A stretch of DNA of 64,000 nucleotides. Source: Chromatiales bacterium (GTDB lineage: Bacteria > Pseudomonadota > Gammaproteobacteria > Chromatiales > Chromatiaceae). Made by a program: the position numbers and the translations under genes. The notes under the pieces were generated by a model. The model saw nothing but the letters and a program-made list of their open reading frames with translations, was not told where the DNA came from and ran no database searches. The stretch is taken from positions 1 to 64,000 of the forward strand of contig JANTHJ010000005.1 of assembly GCA_024762475.1 (NCBI GenBank). Reading direction: 5' to 3'. Shown piece by piece: positions 1 through 64,000 of the stretch. The number at the start of each line of letters is the position of its first letter. Position 1 is the first letter of the stretch.

Positions 1-2
1 CC

Positions 3-587
3 GTATCTCTGTTCTCTGTAGTCGCTGCCGCGCCAGCACTGGCGGCCGGTGACGCCGCTGCGGGCAAGGCAAAGTCCGCTACCTGTGCTGCTTGTCATGG
101 GATGGATGGCAACAGCGCGGCGCCCAACTTCCCGAAGCTGGCAGGTCAGCATGCCAGCTACCTGATGAAAGAACTGCACGATTTCAAGAGTGGCAAGCGC
201 AAGGACCCGACCATGTCCGCCATGGCGGCGCCCCTGAGCGATGACGACATCGCCAATCTGGCCGCCTTCTATGCCAGTCAGAAAGTCGCTTCGGGCAAGA
301 CCGCCGAGGACAAGCTGGAGGCCGGGCAAACCCTTTACCGTGTGGGCGATGCCACCTCTGGCGTCGCAGCCTGTGCGGCCTGTCACTCGCCCACCGGCAG
401 CGGCAATCCCCAGGCGAAGTTCCCGGCCCTGCACGGCCAGCATGCCACCTACGTGGCCTCACAGTTGAAGAAGTTCCGCAGCGCCGAGCGCGCCAACGAC
501 CCCGGTTCGATGATGCGGGGGGTTGCGGCAAAGATGACTGATGCAGAGATCGATGCGGTGGCAGAGTACGTCCAGGGCCTGCAGTGA
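3..587 (+). CDS. Diheme cytochrome c4-type c-type cytochrome (5' truncated by window edge)
   Basis: Frame open from the window start through an AlaxAla-like signal peptide end; two CxxCH motifs (CAACH near 87 and CAACH near 372); two-domain c4-like layout. Confidence 0.88.
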   Translation, partial: VSLFSVVAAAPALAAGDAAAGKAKSATCAACHGMDGNSAAPNFPKLAGQHASYLMKELHDFKSGKRKDPTMSAMAAPLSDDDIANLAAFYASQKVASGKTAEDKLEAGQTLYRVGDATSGVAACAACHSPTGSGNPQAKFPALHGQHATYVASQLKKFRSAERANDPGSMMRGVAAKMTDAEIDAVAEYVQGLQ

Positions 588-750
588 GCGGGGCGGACAT
601 CGCCACAGCGATGACAGGGCGGCCCTCGGGCCGCCCTTTTCGTTCTGCCTTCCGGTAGCCGGGAACTCCCGATTCCATAGGCGTTCGAAGGCTTGTATCC
701 TGCAACCGGCGGCCTTGGCGGCCGCATCGACGATTCGAGGAGTGGAGCGC

Positions 751-1395
751 GTGAAACAATTGACAAGAATGTTGCTGCTGGGTCTTGCACTTGGGCTGGT
801 GATGTCACCGGTCATCGCCCGCGATTTCGAGGAAGGGGTCAACTACGAACGGATTGAACCGCAGCCACCGGTTGGGAAGCCAGGCGACAAGATCGAGGTG
901 CTGGAATTCTTCATGTGGCTCTGCCCCCACTGCTATCGGTTGGAGCCACATATGCAGGCATGGCTGAAGCACAAGGCAGACGACATCGAGTTCATACAGG
1001 TGCCGGCGATGTTCGGTGGTCCGGCCAACCTGCATGTCAAGGTTTTCTATGCCCTGCAGGCAATGGGTGAACTGGATAGGGTTCACGAGGCATTCTTCAA
1101 AGAGATCCACGAGAAGCGTAACCGCCTGCGAGATCAGGACGCGGTGGAGGCCTTTCTGCGGGAGCAAGGCGTGGATATCGACAAGTTCCGCCAGGCGATG
1201 AATTCCTTTGCCGTGGCCGCGCATGCCAATCGGGCGGCCGCCCTGCTGCGCCGCTACGGGATTCGCGGTGTCCCCGCCCTGGTGGTGGATGGACGCTACA
1301 AGAGCGGAAAGGGACTAGACTATAAAGATATGCCGGTGCTGGTCGATTACCTGGCAGAGCGCGTTCGCACGGAGCGCCAGAAGAACAGCGAGTGA
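751..1395 (+). CDS. dsbA: Thiol:disulfide interchange protein DsbA (periplasmic)
   Basis: GTG start preceded by a GAGG RBS, signal peptide, CPHC active site in FFMWLCPHCYRLEP, cis-Pro region GIRGVPALVVDGRY. The tracked ORF start at 541 is upstream of the likely start. Confidence 0.88.
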   Translation: MKQLTRMLLLGLALGLVMSPVIARDFEEGVNYERIEPQPPVGKPGDKIEVLEFFMWLCPHCYRLEPHMQAWLKHKADDIEFIQVPAMFGGPANLHVKVFYALQAMGELDRVHEAFFKEIHEKRNRLRDQDAVEAFLREQGVDIDKFRQAMNSFAVAAHANRAAALLRRYGIRGVPALVVDGRYKSGKGLDYKDMPVLVDYLAERVRTERQKNSE

Positions 1396-2216
1396 CAGTA
1401 GGCCAAATGGATCCGACGCAAGCCCCATCGACTCAGGATGAAGCCGCCGTACTCAAGGCGGGGGAGCGCCTGCGTCTGCTCAGCTACAACATCCAGGCGG
1501 GCATAGATACCAACCAGTTCCGGGACTACCTGACCAAGGGATGGCGGCATGTACTTCCCAGCCGTCAGCGCCTGCACAACCTCGATCGCATCGCGCGCAT
1601 GCTGCGGGGATACGACCTGGTCGGGCTGCAGGAGGTGGACTCGGGCAGCCTGCGCAGCGGCTTTCTCGACATGACCGAGTACCTCGCGCACCGCGCCGGC
1701 TATCCTTATTGGTATCGCCAGGTCAATCGTGACATCGGCATGATCGCGCAGAACAGCAATGGGTTCCTCAGCCGCATCGCACCGAGTAACGTCACCAAGC
1801 ACCGTCTGCCGCCCGGGAATGGCCGCGGGGCCATGATCCTCGAGTTCGGCGAGGGGGCAGGGGCGTTGCATATCTGCACCGTACACCTGGCCCTCTCAAG
1901 GCGCCTGCGGCGCAGACAGCTCGATTTCGTTGCCGAGCGGCTGAAGGATGCACGTCACGTAGTGGTGATGGGCGACCTCAATACCAGTTGCGACACCGCG
2001 GAGTTCCGTCATTTCGTCGAGCACAACGACCTGGCCGAGCCGGGCTGCAGCAAGCCGACCTTCCCCAGCTGGCGTCCCAGCCGCCGGATAGATCACATCC
2101 TGGTTTCGCATTCGTTGCAGGTGCTCAATGCCCGGGTCCTCGACTACCCCCTCAGCGACCATCTGCCGGTCTGCGTCGAGATCCTGATTCCGGACGGCAT
2201 ACGGCTGGCTGCCTGA
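1392..2216 (+). CDS. Endonuclease/exonuclease/phosphatase family protein
   Basis: LLSYNIQAG, GLQEVDSGS, GDLNT, RIDHILVS, SDHLPV motifs of the EEP fold. Confidence 0.85.
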   Translation: MTVGQMDPTQAPSTQDEAAVLKAGERLRLLSYNIQAGIDTNQFRDYLTKGWRHVLPSRQRLHNLDRIARMLRGYDLVGLQEVDSGSLRSGFLDMTEYLAHRAGYPYWYRQVNRDIGMIAQNSNGFLSRIAPSNVTKHRLPPGNGRGAMILEFGEGAGALHICTVHLALSRRLRRRQLDFVAERLKDARHVVVMGDLNTSCDTAEFRHFVEHNDLAEPGCSKPTFPSWRPSRRIDHILVSHSLQVLNARVLDYPLSDHLPVCVEILIPDGIRLAA

Positions 2217-2225
2217 GCCGCACGC

Positions 2226-3788
2226 ATGGCCCCGGAGACCGACTGGCGCGATCGTTACCTGGAGCTGGCCGATCAGTTCGAGACCGCCGAGCAGCGCTGG
2301 CAGTCGGCGGAGCGTGAACTGGTGCGCCTGGTGGCGCGCCTGTGTATCGCCACCGGCGGACTCGATGCTCAGCTCGATCCCCATCTTTCCCGCTTGCGCA
2401 AGGCGGCCAAGGGCGGCAGCAGCGAGCCTTTGATCACTCAGGCGGGCGAGTTGGGCGATGCCCTGCTGAAGGCCCAGGACGACCGGGTAAAAGGGGATCT
2501 GGTGGCGCGCCTGCTGGACCACTCTGCCCTGCCGGGTTCCCGGGTGAAGGCGGCACTCAAACTTTGGCGCCATTTGGCCGCGGCGCCGGGACGGGCGGAT
2601 GAGTCCCGGCTGGATGAGCTGGCGGCACTATTGTTCGGCGAAGCCAAGGCGGCCAGCGAGGGCGCCGGATCTGGCAGCCGCCTGCTGGGACGACTGCTGA
2701 CCCGCACCGGTCAGGCGCATCCCAATCGCCTGTTGCGTGAGGTGCTCGGGGCGATCCATTGGCCCTCCGGCAGCGAGGACAAGGTTGCAGCACTGAGGCA
2801 ACATCTGGCCAAGGATGCCGCCGACGATGCCTGGATCGAGGTGGTTCGGCAGATCGGCGACATGGCGGCCAAGGCACTGGATCGGGCCCACCAGGATGCC
2901 GAGGCCTCCAGCCGCTTCCTGGCGCAGCTGACCGAACGGCTGGAGGCGATCGATCACTATATGCTGGGCGACAGCGAGCGCCGCAAGGCCTCGCGCGAGA
3001 GCAGCATGCGCCTGGGAAAGGCAGTCAGCAGCGAGGTGGGTGGACTGTCCGCCAGCATGGACGAGGGGGGCGAGTTGGAGGGTCTGCGCCGCGAGGTGAT
3101 CGACACCCTCGACCGGATCCAGCAGCACGTGTCCGTGCATCTGAAGGCCGAGGCCGAGCGCGGCCTGCATGCGGAGCATCAGGCGGCGTTGTTGAAACAC
3201 CAGCTCCAGGCCCTGGAGGGGGAGGCCTTTGAGCTGCGTCGCCAGGTGGAGCAGAGCCGCCAGCAGGCGATGCGCGACCCGCTCACCGATCTGCCCAACC
3301 GGCGCGCCTTCGAGGCGCGGCTTGACGAAGAGCTGGCCCGCTGGCGGCGCTTCGGGTCGCCCTTGGCGCTGGTGGTCTACGATGTGGACGACTTCAAGCA
3401 GATCAACGACGTGTTTGGCCACAAGGCGGGCGACCGCGCGCTGGCGCTGATCGGTCGAATCCTCTCCGAGAGCCTGCGCGAGACCGATTTCATCGCCCGC
3501 TACGGGGGCGAGGAGTTCGTCGCCCTGTTGCCCGGCGCCGACGCCGAGGCGGCCCTCAAGGTGGCCGACGTGATGCGTCATCAGGTGGGGCAGGCCGGCA
3601 TGCACTCGCACAACCGGCCGGTGAAGATCACCCTGTCCGGTGGCGTGGCGGTGGTGGGCGAGGGCGAGAGCGGTGAGCAGCTGTTCGAGCGGGCGGATCA
3701 GGCCATGTACCAGGCCAAGCAGCGGGGCAAGAATCAGTGTGTCCTGGCCGCGCCACCCGCCGCCGCCGAGGATGCCGCCTCAGGGTAG
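2226..3788 (+). CDS. Diguanylate cyclase (GGDEF domain, N-terminal coiled coil)
   Basis: DPLTDLPNRRAFE and RYGGEEFVALLPG motifs. Confidence 0.9.
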   Translation: MAPETDWRDRYLELADQFETAEQRWQSAERELVRLVARLCIATGGLDAQLDPHLSRLRKAAKGGSSEPLITQAGELGDALLKAQDDRVKGDLVARLLDHSALPGSRVKAALKLWRHLAAAPGRADESRLDELAALLFGEAKAASEGAGSGSRLLGRLLTRTGQAHPNRLLREVLGAIHWPSGSEDKVAALRQHLAKDAADDAWIEVVRQIGDMAAKALDRAHQDAEASSRFLAQLTERLEAIDHYMLGDSERRKASRESSMRLGKAVSSEVGGLSASMDEGGELEGLRREVIDTLDRIQQHVSVHLKAEAERGLHAEHQAALLKHQLQALEGEAFELRRQVEQSRQQAMRDPLTDLPNRRAFEARLDEELARWRRFGSPLALVVYDVDDFKQINDVFGHKAGDRALALIGRILSESLRETDFIARYGGEEFVALLPGADAEAALKVADVMRHQVGQAGMHSHNRPVKITLSGGVAVVGEGESGEQLFERADQAMYQAKQRGKNQCVLAAPPAAAEDAASG

Positions 3789-4343
3789 CGGGCTCATGTC
3801 CGCCCAGGCGTGGCGCCATGCCATCCCCGTTGCCTGGGCCAGACCCTTGCTGAGCCCGTCGCCGGGCGTGGCCTCGCCCGGAAAGACATTGCGCAGCTCC
3901 AATAGCACCCGACCCATCGCTGCCTGTTGTCGCCAGTCCAGGGTCGTGGCGGTGACCGCCTGCCCGCAGGACGGGCAATGGGTTTCTGCCTCGGCAGTGG
4001 GGATGCGCGCCCGCCAGTCGTCCAACCGCGCGCGACAGTGGGGGCAACGGGGCTTGCCGGTCTGTGCACCGGTGAGCAGCTTAGGGCGGTCCAGTGGGCC
4101 GATCAGGGCGACATGGCAGAAGTCGCGGTCTTCCTCGGATTCCGGTTCGAAGCGCAGGTGCGGCGAGCAACCGGCGAAGATCACCTGGCGGGCAAAGCCC
4201 GGGCCGGCCTGGTAGACCTGCTTGGTGGCATCCAGGTGCAAGGGGGCTCCGATGATTTCCAGCTCGCGGACCAGGTCCAGGATTTCCTGGGTATCGGGTA
4301 CTGCGGTCGGGTCGTCGGGAAAGAGATAGAGACTGCCGTTCAC
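3780..4343 (-). CDS. Conserved hypothetical protein with zinc-ribbon CxxC pairs
   Basis: CPHCRARLDDW...HCPSCGQ; convergent with the GGDEF gene, 3' ends overlapping by 9 bp. Confidence 0.6.
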   Translation of the reverse strand: MNGSLYLFPDDPTAVPDTQEILDLVRELEIIGAPLHLDATKQVYQAGPGFARQVIFAGCSPHLRFEPESEEDRDFCHVALIGPLDRPKLLTGAQTGKPRCPHCRARLDDWRARIPTAEAETHCPSCGQAVTATTLDWRQQAAMGRVLLELRNVFPGEATPGDGLSKGLAQATGMAWRHAWADMSPLP

Positions 4344-4390
4344 GGGGGGTCCTGAGTGCTGCTGCCAAGCCCAGCCGGTAGAATAAGCGG

Positions 4391-4633
4391 ATGAAGCGAT
4401 TTCTGATACTGCTGGTGCGCGGCTACCAGGTCCTGATCAGCCCGGTCCTGGGCAACAACTGTCGCTACTATCCCAGCTGCTCGGCCTACACCATCGAGGC
4501 GATGGAGAAGTGGGGTCCGCTGAAGGGGCTGTGGATGGGCATCCGGCGGGTATCGAGATGCCATCCCTGGCACGAGGGGGGTGTCGATCCGGTGCCCGAT
4601 CCGCCCTCGCAGTGTCCTCATCACCATGACTGA
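4391..4633 (+). CDS. yidD: Membrane protein insertion efficiency factor YidD
   Basis: [59 protein letters not shown]. Confidence 0.95.
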
Positions 4634-5675
4634 GCTGCCCCCGTTGTTTCGAGATCGCGCGTCCTTTCACGCGACCTTCACCGCCGGCCTCGAACGTCTG
4701 TTACGCGCCCATGACGGGCTGGGGGTGTTCATCCTGGTGCTGGCGAATGCCGGCTTCGATCCGCTCATTCAGCAGCGCCTGCAGGCCGATCTGGAGCAGC
4801 GGCTTGCTCAACTCTCGGAGGCCCTGCGCGAACTGCTGCGCGGAGGACGCAGGCTCCCTGATGCCCCGGACGATGTGGATGTCTTCCTGCGGCTGATGGT
4901 ACTGGGCCTGGAGGGGCTGCCGCCGACCCGGTTCCGCCAGGTCGGCCCCTGGCAGCTGCAGTACAACCTGCTGCGCGCGCTGCGGCCGCCGCGCATGGCG
5001 AACGTGGCGGTGGAGGGCCTGCGCAAGCCGTTCGATGCTGGGGGCTTTCACTTCAACAAGCCCTTCCTGCAAAAGGAGGTCCTCTGGGAAGGATCCCTGC
5101 TGGGCCGGCCGGTCCGGTTGCTCTATAACAAGTTCCCTTTTGCGCCCCTGCATGGGTTATTGGTGATCGATCCGGGGGCCGAGCGTCCCCAGCTGTTGGG
5201 TGAGGAGGAGCATCGCCTGGTGTGGGATCTGTGCGAACAGGCGGGCAAGACCATGCCGGGTCTCGGGGCCGGCTACAACAGCTATGGCGCCTATGCCTCG
5301 GTCAATCACCAGCATTTCCAGACGTTCGTGCTCGAAGCCGGACAGCGCTTTCCTGTGGAGGCGCCCGAGTGGCGGCACAATGGGGGTGATGTTCCCTACC
5401 CTGTCGCCTGCGCCTGCCATACCGGTGTCGGACGGGCCTGGGAACGGCTGGAGCGGCTGCACGCGACTGATCAGGCCTACAACCTGCTCTACCGGCCAGG
5501 GCGCCTCTATGTGATGCCCCGGCGTTTTCAGGGCAGCTATCATCACGCCGGGTGGACCGGCGGTTTCGCCTGGTCCGAACTCTCCGGCAGCACGACCACC
5601 TTCAACGCAGACGACTTTCAGTCCCTGGATGCCGTCGCCATCGAGGCCGAGATGGCCAAACTGGCGCTGGGCTGA
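4626..5675 (+). CDS. HIT-like (GalT/ATP-adenylyltransferase/GDP-sugar phosphorylase-like) protein
   Basis: HxHxQ-type motif in [25 protein letters not shown]; start ATG at 4626 overlaps the yidD stop. Confidence 0.6.
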
Positions 5676-5677
5676 GC

Positions 5678-6568
5678 TCAGCCCTGCATCTGCTCCAGCG
5701 CGCGGATGCGATCCTCCAGCGGCGGATGGCTGGCGAATAGGTCAGCCACCTTGCCGCCGGCGATACCGAAGGCAGCCATCTCGTCGGGCAGGGCCACGGC
5801 ATCTTCACCACCGGCCTGCTGGGCGACGGTCTGCAGGCGGCGCAAAGCCGCGATCATCTTATGCCGCCCGGCAAGGTGCGCACCGCCGGCGTCGGCACGG
5901 TATTCGCGCCAGCGCGAAAACCACATCACGATCATCGACGCCAGAATGCCGAGTACCACCTGTGCGACCAGAGAGGCGAGGAAGAATCCAATACCGTGGC
6001 CGCGCTCGTTGCGCAGCACCACCCGGTCGATGATGTGACCGATCACGCGCGACAGGAAGATCACGAAGGTGTTGATCACTCCCTGTATCAGCGTCAGGGT
6101 CACCATGTCCCCATTCGCGACGTGACTGACCTCGTGGGCCAGCACCGCCTCGACCTCGTCACGGTTCATGTTTTGCAGTAGTCCGGTGCTCACCGCGACC
6201 AGGGCGTCGTTCTTGTTCCAGCCGGTGGCGAAGGCGTTGGGCGGCCCTGCGAAGATACCGACCTCCGGCATGCCGATGCCGGCCTGCTGGGCCAGACGGG
6301 TCACCGTGTCGACCAGCCAGCGCTCCGCCTCGTTGGCCGGCTGCTCGATCACCTGCACATGCATGCTCCGCTTGGCCAGGAACTTGGACATGAACAGCGA
6401 GATCAGCGCGCCTGAGAAGCCGATGACCGCCGAGTAGATCAGCAGGGCGTTGAGATTGAGGTCCACGCCGTTCTGTGCCAGCAGGTTGTCGATGCCGAGC
6501 AGGCGAAAGACCACGCTCAGGACGACAAGTACCGCGACGTTGGTCGCAAGAAGCAGAAGCAGGGCCAC
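5678..6568 (-). CDS. htpX: Zinc metalloprotease HtpX
   Basis: [10 protein letters not shown] (HExxH), membrane N-terminus, GPPNAFATG. Confidence 0.95.
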
Positions 6569-6684
6569 TTTTTTCTCCTGGGGAGGTTGGGTTGCTGTGG
6601 TAACAGACCCGGGGCGATTGCCAGGGTTCCTGTCGAGGGGAGGTATGGGCGGGAAGCCGGAAATTCAATCTTTCCGCTGGGGGG

Positions 6685-7122
6685 TCAAGCATCCCCGGCG
6701 GGAAGGTTTGCGCGTTGGCGTTCGAGCACCGGGATGTGGGCGATGTACAGCGCCACGCCCGCGATGCACAGGCCGCCGATCAACGAGGCGAGCGAAAAAG
6801 GACCAAATATCAGCGCGGTGGCCGACCAGGAGATTCCGAGCGCGACCCAGGCAACACGCTTGGCGCGCGCGGGCATGGCGTGATGTTCCTCCCAGCCGCG
6901 TACCAGGTGGCCGAACCGATCATGCTCCCGCAGCCAGCGGTGCCAGCGCGGGGAACTGCGCGAAAAGGCCCAGGCGGCGACCAGCAGAAAGACGGTGGTT
7001 GGCATCAGCGGCAGAAACGCGCCGACGATTCCGAGGCCGACGCAGAGCCATCCCAGCAGGAGGTAGGCGTGTCGCTTGCTCAAGTTCGTGTCTCCTGTCC
7101 GCGGGGTTGGGGCGACTTGCAT
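6685..7122 (-). CDS. YbaN/DUF454 family inner-membrane protein (start codon uncertain)
   Basis: GWLCVGLGIVGAFLPLMPTTVFLLVAAWAFSRSSPR. Confidence 0.8.
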   Translation of the reverse strand: MQVAPTPRTGDTNLSKRHAYLLLGWLCVGLGIVGAFLPLMPTTVFLLVAAWAFSRSSPRWHRWLREHDRFGHLVRGWEEHHAMPARAKRVAWVALGISWSATALIFGPFSLASLIGGLCIAGVALYIAHIPVLERQRANLPAGDA

Positions 7123-7178
7123 GTCTTATCGGTCAACTTCTGTTGGAGTTTAGCGAACCGGGGCGAGACGATAGGCTT

Positions 7179-7676
7179 TTAATCCCTGTCGTTTTCGCCC
7201 CGATATTGAATGTCCAGGATCTCGAATCGGCCGATCCTGTCGGGGAGTTCCACGCGTATCTCCTCGTTCAGGGCCCTGCCCAGCAGTGCGCGGGCTATAG
7301 GTGAGTCGACGCTGATCCAGTAACGCGCCGGATCGAACTCATCCGCCCCGACGATGCGAAAACACTGCCGTTCTCCCTGCTCATCGCAGATCTCCACCCA
7401 GGCGCCGAAGAACACCCGTTCCGGATCGTCCGGCAGGCGGTCGACGACCTTGAGTTCCGGGATGCGCCTTTGCAGGTAGCGGATGCGGCGATCGATCTCG
7501 CGCAGCTGCTTCTTCCGGTAGATATACTCCGCGTTCTCCGATCGATCCCCCTCGGCTGCCGCGGCCGACAGATGCCTGACTACCCTGCGGCGTTTTTCCC
7601 ACAGGGTCTGCTCTTCGGCCTTGAGTGCCTCGAATCCTTCACGGGTGATGTGGGGCGAGCGGGCCATAGGGCGCAA
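7179..7676 (-). CDS. greB: Transcription elongation factor GreB
   Basis: REGFEALKAEEQTLWEKRRRVV...SENAEYIYRKKQLREIDRRIRYL. Confidence 0.93.
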   Translation of the reverse strand: MRPMARSPHITREGFEALKAEEQTLWEKRRRVVRHLSAAAAEGDRSENAEYIYRKKQLREIDRRIRYLQRRIPELKVVDRLPDDPERVFFGAWVEICDEQGERQCFRIVGADEFDPARYWISVDSPIARALLGRALNEEIRVELPDRIGRFEILDIQYRGENDRD

Positions 7677-7697
7677 ACAGTAAGAAGCCGAAGCGGG

Positions 7698-8072
7698 TCA
7701 GAACTGGCCAGTCCTGAGCATCACCAGGGTGCAGGCCTCCAGCCACGCGATGCCTGCCGCGTCCAGGGCCGCCTGAAACGCCCGCGATTCGGTGCCCGGG
7801 TTGAAGATCACCCGTCCGGGGGCGAGCTTCAGCAGTTCCGGTATCTGGGGCTCGAGCCGCTCGGGTCCCACATAGAGGGTCAGGGTATGGACCGGCGAGG
7901 GAATCGCGTCCAGGCGATTGGCCACTGGTAGTCCCTCGATCTGTTGAAAGCGCGGGTGGATGGGGGTGACGCGATAGCCTTGTTCGAGCAACAGGCGGAC
8001 CGCCTGGTTGGCATAGCGTGTGGGCTTGGGGCTGGCGCCGAGCACGGCGACATGGTGTTGCGCAGGATCCAT
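7698..8072 (-). CDS. CoA-binding domain protein (YccU-like)
   Basis: VAVLGASPKPTRYANQAVRLLLEQGYRVTPIHPRF; NPGTES. Confidence 0.88.
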   Translation of the reverse strand: MDPAQHHVAVLGASPKPTRYANQAVRLLLEQGYRVTPIHPRFQQIEGLPVANRLDAIPSPVHTLTLYVGPERLEPQIPELLKLAPGRVIFNPGTESRAFQAALDAAGIAWLEACTLVMLRTGQF

Positions 8073-8131
8073 GTGTCGATGATAGCAATTGGCTGCCGAG
8101 TCCGGGGGCTTGCGGCGCCCGCCGTATCCCC

Positions 8132-9427
8132 CTACAGGGAACCCACCTTGGCGGCCACGGAGGCGGCTGCCTTGAGGCCGTCCCCCTTGTCCTGACGTGG
8201 TGCCGGCTCAGCAACCGCCGCGTTCTCCACCACTTGCAAGGAAGGGTGCTCCTGGATCGAATCGGCTGCCGCTTGGTGTGGTGGAGCCGTTGGTGCCGGG
8301 GATTGCCTGCTCGAAGCGGTCGGGGCGGCGGCTACTGGCAACTCTTCGCACGACGCGGCAGTCGCAGTCGCTGGAGGCGTTTCGGCCGGGGGGCCGCTGG
8401 GTCGGTCGAAGCGCTCCCCGGAGCGGCTCTCCCACAGGGAGATGACCTCCCTGATCATTGCCGCGAATTGCAGCCTGTCCATCCCGGCCGTCAGCAGGCC
8501 AAGTTGTCGCATCAGCTCCTTGCGTCCCAGCGATCTCTCCTGGACCTCGTCAGCGAGTTGCAGCGCATCGAAAAAGGCGCTGAACTGTCCCCCCGCCGAA
8601 CGGGTGCCGCATGCCACCTGGTGCAGGCGATGCGCGATCACCTCCAGGTGGTGGGTTGCCATCGAGTCGGGGCACAGGCGCACGAAGGGCATATGACGGT
8701 ACAGCGCATCGCCCACGCAGGCATCCCTCTGCATGTAACCAAGGAAGTGGACCCGCAGTTGGAGGTGAGACCGTGCCGCCTTTTCGAAGCGCTGGAAACC
8801 GGCCTGCGCAGCAGCGGCGCTGGCGGTCTGGTTGACCACCAGCATGACCGGTCGGCCGAAGCCCCGCTGTTTCAGCTGTTGCAGCAGGGCAAGTGCTTCG
8901 CGTTGCGACTGGCGCTCGTCCGTGACCACCAACACCACGAAGGGCGATGCCTGGATCAGTTGCAGCTGGGCCTCGCTCTCGCCGCTGGCGCAGTCGACCA
9001 GCACGTAATCGAAAACCGCTTCGAGGCGATGCAGGCCGTCGCTCAGGCGTCTACGCTGGGCGCCGTGCAAGCCAGCGAAATCCTCCACGTGCCCGGCGCC
9101 CGGCATCAGCTGGACGCCATCGGAAACCGACCACAGGGCGCTCTCCAATTCGGCGCTTGCCCGTACGTAGTCGGCGAAACTGTAGGAGGGCGAAACGCCC
9201 AGCTGCATGCCTACATTGCTCAGGCTGGTATCGGCATCGAACAGGCAGACCCGCTGTCCCTTGTCGGCCAGGACGAACCCCAGATTGGTCACCAGCGTCG
9301 TCTTGCCGGCGCCTGATTCGCCACCACACACGGCAACCACTCGCGCAGGTGAAATCGCCTGCGACAACGGCAGATCCCCGTGCGTTGCAGGGTGCTTGTG
9401 AACAGACTGTTTCGGCAGGCTCGGCAT
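8132..9427 (-). CDS. MinD/ParA/FlhG-like P-loop ATPase with a Pro/Ala-rich C-terminal tail
   Basis: Deviant Walker A GGESGAGKTTLVTNLG, DADTSLSNVGMQLG, VLVDCASG. Confidence 0.8.
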   Translation of the reverse strand: MPSLPKQSVHKHPATHGDLPLSQAISPARVVAVCGGESGAGKTTLVTNLGFVLADKGQRVCLFDADTSLSNVGMQLGVSPSYSFADYVRASAELESALWSVSDGVQLMPGAGHVEDFAGLHGAQRRRLSDGLHRLEAVFDYVLVDCASGESEAQLQLIQASPFVVLVVTDERQSQREALALLQQLKQRGFGRPVMLVVNQTASAAAAQAGFQRFEKAARSHLQLRVHFLGYMQRDACVGDALYRHMPFVRLCPDSMATHHLEVIAHRLHQVACGTRSAGGQFSAFFDALQLADEVQERSLGRKELMRQLGLLTAGMDRLQFAAMIREVISLWESRSGERFDRPSGPPAETPPATATAASCEELPVAAAPTASSRQSPAPTAPPHQAAADSIQEHPSLQVVENAAVAEPAPRQDKGDGLKAAASVAAKVGSL

Positions 9428-9507
9428 ATAATTCGAGAATCGGCTTCCCGGAAGCGTTCGTCTTTGCAGTGCAAGCTTAATCCATATTAGGCTACCATGC
9501 GCAAATC

Positions 9508-11580
9508 ATGGAATATCAAGAAGCTACGGAAGAGCGAACAACAAGGATGGCGCTCTTACCTTCGATCCCTGCGGTATTGGTCAGGCTCAATCAGTCGATG
9601 CGAAATCCACGGGTGGGTCTCGATGAGCTCGCCGGGGTTCTTTTGCATGACCCGGGCCTGAGTGCCCGTGTGGTAGCCGCAGCGACCCTGCAGGCTGCAC
9701 CGCGTCACCCGGATGCGGGCAGCCTGCAGGCGCTGTTGGCCGGATTGGGTCCCGATACCCTGCGTACGCTGGCCACCGAGGCGCTGGTGCAGCGCTTCTT
9801 TTCGCCCTTTGCCGAAGATGCCGGTGCGGGTTTCGGGCAGCTTTGGCTGGCGAGTCTGCGCTGCGCCTGTATGTGCCGAAGCCTGGCGCGACTGGCCGAA
9901 TACGCTGCACCGGAAGAGGCCTACCTGGTCGGCCTGCTGCACAACCTGGACCAGTGGCTGTCGGTCGCTACGGACGCCGCTGCGACCGGAGGGCGGGTCG
10001 AGGGCGTGTCCGATGGTGGACATGAGGGGATTGCCGCGACGCTCCTGGAGCGATGGAATCCCGATTCCTTTGCCAGCGACGCCTTGGTGTTGCGGCAGGT
10101 ACCGCTCGGGCAGGTGGCCGACAGCCCTCTGCTGGTGCGCCTGGTCAATGTCTCGTGCACGCTGGCCAATGGGGGACTCGATGACCAGGAACAGGAAGAT
10201 TTTCTCGACCGGGCCAGTCATGTACTTGGCCTTTCCCAGCGGGGCATCTTGGAGCTGTGGCAGCTCGCGCAGCGGGATGTGCGCGATGTCCTGATCAACT
10301 ACGGGTTCGAGGGCGATGAGCCCGCGCCCCGGGTGGATGACGAGCGGGCACGTATCGATCTGGGTCGCCACGTGCGCGACGCGGCCCTGACCGGGATGCT
10401 GATCCAGGTCACCGACAAATCGGCATGGCAGGCGGTACTGGACAACTTCTCGCTGTTGTTCGAACCCGCTTCGGTTGCCGTATTCGAATACGACGAAGAC
10501 AGTCGGTCCCTGCGCGGACGCGAATCACGGGGTGTTCGTGGGATGCAGGCCATCCGTCGCCTGCAGCTGCCGCTGGAACGCGGCCGCACCCTTCCGGCCG
10601 AGGCCTGCCTGGAGGAGACCCTGCTATTCAGTACCGATGCGGATCTCCCGGATATGGCATCCGGGGTGGACCGCCAGCTGCGGCGCCTGATGGGCGCGCC
10701 GCAGCTGATGGCCCTGCCACTGATCGGCCACGAGGGGCGACCGCTGGGCGTGCTGGTGGGGGGGCTGGACGAGGTGCAGGCGCATCACCTCCGACAACAG
10801 GCGGACCTGTTGGAGCAATACCGGGACATTGCGGTGCAGCAGCTCGAGCGCGACGTGTTCGGCCTGGAAGAGCGGGTTGCCGCGCTCGAGGAACAGCTGC
10901 ACGGTCTGCAATCGCATACCAGCAAGCTGGTCCATGAGGCGAACAATCCGCTCGGGGTGATCAAGAACTATCTGCAGGTACTGGCAAGCCGTCTCCAGGG
11001 CGACCAGGAAAAGCACGGCCAGCTGGAGGTCATCGATCAGGAGATCGATCGGGTGACCGATATCCTGGGCCGGTTGCGCGATATCGGCAACGAGCCGGAA
11101 CCGAGCGGCAACACGGTCGACATCAACACCCTGGTCGAGGACCTGGCGAGCGTGTTCGAGGGGTCGTTGTTCGCCACGCGCCAGATCGGCATCGAGTTGT
11201 CACTGGACGAGCGTCTTCCGCCGATACTCGGCAACCGCAATCATCTGAAACAGGTGTTGACCAACCTGTTGAAGAATGCGGCCGAGGCGTTGTCTTCCGG
11301 CGACAGGGTACATATCGAAACCCGTGATAGTGTCATCCTCGATGGCCGCAAACATGTTCAGATATTGATTGCCGACAATGGCCCCGGCTTGCCTGATGAT
11401 ATACTCGAGCATATCTTTACACCGGTCGTCAGCCAGAAGGGTGGGTCTCATTCGGGACTGGGGCTGGTGATCGTGAAGAATCTCCTTTCGGAAATGAACG
11501 GAAGCATCGTCGTTTTCTCCACACCGGAAAGTGGCACTCGATTCGAGATCCTGCTCCCCCGAGAGCTTCCGGATGAATGA
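9508..11580 (+). CDS. HDOD-GAF-histidine kinase
   Basis: N-terminal HDOD pattern, H-box HEANNPLGVIKNYLQVL, N-box KNAAEAL, G boxes DNGPGLPDD / GLGLVIVKNLL. Confidence 0.85.
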   Translation: MEYQEATEERTTRMALLPSIPAVLVRLNQSMRNPRVGLDELAGVLLHDPGLSARVVAAATLQAAPRHPDAGSLQALLAGLGPDTLRTLATEALVQRFFSPFAEDAGAGFGQLWLASLRCACMCRSLARLAEYAAPEEAYLVGLLHNLDQWLSVATDAAATGGRVEGVSDGGHEGIAATLLERWNPDSFASDALVLRQVPLGQVADSPLLVRLVNVSCTLANGGLDDQEQEDFLDRASHVLGLSQRGILELWQLAQRDVRDVLINYGFEGDEPAPRVDDERARIDLGRHVRDAALTGMLIQVTDKSAWQAVLDNFSLLFEPASVAVFEYDEDSRSLRGRESRGVRGMQAIRRLQLPLERGRTLPAEACLEETLLFSTDADLPDMASGVDRQLRRLMGAPQLMALPLIGHEGRPLGVLVGGLDEVQAHHLRQQADLLEQYRDIAVQQLERDVFGLEERVAALEEQLHGLQSHTSKLVHEANNPLGVIKNYLQVLASRLQGDQEKHGQLEVIDQEIDRVTDILGRLRDIGNEPEPSGNTVDINTLVEDLASVFEGSLFATRQIGIELSLDERLPPILGNRNHLKQVLTNLLKNAAEALSSGDRVHIETRDSVILDGRKHVQILIADNGPGLPDDILEHIFTPVVSQKGGSHSGLGLVIVKNLLSEMNGSIVVFSTPESGTRFEILLPRELPDE

Positions 11581-13789
11581 GCGTAAGCGAGCTATAAGCC
11601 AACACATCGAAAGGGAAGACAACATACTGGGCACAGGCAACGATTCGGCCAACGAACGGTTGCCAGAGGCAGGGGGGCCGGCCCGAATACTCATCGTCGA
11701 CGACGACGTGCGGATGCGCGAGAGCGTGCGCGATCTGCTGTCCATGCATGGCCACAGTTGCGAAATGGCTGCAGGTGCCAGGCAGGCCCTGGATCTGCTT
11801 GCCCGGCAGGTGTTCGACCTGGTACTGCTGGATATCAACATGCCGGGTATGAGCGGTGTCGATCTGCTCAAGGAACTGGCGGCCGAACATCCGGATCTCT
11901 CGGTCATCATGGTCAGTGGTGAGACCTCTTTCGAGAACGCCACCCGGGCCATGCGCCTGGGCGCCGCCGATTTCCTGCGCAAGCCCTATTCGCCTGCCGA
12001 CCTGTTGTGCTCCATCGACAGTGTGCTACACAAGCGATGCCTGCAGCAGGCGGTCGACGCCATGAATGCCCGCCTGGCCATATCCGAGCAGCGGCACCGG
12101 TTCATCATCGAGAACTCGCCGGACATCATCTACATGCTCGATACGGCGGGGCGCTTCACCTTGGTCAACGAGCGCATTACCCAGGTACTGGGCTATCAGC
12201 GGGACGAGATCGTGGGACGGCACTTTCTCGAGCTGGTTCCGCCCGAAGACCAGGAGCGGATCGGTTATGCCTTCAACGAGCGCCGTACCGGGAAGCGGGC
12301 AACCCATGAGCTGGAGTTGCGGCTGGTCCATAAGAGCAGCGGTTTTCTGACCGGTCCTGGGCAGGCAAATACCGTGCCCGTGGAGCTCAATGCGATGGGT
12401 GTCTACGACGAGGCGAAGGGCGACGAGCGCAGCCGCTTCTTGGGCACCTACGGTGTTATCCGGGACATCAGTGCGCGCAAGCGCTCCGAGGCCGTGATCA
12501 ACTATCAGCTTTACCATGACCTGTTGACCGGCCTGCCCAATCGGGCCCTTTTTCAGGATCGGCTGAAGCAGGCGATATCGCGGGCCCGCCGGGACAAGAA
12601 CGGCTTTGCGCTGATGTTCCTCGACATGGACCGCTTCAAGTCGATCAATGACTCTTACGGTCATCTGGTGGGCGATGCCCTGCTGCAGGCGGTGGCGAAC
12701 ATCATGCGCAATCATGTGCGCGACAGCGACACCCTCGCGCGCCTGGGCGGTGACGAGTTCACCCTGCTGCTGCCGGAGGTGGCCCATGTCGAGGACGCAG
12801 TGGGCATTGCGCGCAAGATCCTGGATCACCTGCGCGAACCCATCGAGATCGAGGGACACGAGCTCTACATCAGTTTCAGTATCGGCATCGCGGTCTATCC
12901 CGATCACGGTACCACGGGCGAGGACCTGATCCGGCATGCCGATACCGCGATGTACCATGTGAAGCGGCGCAGCCGGCGCGGCTATGCGGTCTACGAGCCC
13001 TCGATGGAGGTCGGCCACAATGGCCACCCAGCGTTGGAGTCGGAACTGCGCCATGCGCTCGACGAGCACCGTCTCGAGGTGATGCTGCAGCCCCAGCAGT
13101 ATGCCGCCACCGGGCGCCTGGCCGGGGCCGAGGCCCTGGTGCGTTGGCACCATCCGGAAAAGGGTCTGGTGCTGCCCTGTGAGTTCATTCCATTTGCCGA
13201 GGAATCGGGTCTGATCGTCGAACTCGGCGAATGGGTGTTACGTGAGACCTGTCGACTCATCAGCGAACGGATTCGCGGCGGGGAATGTGAGGGCCTGGTG
13301 ATCTCGGTCAACGTTTCCGCGCGTCAGGTGCTGCAGCCCGAGTTCGCCGAGCGGGTGCTGGAGATCCTGGACGACTACCAGGTGCCCGGTTCGCGCCTCG
13401 AGCTGGAGATCACGGAGAACATGCTGATGCAGGACCTGGAGATGGCGACCCGCCAGCTCAAGACCTTGTCGCGGGCGGGTATCCGCATCGCAATGGACGA
13501 CTTCGGCACTGGCTATTCCTCTCTCAGCTATCTGCAGACCCTGCCGCTCGATACGCTCAAGATCGATCGCAGCTTCATCGCCGAGATCCAGTCTCTCAAC
13601 GAACGTCATTCCATCGTGACCGGTATGATCGCCATGGCCCGCGAACTGGGCCTGGACGTGGTCGCCGAGGGGGTGGAGAACGAGGTCCAGCGGGAGTTCC
13701 TCAAGCGCGCGGCCTGTCCGCGCATCCAGGGCTTTCTGCTGGGCAAGGCCATGCCGGCCAGACAACTGCTCGCGACCTACGGTCATTGA
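11573..13789 (+). CDS. Response regulator with REC-PAS-GGDEF-EAL domains
   Basis: ILIVDDDVRMRES...LLDINMPGMSG; PAS block; RLGGDEFTLLLPE; GAEALVRWHHPE...IAMDDFGTGYSSLSYL; start overlaps the upstream kinase stop. Confidence 0.92.
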   Translation: MNERKRAISQHIEREDNILGTGNDSANERLPEAGGPARILIVDDDVRMRESVRDLLSMHGHSCEMAAGARQALDLLARQVFDLVLLDINMPGMSGVDLLKELAAEHPDLSVIMVSGETSFENATRAMRLGAADFLRKPYSPADLLCSIDSVLHKRCLQQAVDAMNARLAISEQRHRFIIENSPDIIYMLDTAGRFTLVNERITQVLGYQRDEIVGRHFLELVPPEDQERIGYAFNERRTGKRATHELELRLVHKSSGFLTGPGQANTVPVELNAMGVYDEAKGDERSRFLGTYGVIRDISARKRSEAVINYQLYHDLLTGLPNRALFQDRLKQAISRARRDKNGFALMFLDMDRFKSINDSYGHLVGDALLQAVANIMRNHVRDSDTLARLGGDEFTLLLPEVAHVEDAVGIARKILDHLREPIEIEGHELYISFSIGIAVYPDHGTTGEDLIRHADTAMYHVKRRSRRGYAVYEPSMEVGHNGHPALESELRHALDEHRLEVMLQPQQYAATGRLAGAEALVRWHHPEKGLVLPCEFIPFAEESGLIVELGEWVLRETCRLISERIRGGECEGLVISVNVSARQVLQPEFAERVLEILDDYQVPGSRLELEITENMLMQDLEMATRQLKTLSRAGIRIAMDDFGTGYSSLSYLQTLPLDTLKIDRSFIAEIQSLNERHSIVTGMIAMARELGLDVVAEGVENEVQREFLKRAACPRIQGFLLGKAMPARQLLATYGH

Positions 13790-13875
13790 TCTCCGAAACA
13801 GGCTGCGCCGGAACCTCCCTTCACCGATAATGGCGTCAGCCAGTGGCCTTTGTCCCCGAATCAGGAGGTTGAGTC

Positions 13876-14337
13876 ATGAGTCTGTCGGTTCCCCTGCATG
13901 TTCTTGCGGTCGTCATCTGGGTCGGCGGTATGTTCTTCGCCTATATGGCGCTGCGGCCGGTGGCTGCGTCCCAGTTGGAACCCCCCGCCCGCCTGAGCCT
14001 GTGGGTCGGCGTGTTCGGCCGTTTCTTTCCCTGGGTGTGGGCCTGCATCCTGACCATTCTGGCTACCGGCCTGTGGATGATATTCCATGTCTTCGGTGGT
14101 TTTGCCGGCATTGCTCTCTACATTCACGCCATGTTCGGGCTCGGTGTGGTGATGATGCTGATCTTCATGCACGTCTTCTTTGCCCCCTACGGGCGCCTGA
14201 AACGGGCGGTGGCCGCCGAAGACTGGCCAACAGGGGGCAAGGCGCTGGCGCAGATCCGGGTGCTGGTGGGGATCAATACCGTGATCGGCCTGCTGACCAT
14301 CGCGATCGCAAGCGCGGGCCGTTACCTCGTGGGGTGA
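13876..14337 (+). CDS. CopD family integral membrane protein
   Basis: LHVLAVVIWVGGMFFAYMALRP, four predicted TM helices. Confidence 0.75.
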   Translation: MSLSVPLHVLAVVIWVGGMFFAYMALRPVAASQLEPPARLSLWVGVFGRFFPWVWACILTILATGLWMIFHVFGGFAGIALYIHAMFGLGVVMMLIFMHVFFAPYGRLKRAVAAEDWPTGGKALAQIRVLVGINTVIGLLTIAIASAGRYLVG

Positions 14338-14347
14338 GCCGGAAGGC

Positions 14348-14375
14348 AAAAAAACGCCCGCCGGGAGAGGCGGGC
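14348..14375 (-). terminator. Intrinsic terminator on the minus strand
   Basis: GCCCGCC-tctccc-GGCGGGC followed by a 7-T run when read on the minus strand. Confidence 0.85.
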
Positions 14376-14521
14376 AAGGTCAGTCATAAGAGTGAGATAA
14401 GCATCGAAGTTGCGGCGGAGAGAGATAATGCCGGAATCGACTTCGAGTCTTTAGTATTGGCCCATTCGCTCGGTTTGTCTTTGCCCCAGATCAAAAACGG
14501 GGGCAAAAGCCTTTGGAGTCT

Positions 14522-15799
14522 TCAGTCGCGCCGGTAGACCAGGCGGCCATTGAACAGGGTATGTGTGACCGGGCCGCTGAAGTCCCATCCGTCGAAAGGG
14601 CTGTTGTGCCCTTCGCTTTGCATGGCGTCCCGGCTCATTGTCCAATCGGCCTGCGGGTCGAAGATGCAGACGTCGGCGCCACCGCCCACCTCGAAACGTC
14701 CTTGTGGCAGCCCCAGCAGGTCGGCCGGCCCGCAGGTGATTCGCGCAATAGCCTCGCGTAGCGGCAACACGCCCTCGTCCACCAGCCGCAGTGTTAGGGC
14801 CAGCAAGGTCTCGAGCCCGGAGATGCCCGGTGCCGTCTCGGGGAAGGGGGCTTCCTTGGCATCCTGTTCGTGTGGCTGGTGGTCCGAGCAGATGGCGGGG
14901 ATGGTCCCGTCCGCGACGGCCTGGCGCAGGGCATCCCGGTCGGCGAGGGTTCGCAGCGGCGGGGAGACGTGGCAGTTCGCGTCGAAGTCTTCGATATCCA
15001 TTTCGGTGAGGTGCAGCTGGTGGGCGGCCACGTCGGCGCTCACATCCAACCGGCTCGAGCGTGCCTCGCGCAGCTGGCGCACCGAACCCGCCGCGGAGAG
15101 GGCGTGGAAATGCACCCGCGCCCCGGTGTGTTCCGCCAGCGCCAGGTCCCTGGCCACCGCCACGGTCTCGGCTGCCGCCGGGATGCCGGGCAGACCGAGG
15201 CGGGTAGCCACCGCGCCCTCATGCGCGCAGCCGCCGGCACGCAGGTGCTGATCCTCCGGCCGCAACATCACGGTCATGCCGAAGGTGCTGGCGTACTCCA
15301 GGGCGCGACGCTCCACCAGCGTGTTGGCGAGGGGCCAACTGCCGTTGCTCAGGGCCACGGCGCCAGCGGCCTGCAGGGCCGCCATATTGGAAAGCTGTTC
15401 TCCCTTCAGTCCTTGAGTGAGTGCGGCCGTGGTGAGCACCCGGGTGCGGCGCAGCTTGCGTGCGGTACGGTGGATCAGCTCGATCACCGCAGGCGTGTCG
15501 ATGACCGGGTCGGTATCCGGGGTGCAGACCAGCGTGGTAATGCCCCCGCGTGCCGCGGCCCTGGTCTCGCTGTCGATATCGCCCTTCACGCCCGAGCCCG
15601 GATCGCGCAGCGAGGCGGAGATGTCCACCAGCCCCGGGCAGACGATCTTGCCTGCCGCATCGATGGTCTCGTGGGGCTCGAAGCCCTCCGGGGGCTCGCC
15701 GATGGCGACGATCTGCTGGCCGTAGATATGCAGGTCCAGCGGTTCGTCCCGGTCGTTGGCCGGGTCGATGAGACGACCGTTGACGATGCTGATGTTCAC
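14522..15799 (-). CDS. pyrC': Dihydroorotase-like PyrC' (probably non-catalytic ATCase partner)
   Basis: DHOase scaffold, but the HxH motif is replaced ([14 protein letters not shown]); GTG start overlaps the pyrB stop. Confidence 0.9.
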
Positions 15800-16776
15800 G
15801 CGGGCGATTCCGCGTGGGTCTGGATGCACATGGACATCACCGCCATGCGCACCGCAATGCCATAACTGACCTGCTGAAGGATCACCGAGCGCGGTCCGTC
15901 TGCCACTTCCGAGTCCATCTCCACTCCGCGGTTCATGGGCCCAGGATGCATCACGATGGCGTCGGGCCTGGCGCGCTCCAGTCGTTCATTGGTCAGACCG
16001 TAGAGACGGAAGTATTCCTCCTCACTGGGCAGCAGGGCCCCGTCCATGCGTTCTTTCTGGAGCCGCAGCATGATCACGACGTCGACCTCCCGCAGACCCT
16101 CGTCGAGGTCGTGGTAGACATGGACGCCCAGGGTGCGGGCCTCGGTGGGAATCAGGGTGTGCGGCCCGATCACCCGGACCTCGGTCACGCCGAGGGTGTT
16201 GAGCGCGAGGATCTGCGAGCGCGCGACGCGCGAATGCAGGACGTCACCCACGATAGCCACGCGGAGGGGCGTGAAATCGCCCTTGTGTCTCCGAATGGTG
16301 AACATGTCCAGCATCGCCTGGGTGGGATGGGCATGCCGCCCGTCACCTGCGTTGATGACGCTCACGCCAGGCGCGGCATGGCGCGCGATGAAGTGTGCGG
16401 CGCCCGACTGGCTGTGGCGTACGATGAACATCTCGCTGTGCATGGCCTCGATATTGCGCAGGGTATCGAGCAGGGTCTCGCCCTTGGCGGTGGCCGAGGT
16501 GCTGACATTGAAATTGAGGACATCGGCCGACAGGCGCTTGGCCGCCAGCTCGAAGGTTGTCCGGGTGCGGGTGCTGGTCTCGAAGAACAGATTGGTGATC
16601 ACCCGTCCGCGCAGTGCCGGCACCTTCTTGACAGGCCGGCCGGGCAGTGCCGCGAAGGATTCGGCGGTATCGAGGATGCGGGTCAGGAGTTCACGATCCA
16701 GGCCTTCGATGGAAAGGAAATGACGCAGCCGCCCTTCGGCGTCCAGTTGGATGTTGTTGTGCTCATGCCGCGCCAT
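15796..16776 (-). CDS. pyrB: Aspartate carbamoyltransferase catalytic subunit
   Basis: [48 protein letters not shown]. Confidence 0.96.
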
Positions 16777-16824
16777 CGGGCGCGATTGTAGCAGGCGGGG
16801 AAAAGGGGTGGGTCGAAATCGCTT

Positions 16825-17358
16825 TCAGTCGACGCTGTCCCGATGGGTGACCTCGAGGGTCAGTTGCTCCGGCCCCTGCAGGCGGATGTGCTCATGGGGC
16901 TGCAGCGGCACCCGCAGGCCGACCACGTCGGGCTGGATGGGCAGCTGGCGGCCGCTGCGCTCGATCAGGTTGACCAGCAGGATGCTGGCGGGGCGGCCGA
17001 AATCGAAGATCTCATTCATCGCAGCGCGAATGGTACGTCCACTCTGGATCACGTCATCGACCAGAACGATATCCCGGCCTTCCACATCGAAGTCGATCTG
17101 CGAGGGCCGCACCTGGGGGTTGACCCCGATGCGGGTGAAGTCGTCGCGGTAGAAACTGATGTCCAGCAGGCCCAGCGGATCGGGGCAGGCGAGCCGGCCG
17201 TGCAGCTCGCGCGCAATCCAGGCGCCGCCGGTATGGATGCCGATCAGGGCCGGGTCGGTGATCTCGCGATCGTCGAGCTGATGGCGCAACAGATGGACCA
17301 TGCCGTCGATCAGGTCGATGATGGCATCGTGCTGCATGAAAATATGTGGCGTCTTCAT
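16825..17358 (-). CDS. pyrR: Bifunctional pyr operon regulator/uracil phosphoribosyltransferase PyrR
   Basis: IGIHTGGAWIARELH; DIVLVDDVIQSGRTIRAAMNE; start ATG at 17358. Confidence 0.92.
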   Translation of the reverse strand: MKTPHIFMQHDAIIDLIDGMVHLLRHQLDDREITDPALIGIHTGGAWIARELHGRLACPDPLGLLDISFYRDDFTRIGVNPQVRPSQIDFDVEGRDIVLVDDVIQSGRTIRAAMNEIFDFGRPASILLVNLIERSGRQLPIQPDVVGLRVPLQPHEHIRLQGPEQLTLEVTHRDSVD

Positions 17359-17756
17359 TGTTCCCTCAACCAGGTTTCGAGAATCAGCTTGGCGGCCCAG
17401 GCATCGACCTGCAGCGGATTCCGCGCGGCCTCTGCCCCCAGGTCCAGCCAGGCTGCGCGGGTGGTCAGGCGTTCGTCGATCAGGTGGACCGGCAGATGGT
17501 AACGCCCCGCCAGCTGCCGGGCGAAGCGTTTCGCGGGCTCGGCATTGTTGGCCTCGCGGCCATTCATTTCGAAGGGATGGCCGACCACCAACGCATCCGG
17601 TTCCCATTCCTCTATCAGACGCCCAATACGGTCCCAGTCAGGCCTGCCACGGGGATTGCTCAAGGTGCCCAGGGGGTTGGCGCTGGCGGTGACGGTCTGG
17701 CCGACCGCCACGCCGATCTTGTGGCTTCCGTAGTCGAAGCCCAGGAGGGTCGGCAT
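17355..17756 (-). CDS. ruvX: Holliday junction resolvase-like protein RuvX/YqgF
   Basis: LGFDYGSHKIGVAVGQ; LVVGHPFEMNG; DERLTTRAA. Confidence 0.93.
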   Translation of the reverse strand: MPTLLGFDYGSHKIGVAVGQTVTASANPLGTLSNPRGRPDWDRIGRLIEEWEPDALVVGHPFEMNGREANNAEPAKRFARQLAGRYHLPVHLIDERLTTRAAWLDLGAEAARNPLQVDAWAAKLILETWLREQ

Positions 17757-18316
17757 CAGGCGTGGCCGCTTTCGCTGCTCAACCGGTTGAGATCGACCCC
17801 CAGCAGTTCCGCTGCCGCCTCCCAGCGGCGCGCCGGCGGCAGGGTGAACAGGATGGCCTGATCGGCGGGGGCGCTCAGCCAGCTGTTGTCCAGGATCTCC
17901 TGCTCCAGTTGACCGGGCCCCCAGCCCGCATACCCGAGCGCCACAAGGGCATGTTCCGGGCCTTCTCCGCGAGCCATGGCCTCGAGGATATCCCGTGAGG
18001 TGGTGACGCTGACCTGGTCGTTGATGCGCAGCGTAGAATCCCATTCACTGTCAGAACTGTGCAGCACAAAGCCCCGCTGTTCCTCCACCGGACCCCCGAG
18101 ATAGACCTGTGCCGCCCCCGCGGACGGCTCGTCGACAGGGATCTCCATCTGTTCCAGGACCTCGGCAACATTAATATCGATCGGCCGGTTGATGACCAGG
18201 CCCATGGCCCCGTTCTCATTGTGCTCGCAGATATAGGTGACGGTGTGCGAGAAGTTGGGGTCTGCCAGGTTGGGCATCGCGATCAGCAGGTGATTTGTCA
18301 GGTTGCTCTGTTCCAT
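17756..18316 (-). CDS. YqgE/AlgH (UPF0301) family protein
   Basis: LTNHLLIAMPNLADPNFSHTVTYICEHNENGAMGLVINRP. Confidence 0.95.
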   Translation of the reverse strand: MEQSNLTNHLLIAMPNLADPNFSHTVTYICEHNENGAMGLVINRPIDINVAEVLEQMEIPVDEPSAGAAQVYLGGPVEEQRGFVLHSSDSEWDSTLRINDQVSVTTSRDILEAMARGEGPEHALVALGYAGWGPGQLEQEILDNSWLSAPADQAILFTLPPARRWEAAAELLGVDLNRLSSESGHA

Positions 18317-18363
18317 GATCCCAGTATCGGCCGCTTTGGGTATCTCAGCAAGAAAATGCGGGC

Positions 18364-19302
18364 TCAGGGACGCGAAAACAATCGGTTACCGCTGCGGAAC
18401 TGCCAGGTTCGGGTGATGTCCAGGACATCCACGTCCTTGCGGATATCGGGGGGGAAGGGGGCGTAGGGAGCGCCCAGGCGCACAATTCGAATCGCCGCGT
18501 CGTCCAGGATCTTGTGTCCGGAGGATCGAAGCAGGCGGATTTGCTCGATGCTGCCGTCGGCGCGTACTGCCACGTGCAGGATGAGCGAACCGTAAAGGCG
18601 CCGGCGCTTGGCCTCGTCCGGGTAGTTGAGGTTTCCGATGCGCTCCACCTTCTTGCGCCAGGCCTCGAGATAGCTGGCGTACTTGTATTCCTGGGTGCTG
18701 GCGTTGAGCACCTTGCGGCGCTTTTGCATCGAGGCCGCGCGATTGTGGCGATCGAGCTCGGCCGTGAGGCGGTCGATCTCCCGCTGGGTGCTGGCGAGCA
18801 GTTGCGCCACCTTGGGCCGAGGCGTGGTCTGTACCGTGGGTTTTGGCGTGCGCGCAGCCTCCTTCCTCGGCGCCTGGGTGGCGGTTATGACGCGCTTTTT
18901 TTGCGCTGGTTCGGGGCGGGGTGTGCCGGCGCGTACCATTTCGGGCGCCGGTTTGGTCTGCTTGCGCAGGGCCGCGGGGTTCCCGAGCGGGTTACTCGGT
19001 CGGTGCTTGATGATCTTTTCCCCGCCGCCTTCCTGGCTGGCCTGGGCGAGGAAGTCCGGTTTTTCGACCTTGGGTGGCTTCTTTGCCGGTTTCACCAACG
19101 TCAGGTCAAGAGTGCGTTCTGGCGTCGGCGGGTTGTCGCGTGGCAGATCGAAACTGATGCCCAGGAGAATAAAGGCATGCACCGCAATGGCGCCCAGCAG
19201 GGCGAGCCAGAGCGGGTCCCTGGAGATCTTGGTGGGCAGTCGTCCGATCAATTGCAAAGGTGCGTTTCCGGTTCTCTCATCCCTACAGCGGCTTGCTGAC
19301 AT
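18364..19302 (-). CDS. TonB-like energy transducer (start uncertain)
   Basis: Single N-terminal TM, Pro/Lys-rich linker, YPDEAKRRRLYGSLILHVAVRADGSIEQIRLLRSSGHKILDDAAIRIVRL. Confidence 0.85.
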   Translation of the reverse strand: MSASRCRDERTGNAPLQLIGRLPTKISRDPLWLALLGAIAVHAFILLGISFDLPRDNPPTPERTLDLTLVKPAKKPPKVEKPDFLAQASQEGGGEKIIKHRPSNPLGNPAALRKQTKPAPEMVRAGTPRPEPAQKKRVITATQAPRKEAARTPKPTVQTTPRPKVAQLLASTQREIDRLTAELDRHNRAASMQKRRKVLNASTQEYKYASYLEAWRKKVERIGNLNYPDEAKRRRLYGSLILHVAVRADGSIEQIRLLRSSGHKILDDAAIRIVRLGAPYAPFPPDIRKDVDVLDITRTWQFRSGNRLFSRP

Positions 19303-20350
19303 GGATCTTGGGGACGGGTTTCTGCAGTTCGACCCGCTTCTGCATGGCAGGGTTCATGTAGGCCTCGCCTTCGGTATCGATCAGGAGAACGAATTTTATC
19401 CCCATCTGGCGAGCGATTCGGTACCAGTCCTTCGGGCCCGCGACGAACAGCGCCGTGGCGGCGGCGTCCGCGGTGGTGGCATCGGGGTGTAACACGGTGA
19501 CCGAGGCGGTGCCGACCGCGGGGTAACCGGTCCGCGGGTCGATGATGTGGTGAAAGAACTTGCCTTCCCAGGTGAAGTTCCGTTCATAGTTGCCTGAGGT
19601 AAAGACGGACTCGTCTCCAGTGACCGAGAGCAGGGCGAAGATGCCACCGCCGTCGGGATCGCGAATGGCGATGCGCCAGGGATTGCCTGCGCGCGAGCCA
19701 ATTGCGCGCAGGTCCCCGCCGGCATTGACGATGGCATCGGTGATGCCCAATGCCTTGAGCCGTTCGATGGCACGGTCGATGCCGTAACCCTTGCCAATGG
19801 CACCGAAATCCAGTTTCACGGCCGGATTGTCGCAGGAGAGGTGAAAACCATCGAGATGCACATCCCGAATACTGGGATGCTGCCCGACGATTGCCGCGAT
19901 TGCCTCCGCCGAAGGCGGGGCGTGGGGTTTGAGGTCGCTGTTATGAAAGCCCCAGAGTTCGACCAGCTTGCCGATTCCAGGGTCGAACAGGTAATCGCTC
20001 TTGCGCGCCAGATCCTGGGAGATGCGTATCAAGGGCAACACCGACGGCGGTGCTGCGATGGCGCGCCCTGCGGCGATCGCCTGATTGACGCGGCCAAGCG
20101 GACCAGGCTCCCAGGCGTGCCAGGTGCGATGCATGAAGTCGAAGTCTTCCTGCAGGGACTGGTAGGCCTCGCGCGCCTTTTTTTGGTCGACGCCGATGAT
20201 CTCCAGCTCCACCAGGGTGCCGAAGCTGAGCAGGCGGAAATATTGCGACGGGAGCTGGCGAGAGCAGCCGCTGCTTGCCAGCAGGACGAGGGCGGCGGAG
20301 ATAGCAGCGAGGGCCGCTGGTCGGCGGCTGAGAGAGAGGCGGGTGTTCAT
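19283..20350 (-). CDS. apbE: FAD:protein FMN transferase ApbE (lipoprotein)
   Basis: Lipobox SSGC; LDFGAIGKGYGIDRA; NAGGDLRA; HHIIDPRTGYP. Confidence 0.93.
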   Translation of the reverse strand: MNTRLSLSRRPAALAAISAALVLLASSGCSRQLPSQYFRLLSFGTLVELEIIGVDQKKAREAYQSLQEDFDFMHRTWHAWEPGPLGRVNQAIAAGRAIAAPPSVLPLIRISQDLARKSDYLFDPGIGKLVELWGFHNSDLKPHAPPSAEAIAAIVGQHPSIRDVHLDGFHLSCDNPAVKLDFGAIGKGYGIDRAIERLKALGITDAIVNAGGDLRAIGSRAGNPWRIAIRDPDGGGIFALLSVTGDESVFTSGNYERNFTWEGKFFHHIIDPRTGYPAVGTASVTVLHPDATTADAAATALFVAGPKDWYRIARQMGIKFVLLIDTEGEAYMNPAMQKRVELQKPVPKIHVSKPL

Positions 20351-21297
20351 ACGGCGAGAATCTGCTCGATACGGTCGAAGAGGGTTCCAGCGATGTTGAG
20401 GGAGTAGAGTCTATCCAGCTCACGGATGCAGGTGGGACTGGTGACATTGATTTCAGTCAGGTAATCGCCGATCACATCCAGTCCGGCGAACAGGATGCCC
20501 ATGTCCCGCAGCATCGGCGTCACTCCCGCAACGATTTCGCGATCGCGATCGCTCAAGGATACGCCGGTTCCCTTTCCTCCGGCCGCGAGATTTCCGCGGG
20601 TTTCTCCCTCGGCAGGGATACGCGCCAGCGCCCAGGGGACCGGTTCACCGTCGATGACCAGGATGCGCTTGTCCCCCTGGGAGATCTCGGGGACGAAGCG
20701 CTGGGCCATGATCAGGTGTTTGCCATGATGAGTCAGCGTCTCGATGATGACGCTCCGGTTCGGATCGTGGGGCCGCACCCGGAAGACGGAGGTTCCACCC
20801 ATGCCTTCCAGCGGCTTGAGGATGGCATCCCCCTGTTCCTCTATGAAGCCATTCAGCTCGTTCGCATCGCACGAGACCAGTACCGGTGGGCAGAATTGGG
20901 GAAAGCGCGTGGCGGCCAGTTTCTCGTTCGCGTTGCGCAGTGCCGCCGGGTGGTTCACCACCAGCGATCCGGCGGCCGCCGGCTGGTCCAGCAGGTAGGT
21001 GGTATAGACGTAGTCGATATCGAACGGCGGATCCTTGCGCATCAGGACCAAGGGGAAGCTGTCGATCGGGCGCGTCCGCGTCTCTCCCAGCGTAAACCAG
21101 CCGCTGTCCTGATCGCGAACCTCCAGTTCGCTCGCGTGCACCAGGCTCCGCCCATCACGCTGCGAGAGTGCGGTCTGTTGGGCATAGGCAAGGGACCACC
21201 CCCGTGCCTGGGCCTCCAACAGCATGGCGAAGGTGCTGTCCTTGTAGGGCTTGATGCCCTCGACGGGATCCATGATAACCAGCAGAGATGGGCTCAT
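20347..21297 (-). CDS. gshB: Glutathione synthetase
   Basis: VIMDPVEGIKPYKDSTFAMLLEAQARGW; KPLEGMGGTSVFR; start ATG at 21297. Confidence 0.95.
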   Translation of the reverse strand: MSPSLLVIMDPVEGIKPYKDSTFAMLLEAQARGWSLAYAQQTALSQRDGRSLVHASELEVRDQDSGWFTLGETRTRPIDSFPLVLMRKDPPFDIDYVYTTYLLDQPAAAGSLVVNHPAALRNANEKLAATRFPQFCPPVLVSCDANELNGFIEEQGDAILKPLEGMGGTSVFRVRPHDPNRSVIIETLTHHGKHLIMAQRFVPEISQGDKRILVIDGEPVPWALARIPAEGETRGNLAAGGKGTGVSLSDRDREIVAGVTPMLRDMGILFAGLDVIGDYLTEINVTSPTCIRELDRLYSLNIAGTLFDRIEQILAV

Positions 21298-21647
21298 CGA
21301 CGCGGGGCCTGCATTTGTCGGGGCTGACAAGATACCGGTGCCGGTGCCGCATGGGAAGAAATTACCGCGCACAAGTGGTTTGCCAACAGCGTCACGTTCG
21401 TCTCGATAATTCTTGAGATGCAGGCACTTGCCTGCTATTTTGAGCACGTCGCCTTAACTTCGATCAGTAAAGGCTCATCAACGAAGGCCTGAAAAATCCG
21501 GGCCTTCCGCCGACACCAGGGACGTGCTGGCGTGTTCTGAGGACCCCGGGATGGGCCCGTTCAGAGCTTCCTTCAAGATCGGTCGCAGATTAGGACGATG
21601 GGTATGGTATGGGACAATGCCAGCCCGGCAAGTTACCTGGAGGTTTT

Positions 21648-22082
21648 ATGCATTCGATGGCCACTAGGGCTGCCGCCTGGAGCGCGGGCGTCGGCTCGGG
21701 CCGGTTTCGCAAACGGGGCCTTTTCCTGCTCGGAGGGTGCGCGCTGTGGGTGGCCTCCTCGCCGGCCTTGTCAGCGGACGACTATCTCTCGGAACTGGAC
21801 TCTGAGGCGGCCAAGGTAGAGGCGCGCGGGATCGATCCCTCAGCGGGGAAGGTAGAGGTCGCCACGCCGCCGGTCGGGGAAGCCGCCGCGCCGGTTGTTC
21901 CGGTACGGTCGATCGATCGTGTGGCCTTCGAGGGGCTGCTCAAAAAACACTATCTCGGCACCTACCGCTTCTACAAGAAGCTGCCGGAGCGCAGCCGTGA
22001 AGAAATCTTCGAACAGTACAGGGGCGGGGCGGATATCGGCGTGATTCGAAACAAGATTGTGTCCCGCCTGCTGCAGGACTGA
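21648..22082 (+). CDS. Hypothetical secreted protein
   Basis: Ala-rich signal peptide (SSPALSADDYL); ATG 21648 preceded by GGAGG. Confidence 0.6.
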   Translation: MHSMATRAAAWSAGVGSGRFRKRGLFLLGGCALWVASSPALSADDYLSELDSEAAKVEARGIDPSAGKVEVATPPVGEAAAPVVPVRSIDRVAFEGLLKKHYLGTYRFYKKLPERSREEIFEQYRGGADIGVIRNKIVSRLLQD

Positions 22083-22162
22083 GCGGGACGAAGATCCGCG
22101 GGCGCCTGTTAAAGAATCCCCATGATGCGCCGATACGCTGACAAGCGAGAGGTTGGAGAAGT

Positions 22163-22894
22163 ATGAATCGTTCCGGTCGTCCAAATCTTTGGGGCCTCCT
22201 GTTGGCCGCCATGCTGCTTGCCTGCGGGGCCTGGGCAGACCAGTTGACGGTGGGCAAGGATTTCATCCCGCTGAGCAAGGACAAGCCGTACATCTACGTC
22301 ATTCACGATGGGCGTTCGATCCGCGTCCAGCGGGTGCAGGATCCCGACTATCAGCTGAAGGGCTATTTCGCCAGGACGGCGCGCAAGTGCCCGCCCTTCT
22401 GCCTGCAGCCGGTATCTCCGGCACCCGGCGTCCAGACCATTGGGGAGGTGGAGCTGTTCGACTTCATGGAGACCGAGCTGCGTGACGGGACCGGACTGTT
22501 GGTCGACGCGCGCACGCCCGCCTGGCACAAAAGGGGGACTATTCCCGGATCGATCAATATCGCGTTTACCCACCTGACCAAGACCGACGATGCTCCGGAG
22601 ATGCTGGAAGCGCTCGAGCTGTTCGGGGCGAAGGAGCGTGAGGAGCCCGGCCTGGTGGATAGGTGGATGGACAGGCTCGGGCTGAGCGAGGCCCCCGATG
22701 TGACCGGCAAGTGGGACTTTTCCCAGGCCAAGAATCTCGTGCTCTGGTGCAACGGGCCGGAGTGTGGCCAATCACCCCGTGCGATCCGCGGGCTGCTGAA
22801 GGTGGGGTATCCCGCCGACAAGATCCGCTACTATCGCGGTGGCATGCAGATCTGGCAGCTGTGGGGTCTTACCACGGTGGTACCGAATGATTAG
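22163..22894 (+). CDS. Periplasmic rhodanese-domain protein
   Basis: Signal peptide; LLVDARTPAWHKRGTIPGSINI; LVLWCNGPECGQSPRAIRGLL...YRGGMQIWQLWG. Confidence 0.85.
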   Translation: MNRSGRPNLWGLLLAAMLLACGAWADQLTVGKDFIPLSKDKPYIYVIHDGRSIRVQRVQDPDYQLKGYFARTARKCPPFCLQPVSPAPGVQTIGEVELFDFMETELRDGTGLLVDARTPAWHKRGTIPGSINIAFTHLTKTDDAPEMLEALELFGAKEREEPGLVDRWMDRLGLSEAPDVTGKWDFSQAKNLVLWCNGPECGQSPRAIRGLLKVGYPADKIRYYRGGMQIWQLWGLTTVVPND

Positions 22895-22924
22895 GGAAGG
22901 CGCCCGCAAGGGCGAGAGAGGGCG

Positions 22925-23329
22925 ATGGTGGCAGAACTAGAAGAGACGCGGTTCGATGGCCTGAAGGTGCTGGTCATCGACGACAGCAAGACCATCCGGC
23001 GCACCGCCGAGACCCTGCTGGCGAAAGCCGGTTGTGAGGTGTTGACGGCAACCGATGGGTTCGAGGCCCTGTCCGTGATCGCCGATAATCGGCCAGACCT
23101 CATTTTTGTCGACATCATGATGCCCCGGCTGGACGGCTACCAGACGTGCGCGCTGATCAAGCACAACGAGATGTTTCGCGACGTCCCGGTGATCATGTTG
23201 TCCAGCAAGGATGGCCTCTTCGATCGGGCGCGTGGCCGCATCGTCGGCTCGGATCAATACCTGACCAAGCCCTTTTCCCGGGACGAACTGCTCGAGGCGG
23301 TCCGCTCCTATGCAAGCAAGGCGGCGTGA
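22925..23329 (+). CDS. pilG: Response regulator, PilG-like
   Basis: First receiver gene of a pilG-pilH-pilI-pilJ-chpA order; VLVIDDSKTIRRTAETLL, FVDIMMPRLDGY. Confidence 0.9.
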   Translation: MVAELEETRFDGLKVLVIDDSKTIRRTAETLLAKAGCEVLTATDGFEALSVIADNRPDLIFVDIMMPRLDGYQTCALIKHNEMFRDVPVIMLSSKDGLFDRARGRIVGSDQYLTKPFSRDELLEAVRSYASKAA

Positions 23330-23333
23330 CATT

Positions 23334-23696
23334 ATGGCGAAAGTGCTGGTGGTGGACGATTCACCCACGGAACTGCATCTGTTGACCAAATACCTCGAGG
23401 CAGGCGGACATCAGACCCTGACCGCCGCTGATGGGGAGGAAGGGCTGGCCACTGCCCGCAGCGAGTTACCCGACCTGATTCTCATGGATGTGGTGATGCC
23501 GGGACTCAATGGTTTCCAGGCCACGCGCAAGATCAGCCGCGACCCGGCCACCAGCGGCATCCCGGTCGTGATGATCACCACCAAGGATCAGGATACCGAC
23601 CGCGAGTGGGGTATGCGCCAGGGTGCGCGTGCCTACCTGGTCAAGCCGGTTTCGGAAACGCAGTTGCTCAGTGCCGTAGACGAGGTCCTCGGCTGA
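23334..23696 (+). CDS. pilH: Response regulator, PilH-like
   Basis: VLVVDDSPTELHLLTKYLE; MDVVMPGLNGFQATRKI; ATG at 23334. Confidence 0.9.
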   Translation: MAKVLVVDDSPTELHLLTKYLEAGGHQTLTAADGEEGLATARSELPDLILMDVVMPGLNGFQATRKISRDPATSGIPVVMITTKDQDTDREWGMRQGARAYLVKPVSETQLLSAVDEVLG

Positions 23697-23700
23697 GACG

Positions 23701-24261
23701 ATGACGACAGGCAGCCCAGAAATACCGACCCCCGGCGAGCTGATGAAAATGCTGGCGGAGATAGAGCAGCGGAGCCAGGCCGGCGGTCTCGGGCTTCCGG
23801 TGATGGAGCAGACAGAGGCGCTGTGGGATGGCCTGGCCTACAGCATCGCCGGTGTGAGGGTGGTGACCGCGATGGACGAGGTGCGGGAAATGCTGCCCTA
23901 CCCGGACCGGTTCACGCGGGTTCCTGGTGTCCAGGAGTGGATGCGTGGGCTGGCTAACGTGCGTGGCAATCTGCTGCCGGTGGTCGACCTGCAGCTGTTT
24001 CTGGGGGCCAAGGCCGTGGTCTCCGGGAAGGCCGCGAGGATGCTTATCGTCCGCATGCGCGGCCTGGAGTGCGGCCTGCTCGTGCCTTCGGTGCAGGGCA
24101 TGCGGCACTTCGAGGAGCAGCACCGTCTGCGCAATGCGCGCATGAAGGGTGTGCTGGGGCAATACGTATTCGATGCCTTCTCGGTTGGGGACGGCGTATG
24201 GCCGGTATTCAGTATGTCTGCCCTGACGGCAGATCCGGCCTTCCGTTCGGCTACCCTGTGA
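23701..24261 (+). CDS. pilI: CheW-like twitching motility protein PilI
   Basis: CheW domain (VRGNLLPVVDLQLFLG) and gene order. Confidence 0.88.
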   Translation: MTTGSPEIPTPGELMKMLAEIEQRSQAGGLGLPVMEQTEALWDGLAYSIAGVRVVTAMDEVREMLPYPDRFTRVPGVQEWMRGLANVRGNLLPVVDLQLFLGAKAVVSGKAARMLIVRMRGLECGLLVPSVQGMRHFEEQHRLRNARMKGVLGQYVFDAFSVGDGVWPVFSMSALTADPAFRSATL

Positions 24262-24338
24262 GGAGAGATTGAGGTGCCGATCAACAGGCCGTCGCCAGCT
24301 GTGCGATGGCAAGACGATTTCAAGGGACGTCCAGACTG

Positions 24339-26396
24339 ATGAAAAAGAGACCCGCAAAGCCAGGAACGACTGATAAGAGCATCCCGCTGCTGGCGGTGGC
24401 GCTGCTGCTGGCGATTATTGCCACGCTGGCAGCGTTTTTGTTCACCCAGAAGCAGGAAGAACATCAGGAGCAATACCTGCTGAGATCTGCCGAACAGCAG
24501 GTGCTCGGCCAGAAGATCGCCAAATTCTCTCTCGAGGCCATGCGTGGAGACAAGGCCTCCTTCGAAGCCCTGCAGGGGGTGCGCGATCGCTTCTCGCAAC
24601 TGATGGACGAGCTCAAGAATGGCGTGCCTGAGATCGCACTGCCGCCATCACCACCGCAGGTGAAGGCGCCCTTGAGGGCAGTGGAGAGCGCCTGGCTGGA
24701 GCTGCGCTCATACGCGGACGAGATCCTCCGCAATCAGGAGACTATTCTTTCGATCGACGAATTCGTGAAGGTGATCAATGACCTCGTTCCGCAGCTGCAG
24801 GAGAGTTCGGACCAGGTGGTTCGGCAGCTGGTACGCGCCAAGGCGAGTCCCCGCCAGGTATATGTGGCGACTCGCCAGCTGATGCTGGCCCAGCGGATCG
24901 ACAACAATGTCGGCAAGGTGCTCGAGGGCGGCGCCGAGACGGCTGCGGCGATCGATCAGTTTGCCCAGGACGCGGACCTGTTCGGCCGGGTGCTCGACGG
25001 CATGCTCAAGGGTGACGACCGGCTGAATATCGCCAAGGTCGCCGACCCGCAGGGGCGGGAGGCCCTCAAGCAGGTCGTGCTGTTGTTCGCCACGGTCAAC
25101 GACCACGCCGGTGAGATCATCGATGCCACGCCCAAGGTGCTCCCTGCTCTGGAGGCGCGTGCCGAGATCGGACCGGCGTCTGAACGTCTCGACGGTGTGA
25201 CCACCGATCTGGTCAAGGCCTATCGTGGGATCAGCACGGGCACCAGGGTTGGGCCGGTCACCGTGGGACCAACCCTGGTGACAGTGCTCGGTGCACTGTC
25301 GTTGCTGTTGCTCATCCTGCTGGGGGTTGCGCTACTGCGTAGCGCGCGGGCCCGCGAGGCGGAGGCCGAGGCGCAAAACCAGCGCAATCAGGAGGCCATC
25401 CGGCGACTGCTCAACGAGATGGTGGACCTTGCGGACGGAGATCTTACCATCGAGGCCACGGTAACCGAGGACATCACCGGCGCCATCGCAGACTCGGTGA
25501 ACCAGGCGGTGGAGGAGATGCGCAGTCTGGTGGCCACCATCAACGAGACCTCGGTGCAGGTGTCGAGCTCTGCCCAGGAGACCCGGGCCACCGCGATGCA
25601 TCTGTCCGAGGCATCCGAGCACCAGCGGGATCAAATCGTCAATGCCTCCGATATCGTGCGCAAGATGTCGAGCACCATGGACGAAATGGCGACCAAGGCG
25701 AGTCATTCAGTGAGTGTGGCACGTGAGTCCCTCGATATCGCCCATGAGGGCGGGGAGCGGGTGCGGCGCACGATCGAGGGTATGGATCGGATCCGTGACC
25801 AGATCCAGGAGACCTCCAAACGGATCAAGCGCCTGGGTGAATCGTCCCAGGAGATCGGCAATATCGTCGAACTGATCGAGGATATCGCAGACCAGACCAA
25901 TATTCTTGCGCTGAATGCCGCCATGCAGGCGGCCATGGCGGGGGAGTCAGGACGCGGCTTTGCGGTGGTGGCAGACGAGGTGCAGCGCCTGGCCGAACGC
26001 GCGACCAATGCAACCAAGCAGATCGAGGCGCTGGTCAAGACCATCCAGGCGGACACCAACGAGGCGGTCATTTCCATGGAGGCCAGTACCACCGAGGTGG
26101 TCTCCGGCGCGGAGCGCGCGGAGGAGGCAGGCGAGGCGCTGAAGCGTATCGAGGAGGTCTCGCGCCAGATTGCCGAGGAGATCGAACGCATTGCCTCCAG
26201 CGCGATAGCCCAGTCGGATGACGCCAAGTCGATCAACGACACCATGAATGTAATTCAGGAGATCACCGGCCAGACCTCCGAGGGAACGGGGCAGACGGCC
26301 CGATCCATCGAGGCGTTGGCACGCATGGCAGAACAGCTACGCGAGACGGTGGCCCGCTTCAAGCTGCCCCACGACGATGCCTCGCGGGCGGCCTGA
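24339..26396 (+). CDS. pilJ: Methyl-accepting chemoreceptor PilJ
   Basis: Two TM segments, HAMP, signalling tip [42 protein letters not shown]; gene order. Confidence 0.92.
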
Positions 26397-26428
26397 CAGG
26401 AACACGTAAGGATCCGGACGAAGAGCCG

Positions 26429-29400
26429 ATGACGACAGAAGCCGATCAAGACCTCAGCGGCCTGCGCTGGATCCGCAGGGAAATCGAGGAGAACCTGCGG
26501 CAATCCCGGCTGGTGCTCGAGGATTTTGCCGAGGGTGAGGCCGACAGCCTCGAACCGGCGGTTCGCTGGTTGCACCAGATCAAGGGTGCCCTCACGCTGA
26601 CCCAGGTCCATGGGGGCGCCATGCTTGCGGACGAACTCGAACGTCTGGCGCGGGCCCTCGATGAGGGAAAGGCCGGTGATCGCGATCTCGCCGCGGAATC
26701 GCTCATGCTGGGCATCGCCCAGTTGCCCGGCTATCTCGAGCGTATCGAGGCCGGGCAGCCTGATATTCCGGTGGTGCTGCTGCCATTGATCAACGAGCTG
26801 CGGGGCGCGCGCGGCGCGCCGGAGATCTCGCAGGCGTCGCTGTTTGCACCGCGGCTGGCGGCACAGCTCGCGAGCGAGCCGGTAGCACCGGGGAGTGGCA
26901 GTGAGGGACTGCCTGCGCTGATCAACGAACTACGCCCCCAGTTCCATCGCGGCCTGGCCGGCTGGTTGCGTGGCAAGGACGAACAGCTCGCGATCAAGAC
27001 CCTGCGCGGTGTAATCGACCGGCTTTCCTCGATGGCGGGCACGGCACGCCTGCGACGACTGCTGGATACCGCCGATGCCCTGTTGCTCGCCTGTCTCGAT
27101 GGGGAGGTGAAGGGGCAGGGGCCGCTCAAGCTGTTGTTCGGGCGTCTCGATCGTGTCCTCAAGGAATTGGCAGCACGTGGTGAAGAGGCGGTAGCGCACG
27201 ACTTTCCCACGCCCCTGTATCGGGAATTGCTGTATTACATCTCGCGCTCCAGTTCCTCAGATCCGGCCATCGAGGCGGTGCGGCGCGCGGTCGAGCAGGC
27301 CAATTCCTTTCCGGTGGGTGCACAAGAGCATGCGTCGGCAGGCGCTGCAGTAGGGCCTGGGCGCGAGTTGTTCGAGACGGTGGCGGGGGTGTTGTCGGGA
27401 GATCTGGCCGGCATCAAAGACCAGCTTGATCTCTACATGCGCGGAGACCGGCTGGAACTCGAGCGGATCGGTTCCCTGGCCGAACCCATCCAGCGCATGG
27501 CCGATACCCTTGGCATGGTCGGGCAGGGGAGACTCCGCAGCCGCCTGGCACCGCGCGCAGACGAGATCCGCGCGGCAGTGGAGGGTGGCCAGCCGCCCGG
27601 CGAAGAGGAGCTGATGAGCCTTGCCTGGGACCTGCTGGCGGTGGAGTCCGCGTTGAAATCCCTGGGCGAGCCGGAACGTATTACGCCGGACGCCTCCGAT
27701 GAGGCAGCGGCCCGGGCAGGGGGGGCGCCCGATCTCTCCGAGGGGGAATATCGGGAACATCTGCGGTCCGCACTGGAGCAGGCCTTTGTCGAACTGGCCC
27801 ATGTGCGTGAGGCGGTGGGCGAATGTCTGGCGAAAGACGAGCCCGCCTCCCTGAATCAGGCGCCACAGCGGCTGCATGCCCTCTCCGGTGTGATCTCGGT
27901 GATCGGCGAGAATGAGGTGGCGGAGTTACTGGAGCGCCTGGGGCGCTATCTCTCCGCGCTGCGTCTCGGCGGCCGTGAACTGCCGGACGAGGCCCACAAG
28001 GAGCGGCTGGGTGACCTGATCAGCGGGGTCGAGATCCACCTCGGTGGCCTGCTCGAGCCGACGCCGGAAAGCCGTCGCGCACTGCAGGCGGCGGTGGCGG
28101 CCGCGGATGCGCTGGAGCTTTCAGCGACGGTGGAAGAGGCGGAGACGGCCGCCACTGGCGTGCAGGAACTGCCCGAAACCGGGATGCCGCCGGTCGATGG
28201 CATCTCCGCTGAGCCACCCGTGGCCGCCCCTGGGCCAGCGGCGGGGTCCATGGACGCGACCGCGGTCGAGGAGGTGAATTCGGAGCTGGATTCGGAGATC
28301 TTGGCGATCTTCATCGAGGAGGCGCGGGAGGCGCTCGACACCCTGCGCGAACAGTTTCCCCGCTGGCACGCCGCGGCCGACGATGATTCGGCCCTGGCGG
28401 AGGTGCGCCGGGCATTTCATACCCTCAAGGGCAGCGGTCGCCTCGTGGGTGCACTGGAGATCGGTGAGTTTGCCTGGGCGGTGGAGAACATGCTCAACCG
28501 GATCATCGACCGCACGATCGAGGCTTCTCCGGCCGTGTTCGAACTGGTTTCCGAGGCGATCGACTCGCTCCCGGCACTGATCGATGCGCGCGAGACCGGA
28601 CAGGCCTCAGTCGTGGATCCTCTTCCCCTGCAGGCCAGGGCCGAGGGACTGGCAGCCGGGGAGTTGCCGCTCCAAGCGCCGCCCCCGGCGGTGGCCGAGG
28701 CGGCTATGCAGGAGACAATGCCGCAGGCGGTCGAGGAACCGCCGATACCCGCCGGGGCAGAAGTTGCGGAAGTCGAGAAAGTCGACGTGGCAGCAGCGGC
28801 GACGGTTGCTGAGATCCCCGGCGAGACTCTGCCTGACGTGTCCGAGGCTGAAGAGCTGGCGCTGGAGATCGACGCAGTCGATCTTGAATCCATCCTCGAG
28901 CAGGAGGGGATCGAAGCGATTCCAAGTGTCGAGGAAGACACCCAGCCCCTGATTCTCGAACTGGACGAAGAAGAGACCCTTGCCGCGGAGGCACTTGCGG
29001 ATGAGTCGCTGCTGGCGGTGGAGTCGACGCTACACGAACAGGAATCGATCCTGACGCCCGCCGCGGAAGGACAGGCCCCGATCCGACTCGAATCGACCCT
29101 GCATGAGATCTTTGCGCGCGAGGCGGGCGGTCATCTGGAGGCTCTCGAGCTGTTCGTCGATCGCTGCCGGGGACTGGCCAACGGATGCCTGTACGACGAA
29201 GACCTGCGGCGTGCCCTGCACACCCTGCGCGGCAGCGCGCACATGGCAGAGGTGGAGCCCGTCGCGCAACTCGCTGGCGCCCTGGAGGACTGGGTCAATC
29301 TGCTCAGCATGCTCGGCCGCCGTACCGACCAGGCCGGCATCGATCTGCTGGAGCGGGGTCATTTCGTGATCAAGGCCCTGCTGGATGTGATCAATGTTCC

Positions 29401-32107
29401 GGGTGCCAGCCTGCCTTCCTGGCAGGCCCTGGTGCATGAGGTCGAGGCCGTTCGCAAGCCCCTGGAATCAGAGGCGACCGGCGAGGCGGGAGAAATGCCG
29501 GAAGGCGAACTGGCGGCCGGCAGCGAGATGGACGACGAACTTGCCGGGATCTTCGTCGAAGAGGCCCGTGAGTTGCTGGAGCAACTGGAAACCGCGTTTG
29601 CCGCGTGGCGTGCTCGACCCGACGATCTGTTGCCCGTGGCCCATCTGCAGCGCGGGCTGCATACCATCAAGGGGGGCGCCCGCCTGGCCGATGTGCGTGC
29701 GGTGGGCGATCTGGGGCACGCGCTCGAATCGTTGTTCCAAAGCGTCGTGGAGCAGCGGATCCAGATCGGCAGCCGGGAGCTGGGGCTGTGCCGACATGCA
29801 TTGGACAGGTTGGCCGGGCAGGTCGAGGCCCTGGAAGGCAAGGAGACGCCTGCCGAAGAGGCCGATTTGGTGGAGGCGATTCAGCTCGCGGCGCGGGGCG
29901 AGGCCTGGAGCCTGGCGGTGCCAGCGGCCGAGCAGCCGCTGGTCGAGACCGACGTGGGTGCGGAGGGCACCGCCTCGGTGGTCGCCGGTGTCGGCGATTC
30001 CAGCGAAATGCTGATGGACGGCGAACTCGAGTCGATGGAGATGGCCAGTTCGGTGCTCGACCGCTCGACCCTTCTTTCTGATTCCCAGTTGCTGACCGAT
30101 TCCGAGCTGCTGGCCGAATCGGACCTGGCGACCACTTCTGCGCTGGTGCCGGGCGATGGTGATGCGAGTGGGCTGCACGCCGACTCGCGCATCATCCAGT
30201 TCCCGGCACGCGGCCGGCATTTGGAAGGTGGGGAGGAACTTCGCGAGCCCCCCCCACCACCGGAGAAAGAGAAGAAGCCAGTCTCGCGCGAGCGGGTAAG
30301 GGTGCGCGGAGAGCTGCTGGATCAATTGGTCAATCACGCGGGCGAGGTGAGTATCTACGGGGCACGTCTCGAGCAGCAGAACCGTGGCCTGGGGCGTAAT
30401 CTGGATGAGTTGACGCAGACCATACGGCGTCTGCGCGATCAGTTGCGTCAGCTGGAGAACGAAACCGAGGCGCAGATCCTGGCACGTCATGAGCGCGAAC
30501 ACGAGGGCAGTCTGCCGGCCGGCTTCGATCCGCTGGAGATGGATCGCTATTCGACCATCCAGCAGCTGTCGCGGGCCTTGGCGGAGACCACCGACGACCT
30601 CAATAACCTGGGGGGCTCCCTGCAGGATCTCTCCCGGGACACCGATACGCTGCTGCAGCAGCAGGGGCGGGTGGTGAACGACCTGCAGGACGGGCTGTTG
30701 CGTACCCGGATGGTGCCCATCGGTTCGCGTGCATCGCGCCTGCAACGGGTGGTGCGCCAGACCGCTCATTCCCTGGGCAAGCAGGCAGAGTTGACCATTA
30801 GCGGCGCAGCCGGCGAAATGGACCGGGTCATCCTGGAGCGCATGATGGGGCCACTCGAACACCTGTTCCGCAACGCGGTGGCACACGGCGTCGAGGATCC
30901 CGAAGAGCGCCAGGCAGCGGCAAAGCCGGTCACCGGCAACGTGTCGCTGGTATTCGGCCGCGAGGGCTCGGACGTGTTGCTGGAGATCGCGGACGACGGC
31001 AGGGGGCTGGACCGCGAGGCGATTCGCCGCAAGGCCATCGAGCGCGGGCTGCTGGATGCGGGGGCGCACGTCGACGGGGAGGACCTGGACGCCTTTATCC
31101 TGGAGCCGGGCCTGTCCACCAGCGAGGAAATCACCCAGGTCGCGGGCCGCGGCGTGGGCATGGACGTGGTGATCAACGAGATCAAGCAGCTGGGTGGCAC
31201 GCTGCACATCGATTCGGGGCCCGGCAAGGGTACCCGCTTCACCATTCGCCTGCCGTTCACCCTGGCGATCACCGAGGCGCTGCTGGTCGCTGCCGGTGAA
31301 GAGGTCTATGCGGTGCCACACGGGGGCACAGAAGGGATTGTTCGGATTCCGCGGGACGAGCTGGAGGCCTGCTACCGGGGGGACAAGCCCGGAATCTCCC
31401 GTGGCGGTCATCAGTACCCGGTACGCTACCTGGGCCGCCTCCTGGCGACCGGAGCGCCGCAGATCGGGGAAGGCGAGCGCTGGGTGCCGGCAATGCTGGT
31501 TCGCTCCGGGGAGCATCGGCTGGCGGTCCAGGTCGACCGGGTGCTGGGCAATCGCCAGATCGTGGTGAAGTCCATGGGCACCCAGTTGGCCAGCGTGCGC
31601 TGGTTCACCGGTGGCACCATCCTCGCCGACGGGAATGTCGCCCTGATACTCGACATGGCTGCCCTGGTGCGCAGCGATACGGCCCATCAGACAGCCGTCG
31701 AGCCGGAGCTGACGGCCAAGCAGCAGTCCGGTGGGGTCAAGGTCATGGTGGTCGACGATTCAATCACCGTGCGCAAGGTCACCAGTCGCCTGCTGGAGCG
31801 CCATAACATGCGGGTGGTCACTGCCCGCGATGGCGTGGATGCGGTCACGCTGCTCCAGGAAGAGCGTCCCGATATCATGCTCCTGGACATCGAAATGCCG
31901 CGCATGGACGGTTTCGAGCTGGCCCGCCATATGCGCAGTACCGAGGGATTGAAGGACATTCCGATCATCATGATCACCTCCAGAACCGGGGAGAAGCATC
32001 GTGAACACGCCCTGGACCTGGGGGTGCGGCGCTATCTCGGCAAGCCTTACCAGGAGTCGGACCTGCTGGAGAACATCTACACTGTGCTCGCAGAGGTGAC
32101 GCCTTGA
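26429..32107 (+). CDS. chpA: ChpA/PilL-type hybrid CheA kinase with multiple Hpt domains, CheW-like and REC domains
   Basis: Hpt motifs AFHTLKGSG, ALHTLRGSAH, GLHTIKGGA; kinase NAVAHGVEDPEER, GRGVGMDVV; C-terminal MVVDDSITVRKVTSRLL. Confidence 0.95.
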   Translation: MTTEADQDLSGLRWIRREIEENLRQSRLVLEDFAEGEADSLEPAVRWLHQIKGALTLTQVHGGAMLADELERLARALDEGKAGDRDLAAESLMLGIAQLPGYLERIEAGQPDIPVVLLPLINELRGARGAPEISQASLFAPRLAAQLASEPVAPGSGSEGLPALINELRPQFHRGLAGWLRGKDEQLAIKTLRGVIDRLSSMAGTARLRRLLDTADALLLACLDGEVKGQGPLKLLFGRLDRVLKELAARGEEAVAHDFPTPLYRELLYYISRSSSSDPAIEAVRRAVEQANSFPVGAQEHASAGAAVGPGRELFETVAGVLSGDLAGIKDQLDLYMRGDRLELERIGSLAEPIQRMADTLGMVGQGRLRSRLAPRADEIRAAVEGGQPPGEEELMSLAWDLLAVESALKSLGEPERITPDASDEAAARAGGAPDLSEGEYREHLRSALEQAFVELAHVREAVGECLAKDEPASLNQAPQRLHALSGVISVIGENEVAELLERLGRYLSALRLGGRELPDEAHKERLGDLISGVEIHLGGLLEPTPESRRALQAAVAAADALELSATVEEAETAATGVQELPETGMPPVDGISAEPPVAAPGPAAGSMDATAVEEVNSELDSEILAIFIEEAREALDTLREQFPRWHAAADDDSALAEVRRAFHTLKGSGRLVGALEIGEFAWAVENMLNRIIDRTIEASPAVFELVSEAIDSLPALIDARETGQASVVDPLPLQARAEGLAAGELPLQAPPPAVAEAAMQETMPQAVEEPPIPAGAEVAEVEKVDVAAAATVAEIPGETLPDVSEAEELALEIDAVDLESILEQEGIEAIPSVEEDTQPLILELDEEETLAAEALADESLLAVESTLHEQESILTPAAEGQAPIRLESTLHEIFAREAGGHLEALELFVDRCRGLANGCLYDEDLRRALHTLRGSAHMAEVEPVAQLAGALEDWVNLLSMLGRRTDQAGIDLLERGHFVIKALLDVINVPGASLPSWQALVHEVEAVRKPLESEATGEAGEMPEGELAAGSEMDDELAGIFVEEARELLEQLETAFAAWRARPDDLLPVAHLQRGLHTIKGGARLADVRAVGDLGHALESLFQSVVEQRIQIGSRELGLCRHALDRLAGQVEALEGKETPAEEADLVEAIQLAARGEAWSLAVPAAEQPLVETDVGAEGTASVVAGVGDSSEMLMDGELESMEMASSVLDRSTLLSDSQLLTDSELLAESDLATTSALVPGDGDASGLHADSRIIQFPARGRHLEGGEELREPPPPPEKEKKPVSRERVRVRGELLDQLVNHAGEVSIYGARLEQQNRGLGRNLDELTQTIRRLRDQLRQLENETEAQILARHEREHEGSLPAGFDPLEMDRYSTIQQLSRALAETTDDLNNLGGSLQDLSRDTDTLLQQQGRVVNDLQDGLLRTRMVPIGSRASRLQRVVRQTAHSLGKQAELTISGAAGEMDRVILERMMGPLEHLFRNAVAHGVEDPEERQAAAKPVTGNVSLVFGREGSDVLLEIADDGRGLDREAIRRKAIERGLLDAGAHVDGEDLDAFILEPGLSTSEEITQVAGRGVGMDVVINEIKQLGGTLHIDSGPGKGTRFTIRLPFTLAITEALLVAAGEEVYAVPHGGTEGIVRIPRDELEACYRGDKPGISRGGHQYPVRYLGRLLATGAPQIGEGERWVPAMLVRSGEHRLAVQVDRVLGNRQIVVKSMGTQLASVRWFTGGTILADGNVALILDMAALVRSDTAHQTAVEPELTAKQQSGGVKVMVVDDSITVRKVTSRLLERHNMRVVTARDGVDAVTLLQEERPDIMLLDIEMPRMDGFELARHMRSTEGLKDIPIIMITSRTGEKHREHALDLGVRRYLGKPYQESDLLENIYTVLAEVTP

Positions 32108-32580
32108 GCGCCGCGGTCGAGGTCCCCGCAGAGATCCGGGGGTTGCTGTTGCCGTTGAACGGGCGCTCGCTGCTGTTGCCGAACGCGGCAGTCGCCGAGA
32201 TCATCGACTTCCATAGGCTGGTGCCGGTTCCGGACGCCCCTGAGTGGGTGGCGGGCGTCACCGACTGGCGCCAGCGCCGGTTGCCGGTGGTGCGTTTCGA
32301 GCCATTCCTGGGACAGGAGGTGGCCGTCAGCCAGCGCCAGCGGATCGTGGTCTGCCATACGCTCAACCCGGAGGCGAGGCGGCCCTTTATCGGTATCGCC
32401 GCCTCCGCTATTCCACGCCTGGTGCGCTTACGCGAGGAGTCCCTGGCAGGTGAGGTACTGCAGGACGAGTGGAAGGCTCTGCCATTGTGCGCCGCATTGC
32501 GTGTCGACGGCCAGCCGGCGCTGATCCCCGACCTGCCCGCCCTGGAGGAGCGTCTGGCGGAGGTTGCGGCAATCTCCTAG
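32104..32580 (+). CDS. CheW-domain protein (ChpC-like)
   Basis: TTG start overlapping the chpA stop; GVTDWRQRRLPVVRFEPFLG. The TAG stop lies in the terminal repeat of a MITE-like element. Confidence 0.8.
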   Translation: MSAAVEVPAEIRGLLLPLNGRSLLLPNAAVAEIIDFHRLVPVPDAPEWVAGVTDWRQRRLPVVRFEPFLGQEVAVSQRQRIVVCHTLNPEARRPFIGIAASAIPRLVRLREESLAGEVLQDEWKALPLCAALRVDGQPALIPDLPALEERLAEVAAIS

Positions 32581-32817
32581 CCCGGATATTTCACCCGGGG
32601 ACGCGATGATCGTGCCGAGATGGGCGTTCTCGAGCGGATTTCCGACCGAGTCAATAGTCAGCCTATTGATGAGGAAGTAAATACCGCTTGAGAACGGCCA
32701 GATCGGTGCGAGGGCGCGTCCAGCGTCGGCCGCGTGACACTTCGTTGCCCGCTTATATACGAAGACTATCGCAGGTAGCCAGTGAGTTATCGGCATCTTT
32801 CAGCGACCGGGTGCTAG
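32577..32817 (+). repeat. MITE-like element copy A (right terminal repeat truncated)
   Basis: CTAGCCCGGATATTTCACCCGG at the left end; interior aligns along its length to the reverse complement of 58765-59015. Confidence 0.85.
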
Positions 32818-32969
32818 TAGGAGGCTTTGAAAAATTCGGAGCTCCTACGGCCCATGGATGGGTCGCCAAATTCGGTCGCGGTAAGCAACTGATTTTGAAG
32901 CAAGCCGCAAACTGCATTTCGGGCGCAGCGTGTCCTGATAGAGCCAACGGGGTTTCTATCAGGGCTTCC

Positions 32970-33698
32970 CTAACGGAAGTCTCCCCACAACACCTGAATC
33001 GCCGCAAGAGCAGCCAGGGGCGCGGTCTCGGTGCGCAGGATGCGTGGACCCAGACGTACCCCCTCCAGTCCGGCCTCGCGAGCGGCGTGCCGCTCCGCCT
33101 CTGACAATCCGCCCTCCGGGCCGACCAATAGGGACAATTCCCCGCTGGGCGGTTCGATTTCGCCGAGCGAACGCTGGGCGCGGTGATCCAGCAACAATCC
33201 CCGTCCCTCGAAACCGCTAAGCCAGCGGCTTAACGAACGGGGCGCCGACAGCTGTGGAACCAGCGTCCTACCCGACTGCTCGCAGGCATGGCGAATGACG
33301 CCCTGCCAATGCGTCATGCGGGCCTCGACGCGATCGCCCTTGAGCCGCACCAGGGTGCGCTCGGTGAACAGGGGATCGATCTCCCAGATTCCCAGTTCGA
33401 CCGCCTTCTGTAGAGCGAAGTCCATGCGCTCGCCACGTGAGATGCCAATGGCCAGCCGCAGGCGCAGCGCGGGGGGAGATTCGGTGCGCAGCACCGTACC
33501 CACCTCGGCCCAGGCATCCTGCCTGCCTTTGGAGAGGAGTCGGGCCGAGAACTCATGACCACTGTTGTCGAAGAGTACGAAGTCTGCGCCCGATTCGAGT
33601 CGCAGGGACTGCAGCAGATGTCGGCTCGCGCGCGCGTCCAGCTGGACCGTCCTGCCCTCTTCCAGGGGAGTTGGGCTGAATACCCGGTGGAGTCGCAT
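32970..33698 (-). CDS. rsmE: 16S rRNA (uracil1498-N3)-methyltransferase
   Basis: MRLHRVFSP...; LLVGPEGGLSEAERHAAREAGLEGVRLGPRILRTETAPLAALAAIQ. Confidence 0.95.
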   Translation of the reverse strand: MRLHRVFSPTPLEEGRTVQLDARASRHLLQSLRLESGADFVLFDNSGHEFSARLLSKGRQDAWAEVGTVLRTESPPALRLRLAIGISRGERMDFALQKAVELGIWEIDPLFTERTLVRLKGDRVEARMTHWQGVIRHACEQSGRTLVPQLSAPRSLSRWLSGFEGRGLLLDHRAQRSLGEIEPPSGELSLLVGPEGGLSEAERHAAREAGLEGVRLGPRILRTETAPLAALAAIQVLWGDFR

Positions 33699-33703
33699 CT
33701 ATC

Positions 33704-34540
33704 TCAGAGACCCAGGCGGTCCCAGATGGCGAGGGTAGGCCCGGCCTGGTTCATGGTGTAGAAGTGTAGGCCGGGTGCACCCACCTCGAGCAGTTTACCG
33801 CACAGCTCGCTCACCACGTCCAGGCCAAAGGCGCGGATGCTGTCCACGTCGTCGGCATAGGCCTCCAGCCGCTTGCGGATCCAACGCGGAATCTCGGCGC
33901 CGCAGGCATCCGAGAAACGCGCCAGGTTGCCATAGTTGGTGATCGGCATGATGCCGGGGACGATGGGCGTATCGATGTGGCGCGCGATGCATTGATCGAT
34001 GAAGTGGGTATAGGCGTCGGCGTTGTAGAAATACTGGGTGATGGCAGAGTGCGCGCCCGCCTCGACCTTGGCCTTGAAGTGATCGAGGTCGGTAAAGAAG
34101 TTGGGCGCCTGCGGGTGCATCTCGGGGTAGGCCGCGACCTCGATGTGGAAATGCTCGCCATGGTGCTCCCGTATCAGGGCCACCAATTCGCTGGCATGGG
34201 TGAGTTCGCCCCCCGCCAGGCCGGTCCCGGAGGGCGGATCACCGCGCAGGGCCACGATGCGCCGGATGCCCTGGTCGCGGTAGCGATCCAATATCTCCAG
34301 CGCCTCGTCCACCGAGAGCCCGATGCAGGTCAGATGCGGGGCCGTATCGATGCCCTGCGAGACCAGCCAGTCGACGGTGGCGAAGGTGCGGTCGCGGGTG
34401 GAACCACCGGCCCCGTAGGTGCAGGAGAAAAAAGCCGGATGGCGCTCGTTCAGGCGCCGTACCGTCTCCTGCAGGTTGGTCATACCCTTTTCGGTCTTGG
34501 GCGGAAACAGCTCGAAGCTGAAGGTCTTGTCTGTATTCAT
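33704..34540 (-). CDS. metF: Methylenetetrahydrofolate reductase
   Basis: FSFELFPPKTEKGMTNL; TYGAGGSTRDRT; ALRGDPP. Confidence 0.96.
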   Translation of the reverse strand: MNTDKTFSFELFPPKTEKGMTNLQETVRRLNERHPAFFSCTYGAGGSTRDRTFATVDWLVSQGIDTAPHLTCIGLSVDEALEILDRYRDQGIRRIVALRGDPPSGTGLAGGELTHASELVALIREHHGEHFHIEVAAYPEMHPQAPNFFTDLDHFKAKVEAGAHSAITQYFYNADAYTHFIDQCIARHIDTPIVPGIMPITNYGNLARFSDACGAEIPRWIRKRLEAYADDVDSIRAFGLDVVSELCGKLLEVGAPGLHFYTMNQAGPTLAIWDRLGL

Positions 34541-34549
34541 GTCCTATTC

Positions 34550-34692
34550 ACCACGAAGAACACAAAGAACACGAAGCATCGATAACCAGGTCAGCCAATC
34601 AAAATGCCGCGGGACAGACCCCGAGAGTCCTCGCATCCGGCGGAGCTGCCCAAAGTCAGTTTCTTCGTGCGCTTCGTGTTCTTTGTGGTTTG
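34550..34692. repeat. Inverted-repeat-bounded element between ahcY and metF
   Basis: Left arm CCACGAAGAACACAAAGAACACGAAG; right arm reverse complement CCACAAAGAACACGAAGCGCACGAAG. Confidence 0.75.
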
Positions 34693-34698
34693 CCCCAA

Positions 34699-36102
<1,404 letters not shown>

Positions 36103-36125
36103 GGTTTCACTCCCTGGTCAAAACG

Positions 36126-36202
36126 TGAGTGAGCGCCGTTGAAATCGTCTGTGGCATGGATCCGAGCCTGGCCCCTTCGGGTTGCAGCGCTCCTCGGATC
36201 GG
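36126..36202 (-). promoter_or_regulatory. SAH (S-adenosylhomocysteine) riboswitch
   Basis: Minus strand CCGATCCGAGGAGCGCTGCAACCCGAAGGGGCCAGGCTCGGATCC...AACGGCGCTCAC matches the conserved SAH aptamer core; directly upstream of ahcY. Confidence 0.93.
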
Positions 36203-36412
36203 CGTTGTGGCGGGCGGCTGGGTCAACCGTCCCGAGCGGGCAATTCTACACAATGCGCCCCGCAAGTCTCCACTTGCAGGGCTGGGAATTCGCGACCAGT
36301 GGTCTATATTGAGGAGCAGCCCCCGCCAGAGGGGTGCAGGTACGAGACAGACATCACAATAGGGGCGGGTCTTGCAGCGACCCCGGAGACCCATCATAAG
36401 GAGGAGAGAAGC

Positions 36413-37219
36413 ATGTCGGAGACACATGCCGTCGAGCACGACGGCGACAAGGATCAGAAGCCGATCGAGCCGCTGTTCTATCCGAGCAGCCGGCTCGAGA
36501 TGGCGGCGCCGCTGCGCTGGCTGCGAAAGGGGTGGCAGGATCTGCGGCGGGCGCCGGGTCCGAGCCTGGTCTACGGCTTTTCACTGGTGATCTTTTTCGA
36601 CCTGCTGGTGTGGCTCGCCTGGGATGGTGGCAATACGGTAGCGCTCTTTTCGCTGGTCGTCGCCTTTATCCTGGCTGGCCCGGTACTGGCCTTCGGGCTC
36701 TATTCCATCAGCCGACAGCTGGAGCGCGGCCAGGAACCCCGCCTCGGGGTGTGCCTGCGAGAGAGCCACAACCATCTGCGCAACGAGTTGCTGTTCGCCC
36801 TCGCGCTGCTGGTCGTGTTGCTGATCTGGGCGCGTGCCGCGACCATGGTCAATGTCTTCGCGCCCATCAACGAAGAGGATGGCTGGCTGGGCGTGGTGGA
36901 GTTCCTGCTCATCGGCAGTGCCGTCGGCTCGATATTCGCGGCGATGGTATTTTCGATGAGTGTGGTGTCGTTGCCCATGATGCTCGATCGCGGCACCGAT
37001 GCCATCACAGCGGCCTTGACCAGCATCAATGCCGTGCTCAACAACAAGGGGCCGATGCTGTTATGGGCGCTGTTGATCGGGTTGTTGATGCTGCTCGGAT
37101 TCGCCACCGCCCTGCTGGGGATGGCGCTGGTCCTGCCGCTGCTGGGGCATGCCAGCTGGCACGCCTACCGCGAGACGGTGCAGATCCCGGAGACATCGGG
37201 GCAGACGGCCAGGGAATAG
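36413..37219 (+). CDS. DUF2189-like multi-pass membrane protein
   Basis: ATG preceded by GGAGGAGAG; multiple TM segments; PVLAFGLYSISRQLERGQEP. Confidence 0.75.
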   Translation: MSETHAVEHDGDKDQKPIEPLFYPSSRLEMAAPLRWLRKGWQDLRRAPGPSLVYGFSLVIFFDLLVWLAWDGGNTVALFSLVVAFILAGPVLAFGLYSISRQLERGQEPRLGVCLRESHNHLRNELLFALALLVVLLIWARAATMVNVFAPINEEDGWLGVVEFLLIGSAVGSIFAAMVFSMSVVSLPMMLDRGTDAITAALTSINAVLNNKGPMLLWALLIGLLMLLGFATALLGMALVLPLLGHASWHAYRETVQIPETSGQTARE

Positions 37220-37310
37220 GCCGCGTCTACTGTTCCCTGAGCAGGTCTTGATCGCCCCGCCCCGTATCCCTCATGAAGCGTGCGGTGCAGCAGGGTCCCT
37301 CGGGTATTCG

Positions 37311-38507
37311 TCACCGCTCTGCGGCGGCCTTCAATGCCTCGGCCTTGTCGGTTTCCTCCCAGGTGAAGCCCTCGTCCTCGCGGCCAAAGTGCCCGTAGGC
37401 TGCGGTCTTGCGGTACTTGATCAGGTCGGCACTCAGCAGGTCGAGCATGCGCAGGATGCCGAACGGGCGCAGATCGAAGTGTTCACGCACCAACTCGACG
37501 ATCTTCTCGTCCGACACCTGGCCGGTGCCAAAGGTCTCGACCATGATGGAGGTCGGTTCGGCCACGCCGATGGCATAAGAAACCTGAATCTCGCAGCGTT
37601 CGGCCAGACCTGCGGCCACGATGTTCTTGGCCACGTAGCGACCGGCATAGGCGGCCGATCGATCCACCTTGGACGGATCTTTGCCGGAGAAGGCGCCACC
37701 GCCATGGCGCGCCGAGCCGCCGTAGGTGTCGACGATGATCTTGCGACCAGTCAGCCCGGCATCTCCCATGGGACCGCCGATCACGAATTTGCCGGTCGGG
37801 TTGATGTGGATCTTGGTGTTGGCGGTAAGCAGGCCGGTCGACTCTAGAACGGGTTTGATGATGGCGTCCATCACCGCGTCGCGCAGTGCCTCCTCGCTGA
37901 GGGTGTCTGCGTGCTGGGTGGACAACACGACCGCGTCGATGGAGACCGGTTTTCCGTCCTTGTAGTGGAAGCTCACCTGGCTCTTGGCATCCGGGCGCAG
38001 CCAGTCCAGTTCACCCCGCTTGCGCACCTCTGCCTGGCGCTGCACCAGCCGGTGGGCATACAGGATGGGGGCGGGCATCAGCACCTCGGTCTCGTTGGTC
38101 GCATAGCCGAACATCAGGCCCTGGTCACCTGCTCCCTGGTCTTCGGGACGCTCACGATCAACGCCCTGGTTGATGTCGGGCGACTGGACGCCGAGTGCGG
38201 TCATGGCCGCACAGCTCTCCCAGTCGAAACCCATGTCGGAACTGTTGTAGCCGATGTCGCGGATGGTCTCGCGAATGATGTGCTCGTAATCCGGCTTGGC
38301 GGTGGTGGTGATCTCGCCGGCGATCAGGCACATTCCGGTCTTGAACAGGGTCTCGCAGGCCACGCGTGCGTGAGGGTCTTCCGCCAGGATGGCGTCGAGG
38401 ACTGCGTCCGAGACCTGGTCGGCCATCTTGTCCGGGTGGCCTTCCGACACGGATTCGGAGGTAAAGATGAATTCATTGGCCATGCGATTTCCCTGCCTGC
38501 AACTCAT
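37311..38507 (-). CDS. metK: S-adenosylmethionine synthetase (likely start at or just inside the [22 protein letters not shown])
   Basis: [58 protein letters not shown]. Confidence 0.97.
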
Positions 38508-38604
38508 ATTGAAGATGAAAACGCGCGGATTCTACACCGTTGTTCGCCTCTCGGCGATCTGAAAGAATGCCGGCCCATCAATCGCGACCACAGTTGAGGT
38601 GCTC

Positions 38605-39162
38605 ATGGTTTCCCTGGAAACGCCCATTTGCGAGTTTGGCAAGCCGGCGCCGGACTTCCGGCTGCCCGGCGTGGATGGTCAGGAGTGGGCCCTGGCCGAT
38701 TGCATGGCTGAGAACGGCCTGCTGGTGATGTTCATCTGCAACCATTGTCCCTATGTCAAGGCAGTGTTGGACCGGATTGTGCGCGACACGCGTGAATTGA
38801 AGGCGCACGGCATCGGCAGTGTTGCCATCATGTCGAACGACCCGACCCAGTACGAGGAGGATTCCTTCGCCCGGATGAAGGCCATCGCCGAGCGTATGCA
38901 GTTCCCCTTTCCTTACCTGCTCGACGAGACCCAGGCGGTCGCCAAGGCATACGGCGCCGTCTGTACGCCGGATTTCTTTGGCTATAACGCGCAGGGCGAG
39001 CTGCAGTACCGCGGCCGCCTGGATGCGAGTCGCAAGCAGGCAGCGGCGCCGGATGTCCGGCGCGACCTGTTTGAGGCGATGAAGGGGGTGGCGCAGACCG
39101 GCAACGGGCCCGCAGAGCAGATTCCGAGCATGGGCTGCTCCATAAAATGGCGCGACGAATAG
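38605..39162 (+). CDS. Thioredoxin-like/AhpC-TSA family protein
   Basis: FICNHCPYVKAVLDRIVRDTRELKAHGIGSVAIMSNDP. Confidence 0.85.
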   Translation: MVSLETPICEFGKPAPDFRLPGVDGQEWALADCMAENGLLVMFICNHCPYVKAVLDRIVRDTRELKAHGIGSVAIMSNDPTQYEEDSFARMKAIAERMQFPFPYLLDETQAVAKAYGAVCTPDFFGYNAQGELQYRGRLDASRKQAAAPDVRRDLFEAMKGVAQTGNGPAEQIPSMGCSIKWRDE

Positions 39163-39445
39163 TTGGCCTTCGGCGCGTGAAACCACCCGCAAATCATAAG
39201 GTTGCCGCGTGGCAATAGGTCGTCTTCCCGCCGCTCTTATAGGTGCATTGGAATATTCGGGGAATCCTGTCTTGCTCCCCTATCGGCCCTGAGAGAGAAT
39301 ACCGCACCATTTTTCGCCTGGTGAACGATATTCGCGTTGTCCGAGGTCGCGATGTGCTGGGACCAGGCGGCAATTGAATTTTTCAATCTTCGGCCCTTCC
39401 CGAGGCCGGGCAAAGAGTTTTTTTCGTCTTTGACAGGAGAGACCC

Positions 39446-41434
39446 ATGTCCTCACGCAGAGAGTTAGCCAACGCCATTCGCGCGTTGAGTATGGATGCCG
39501 TTCAAAAAGCCAACTCCGGTCACCCCGGTGCCCCGATGGGCATGGCGGACATTGCCGAGGTGTTGTGGAACGATCATCTGACGCACAACCCCAATGATCC
39601 GAAATGGCCCGACCGCGACCGTTTCGTGCTGTCGAACGGGCACGGCTCCATGCTGATCTACTCGCTGCTGCACCTGACCGGCTACGACCTGAGCATCGAG
39701 GACCTGAAGAACTTCCGCCAACTGCATTCGAAGACCCCCGGCCACCCGGAATACGGCTACGCCCCCGGGGTAGAGACCACCACCGGGCCGTTGGGACAGG
39801 GGATTACCAATGCCGTGGGCATGGCGATCGCCGAGGCTACTCTGGCCGCCGAGTTCAACCGCGAGGGTCACGAGATCGTGGATCACCACACCTACGTGTT
39901 CCTGGGCGATGGCTGCTTGATGGAAGGCATCTCCCACGAGTCCTGCTCGCTGGCCGGGACCCTGGGGCTGGGCAAGCTCATCTGCTTCTGGGATGACAAC
40001 GGTATTTCCATCGACGGTCACGTTGAGGGCTGGTTCGCCGATGACACCCCGGGTCGCTTCGAGGCCTACAATTGGCATGTGGTGCGCGATGTCGATGGTC
40101 ACGATGCCGAGGCTATCAACCGGGCCATCGAAGAGGCCAAGTCGGTTACCGACAAGCCGTCGATGATCTGCTGCAAGACCACCATTGGCTACGGTTCGCC
40201 CAACAAGGCCGGCTCTCATGCCTGCCATGGCGCGCCGCTGGGTGAGGACGAGGTGGCCCTGACCAAAGAGGCACTGGGCTGGAAGTACGGCCCCTTTGAG
40301 ATTCCGGAAGAGATCTACAAGGGCTGGGATGCACGCGAAAAGGGTGCGGCTGCCGAATCGGCCTGGAACGAGAAGCTGGCCGCGTACGAGGCCGCCTATC
40401 CCGAGTTGGCGGCGGAGTTCAAGCGCCGCATGGCGGGCGAGTTGCCGGCCGACTGGTCCGAGAAGGCCGAGGCATACATTGCCGAGTGCAACGAGAAAAA
40501 AGAGAAGAAGGCGACCCGTCAGGCCTCGCTGGCTTCGATCGAGGCCTTTGCAGGTGCGCTGCCCGAGTTGTTCGGCGGTTCGGCCGACCTGGGCTGCTCC
40601 AACCTGACCGAGTGGTCGGGTCACCGCCCGATGCGCAAGGGCAGTCCTCACGCCAATTACGTCAACTATGGCGTGCGCGAGTTTGGCATGGCTGCCATCA
40701 TCAATGGCATCGCCCTGCATGGCGGCTGGATCCCCTTCGGCGCGACCTTCCTGATGTTCTCCGAGTATGCGCGCAATGCCCTCCGCATGGCGGCGCTGAT
40801 GAAGATCCGCTCGATCTTCGTGTTCACCCATGACTCCATCGGTCTGGGCGAGGACGGCCCGACCCACCAACCCGTGGAGCAGCTGCCCACCCTGCGGATG
40901 GTGCCGCGTATGCACACATGGCGGCCGTGCGACACCGTGGAGACGGCAGTCGCCTGGCGCGCGGCCATCGAATATACCGAAGGCCCGACCAGCCTGGCAT
41001 TTTCCCGCCAGGGGCTGCCTTTCCAGGACCGCACGCCGGAACAGGTCGCCAACATCGCGCGTGGCGGTTACGTGTTGAAGGACTGCGAAGGTACGCCGGA
41101 CTGCATCGTGATCGCGACCGGTTCTGAGGTGGACCTGGCCATGCAGGCGGCCGATGCGACCGGCAAGAAGGTACGTGTCGTCTCCATGCCGTCGACGAAC
41201 GTATTCGACCAGCAGGACGACGCCTACCGTGAGTCGGTGCTGCCGTCCTCGGTAGCGAACCGGGTTGTGGTCGAGGCCGCCTGCACTGATGGCTGGTGGA
41301 AATACGCCGGTTGCAACGGCAAGATCATCGGCATCGATACCTTCGGAGAGTCGGCCCCGGCCAATCAGCTTTTCGAAGAGTTCGGCTTTACCGTGGACAA
41401 CGTGGTCAAGGCCATCGACGAGGTCTGCAGCTGA
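39446..41434 (+). CDS. tkt: Transketolase
   Basis: [54 protein letters not shown]. Confidence 0.98.
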
Positions 41435-41509
41435 CCCAGTGATGACGCTGGCTCCAGCGGAGCCGGTGTTCTGTTATCAATAAGACTTCAAACCAAGACT
41501 GATTACTAG

Positions 41510-42529
<1,020 letters not shown>

Positions 42530-42542
42530 GGCAAGGCATCGC

Positions 42543-42605
42543 CCACCGGGGCACGGAGCACGCATAGGGCAGTTCGCCCTTGTGCCGGCTCTGTGCCTCT
42601 GTGGT
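42543..42605. repeat. Imperfect palindromic repeat between gap and pgk
   Basis: CCACCGGGGCACGGAGCAC...AGGGC-agttc-GCCCT...CTCTGTGCCTCTGTGGT. Confidence 0.6.
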
Positions 42606-42691
42606 CACGCAGCGAACAAGAGTCCTTTGGCCAGGCGTGTGCCTGGCCTGAGGATTTTTCGGAAATCGAGAGACTAGCAGGAGAGTTCAAC

Positions 42692-43882
42692 ATGGGTTTC
42701 ATCAAGCTGACCGATCTGGACCTTGCCGGCAAGCGGGTGTTGATCCGCGCTGATCTGAATGTCCCGGTGAAGGATGGCAAGGTCACCTCGGACGCGCGCA
42801 TCGTCGCCTCGCTGCCCACTATCAAGCACTGCATGGATGCCGGGGCGCGGGTGATGGTCATGTCCCACCGGGGCCGTCCTGAAGAGGGTAAGTGGGACGA
42901 GGAAAACTCCCTTGCGCCCATCGCCGAGGACCTCGGCGAGAAGCTGGGCAAGCCGGTGCCGCTGATCAAGGATTATCTCGATGGCGGCTTCGAAGTGGGT
43001 GAGGGCGAGGTGGCCCTTCTGGAAAATGTTCGCTTCAACGTGGGGGAAAAGAAGGACGACGAGGCCTTGGCCAAGAAGTATGCGGCGCTGTGCGATGTGT
43101 TCGTCATGGACGCCTTCGGCACCGCCCACCGTGCGCAGGCATCCACCCATGGCGTGGGCAAGTTCGCGCCCGTGGCCTGCGCCGGCCTGCTGTTGACCCA
43201 GGAGTTGGAGGCCCTCGGCAAGGCCCTGGCCGATCCCGCGCGCCCGATGGTCGCGATCGTCGGCGGCTCCAAGGTCTCCACCAAACTCACAGTGCTCGAG
43301 GCATTGTCCGAGAAGGTGGATCAGCTGGTGGTGGGTGGCGGCATCGCCAATACCTTCATCAAGGCGGCTGGCTACAATGTCGGGAAGTCCCTGTGCGAGG
43401 ACGACCTGGTCGATACCGCCAAGATGCTGATGGAAAAGATGAAACAGCGTGGAGCGAATATTCCCGTTCCCACCGACGTGGTCTGTGCCAAGGAGTTCTC
43501 CGAGGACGCCGAAGCGACCCTCAAGCCCGTGGACCAGGTGGCCGACGACGATATGATCTTCGACATTGGGCCCGAATCGGCCAAGGTGCTCGCAGACATT
43601 ATCAAAGAGGCCGGTACCATCGTCTGGAATGGCCCGGTGGGTGTGTTCGAATTCGATCAGTTCGGTGAAGGCACCAAGACCGTTGCCATGGCGATTGCCG
43701 AGGCCAAGGGGTTCAGCCTTGCCGGCGGCGGCGATACCATCGCGGCCATCCAGAAATACGACATCTATGACAAGGTCTCCTATATTTCCACAGCGGGTGG
43801 CGCCTTCCTCGAGTATCTCGAGGGCAAGACCTTGCCCGCGGTTGCGATGCTCGAAGAGGCGGCGAAGCGCATCCATAAGTAA
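42692..43882 (+). CDS. pgk: Phosphoglycerate kinase
   Basis: [49 protein letters not shown] start near 42692. Confidence 0.97.
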
Positions 43883-43980
43883 CCAATCGGGGCGGCCTGC
43901 GGAGGCTGCCCCGGTCGTTAGAGTCCGGGCGCCAGCAGATGTGGTGACCAGAGACCGGCCACGCGGCGATTAGAGAAAGC

Positions 43981-45426
43981 ATGCAAAGACGAACCAAGAT
44001 AGTTGCCACCCTCGGGCCGGCAACAGATGACGCCAAGATCCTCGACGAGCTGATCTCGGCGGGCGTGGACGTGGTGCGGCTCAATATGTCCCACGGCAGC
44101 TACGAGGATCATGAGCAGCGGAGCAACCTGGTGCGCAACCGGGCCCGCGCCAGCGGTCGCCAGATCGGGGTACTGGTGGACCTGCAGGGGCCCAAGATCC
44201 GGATCGGTCGTTTCAGCGAGGGCCAGATCGAACTGGAGCCGGGCGACCGCTTCATCCTCGATACCAGTTGGGATCTCAATACAGGCAACCGGGAACGTGT
44301 GGGCGTTACCTATCCGACCCTGCACGAGGAATGCGCCCGGGGCGACACCCTGCTGCTCAACGACGGCATGATCGTGCTGTGGGTGGAAGAGGTCGTCGGT
44401 ACCGAGATTCGCTGCAAGGTGGTGGTTGGAGGCACGCTATCCAATAACAAGGGCATCAACAAGCAGGGCGGTGGGCTGTCGGCGCCGGCCCTGACTGACA
44501 AGGACAAAGAGGATATCCGCTTCGCCGCACGCATTGAGGCCGACTATATTGCGGTATCGTTCGTGCGTCTGGCAGACGACGTCAACATTGCCCGGAATCT
44601 CCTGCGAGAGGCGGGGGGGCATGGTGGGGTGGTGGCCAAGATGGAGCGGGCCGAGGCCCTCGACAACGCCGAGGAGATCGTGGAGGTCTCCGATGTCATC
44701 ATGGTGGCGCGCGGCGACCTCGGCGTGGAGATCGGCGATGCAGAGCTGCCGGCGGTGCAAAAACAGCTGATTCACACTGCGCGTTCGAAGAACTGCGTGG
44801 TGATCACCGCTACCCAGATGATGGAATCCATGATCCAGAATCCCATACCGACCCGTGCCGAGGTGTTCGATGTGGCCAACGCGGTGCTGGATGGGACCGA
44901 CGCGGTAATGCTCTCGGCCGAGACGGCTGCGGGCAAATATCCCGTGAAGGCCGTTGAGGCCATGGACCGGGTGTGCAAGGAGGCGGAAAAACAGTCCAAG
45001 GCGCGCAAATCCGATCACCGTCTCCATTCGGTGTTCGGCCGGATCGACGAGGCCATCGCCATGGCCACCATGTATACCGCCAACCATCTTGGTGTGGCGG
45101 CCATCGCTTGCCTGACCGAGTCGGGCTCGACACCCAAGTGGATGTCGCGCATCTCCTCTGGCATTCCGGTCTATGCGCTCTCGAGCCGGGTATCTACCCG
45201 GCGAAGAGTGACGATATTCCGCGGTGTTTACCCGGTAAGTTTCGAATTGGGCACCGGGGTGGATTCGCAACAGGCCAATGTGGAGGTGATCGAGGAGTTG
45301 CAGCGCCGTGGCGCGGTGCGTGACGACGATCTGGTGATCATTACCAAGGGCGATCTCAATGGCGTATCAGGTGGGACCAACGTGATGAAGATTGTCCGCG
45401 TGGGCGAGCACGTCATTAACAACTGA
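43981..45426 (+). CDS. pyk: Pyruvate kinase
   Basis: RRTKIVATLGPATDDAKIL; VMVARGDLGVEIGDAELPAVQK; TATQMMESMI. Confidence 0.97.
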   Translation: MQRRTKIVATLGPATDDAKILDELISAGVDVVRLNMSHGSYEDHEQRSNLVRNRARASGRQIGVLVDLQGPKIRIGRFSEGQIELEPGDRFILDTSWDLNTGNRERVGVTYPTLHEECARGDTLLLNDGMIVLWVEEVVGTEIRCKVVVGGTLSNNKGINKQGGGLSAPALTDKDKEDIRFAARIEADYIAVSFVRLADDVNIARNLLREAGGHGGVVAKMERAEALDNAEEIVEVSDVIMVARGDLGVEIGDAELPAVQKQLIHTARSKNCVVITATQMMESMIQNPIPTRAEVFDVANAVLDGTDAVMLSAETAAGKYPVKAVEAMDRVCKEAEKQSKARKSDHRLHSVFGRIDEAIAMATMYTANHLGVAAIACLTESGSTPKWMSRISSGIPVYALSSRVSTRRRVTIFRGVYPVSFELGTGVDSQQANVEVIEELQRRGAVRDDDLVIITKGDLNGVSGGTNVMKIVRVGEHVINN

Positions 45427-45468
45427 ACGATTCTTTACCAACCAGCTAGATCATAAAAGGAGCTACAG

Positions 45469-46533
45469 ATGGCACTGATTTCACTTCGTCAGATGCTGGA
45501 CCACGCCGCTGAACACGGCTATGGCGTGCCGGCCTTCAACGTCAACAACCTCGAGCAGATGCGCGCCATCATGGAGGCTGCCGCCGAAACCGATTCTCCT
45601 GTCATCGTGCAGGCCTCGGCCGGAGCCCGTAAGTACGCCGGTGCGCCCTTCCTGCGTCACCTGATGCAGGCTGCCATTGAGGAATGGCCGGACATTCCGG
45701 TGTGCGTGCACCAGGACCACGGAACCTCTCCTGCGGTTTGCCTGCGCTCCATCCAGCTGGGCTTCTCCTCTGTCATGATGGACGGCTCCCTGGGCGAGGA
45801 CGGCAAGACCCCCACCACCTACGAATACAACGTGGATGTGACTGCCAAGGTAGTGGAGATGGCCCACGCCGGCGGTGTCTCGGTCGAGGGCGAGTTGGGC
45901 TGCCTGGGATCGCTGGAAACCGGTATGGCCGGCGAAGAGGACGGTATCGGCGCCGAGGGTAAGCTGGACCACAGCCAGCTCCTGACCGATCCGGAAGAGG
46001 CCGCCGACTTCGTGAAGAAGACCGGGGTAGACGCCCTGGCCATCGCCATCGGCACCTCCCACGGCGCCTACAAGTTCACCCGTCCGCCGACAGGTGACAT
46101 CCTGGCCATCGATCGCATCAAGGAGATTCATGCCCGCATCCCCGACACCCACCTGGTGATGCATGGCTCCTCCTCGGTACCGCAGGAATGGCTGAAGATC
46201 ATCAACGAATATGGCGGTGACATGGGCGAGACCTACGGTGTGCCGGTCGAGGAGATCGCCGAGGGCATCAAGCACGGCGTGCGTAAGGTCAACATCGATA
46301 CCGACCTGCGCATGGCCTCCACGGGGGCGATTCGCAAGCACCTGAAAGACAATCCCTCCAACTTCGACCCGCGCAAGTTCCTGGACGCGGCCACGAAGGC
46401 TATGAAGCAGATCTGCAAGGACCGTTACGAGGCCTTCGGTACCGCCGGAAATGCTTCGAAGATCAAGGCGATCAACCTCGAAGAGATGACCAAGCGCTAC
46501 GAGAGCGGCGAGCTGGACCCGAAGGTCAGCTGA
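45469..46533 (+). CDS. fba: Fructose-bisphosphate aldolase, class II
   Basis: [50 protein letters not shown]. Confidence 0.97.
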
Positions 46534-46555
46534 CCGGTTCTTTTGTGGCATATGC

Positions 46556-46582
46556 AAAAGGGGCGCTTCGGCGCCCCTTTTT
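46556..46582. terminator. Bidirectional intrinsic terminator
   Basis: AAAAGGGGCGC-ttcg-GCGCCCCTTTTT between the 3' end of fba and the minus-strand srkA. Confidence 0.95.
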
Positions 46583-46702
46583 GTTGCTCGTGATCCCTGC
46601 CGCGCCGGGCAACCGACCCTCTGTAACCCGACACTTCCCCTGCATCGCGTCCGTGCGCTGGCCCGGCAGACACAACCCATCGGGCAGCCTGGCAGCAGGG
46701 CC

Positions 46703-47677
46703 TCAGTACAGCTGCAAGGGCGGCTCTTCCATACGCAACAGCTGCTGCTCCAGGTCCGCGATATGGCCTTCCCACCAGCCCGCCTCGGCCAGCCAGGGAA
46801 AGGCCCGCGGGAAGGCGGGGTCGTCCCAGCGCCGGCAAAGCCAGCCGGTGTAGTGGACCAGACGTAGACTGCGCAGCGGTTCGATCAGCGAGAGTTCCCT
46901 GAGGTCGAAGTCGCGAAAGGTACGATAGCCCTCCAGCAGGGCGTCCAGCTGCAGGGTCATTTCGTGCCGATCGCCTGCCAGCAACATCCACAGATCCTGG
47001 ATGGCCGGCCCCTGTAGGCAGTCATCCATGTCGACGAAGTGCGGCCCGGCATCGGTCCACAATATGTTGCCAGGATGGCAGTCGCCATGCAGACGAATGC
47101 CCGCTGAGGTGGTTTCCTGCAGGTGCCGTTCCACCGCGTCGAGCAGCGACCGGGACAGCTGGGCATAGCGCTCTCGCCACTCGGCCGGCAGCAGCGGACT
47201 GCCAAGGACCGCCTCTCGCGCCGGATGTCCCAGGGTATCCACCCGGAGATGGGGGCGGTAGCGAAAGGGCCGGTCCTGCCCGGCGAGGTGGATACGCCCG
47301 AGGAAGCGGCCAATCCATTCGAGCTGGTCGAGATCCCCGCTCTCGGGTGCCCGACCGCCCTGCCGGGGAAACAGGGCGAACCGAAATCCCTCGTGGGCGA
47401 ACAGGGTCTTGCCGTCCCTGGCCAAAGGGGCCACCACGGGAATCTCTGTGGCCGTCAATGCCTGGCTGAAGGCATGTTCCTCCAGGATGGTCTGATCCGA
47501 CCAACGCCCGGGCCGGTAGAACTTCGCCACCAGAGGGGCGGCCTCTTCCAGCCCGATCTGATAGACACGGTTCTCGTAGCTGTTGAGGGCGAGCACATGA
47601 CCGCTCGGCACAAAGCCGGCAGATTCGATCGCGTCCAGGATGAGGTCCGGCTGAAGCCGATCGTAGGGGTGGCTCAT
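46703..47677 (-). CDS. srkA: Stress response kinase A (YihE/RdoA-type)
   Basis: LALNSYENRVYQIGLEE; RLHGDCHPGNILW; FVDMDDCLQGPAIQDLWMLL. Confidence 0.93.
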   Translation of the reverse strand: MSHPYDRLQPDLILDAIESAGFVPSGHVLALNSYENRVYQIGLEEAAPLVAKFYRPGRWSDQTILEEHAFSQALTATEIPVVAPLARDGKTLFAHEGFRFALFPRQGGRAPESGDLDQLEWIGRFLGRIHLAGQDRPFRYRPHLRVDTLGHPAREAVLGSPLLPAEWRERYAQLSRSLLDAVERHLQETTSAGIRLHGDCHPGNILWTDAGPHFVDMDDCLQGPAIQDLWMLLAGDRHEMTLQLDALLEGYRTFRDFDLRELSLIEPLRSLRLVHYTGWLCRRWDDPAFPRAFPWLAEAGWWEGHIADLEQQLLRMEEPPLQLY

Positions 47678-47922
47678 CCGAGCAGCTGTTTCAGGCGTTC
47701 GGGGTCGAAACCGTCGACTCGCTCATCACCGACGAGCAGCATCGGCACCCCGCGGGCACCGAGGCGTTGGAAGGCCTTGAGGGCGCGGGGATTGGATTCG
47801 ATATCGAATTCCTGGAACCGGTGGCCGTGGCGGGTCAGCCACTGCTTGAGCTGGCGGCAATGGCTGCAGCGGCGTGTGCTGTAGAGGGTGATGCGCGGCG
47901 CCTTGCGGGTAGACCGGGCCAT
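47674..47922 (-). CDS. Glutaredoxin-like protein
   Basis: ITLYSTRRCSHCRQLKQWL; GVPMLLVGDERVDGF. Confidence 0.85.
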   Translation of the reverse strand: MARSTRKAPRITLYSTRRCSHCRQLKQWLTRHGHRFQEFDIESNPRALKAFQRLGARGVPMLLVGDERVDGFDPERLKQLLG

Positions 47923-47929
47923 GGCGCGA

Positions 47930-48814
47930 TCAGCTCCCGGTCAGCAGGCGCTCTGCCTCGCGGTATTTCTCCGCGGTCTTGTCGATGATCTCTTGCGGCA
48001 GCACAGGGCCGGGAGGCGTCTTGTCCCAGTCCAGGCTCTCCAGATAATCGCGCACGAACTGCTTGTCGAAGCTGGGAGGACTGATACCGGGCCGATACCG
48101 GTCGGCGGGCCAAAACCGTGAGGAGTCCGGCGTCAGTACCTCGTCGATGAGGTGCAATCTCCCGGCCTCGTCGAGCCCGAATTCGAACTTGGTGTCCGCG
48201 ATGATGATGCCGCGTTTCAGGGCATAGCTTGCCGCCTCGCAATAGATGCGCAGGCTGATCTCCCGCACCTGCTCGGCCAGCTCCCGTCCCAACAGCTCGA
48301 CCGTACTGTCGAAATCGATGTTCTGGTCGTGGTCGCCCACGGCGGCCTTGGTGGACGGGGTGAAGATCGGTTGCGGCAGACGATCGGCAAGTTGCAGGCC
48401 GGGAGGGAGCTTGATGCCGCAGACCGCGCCGGTGTGTTGATAGTCTTTCCATCCTGAGCCAATCAGATATCCTCGCACAATGGCCTCTATGGGCAGCGGC
48501 TTCAGGCGCTTGACCACCATCAGACGGTCACCGAGTCGCTCGCGCAGCGCGGGGTCCGGCACGATATCCGCGACGGGCAGGTTCGCCAGGTGATTGGGGA
48601 TCAGGGGTTCGGTGCGATGGAACCAGAAGCGGGCGACCCGGGTCAGTACTTCTCCCTTGCCTGGAATCGGCTGGGGCAGCACCACGTCGAAAGCGGACAG
48701 GCGATCGGTGGTGACGATCAACAGGTGCTGGTCATCCACGGCATAGATGTCCCGCACCTTTCCGCGGTGAAGGCGTTGCAGGCCGGGGATATCGGATTCA
48801 TACACGGCGGACAT
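47930..48814 (-). CDS. purC: Phosphoribosylaminoimidazole-succinocarboxamide synthase
   Basis: [44 protein letters not shown]. Confidence 0.97.
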
Positions 48815-48996
48815 AGGGGCTCTCAGGACAGGCGAATGGTGGGATTATAGGGGAGCCAGGCAGATGCCGGGACGAAACCGCGACCCTGCGACCGCAGGAT
48901 GCAGTGATCGTGGAATCCTAGTAAAATGCTCAACTATTAACGTCTATAATGATCCAGCAGGGCGATCTGCCCCGCGGCGCAGTGAGGACAGCGACG

Positions 48997-49446
48997 ATGA
49001 GTGAAGACAAACAAGCGGCGCACGACAAGCGCGAGGCCCTGATGCAGATCACGCAGGCCGTGATGCGCCTGATGGATGCGTGGGAACTGGATACCCGCCA
49101 GATGCAGGCTCTGCTGACGCTGCCACCCACGGTGCGTGCCCGCGCCTTCCAGAAGTTCCGCGACGGCAAGGAGGTGTTGCCGGACGAGACGGAAGTGTTG
49201 CGTCGCGCCGGCTATCTGCTGCGCATCGCCGATGCCCTGCGCACCACCTATCCGCGCAATCCGCGTATGTCCGGGCGCTGGATCAAGCAGGGACACCGTC
49301 GTTTTGGTCGCCGCTCGCCCCTTTCGATCATTCTCGAAGGAGGAGAGGGTGGCATGATTGCGGTGCTGTCCGAGCTCGATTGCACCTTCTCCTGGGATCT
49401 TACCGGCTCGAAGGGGATCAGCTACCGTCCGGCCGAGAACTCCTGA
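48997..49446 (+). CDS. DUF2384 (Xre/MbcA/ParS) antitoxin-like protein without an adjacent toxin gene
   Basis: C-terminal pattern NPRMSGRWIKQGHRRFGRRSPLSIILEGGEGGMIAVLSEL; true start ATG 48997. Confidence 0.7.
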   Translation: MSEDKQAAHDKREALMQITQAVMRLMDAWELDTRQMQALLTLPPTVRARAFQKFRDGKEVLPDETEVLRRAGYLLRIADALRTTYPRNPRMSGRWIKQGHRRFGRRSPLSIILEGGEGGMIAVLSELDCTFSWDLTGSKGISYRPAENS

Positions 49447-49581
49447 GGCCAACGGACTCTCAGACGCGCCTACCCGCTCTCGTCTCGGGGTTTTCGTAAA
49501 GAAGCCCCCGATTCTGCCGTTATGCCCTCTGTCACCGAGGTGGTGCCCAACACGCGCCGACCACTAAAAGAGGGCAGTGGC

Positions 49582-51702
49582 ATGAATCGTTTCCTTTCGC
49601 GCTGGACCATCAGCCAGCGTCTCTATATCGCCTTCGGGGTGCTGCTCGCCGGCGTGCTGGCGGTGGCCGCCGTGGGCTTTCGCGGCCTGTCGGCAACCGA
49701 GGTGCAGGTTCACCGGGTGGTCGACCAGATCCAGCCGGCGAGCCGGGCGGCGGAGGCGCTGTCACGCCAGCTGTATCAGGCGATGGCCGCCATGGGCCTG
49801 TATCTGAAAACCCGGGAGCCCGAACACCAGCAGGCCTACACGGTCGCGAACAAGGCGGTGGAACAGCGCTTGCGGGTATTGCAGAAGGCGCTCTCGGTGC
49901 TGGGAGAGGTGGAGCTGATGGACAACTATCAGGAGCTCGCCAGACTGACCGCCCGGTTCACCGGCTATGAATCGCGGATACTCGAACTTGCCGGCTCTAC
50001 CGATAAGAATGTCCCGGCCATGGCCCTGGCCGCCGAAAGCCTCAACCCACAGAACCAGATAATCCTGCAGGCCCAGGCCGAAATGCTCAACTCTGAAGAG
50101 GAGGCCGAGGCAGAACTGGTCGACCAACTGGCTCAGCACAGCCCCAAGTTCGTCGAGGCCTCGCCAGGAAAATGGGAGCTGGCCGGCGAGCCCGGACCGG
50201 CGCAGGAGCTCGCACAGCGATTGCCGGTATTGAATGGTATTCATGAGGCGCGCGACGCCTGGTCCCAAGTCATCAACGGGCTGCGCGGTTTTCTGGCCTA
50301 TCGCGATCAGAGCTTCGTGGAAAATCTCAAGCTGTACCTGGAACAGAACGGCGCGGCCATCGAGCGCCTGCAGGCGGCGGAGGATCTGCTGACCTTCGAG
50401 CAGGCCGATGCCCTGGAGCGTCTGGTGGCGGCGCGCGAGGCCTATGCGGCAGCCTTGGACAAGGTGCTGGCAGCACATGGCAGTGACCGCGCCTACGAAG
50501 ACGTCTACCTGATGCGCACGACCATCGGTCCATTGGCCCAAAGGCTCTCTGACGAGGTCTCCGGATTGCTCGAGCGGCTGAACCGCGAGGCGACAGCGGC
50601 CAGCCAGAATCTGGCCGCCGAGGTCGGCCAGGCGCGGCACTGGTTGATGGGCCTGGCGCTGGCCGGACTCCTCATTGCGTCGCTGCTGGGTATTCTGTTG
50701 ACCCGTTCGATCACCTGCAAGATCAACCGCGCTGTGCTTGCCATGCAGGAGATCGCCGAAGGGGATGGCGACCTGAGCCGTACTCTCCACCTGGAAGGGC
50801 GTGACGAGATGGCCCAGCTGGGCGGCGCATTCAATCGCTTCGTCGGGCGTGTGAGGAACACCATCGCGGCCGTTTCCGAGGCAGTCGACAGCATGTCCCA
50901 GGCGACCCGCCGGATGGCTGAGGTGAGCGAGCAGGCGCGCCAGGGCACACATGAACAGCAGCGGCAGACCACGGAGGTGGCCGCTTCAACGACCCAGCTC
51001 ACACAATCGGCACGTGATGTCCAGCAGGTGTCGGACCAGGGTCGCGACGCTGCCCACGCCGCGCTCGGCTGTGCGAACCAGGGCGGTCAGGCCTTGGGGG
51101 TCACCCAGGAGGCGCTGGAGCAACTGGCTTCAGGGGTCGAGCGGGCCGCCGAGGTGGTGCAGGGCCTGGAAGGGGACAGTGAGCGCATCGGCGGGGTTCT
51201 GGACGTGATCCGCGGTATTGCTGAGCAGACCAATCTGCTTGCCCTCAATGCTGCCATCGAGGCTGCACGGGCAGGCGAGCAGGGGCGCGGTTTTGCGGTG
51301 GTCGCAGACGAGGTGCGAACCCTTGCCAGCCGTACCCAGCAATCCACCGAGGAGATCCACGGCATGATCGAGCGTCTGCAGTTGTCGGCCCGAGAGGCGG
51401 CCGCGGCCATGCAGGGCGGACGCGAGCAGGCCCATCAGACGGTCGAGCATGCGCGGGCCACCGGCGAATCGCTGGAGCAGATCATCAAGCAGGTACAGCA
51501 GATCGCCTCGGCCATCGACCAGATGGCCACCGCCGCCACCCAACAGGTCGCCTCCATAGAACAGATCGACCGGAATGTCCGCTCCATCAGCGAGGTGGCG
51601 CAGAGCACCGACGCGGGTGCGGGCGAACTCGAAAGCAACGTCCAGGCCCTGGACACGGCTTCCGCAAACCTGCAGCATCTGGTGGCGACCTTCAAAACCT
51701 GA
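49582..51702 (+). CDS. Methyl-accepting chemotaxis protein
   Basis: N-terminal [51 protein letters not shown]. Confidence 0.94.
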
Positions 51703-51709
51703 GGCTGGC

Positions 51710-51916
51710 TTGGCCCGACCGCCCGATACGCTACCGCCCTGGGTGCGCTGGATAGCGCAGGACGCCGACGGCGCCTGGTGGGGCTATTCGGTGGAGCCGC
51801 TCGCCGCCCACGACCACTGGTATGAGAATGAGGTGGGGCGGTATATCGCACTGGGCAGAGGAACGCCAAACCCTGAGTGGGAATCGACCCTGCGTCAGGT
51901 GTTCCCGAAGACCTGA
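51710..51916 (+). CDS. Small conserved hypothetical protein (~68 aa, TTG start)
   Basis: LPPWVRWIAQDADGAWWGYSVEPLAAHDHWYENEVGRYIALGRG; Trp/Tyr-rich, starts just after the MCP stop. Confidence 0.5.
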   Translation: MARPPDTLPPWVRWIAQDADGAWWGYSVEPLAAHDHWYENEVGRYIALGRGTPNPEWESTLRQVFPKT

Positions 51917-52188
51917 GCTCGCTGTCCCGGCGACGGTTATCGGGTCTCGGGATCCGAGCGGTCCGCGCCGTGGGAGCGGGAAATCGTTGGCTTTCTGGCC
52001 GGTATGCCGCCGTCTTATACACAACGGCATATCCGGGTGCCGGAGTTCAGGCATATCGCCGAGTTTTCCCTGGGCTTCGATAGCGGCATATAGGTTGCTG
52101 TATTATAAAAACTTACCGTGATTTCGAGGCTGCTGGCCGGTGGCCGATACAATGTATTACACATTTATTGCCTAATCCTTCCACAGAG

Positions 52189-52197
52189 TTATCCACA
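52189..52197 (+). promoter_or_regulatory. Single consensus DnaA box
   Basis: TTATCCACA exact match just upstream of a Sel1-repeat gene. Confidence 0.4.
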
Positions 52198-52202
52198 GGC
52201 CC

Positions 52203-52694
52203 GTGGACATAATCCGACTTGCGCTTCCGATGTTTCTGGTGTCCCTTTCGACGACCCTGCCAGCGTGCCAGGCTGTCGCTGCCGGTCCGCCGACGCTCGC
52301 CGAGTTGCAGCGGTCCGCCCATGCCGGTGACCCCTGGGCCCAGCTCAATCTGGGGGCGGCCTATGATCACGGGATGGCCGGTGTCCCGCGCGATTCTTCG
52401 CGGGCGCTTCGGTGGTATCGAAAGGCGGCGGAGCAGGGGCTCGCCAAGGCCCAGTTCAACCTGGCGCACTGCCTGGTGGTGGGATGCGATGGTGGCGTCG
52501 ATGCCAGGCAAGCCCGCATCTGGATGCGTCGCGCGGCAGAGCAGGGCATGGCCGATGCGCAGTTTCTCCTGGGTGTGATGCTCGCGGAAGGCCTGGGCGG
52601 GGACGTCGATCGAGCGCAGGCGCGCCACTGGTTGCAGAAGGCCGTCGTCGGCGGCCAGGCCGACGCCGCGCAATACCTGTCACAACTCGATTAG
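52203..52694 (+). CDS. Sel1-repeat (TPR-like) secreted protein
   Basis: [19 protein letters not shown]...[21 protein letters not shown] repeats; GTG start. Confidence 0.88.
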
Positions 52695-52767
52695 AAACTT
52701 CTGATATACCCCGCCGGCCGGGCCCGCTATAATCGCGCCCCTTTTCCTGCCTGAACTGGATGCCCCC

Positions 52768-54582
52768 GTGATAGAGAATCTCCGCAACATCGCCATCATC
52801 GCCCACGTCGACCATGGCAAGACCACCCTGGTGGACGAGCTGCTCAAGCAGTCCGGTACCCTGGGTGAGCGTTTCGGCGAGGTGGAGCGGGTGATGGACT
52901 CCAACGACCAGGAGCGGGAGCGGGGTATCACCATCCTGTCCAAGAACACCGCCATCGACTGGGGTGACTACCGCATCAACATCGTGGATACCCCGGGACA
53001 CGCCGATTTCGGCGGCGAGGTCGAGCGGGTGCTGTCCATGGTCGATTCGGTGCTGCTGCTGGTGGATGCCCAGGAAGGCCCCATGCCGCAGACGCGCTTT
53101 GTCACCCAAAAGGCCTTCCGCCATGGCCTGCGGCCGATCGTGGTGGTGAACAAGATCGACAAGCCGGGGGCGCGTCCCGACTGGGTAATCGACCAGGTAT
53201 TCGAACTGTTCGACAACCTGGGCGCCAGCGACGAGCAGCTCGATTTCCCCATCATCTATGCCTCGGCCATCAACGGCTATGCCTCTCAGGAGGACGATGT
53301 GCGGGAAGGCGACATGACGCCGCTGTTCGAGGCCATAGTCGAACACTGTCCGCCACCGACGGTGGACCCGGAAGGCCCCTTCCAGATGCAGATCTCCAAC
53401 CTCGACTACAACAGCTATGTCGGGGCCATCGGTGTCGGGCGCATCACCCGCGGGCGGGTGCGGCCCAACCAGCAGGTAATGGTAGTGAAATACGACGGCA
53501 GCACCCACAAGGCAAAGATCGGCCTGGTCTACGGCTATCTGGGACTGGAGCGGCACGAGGTGGCCGAGGCCCGCGCCGGTGACATCGTGGCGATCACCGG
53601 CATCGAGGCGCCCAATGTCTCCGATACCCTGTGCGACCCGGAACATGTCGAGGCCCTGCCTCCGCTGAGTGTCGATGAGCCGACGGTCTCCATGACCTTC
53701 CTGGTCAACAGTTCGCCCTTCGCCGGGCGCGAGGGCAAGTACCTCACCTCGCGCCAGCTCAAGGATCGTCTGGAGCGCGAGCTGATCCACAATGTGGCGT
53801 TGCGGGTGGAAGAAGGCACCGATCCGGAAAAATTCAAGGTTTCCGGTCGCGGCGAGTTGCATCTGTCGGTGCTGATCGAGAACATGCGCCGCGAGGGTTT
53901 CGAACTGGCGGTCTCGCGGCCCGAGGTGATCTTCCGCGAGATCGACGGCGAGGTCTGCGAACCCTATGAGCAGGTCACAGTGGATGTCGAGGAACAGCAC
54001 CAGGGCGCGATCATGGAGGCGCTGGGCGAGCGTCGCGGCGACCTGCGCGATATGGTGCCGGACGGCAAGGGACGGGTGCGTCTGGACTACATCATGCCCT
54101 CGCGAGGATTGATTGGATTTCAGACCGACTTCATGACCATGACCTCCGGTACCGGATTGCTGTATCACGTCTTCGATCACTATGGCCCGGCCCAGGGCGG
54201 CGGTATCGCCAAGCGCAAGAACGGTGTGCTGATCTCCAACGGCCAGGGCAAGGCCCTCGGCTATGCGCTGTTCAACCTGCAGGAGCGCGGGCGCTTGTTC
54301 ACCTCGCCCGGAGACGAGGTGTACGAGGGTCAGATCATCGGTATCCATTCGCGTGACAACGACCTGGTGGTCAACCCGCTCAAGGGCAAGCAGCTGACCA
54401 ATGTGCGCGCCTCCGGCAAGGACGATGCGATCGCGCTCACGCCACCGATTCCGTTGACCCTGGAGATGGCGCTGGAGTTCATCGAGGACGACGAGCTGGT
54501 GGAGGTCACCCCCGGCGCGATTCGCCTGCGCAAAAAGCTGCTGAAAGAGCACGAGCGCAAGCGTGCTGGCCGGGCCTCCTGA
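52768..54582 (+). CDS. typA: Translational GTPase TypA/BipA
   Basis: [54 protein letters not shown]. Confidence 0.98.
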
Positions 54583-54619
54583 CCACGGCGCAATCGAACA
54601 GGTCCTATTACGGACACAC

Positions 54620-54656
54620 AAAAAATGGGTTAGCGAACTATCGCTAACCCATTTTT
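54620..54656. terminator. Bidirectional terminator between typA and tRNA-Pro
   Basis: AAAAAATGGGTTAGCGA-acta-TCGCTAACCCATTTTT. Confidence 0.93.
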
Positions 54657-54663
54657 CTTGAAT

Positions 54664-54740
54664 TGGTCGGAGTGAGAGGATTCGAACCTCCGGCCCCTGC
54701 CTCCCGAAGGCAGTGCTCTACCAAGCTGAGCTACACTCCG
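54664..54740 (-). tRNA. tRNA-Pro (anticodon CGG), CCA encoded
   Basis: Minus strand CGGAGTGTAGCTCAGCTTGGTAGAGCACTGCCTTCGGGAGGCAGGGGCCGGAGGTTCGAATCCTCTCACTCCGACCA; full cloverleaf, anticodon loop TTCGGGA. Confidence 0.97.
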
Positions 54741-54748
54741 AAATACTG

Positions 54749-55717
54749 TCAGAAGGGGCGGTCGACGGCAAAGTCGGCCAGCGCCAGAAGCGCGCTCTTG
54801 AAGGCGCTGGCGGGCAGGTCCGCGATGGCCTGCTTGGCGCAGTCCGCCTCTTCCCTGGCAAGGCGGGCAGTGTACGCGATCCCATCGGTCGATTCAATCG
54901 CCCGGCGGACCGCTTCCACCCGGTCGGCACCCCCCTGCTCGATCACCTCACGCAGCATGGCGCGGGCGTCGGGATCGGCCACTTCCATGGCGCGGATCAG
55001 GGGCAGGGTGGGCTTGCCCTCGGCCAGGTCGTCACCGATGTTCTTGCCGATGTCGGCATCCGACGAACCGTAGTCCAGGGCGTCGTCGATCATCTGGAAG
55101 GCCATGCCCAGGTGCAGTCCATAGGCGGCCATGGCCCGCTCCTCGGTCTCGCAGGCGCCGGCGATCAGGGCGCCGAGGCGGGCGCCGGCCTCGAACAGGG
55201 TGGCGGTCTTGCGCAGCACCACCTCGCGGTAACGGGCCTCATCGGTGTCCGGATCGTTGCAGTTGAGCAACTGCAGCACCTCGCCCTCGGCAATCTGATT
55301 GGTGGCAGTGGAAAGGATCTCCATCACCCGCATGCTGTCCACCGCGACCATCATTTCAAAGGAGCGGGAATACAGGAAGTCCCCGACCAGCACGCTGGCG
55401 GCATTGCCCCAGACCGCGTTGGCGGTATCGCGGTTGCGTCGCAGTTCCGAGCCGTCCACCACGTCGTCGTGCAACAGGGTGGCGGTGTGGATGAACTCCA
55501 CGATGGCGGCGAGGTCTACATGGGTGTCGCCGGTATAGCCGAGCGCGCGCGCGGACAGCAGCACGATCATGGGGCGCAGGCGCTTGCCGCCGCTGCCCAC
55601 GATGTAGTGGCCGACCTGGTTGATCAGGACCACGTCCGAGCTGAGGCGATCGAGGATCAGCTGGTTGGTGGCCTTGAGATCGTCCGCAATCAGCTCGCGG
55701 ATGCTGTCGAGATCCAT
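54749..55717 (-). CDS. ispB: Octaprenyl diphosphate synthase
   Basis: GGKRLRPMIVLLSARALG; LLHDDVVDGSELRR; MIDDALDYGSSD. Confidence 0.95.
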   Translation of the reverse strand: MDLDSIRELIADDLKATNQLILDRLSSDVVLINQVGHYIVGSGGKRLRPMIVLLSARALGYTGDTHVDLAAIVEFIHTATLLHDDVVDGSELRRNRDTANAVWGNAASVLVGDFLYSRSFEMMVAVDSMRVMEILSTATNQIAEGEVLQLLNCNDPDTDEARYREVVLRKTATLFEAGARLGALIAGACETEERAMAAYGLHLGMAFQMIDDALDYGSSDADIGKNIGDDLAEGKPTLPLIRAMEVADPDARAMLREVIEQGGADRVEAVRRAIESTDGIAYTARLAREEADCAKQAIADLPASAFKSALLALADFAVDRPF

Positions 55718-55903
55718 GGATTGCCGGGTTGGATGGAAACGGCGGGCATCCTAGAATCCGCCGGAAGTGCCTGTCAAGGTGGGCTGTTCCCCAATGGTTG
55801 ACGGCGGGCTCGGCCATCTATAGAATTTCGCCTCTTTCCGCAGCTGTCCGTTGTTTCGACGGGGCTGCTCCGCATCGAATTCTGAACCGGAGAGTGTGCA
55901 GAC

Positions 55904-56218
55904 ATGTACGCCGTTATCCAGACTGGGGGCAAGCAATACCGCGTGTCCGAAGGGTCCACCCTGCGGGTGGAGAAGATCGCCGCCGACGAAGGCGACAGCG
56001 TCGAGATCGACAAGGTGCTGTTGGTTGCCGATGGGGACGACGTCAAGGTGGGCGCCCCTTACGTCGAGGGCGGCAAGGTCACTGCGACCGTGAAGGCGCA
56101 GGGCCGCGGCAAGAAGGTGCAGATCATCAAATTCAAGCGCCGCAAGCATCACCTCAAGCGCCAGGGCCATCGCCAGGCCTACACCGAGCTTGAAGTGACC
56201 GGCATCAGCGCGGGCTGA
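55904..56218 (+). CDS. rplU: 50S ribosomal protein L21
   Basis: [25 protein letters not shown]. Confidence 0.98.
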
Positions 56219-56231
56219 GGAGAGAGCAGAA

Positions 56232-56489
56232 ATGGCACACAAGAAGGCAGGCGGCAGTTCCCGTAACGGTCGCGATTCTGAATCCAAACGTCTGGGCGTC
56301 AAGCGTTTCGGCGGCCAGCAGGTGAGCGCGGGCAGCATCATCATTCGTCAGCGCGGCACGCGGGTGCATCCCGGTGTGAACGTAGGCTGTGGGCGTGATC
56401 ATACCCTGTTCGCCAAGGTCGACGGGGTGGTCAGGTTCGAGACCAAGGGTCCCAAGAACCGCAAGTACGTGAGCGTGATGCCCGCCTGA
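56232..56489 (+). CDS. rpmA: 50S ribosomal protein L27
   Basis: [29 protein letters not shown]. Confidence 0.98.
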
Positions 56490-56516
56490 GCGGCCGACCG
56501 CAACGCACCTGCAAGG

Positions 56517-56543
56517 GGCCCCGTCATCGGACGGGGCCTTTTT
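56517..56543 (+). terminator. Intrinsic terminator after rpmA
   Basis: GGCCCCGTC-atcg-GACGGGGCC-TTTTT. Confidence 0.93.
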
Positions 56544-56555
56544 GTTTGTGGATAG

Positions 56556-58762
<2,207 letters not shown>

Positions 58763-58764
58763 GT

Positions 58765-59015
58765 CTAGCCCGAATATTTCACCCGGTCGCTGGAAAATAC
58801 TGATAACTCGCTGGTCGCCAAAGACATTCTTCGTCTATCAGCAGGGAACGAAATGTTACCAGGCCAACGCTGGACGCGCCCTCGCACCGATCTGGCCGCC
58901 CTCGAGCGGTATTTCCTTCCTCATCAATAGGCTGGCTATTATTCGGTCGGAAATCCACTCGAGAACACCCATCTCGGCACGAGCATCGCGTCCCCGGGTG
59001 AAATATCCGGGCTAG
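58765..59015 (-). repeat. MITE-like element copy B (251 bp, intact 22-bp terminal inverted repeats)
   Basis: CTAGCCCGAATATTTCACCCGG ... CCGGGTGAAATATCCGGGCTAG (one mismatch between arms); no full transposase ORF; inverted relative to copy A. Confidence 0.9.
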
Positions 59016-59019
59016 GAGC

Positions 59020-59056
59020 AAAAAAATGACCCCGCGGCGGTCCATGCTGCGGGGTC
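59020..59056 (-). terminator. Intrinsic terminator of sRNA-2
   Basis: Minus strand GACCCCGC AGC ATGGACC GCC GCGGGGTC ATTTTTTT. Confidence 0.9.
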
Positions 59057-59143
59057 TGTGTCGCCCGATGCGGTACGGTTTGGCAAACCTTCATCCCTGG
59101 CCAGTCCCTGGCTCGGTCTCGTCCCTGACTTCCTGCTGGCGAC
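59020..59143 (-). ncRNA. Predicted CsrB/RsmY-type CsrA(RsmA)-sequestering sRNA (sRNA-2)
   Basis: GGA motifs on the minus strand at 59133-31, 59124-22, 59107-05, 59096-94 and 59043-41, four in CAGGA/CAGGGA context; hairpin GCCAG-GGA-CTGGC; terminator GACCCCGC...GCGGGGTCATTTTTTT with GGA in the loop; UAS/promoter shared with sRNA-1. Confidence 0.62.
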
Positions 59144-59199
59144 AGTGGAAGTGTGGGCCACGGAGATTGCCTTGCCATTAGGCCAAGGGCGCAATTGCT

Positions 59200-59217
59200 T
59201 GTAGGAATTATCTGAAC
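59200..59217 (-). promoter_or_regulatory. GacA/UvrY-like upstream activating element of sRNA-2
   Basis: Minus strand GTTCAG-ATAATT-CCTACA; 16/17 identity with the element upstream of sRNA-1. Confidence 0.55.
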
Positions 59218-59225
59218 CTGCGGGC

Positions 59226-59255
59226 AAAAAGAAACCGGCCACTGGGCCGGTTCTC
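59226..59255 (-). terminator. rpsT intrinsic terminator
   Basis: Minus strand AACCGGCC-cagt-GGCCGGTT-TC-TTTTT. Confidence 0.9.
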
Positions 59256-59277
59256 CAGAGCGTCTCTCAGATCGCCG

Positions 59278-59538
59278 TCACAGAGACTTGATCCGGGCGC
59301 TCAGGCGACTCTTGTGGCGCGCGGCCTTGTTCTTGTGGATCAGGCCCTTGCAGGCGAGGCGGTCGAGCAGTGGCACGGCCTTCTTGTAGGCCTCCTGGGC
59401 ACCTTCCTTGTCACCCGCAGCGATGGCGTTGATCGTCTTCTTGAGCTCAGTGCGCATCATGCTGCGACGGCTCGCATTTTGCTGACGGTGCTTTTCCGCC
59501 TGACGGGCGCGCTTGCGTGCTTGGGGGGAATTGGCCAC
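59278..59538 (-). CDS. rpsT: 30S ribosomal protein S20
   Basis: [36 protein letters not shown]. Confidence 0.97.
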
Positions 59539-59686
59539 TTCAGTTGCTCCTGAATTCGTTCGGCTTTGTAAAAAGACGGCGAATTATGGGGAGGCGGGCA
59601 ATGCTTGTCAAGGCGAAATTGGTGGCCGCGCGCGGCCCTGTCGCGCGGTTGGCGGTTGTTGTTGCCGGACGGGCATATTCGGGATA

Positions 59687-61267
59687 ATGCCGGCCCGCAT
59701 CCCTGTTCCGGAGAACCGTCCCCTGTCCCTGTTCCGCTCTCTGTCCACGGTAGGTGTCTTCACCCTCGGCTCGCGCATTCTCGGCTTCGTGCGCGACCTG
59801 GTGTTGGCGCATGTGTTTGGCGCCAACGCCATGACCGACGCCTTCTTCGTGGCCTTCAAGATACCCAACTTCCTGCGCCGCCTGTTCGCGGAGGGCGCCT
59901 TTGCCACCGCCTTCGTGCCGGTGCTGACCGAGTACAAATCCAACCGGGATCCGCGTGAACTGCGCGAATTCATCGATCACGTGGCCGGGACCCTGGGGCT
60001 TGTCCTGCTGGTCGTGTCGCTGCTGGGGATGGTGGCTGCACCGCTGGTGGTGGGGCTGTTCGCCTTCGGCTGGGTCATGGACGGCGCGACCGAGAAGCTG
60101 GATCTGGCCACGCAGATGCTGCGCCTGACCTTTCCCTACCTGCTCTTCATCTCGTTGACTGCCTTCGCCGGCGGCATCATGAATGCGTGGAACCGCTTCG
60201 CGGTGCCGGCCTTTACCCCTGTGTTGCTCAACTTGTCATTGATCGGGTGTGCCCTATGGCTGGCGCCCCTGATGGAGCAGCCGGTGACGGCCCTGGCCTG
60301 GGGCGTATTGATCGCGGGTATCACCCAGTTCGTGTTCCAGCTGCCCTTTCTGCACCGCCTGGACCTGTTGCCGCGCCCGCGCCCTCACCTGGGCGATCCG
60401 GGCGTGCGACGGATTCTCAAACTCATGGTGCCCGCGCTTTTTGCGGTTTCGGTCACCCAGATCAATCTGCTATTGGACACGGTGCTCGCCTCTACGTTGG
60501 TCAGCGGCAGTATCTCCTGGCTCTATTATTCGGATCGCCTGATGGAGTTCCCCCTTGGTGTGCTGGGTGTGGGACTGGGCACCGTGCTTCTCCCCCGGCT
60601 GTCTCGCGAGCAGGCGGAACAGGATCCGGGCGAATTCGATCGCACCCTCGATTGGGGGCTGCGCATGGCGTTGGTCTTCGGCTTGCCCGCTGCGGTGGGG
60701 CTGGGAGTGCTGGCCGGGCCCATCATCAGCACCCTGTTCCAGTCGGAGGTGTTCACCCCTCATGATGTCGGCATGGCGCGGCTGAGTCTGATGGCCTACG
60801 CCAGCGGCCTGTTGGCATTCATCTTTATCAAGGTGCTTGCGCCCGGCTACTATGCCCGCCAGGACACCCGCACGCCGGTACGTATCGGCGTGATCGCCAT
60901 GGTGGCCAATATGGTCCTCAATCTGGTCCTGATCTTCCCCCTGAAACATGCCGGCCTGGCGCTGGCGACCAGCCTCGCGGCCTACCTGAACGCGTGGTTG
61001 CTGTGGCGGGGGTTGGTGAAGGCGGGGCGCTACACCGCGATGCAGGGCTGGTCGGGGCTTGTCGCGAAGGTGTTGCTTGCCTGCGCGGGTATGGCGCTGG
61101 TGCTGTCCTGGGGCGCCGGCGAGCTGGACAGCTGGTTCGAGGCGGGACACGGCAGTCGCGCCCTGCGTCTGGGCGGCTGGATTCTTGCTGGTGGCAGCGC
61201 CTACTTCGGGATACTCATTGCGACAGGGCTGCGGCCGGCCATGCTGCGCCGCTCAGGAGGTGTTTGA
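59687..61267 (+). CDS. murJ: Lipid II flippase MurJ
   Basis: LFRSLSTVGVFTLGSRILGFVRDLVLAHVFGANAMTDAFFVAFKIPNFLRRLFAEGAF; ATG at 59687. Confidence 0.96.
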   Translation: MPARIPVPENRPLSLFRSLSTVGVFTLGSRILGFVRDLVLAHVFGANAMTDAFFVAFKIPNFLRRLFAEGAFATAFVPVLTEYKSNRDPRELREFIDHVAGTLGLVLLVVSLLGMVAAPLVVGLFAFGWVMDGATEKLDLATQMLRLTFPYLLFISLTAFAGGIMNAWNRFAVPAFTPVLLNLSLIGCALWLAPLMEQPVTALAWGVLIAGITQFVFQLPFLHRLDLLPRPRPHLGDPGVRRILKLMVPALFAVSVTQINLLLDTVLASTLVSGSISWLYYSDRLMEFPLGVLGVGLGTVLLPRLSREQAEQDPGEFDRTLDWGLRMALVFGLPAAVGLGVLAGPIISTLFQSEVFTPHDVGMARLSLMAYASGLLAFIFIKVLAPGYYARQDTRTPVRIGVIAMVANMVLNLVLIFPLKHAGLALATSLAAYLNAWLLWRGLVKAGRYTAMQGWSGLVAKVLLACAGMALVLSWGAGELDSWFEAGHGSRALRLGGWILAGGSAYFGILIATGLRPAMLRRSGGV

Positions 61268-61746
61268 TGCCGGGGTTCCTGCTGGTCAGTCTGATCGTAT
61301 TGATCCTCGATCAACTCAGCAAGTGGTGGATACTGCAGCACTTCCACGAACACGAGGTGTTGGTGGTCTGGCCCGTCTTCAATCTCACCCTGGCCTTCAA
61401 CAAGGGGGCCGCCTTCAGTTTTCTGGCGGATGCGGGCGGCTGGCAGCACTATCTGTTCGTGGGGCTGGCGGTGTTGGTCTCGCTGTTCCTGGTGATCTGG
61501 CTATGGCGCCTGCCGAAAGGGCGTCTGCTCGAGGCCTGGGGGCTGGCGCTGATCCTGGGCGGTGCCCTGGGCAACCTCGTCGATCGCCTGTTGCGCGGCC
61601 AGGTGGTGGATTTCCTGCAGTGGCACTGGGAGGCGCACTACTTTCCTTCCTTCAACCTCGCGGATAGCGCCATTACGCTGGGTGTCGTGCTGCTGTTGCT
61701 GGATGCACTACGCGGAGAGTCGCGCAAACAGGGTAATGTCAGATAA
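61267..61746 (+). CDS. lspA: Lipoprotein signal peptidase
   Basis: LDQLSKWWIL; FNKGAAFSFLAD; GGALGNLVDRLLRGQVVDFL; FNLADSAI; ATG at 61267 overlaps the murJ stop. Confidence 0.95.
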   Translation: MPGFLLVSLIVLILDQLSKWWILQHFHEHEVLVVWPVFNLTLAFNKGAAFSFLADAGGWQHYLFVGLAVLVSLFLVIWLWRLPKGRLLEAWGLALILGGALGNLVDRLLRGQVVDFLQWHWEAHYFPSFNLADSAITLGVVLLLLDALRGESRKQGNVR

Positions 61747-61754
61747 ATCCTACA
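61737..61754 (+). promoter_or_regulatory. GacA/UvrY-like upstream activating element of sRNA-1
   Basis: TGTCAG-ATAAAT-CCTACA, 5/6 + 5/6 match to TGTAAG-N6-CTTACA; overlaps the lspA stop. Confidence 0.65.
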
Positions 61755-61805
61755 AATTGTATCGGCATTGTCCGATACCGCGGTCTAAAGTGGCTGGGCA
61801 TACTC

Positions 61806-61926
61806 TCTCCACCGCTGCAGGGATGGAGACCGGACAGGAGGTCCGGCAGCCAAGGAGGCACTCTTCAAAGGATTGAATAGACCGGCGGTGTAAGCCCGCT
61901 CCCACGGATGGGGGGCGGGCTTTTTT
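61806..61926 (+). ncRNA. Predicted CsrB/RsmZ-type CsrA(RsmA)-sequestering sRNA (sRNA-1)
   Basis: Hairpins TCTCCA-ccgctgcAGGGA-TGGAGA, CCGGAC-AGGAG-GTCCGG, GCC-AAGGA-GGC, TTCAA-AGGA-TTGAA, and terminator GCCCGC..CCCA-CGGA-TGGG..GCGGGC-TTTTTT; no coding potential. Confidence 0.75.
61894..61926 (+). terminator. Intrinsic terminator of sRNA-1 (GGA in loop)
   Basis: GCCCGC-tCCCA-CGGA-TGGGgg-GCGGGC-TTTTTT. Confidence 0.92.
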
Positions 61927-62016
61927 GGTGCCTGCCGTCCGCGTTGCCTCTGCTTTCTGAATCCACATTACCTTTCCACGATATAATCACGCGCTTGTTT
62001 CTATTGGGGGAGCGGC

Positions 62017-62982
62017 GTGTTACTGATTCGCGGCCAGCACAATCTGCGCGAGAACCACCGGGGTTGTGTCGCCACCATCGGTAACTTCGACGGTGTCCAC
62101 CTCGGCCACCAGGCGGTCTTCGAGGCGCTCAAGGAACGCGCCACGGAGTACCAGCTGCCCTCTCTGGTCATCACTTTCGAGCCGCAGCCGCTGGAGTATT
62201 TCCGTCCCGACGAGGCCCCGCCGCGCCTGATGCGGGCGCGGGAGAAGCTGGAATGCATCGAACGGGCCGGCATCGACCGCGTATTGTTGCTGAGATTCGA
62301 CCAGGATCTGGCCCTGATGACCGCGCAGGATTTCATCCGCGAATATCTGGTGGAGGCACTGGGGATACGTCATCTCTACGTCGGGGACGATTTTCGCTTC
62401 GGTCGCGACCGGCGGGGAGACGTCGAGCTGCTGCGTGATCAGGGCCAGCAGTTGGGGTTTCAGGTGGAAAGCCTGGAAACGGTGAGCGACACCTGCGGCC
62501 GGATCAGCAGTACGCGCATCCGTGAGGCGCTGGCGGCCGGTGATCTGGCTACCGCACGTTGCTGTCTGGGGCGTGATTTCAGCGTCAGTGGCCGGGTGGC
62601 GCACGGCCATCGACGCGGCAGGAGCATCGGCTTTCCGACCATGAACGTGGGGCTGGCGCGGCGTCGCAGCCCGATCCGGGGCGTGTTTGCGGTGCGGGTC
62701 GAAGGACTGGGCCCGGAGTTGCGCCCTGGTGTGGCCAATGTCGGGAACCGTCCGACCCTGGCGGGCGACGACCGTTTCCTGCTCGAGGTTCACTTGTTCG
62801 ACTTCGATCGCGAGGTCTATGGCGAGCAGGTGAAGGTCCATTTCATCCAGCGTATCCGGGACGAAAAGAAATTCGAATCATTCGACGCACTCCGTGAGCA
62901 GATCCAGCACGACGCAGAGCAGGCCAGTGCGGTACTGGCTCGTGACGTATCCCATTGCATTACCCATCAGGCGACACCGTGA
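62017..62982 (+). CDS. ribF: Bifunctional riboflavin kinase/FAD synthetase
   Basis: [53 protein letters not shown]. Confidence 0.96.
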
Positions 62983-64000
62983 GCGATTACAAAGACACCC
63001 TCAACCTCCCCAAAACTGCCTTTCCAATGAAGGCCAACCTGGCCCAGCGCGAGCCGCAGATGCTGCAGCGCTGGGAGTCTGAGGGGCTGTATCACAAGAT
63101 CCGGCAGGCGTTCGAGGCACGGCCGAAGTTCATCCTGCACGACGGTCCTCCCTACGCGAACGGTGACATCCATATCGGGCATGCGGTCAACAAGCTGCTC
63201 AAGGACATGATCGTGAAGTGCCGTACCCTGGACGGCTTCGATGCGCCCTATGTCCCCGGCTGGGACTGCCACGGCCTGCCGATCGAACTGCAGGTGGAGA
63301 AGAAGGTGGGCAAGCCGGGGCAGAAGGTCAGTGCGGCGGAGTTTCGTCAGGCCTGCCGTGACTACGCCTTCAAGCAGGTGGACCGGCAGCGGACCGACTT
63401 CAAACGACTGGGGGTGCTGGGCGATTGGGACGATCCCTATCTCACCATGAACTTCCGCCAGGAGGCGGACATCATTCGCTCCCTGGGAAAGATCGCCGCG
63501 CGGGGACATATCGTGCAGGGTGCCAAGCCGGTGCACTGGTGCATCGATTGTGGTTCTGCGCTGGCCGAGGCGGAGGTGGAGTACAAGGACAAGGAATCCT
63601 GGGCCATCGACGTGCGCTTCGCCGCGGTCGACCCGGACGGGCTGGTGGCGCGTTTCGATCCCGAGAACCCCGGTGAGGGCCCGGTATCGGTGGTGATCTG
63701 GACCACCACGCCCTGGACCCTGCCGGCCAACCAGGCAGTGGCGCTGAACGCCGACCTGGAATATGTCCTGATCCAGGCGGGCGAAGAGCGCCTGGTGCTG
63801 GCCGAGGGCATGCTGGAGTCGGCGCTGGCCCGCTATGGCATTGAGGACTGGGAGGTGCTGGGCATCACCCGCGGGGCCGAACTCGAACACCTCAAGCTGC
63901 GCCACCCCTTCTACGACCGTGAGGTGCCCATCATCCTGGGGGAACACGTCACCCTGGACGCCGGTACCGGCGCGGTGCATACGGCGCCCGGTCACGGCGT
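62979..64000 (+). CDS. ileS: Isoleucyl-tRNA synthetase (3' truncated by window edge; not in ORF track)
   Basis: GTG start overlapping the ribF stop; [57 protein letters not shown]; no stop before the window end. Confidence 0.97.

Follow-up and report, generated by a model that had tools for sequence, protein, structure and literature searches.

The stretch of DNA between rpsT and proB in this Chromatiales bacterium raises the question whether it encodes a small RNA of its own, or whether it belongs to the transcript of the preceding ribosomal protein gene. In the window, that is the whole stretch of 64,000 nucleotides that was analysed, this region is non-coding and carries five GGA motifs on the minus strand. 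The most probable answer, to which we assign a probability of about 90%, is that it encodes an sRNA of about 125 nt, here termed sRNA1, which would be activated by UvrY and would sequester CsrA in the manner of the Csr/Rsm RNAs. The features of the locus are as follows.

59278 to 59538, minus strand: rpsT (ribosomal protein S20), the upstream neighbour of sRNA1.
59232 to 59253, minus strand: rpsT terminator stem-loop, which parts the sRNA1 unit from rpsT.
59200 to 59217, minus strand: GacA/UvrY-type box of sRNA1, GTTCAG-ATAATT-CCTACA, ending 55 nt before the RNA start.
59020 to 59144, minus strand: predicted Csr/Rsm-type sRNA gene (sRNA1), 125 nt, with a predicted start near 59144.
59138 to 59144, minus strand: 5' arm of the closing stem, UGUCGCC, pairing with 59065-59059.
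59094 to 59135, minus strand: group of four CAGG(G)A motifs that may serve as CsrA sites, with a conserved GGA register.
59059 to 59065, minus strand: 3' arm of the closing stem, GGCGACA, pairing with 59138-59144.
59020 to 59056, minus strand: intrinsic terminator of sRNA1, with a GGA in its loop.
57638 to 58762, plus strand: proB, convergent, downstream of sRNA1.

An earlier note on this DNA had described two minus-strand terminators around a non-coding stretch, four CAGG(G)A motifs in less than 45 nt and a fifth GGA in the loop of the terminal terminator. All of these elements are indeed present, the rpsT stem at 59253-59232 and the second terminator at 59056-59020. The first C of the CAGGA/CAGGGA cluster is at 59135 and its four motifs lie within 42 nt; the five GGA motifs start at 59133, 59124, 59107, 59096 and 59043, the last being the one in the terminator loop. 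The proposed sRNA itself stood, with its predicted length moving from about 120 to 125 nt and its start from about 59143 to 59144. The number of GGA motifs is unremarkable when taken alone, as 6.5% of 125-nt segments contain at least five. Four CAGG(G)A motifs were found in 0.07% of such segments, and apart from sRNA1 no region on the two strands of the 64-kb window has four of them in 45 nt.

The predicted fold of 59144-59020 has an energy of -48.6 kcal/mol, compared to -39.9 kcal/mol in shuffled sequences (z -2.4), and it contains both the UGUCGCC/GGCGACA helix and a terminator loop that presents a GGA (GACCCCGCAGC-AUGGACC-GCCGCGGGGUC-A-U7). This terminator was missing from the list that a terminator scan returned for the window, probably because of its internal mismatch. 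The covariance model R2 scored sRNA1 at 79.3 bits (E 2e-18), sRNA1 being one of the rows on which R2 was trained. Closer examination revealed that, within its genus, the copy in the window deviates most from the common pattern: the left half-site of its box, GTTCAG, carries a mismatch, GCCAACCAAGCC, a motif that is conserved in the relatives, is interrupted, and a sigma-70 promoter scan listed no good -10 hexamer. In view of these irregularities, the sRNA1 copy of the window may be weaker than its siblings. Between the sRNA1 terminator and proB lies an element of about 250 bp (58766-59014) that resembles a miniature transposon, with 18-bp terminal inverted repeats, TAGCCCGGATATTTCACC, that differ by one mismatch; a third copy of its repeat end is found at 32578 on the plus strand.

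The immediate surroundings could also be read in a different way. sRNA1 comes directly after the terminator of rpsT and has the same orientation, and the sigma-70 scan of this region gave the rpsT promoter as its sole result, with no strong promoter between rpsT and sRNA1. The RNA might then be a fragment of the rpsT 3'-UTR that arises by read-through or processing and has no start of its own. Against this view stand the strong rpsT terminator that intervenes and the arrangement of the locus in relatives, for which the stretch 3' of rpsT was read in 30 loci. sRNA1 was found after rpsT and/or flanking proB in 6 of the 8 genomes of the host's genus, and in other genera as well. The unit directly follows rpsT in G001, G002 and G005 of the host's genus and in G015, while it lies between rpsT and proB in G069, G078, G109, G114, G135 and G168, which belong to other genera, and in the Chromatiales MAG IP29b_bin.61 (L081). 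In two further genomes (G003 and G006) it adjoins proB at a distance of about 4.4 kb from rpsT and has its own activator box, and in other genera it also occurs at loci with no rpsT in the 1.5 kb searched. The independence from rpsT that the earlier note had assumed is thus borne out by these relatives, and the GGA motifs, whose absence from orthologous loci had been named beforehand as an outcome that would speak against the proposal, are kept. In G004, sRNA1 is absent from the rpsT-proB locus, where the gap is too short.

The box is found at the same position in the relatives of sRNA1. Among the best new matches of the search, 25 of 26 have an upstream palindrome with at most two mismatches, compared to 1 of 26 of the downstream stretches, and this palindrome lay outside the covariance model. 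The consensus in the family, TGTAGG/TGTCAG-N6-CCTACA, matches the GacA/UvrY site TGTAAG-N6-CTTACA (PMC4950607; PMC4682653). In these best matches, 54-56 nt separate the end of the box from the RNA start, the exception being genus g8 (76 nt). Since an RNA that travels with its box away from rpsT in many genera, at a fixed distance between the two, is not what the end of an rpsT transcript would look like, we regard an origin from the rpsT 3'-UTR as extremely unlikely.

To what extent sRNA1 occurs beyond this locus was addressed with R1, a covariance model built from five copies of the RNA. R1 had matches at E≤1 in 104 of the 146 genomes of the host's family (about 70%), many of them at E<1e-10 and often several per genome. 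Among 369 genomes sampled across the class, hardly any outside this family gave strong matches, the clear exception being G048 (E 6.7e-12, with a perfect box at 55 nt). The R2 matches with E values of about 1e-3 to 1e-5 in genomes of other families mostly lacked GGA repeats or a box and were not counted. Judged by these sequence matches, the sRNA1 family is widespread in one bacterial family. A locus in another genus (L161; G090:C7, about 1043876-1045040) carries four tandem copies of an sRNA1-type RNA.

The alignment of 35 R1 matches (A5) allowed an assessment of the structure. As A5 was fitted to the structure, its pair counts lean towards that structure, and with this proviso the closing helix (UGUCGYC/GRCGACA) is 100% paired with compensatory changes, the terminator helix is 98.7% paired with changes on both sides in 9 of 11 pairs, and the two helices together have 99.2% of their cells paired, both-side changes somewhere in 11 of 17 pairs, and 103 both-side-changed cells compared to 31 expected from shuffles. 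When the helix partners were slid against each other as a control, pairing fell to 27-45%. The RNAs contain 3-7 GGA motifs each (mean 5.5, compared to 2.5 in shuffles), including the one in the terminator loop, which is kept across the relatives. Within these RNAs, the predicted unpaired fraction is 0.61 for GGA and 0.10 for GG[CGT]. An A stands two bases upstream in 161 of the 194 GGA sites, which thereby read ANGGA, the sequence preferred by CsrA (PMC7366521). Several such sites that are predicted to be largely unpaired, five in the window copy, in a non-coding unit with its own terminator are what characterises the Csr/Rsm class.

These data also bear on the idea that the region is a short coding gene or merely a spacer between terminators that is rich in GGA by chance. 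Open frames of 76-88 codons do overlap sRNA1, but they differ between homologues, no frame is kept, and the lengths spread over all three residues modulo 3; a coding function was rejected on frame and length. Neither the covariation in the stems nor the upstream box would be expected of a spacer, and we consider the chance of either explanation to be close to nil.

If sRNA1 acts as proposed, its protein partners should be encoded in the same genome. The host genome contains one CsrA, which scores well over the NCBIfam cut-offs, and a UvrY-like regulator whose score of 272.7 bits is just under the NCBIfam cut-off of 280 bits and which is encoded two genes before uvrC. This arrangement, with the regulator upstream of uvrC, is known from UvrY/GacA loci and backs the assignment. 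CsrA and UvrY/GacA in one genome, together with a GacA/UvrY-type palindrome upstream of the RNA, which in the window copy has the left-half mismatch, are likewise characteristic of the Csr/Rsm class. CsrA exceeded the cut-off in 131 of the 146 genomes of the host's family and was not found in the 92%-complete genome of G004. In the whole 3-Mb host genome, TSAG-N6-CCTACA occurs at six sites: three precede sRNA1-type RNAs, another follows an rpiA-like gene at the end of a contig, and the remaining two are located elsewhere.

The second sRNA in the window, between lspA and ribF, had been put forward in the earlier note as a partner of sRNA1, and it turned out to be real, with the same architecture and activator box.

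61737 to 61754, plus strand: activating box of sRNA2, TGTCAG-ATAAAT-CCTACA, ending 52 nt before the RNA start.
61807 to 61926, plus strand: sRNA2, the sibling between lspA and ribF.

R2, the training set of which did not include sRNA2, matched it in the window with an E value of 6.8e-8. In L081 and G168, sRNA2 is syntenic at lspA-ribF, on the strand opposite to sRNA1; the pair is therefore old. A third sRNA of this kind, on contig C106 of the host genome, is also preceded by a box. A model trained on sRNA2 and the C106 copy (R3) added sRNA2-type copies in G003, G005 and G006, together with a degraded copy in G007. The sRNA1 and sRNA2 types may be of common descent, or may share the architecture alone. 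The activator box near the end of contig C30 of G000 (L035), after the rpiA-like gene, probably marks where a fourth sRNA begins. In G004, contig C7 carries an sRNA copy downstream of sequence similar to the rpiA-like one.

The reduced relative G007 (1.9 Mb, 99% complete; contigs C22, C34 and C16, L226-L228), which belongs to the same genus as the host, illustrates what happens when the circuit decays. No CsrA was found over the cut-off, csrA being a recognisable but degraded remnant without a start; uvrY was undetected at E≤1e-50, and no box fits the search pattern. In its sRNA1 the start of the stem is joined almost directly to the terminator and the GGA domain is gone, and its sRNA2 has kept GGA motifs and lost a recognisable box. 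The joint decay of csrA, uvrY, boxes and GGA domain is as the proposed circuit predicts, albeit in one lineage, which makes it an illustration and not a statistical test.

One feature of the family goes beyond these elements. The stretch UUUGCCAACCAAGCC, located before the closing stem (about 59087-59060 on the minus strand of the window), is nearly invariant in A5, its conservation over the 35 sequences equals that of the GGA sites, and it is predicted to be partly unpaired. This could mean that the RNA mainly acts by base-pairing, or by binding another protein, through UUUGCCAACCAAGCC, and that CsrA sequestration is secondary. However, the window copy has an interruption in this stretch, and the sibling type does not keep it, while the GGA repeats, the box and the terminator GGA persist; the decay in G007, moreover, tracks csrA and uvrY. 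We therefore judge such a primary role to be very unlikely. Somewhat more room is left for an RNA with two functions, which would titrate CsrA and use UUUGCCAACCAAGCC to pair with a target RNA or to recruit a second factor, for example a decay enzyme, because no model of GGA sequestration needs a nearly invariant UUUGCCAACCAAGCC; this we regard as possible, though rather unlikely.

The Rfam CsrB/Rsm models, which the earlier note had proposed as a check, left sRNA1 unmatched. Indeed, no Rfam 15 family matched it, neither at gathering thresholds over the whole window nor at relaxed thresholds over the region, and 12 related loci gave no credible score at relaxed thresholds. Matches to His_leader, Hrs10 and other families fell below threshold and were rejected. 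As a positive control, the CsrB model (RF00018) found E. coli csrB at 380 bits. Elsewhere in the window, the Rfam scan detected a SAH riboswitch at 36124-36201 on the minus strand (61.7 bits).

Among the known systems, RsmY, RsmZ and RsmX of Pseudomonas resemble sRNA1 in having several unpaired ANGGA sites, sibling copies, an intrinsic terminator and an upstream GacA box, TGTAAG-N6-CTTACA (PMC4950607; PMC7366521; PMC2375449). They differ in that the half-sites of the sRNA1 family are mostly TGTAGG/TGTCAG...CCTACA, that this family has its own closing stem (UGUCGYC...GRCGACA) and the conserved GCCAACCAAGCC, and that sRNA1 matches none of the Rfam models. CsrB and CsrC of enterobacteria sequester CsrA by repeated GGA motifs, the role predicted for sRNA1, and E. 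coli csrB is preceded by an 18-bp UvrY palindrome, TGTGAGAGATCTCTTACA (PMC4682653). CsrB is, however, about three times longer (369 nt), its palindrome is centred far upstream at -183/-182 (PMC4682653), compared to about 55 nt for the box of sRNA1, and R2 touched only the end of csrB weakly (16.9 bits). The literature contained no description of the sRNA1 family in a search that was incomplete, and predictions of the InvenireSRNA type (PMC5568370) may include it unnamed. sRNA1 is thus best called a new sequence family inside the known functional class Csr/Rsm.

Taken together, the following course of events may be envisaged for sRNA1, the transcription, UvrY dependence, CsrA binding and titrating action of which we infer from its sequence. 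Phosphorylated UvrY/GacA would bind the palindrome at 59217-59200 and activate the sRNA1 promoter, with transcription starting near 59144, as judged from the position of the box and from the relatives. According to the predicted fold, the 5' domain closed by UGUCGCC/GGCGACA would then present four GGA sites and the terminator loop a fifth, the two helices being supported by covariation. CsrA dimers would bind pairs of these sites, as other RNAs of this functional class suggest, and would thereby be titrated off their mRNA targets. sRNA1 would act alongside sRNA2, the third copy on C106 and a possible fourth one downstream of rpiA.

The sRNA1 family would represent the RNA component so far missing from the Csr circuit in the host's family. 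Sedimenticola-like bacteria and the symbiont Candidatus Thiobius zoothamnicola are members of this bacterial family, for which our incomplete literature search brought up no Csr sRNA described before. With a simple model, sRNA1-type genes can now be annotated in these genomes, which often contain two to four of them, and G007, which lost csrA, uvrY, boxes and GGA sites in parallel, can serve as a natural experiment on the circuit. In the lucinid symbiont Candidatus Thiodiazotropha endolucinida, which may lie outside the host's family, csrA tops the table of expressed genes at about 80,000 TPM, several times the level of dsrC (PMC13137333). This makes the state of its titrating RNAs a timely question.

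Follow-up and report, generated by a model that had tools for sequence, protein, structure and literature searches.

A predicted CsrA-sequestering small RNA between lspA and ribF, and a second, more widely conserved candidate family, in a gammaproteobacterial genome

A predicted RNA between lspA and ribF

The gap between lspA and ribF very probably encodes a stand-alone small RNA of about 116 nt, here called sRNA-A, that would be controlled by the Gac system and would titrate CsrA. Positions are those of the window, i.e. the whole 64,000-nt stretch of DNA analysed, unless another contig is named. The case is built on computed features: a conserved RNA-like structure, GGA loops, an upstream box at a set spacing, the protein partners, and paralogues. 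A first-pass annotation had listed five GGA-presenting hairpins between the two genes, the last of them a terminator, and had read them as an antagonist of CsrA/RsmA. All five hairpins, including the GGA-looping terminator, lie where it placed them, and the antagonist reading is supported, the GGA loops now being joined by a box at a fixed upstream distance in the homologues.

The source assembly is gammaproteobacterial, 3.0 Mb in size and 99.96% complete. The named relatives of its ribF include members of Sedimenticola, Candidatus Thiodiazotropha and Thiolapillus, as well as tubeworm symbionts. The gene order is obgE, proB, rpsT (minus strand), murJ, lspA, ribF and then a long ORF resembling ileS, where obgE and ileS were named by eye from the translation. 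In many Gammaproteobacteria lspA follows ileS; in this genus it is found between murJ and ribF (window 61267-61746).

61267-61746, plus strand: lspA, signal peptidase II (Pfam PF01252), adjoining sRNA-A upstream
61811-61926, plus strand: sRNA-A, predicted CsrA-sequestering RNA of about 116 nt, with a start predicted to a precision of a few nt
62017-62982, plus strand: ribF, riboflavin kinase/FAD synthetase (Pfam PF06574, PF01687), adjoining sRNA-A downstream

Sequence and fold of sRNA-A

61811-61817, plus strand: closing helix P1, 5' strand ACCGCTG, with covariation
61830-61846, plus strand: hairpin CCGGAC[AGGAG]GTCCGG, kept in the fold
61849-61859, plus strand: hairpin GCC[AAGGA]GGC, kept in the fold
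61864-61877, plus strand: hairpin TTCAA[AGGA]TTGAA, kept in the fold
61883-61889, plus strand: closing helix P1, 3' strand CGGCGGT, with covariation
61892-61926, plus strand: intrinsic terminator of sRNA-A, loop presenting CACGGA

Positions 61811-61926 fold with -51.6 kcal/mol (z -3.2), a value that 2 of 200 dinucleotide shuffles equalled or bettered. The RNA contains seven GGA, six of which are mostly unpaired, a number reached by 1 in 1000 dinucleotide shuffles; its five ANGGA were reached by 3 in 1000. When 116-nt stretches on both strands of the window were scanned every 4 nt, five ANGGA occurred only in stretches over sRNA-A, with the region of a second RNA, sRNA-B (see below), as runner-up. 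A G-rich intergenic stretch followed by an ordinary terminator might produce such a picture by chance, since the region is about 62% G+C and GGA is therefore common. Shuffled sequences rarely match it, however, and independent homologues, covariation and an upstream box would be very unlikely to coincide; conservation already contradicts this explanation, which we regard as extremely improbable.

Two parts of the fold are conserved and covary: the closing helix, in which 61811-61817 pairs with 61883-61889, and the terminator. In a MAFFT alignment (A1) 91% of the cells pair, compared with no more than 55% after sliding of the partner. In a model-fitted alignment, whose 17 rows comprise 16 homologues and one weak antisense row, the values are 93% and at most 52%, and 11 pairs differ on both sides, bearing in mind that fitted alignments lean towards structure. 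Between these two elements the position of individual GGA hairpins varies from one relative to another, and folds of single sequences pair some of the GGA; such movement would be usual for RNAs selected for their binding sites and not for one fold. In one relative (G146) the hairpin at 61830-61846 carries the compensatory pair of arms CCGAAC/GTTCGG.

The hairpin list of the first-pass annotation needs two corrections. Its three internal hairpins and terminator are kept in the fold, but its first hairpin (TCTCCA...TGGAGA) is not kept in relatives, and its 5' arm (61806-61811) falls between the -10-like element CATACT and the predicted RNA start. The list had also omitted the conserved, covarying closing helix. 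The GGA loops are retained in relatives, as that annotation had asked of them; in the terminator loop, CA-N-GGA is unchanged across 16 of 16 homologues.

The retention of these sites bears on a different reading, in which a stand-alone, GacA-controlled RNA acts mainly by base-pairing with mRNAs and not by binding CsrA. Pairing with mRNAs could be a further activity of a stand-alone, terminated RNA, and the sRNA RgsA, which depends on GacA and has one GGA, acts without titration (PMC2375449). sRNA-A, on the other hand, keeps several ANGGA while the intervening sequence drifts, up to and including the GGA in the terminator loop, and RgsA differs in having a single GGA and in lacking the GacA palindrome (PMC2375449). 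We consider base-pairing as the main mode of action highly unlikely.

Upstream box, predicted promoter and RNA start

61737-61754, plus strand: GacA/UvrY-type upstream activating box, palindrome TGTCAG-ATAAAT-CCTACA (TGTCAGATAAATCCTACA), assigned by sequence match
61759-61778: second inverted repeat GTATCGG-CATTGT-CCGATAC, perfect over 7 bp, between box and promoter, partly conserved
61798-61803, plus strand: -10-like element CATACT, in an aligned column in relatives
61980-61988, plus strand: conserved -10 of the ribF promoter, GATATAAT-like, 3' of the sRNA-A terminator

The box overlaps the 3' end of lspA, the stop codon of which ends at 61746. Compared with the published GacA/UvrY consensus TGTAAGN6CTTACA (PMC3171408, PMC11837529), TGTCAGATAAATCCTACA has one change in each half. 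Only three strict palindromic boxes occur in the 3.0-Mb genome: one at sRNA-A, one at its paralogue on contig C106, and the G+C-rich site TGTCGGCAAGGGCCGACA (C23:24476). As a control pattern, the box read backwards, is found five times per strand, the strict-box count alone is not enriched; it is the location of the boxes that is informative, two of the three falling exactly upstream of sRNA-A and its paralogue.

A wider comparison was made at 21 loci found by model R2 (the sRNA-B model) and lying outside its training set, with the exception of L179, which is the same locus as L071. A box with up to two mismatches is centred 63-64 nt before the RNA in 18 of these loci, some of which come from close relatives and are thus not independent cases, against a background of 0.4% of positions at the same loci. 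The box is outside both models, R1 and R2. It is degraded in G144 and G041. The second inverted repeat (61759-61778) is possibly the site of another regulator.

The -10-like CATACT is aligned with CATAAT, GATAAC, CACAAT, GATAAT and AATAAT in relatives, which places the start of sRNA-A, as judged from sequence, probably near 61810-61812. This would leave the TCTCCA arm of the earlier first hairpin at or upstream of the start, and probably untranscribed. A scan for a sigma-70 consensus site at sRNA-A returned none; the absence of a good -35 is expected of an activator-dependent promoter. The features at this locus that would fit a stand-alone gene are a terminator together with a conserved -10-like element and box.

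sRNA-A lies on the same strand as lspA and ribF, between the two, and its box overlaps the lspA stop codon. It might consequently be a cis element, either the 3' UTR of lspA or a leader or attenuator of ribF, in which GGA occurs by chance or for regulation in cis by CsrA. However, ribF has its own conserved -10 beyond the terminator in 7 of 8 members of the genus, including G129, where the lspA-ribF gap is without sRNA-A, and this argues against sRNA-A as a ribF leader. Moreover, homologues and paralogues at other locations (G000:C106, G147:C37 and downstream of rpsT) carry this box at an equal spacing. A cis element is, in our judgement, very unlikely.

Homologues and paralogues of sRNA-A

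Within the genus, sRNA-A is found in the lspA-ribF gap of 6 of 8 genomes (G000, which is the source genome, G146, G082, G109, G144 and G041). It is absent from this gap in the other two, G129 and G147 (L021, L022); both of these retain sRNA-B, and G147 has an sRNA-A-like gene elsewhere (C37). In other named assemblies, L081 and L085 (Ww536), a diverged copy occupies the same place, and in L094 a copy lies about 800 nt upstream of ribF.

Paralogues at other loci are present on G000:C106 and G147:C37. Model R1 detected further ones, outside its training set, in G109, G082, G146 (two) and G144.

G000:C106:5789-5902, minus strand (L039; L009:1510-1622): sRNA-A paralogue in the same genome, with box TGTCAGATTAATCCTACA

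The neighbours of this paralogue are genes for a PMT_2-family membrane protein and a sulfatase-family protein. A DNA search of 146 genomes of the family returned one relative of sRNA-A only, and covariance models were therefore needed; since calibration was short, R1 and R2 give rough E-values.

A second predicted RNA, sRNA-B

59020-59144, minus strand: sRNA-B, second predicted CsrA-sequestering RNA, downstream of rpsT, 2.7 kb from sRNA-A and on the opposite strand
59200-59217, minus strand: GacA/UvrY-type box GTTCAGATAATTCCTACA of sRNA-B, two mismatches
59278-59538, minus strand: rpsT, ribosomal protein S20 (Pfam PF01649), upstream neighbour of sRNA-B

sRNA-B has a closing helix, TGTCGCC...GGGCGACA, around CAGGGA repeats, and a terminator that loops out ATGGA. 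TGTCGCC lies 64 nt after the box GTTCAGATAATTCCTACA, and a terminator-like hairpin belonging to rpsT lies between rpsT and the RNA. In an alignment of the family (A3) 97% of the cells are paired; sliding lowers this to at most 54%. Model R2 also detects the sRNA-A of the window, which is outside its training set, with 40.9 bits (E 7e-7).

sRNA-B is more widely conserved than sRNA-A. R2 matches 122 of 210 genomes of the order, in 38 of 61 genera, a figure that may include a few genomes where it matches an sRNA-A copy only. Among the positive genomes are the symbionts of the tubeworms Lamellibrachia barhami and Escarpia laminata (G154, G120). Across 369 genomes drawn from the class R2 matched 12, several of them doubtful: the weak matches at L203 and L205-L209, poor in or devoid of GGA and lacking a box, look false, the match at L201 (box, -64) looks real, and that at L202, which is GGA-rich and without a box, may be.

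In one genus there are two to four copies of sRNA-B, some about 300 nt apart, much as rsmX is repeated in tandem in some Pseudomonas. Sets of three copies spaced by about 300-450 nt are found at G174:C4:27159-28029, G063:C7:1043879-1044754 and G185:C1:377334-378206.

Protein partners and proposed regulation

The genome encodes CsrA, as the first-pass annotation required (109.6 bits, cut-off 73). The protein has 60 residues, retains Leu4 and Arg44, and is very similar to E. coli CsrA. A UvrY/SirA/GacA homologue scores 272.7 bits, just under the curated cut-off of 280; downstream of its gene come a UDG-family gene and then uvrC. The best candidate for BarA/GacS is a kinase of 920 residues with the architecture sCache_4-HAMP-HisKA-HATPase-REC-Hpt. 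Its score of 564 bits is far below the cut-off of 890 and is nearly equalled by other hybrid kinases, and its orthology to BarA/GacS is uncertain.

Transcription of sRNA-A, its activation by UvrY, the binding of CsrA and all effects downstream are what we infer. In the proposed scheme, BarA/GacS-like signalling would phosphorylate the UvrY/GacA homologue, which would then bind the palindrome at 61737-61754 and switch sRNA-A on. The RNA would offer several (A)NGGA in hairpin loops, single strands and the terminator loop; CsrA dimers bound there would be drawn off their target mRNAs. The C106 paralogue and sRNA-B would add to the same pool, as do RsmX/Y/Z or CsrB/C elsewhere.

Relation to known Csr/Rsm RNAs

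RsmX, RsmY and RsmZ of Pseudomonas are about 110-120 nt long, with several ANGGA, an intrinsic terminator, a GacA box and multiple copies (PMC2375449, PMC7911923). sRNA-A resembles them in size, in its several ANGGA, in its terminator and upstream palindromic box, and in having several copies per genome. The box half-sites found here, by contrast, are mostly TGTCAG or TGTAGG/CCTACA, compared with TGTAAG/CTTACA for RsmX/Y/Z, and the long-range closing helix, as well as the GCCAACCAAGC element of sRNA-B, mark separate families. CsrB and CsrC of Escherichia coli and Shewanella, which act under BarA/UvrY to remove CsrA from its targets, are likewise stand-alone RNAs with repeated GGA. CsrB-type RNAs are, however, several times longer and have many more sites; the csrB of Shewanella measures about 420 nt and has the same kind of box upstream (PMC3171408).

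Neither sRNA-A nor sRNA-B is matched by any Rfam family at its threshold, and scans at gathering and relaxed thresholds gave no Csr/Rsm family above its cut-off. The sole family of this kind among the weak matches to sRNA-A was rsmX (RF02144), which scored 16.8 bits (cut-off 56; E 0.51); CsrB, CsrC, PrrB_RsmZ and RsmY matched neither RNA of the window at E up to 10, nor did they match the homologues tested. The homologues tested were also unmatched by Rfam families at threshold. The earlier label "CsrB/RsmZ-type" holds as a kind of function and fails as membership of the Rfam CsrB, RsmX, RsmY or RsmZ families. What sRNA-A shares with the functional class is multiple (A)NGGA in loops or single strands, an upstream GacA/UvrY box, and a genome that also encodes CsrA and a GacA/UvrY-type regulator. 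By function it would belong with RsmX/Y/Z and CsrB/C; its sequence and fold point to a new family of that kind.

With little sequence shared from one lineage to another and no protein product, Csr/Rsm RNAs are easily overlooked. The RNAs described here came to light through models combined with an upstream box. Rfam lacks a fitting model for the order concerned, and a literature search, with most subscription journals outside its coverage, returned no reports of Csr sRNAs for this lineage. The models allow the Gac/Csr switch to be placed in mostly unculturable bacteria, including the Lamellibrachia and Escarpia tubeworm symbionts. We suggest tentatively, and rate as somewhat less than probable, that A and B are related, undescribed families serving as the output of a Gac/Csr circuit shared across this order of sulfur-oxidising and symbiotic Gammaproteobacteria, with B belonging to the core of the lineage and with copy number (one to at least four, some in tandem) tuning the titration of CsrA. 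Were this so, such tuning might extend to the switch between the free-living and host-associated states in tubeworm symbionts.

Two other Rfam matches concern the window. PyrG_leader (26.3 bits, cut-off 65) was rejected for sRNA-A, as it covers no more than the terminator and the preceding stretch. A SAH riboswitch (RF01057; 61.7 bits, cut-off 37) is located at window 36124-36201 on the minus strand.
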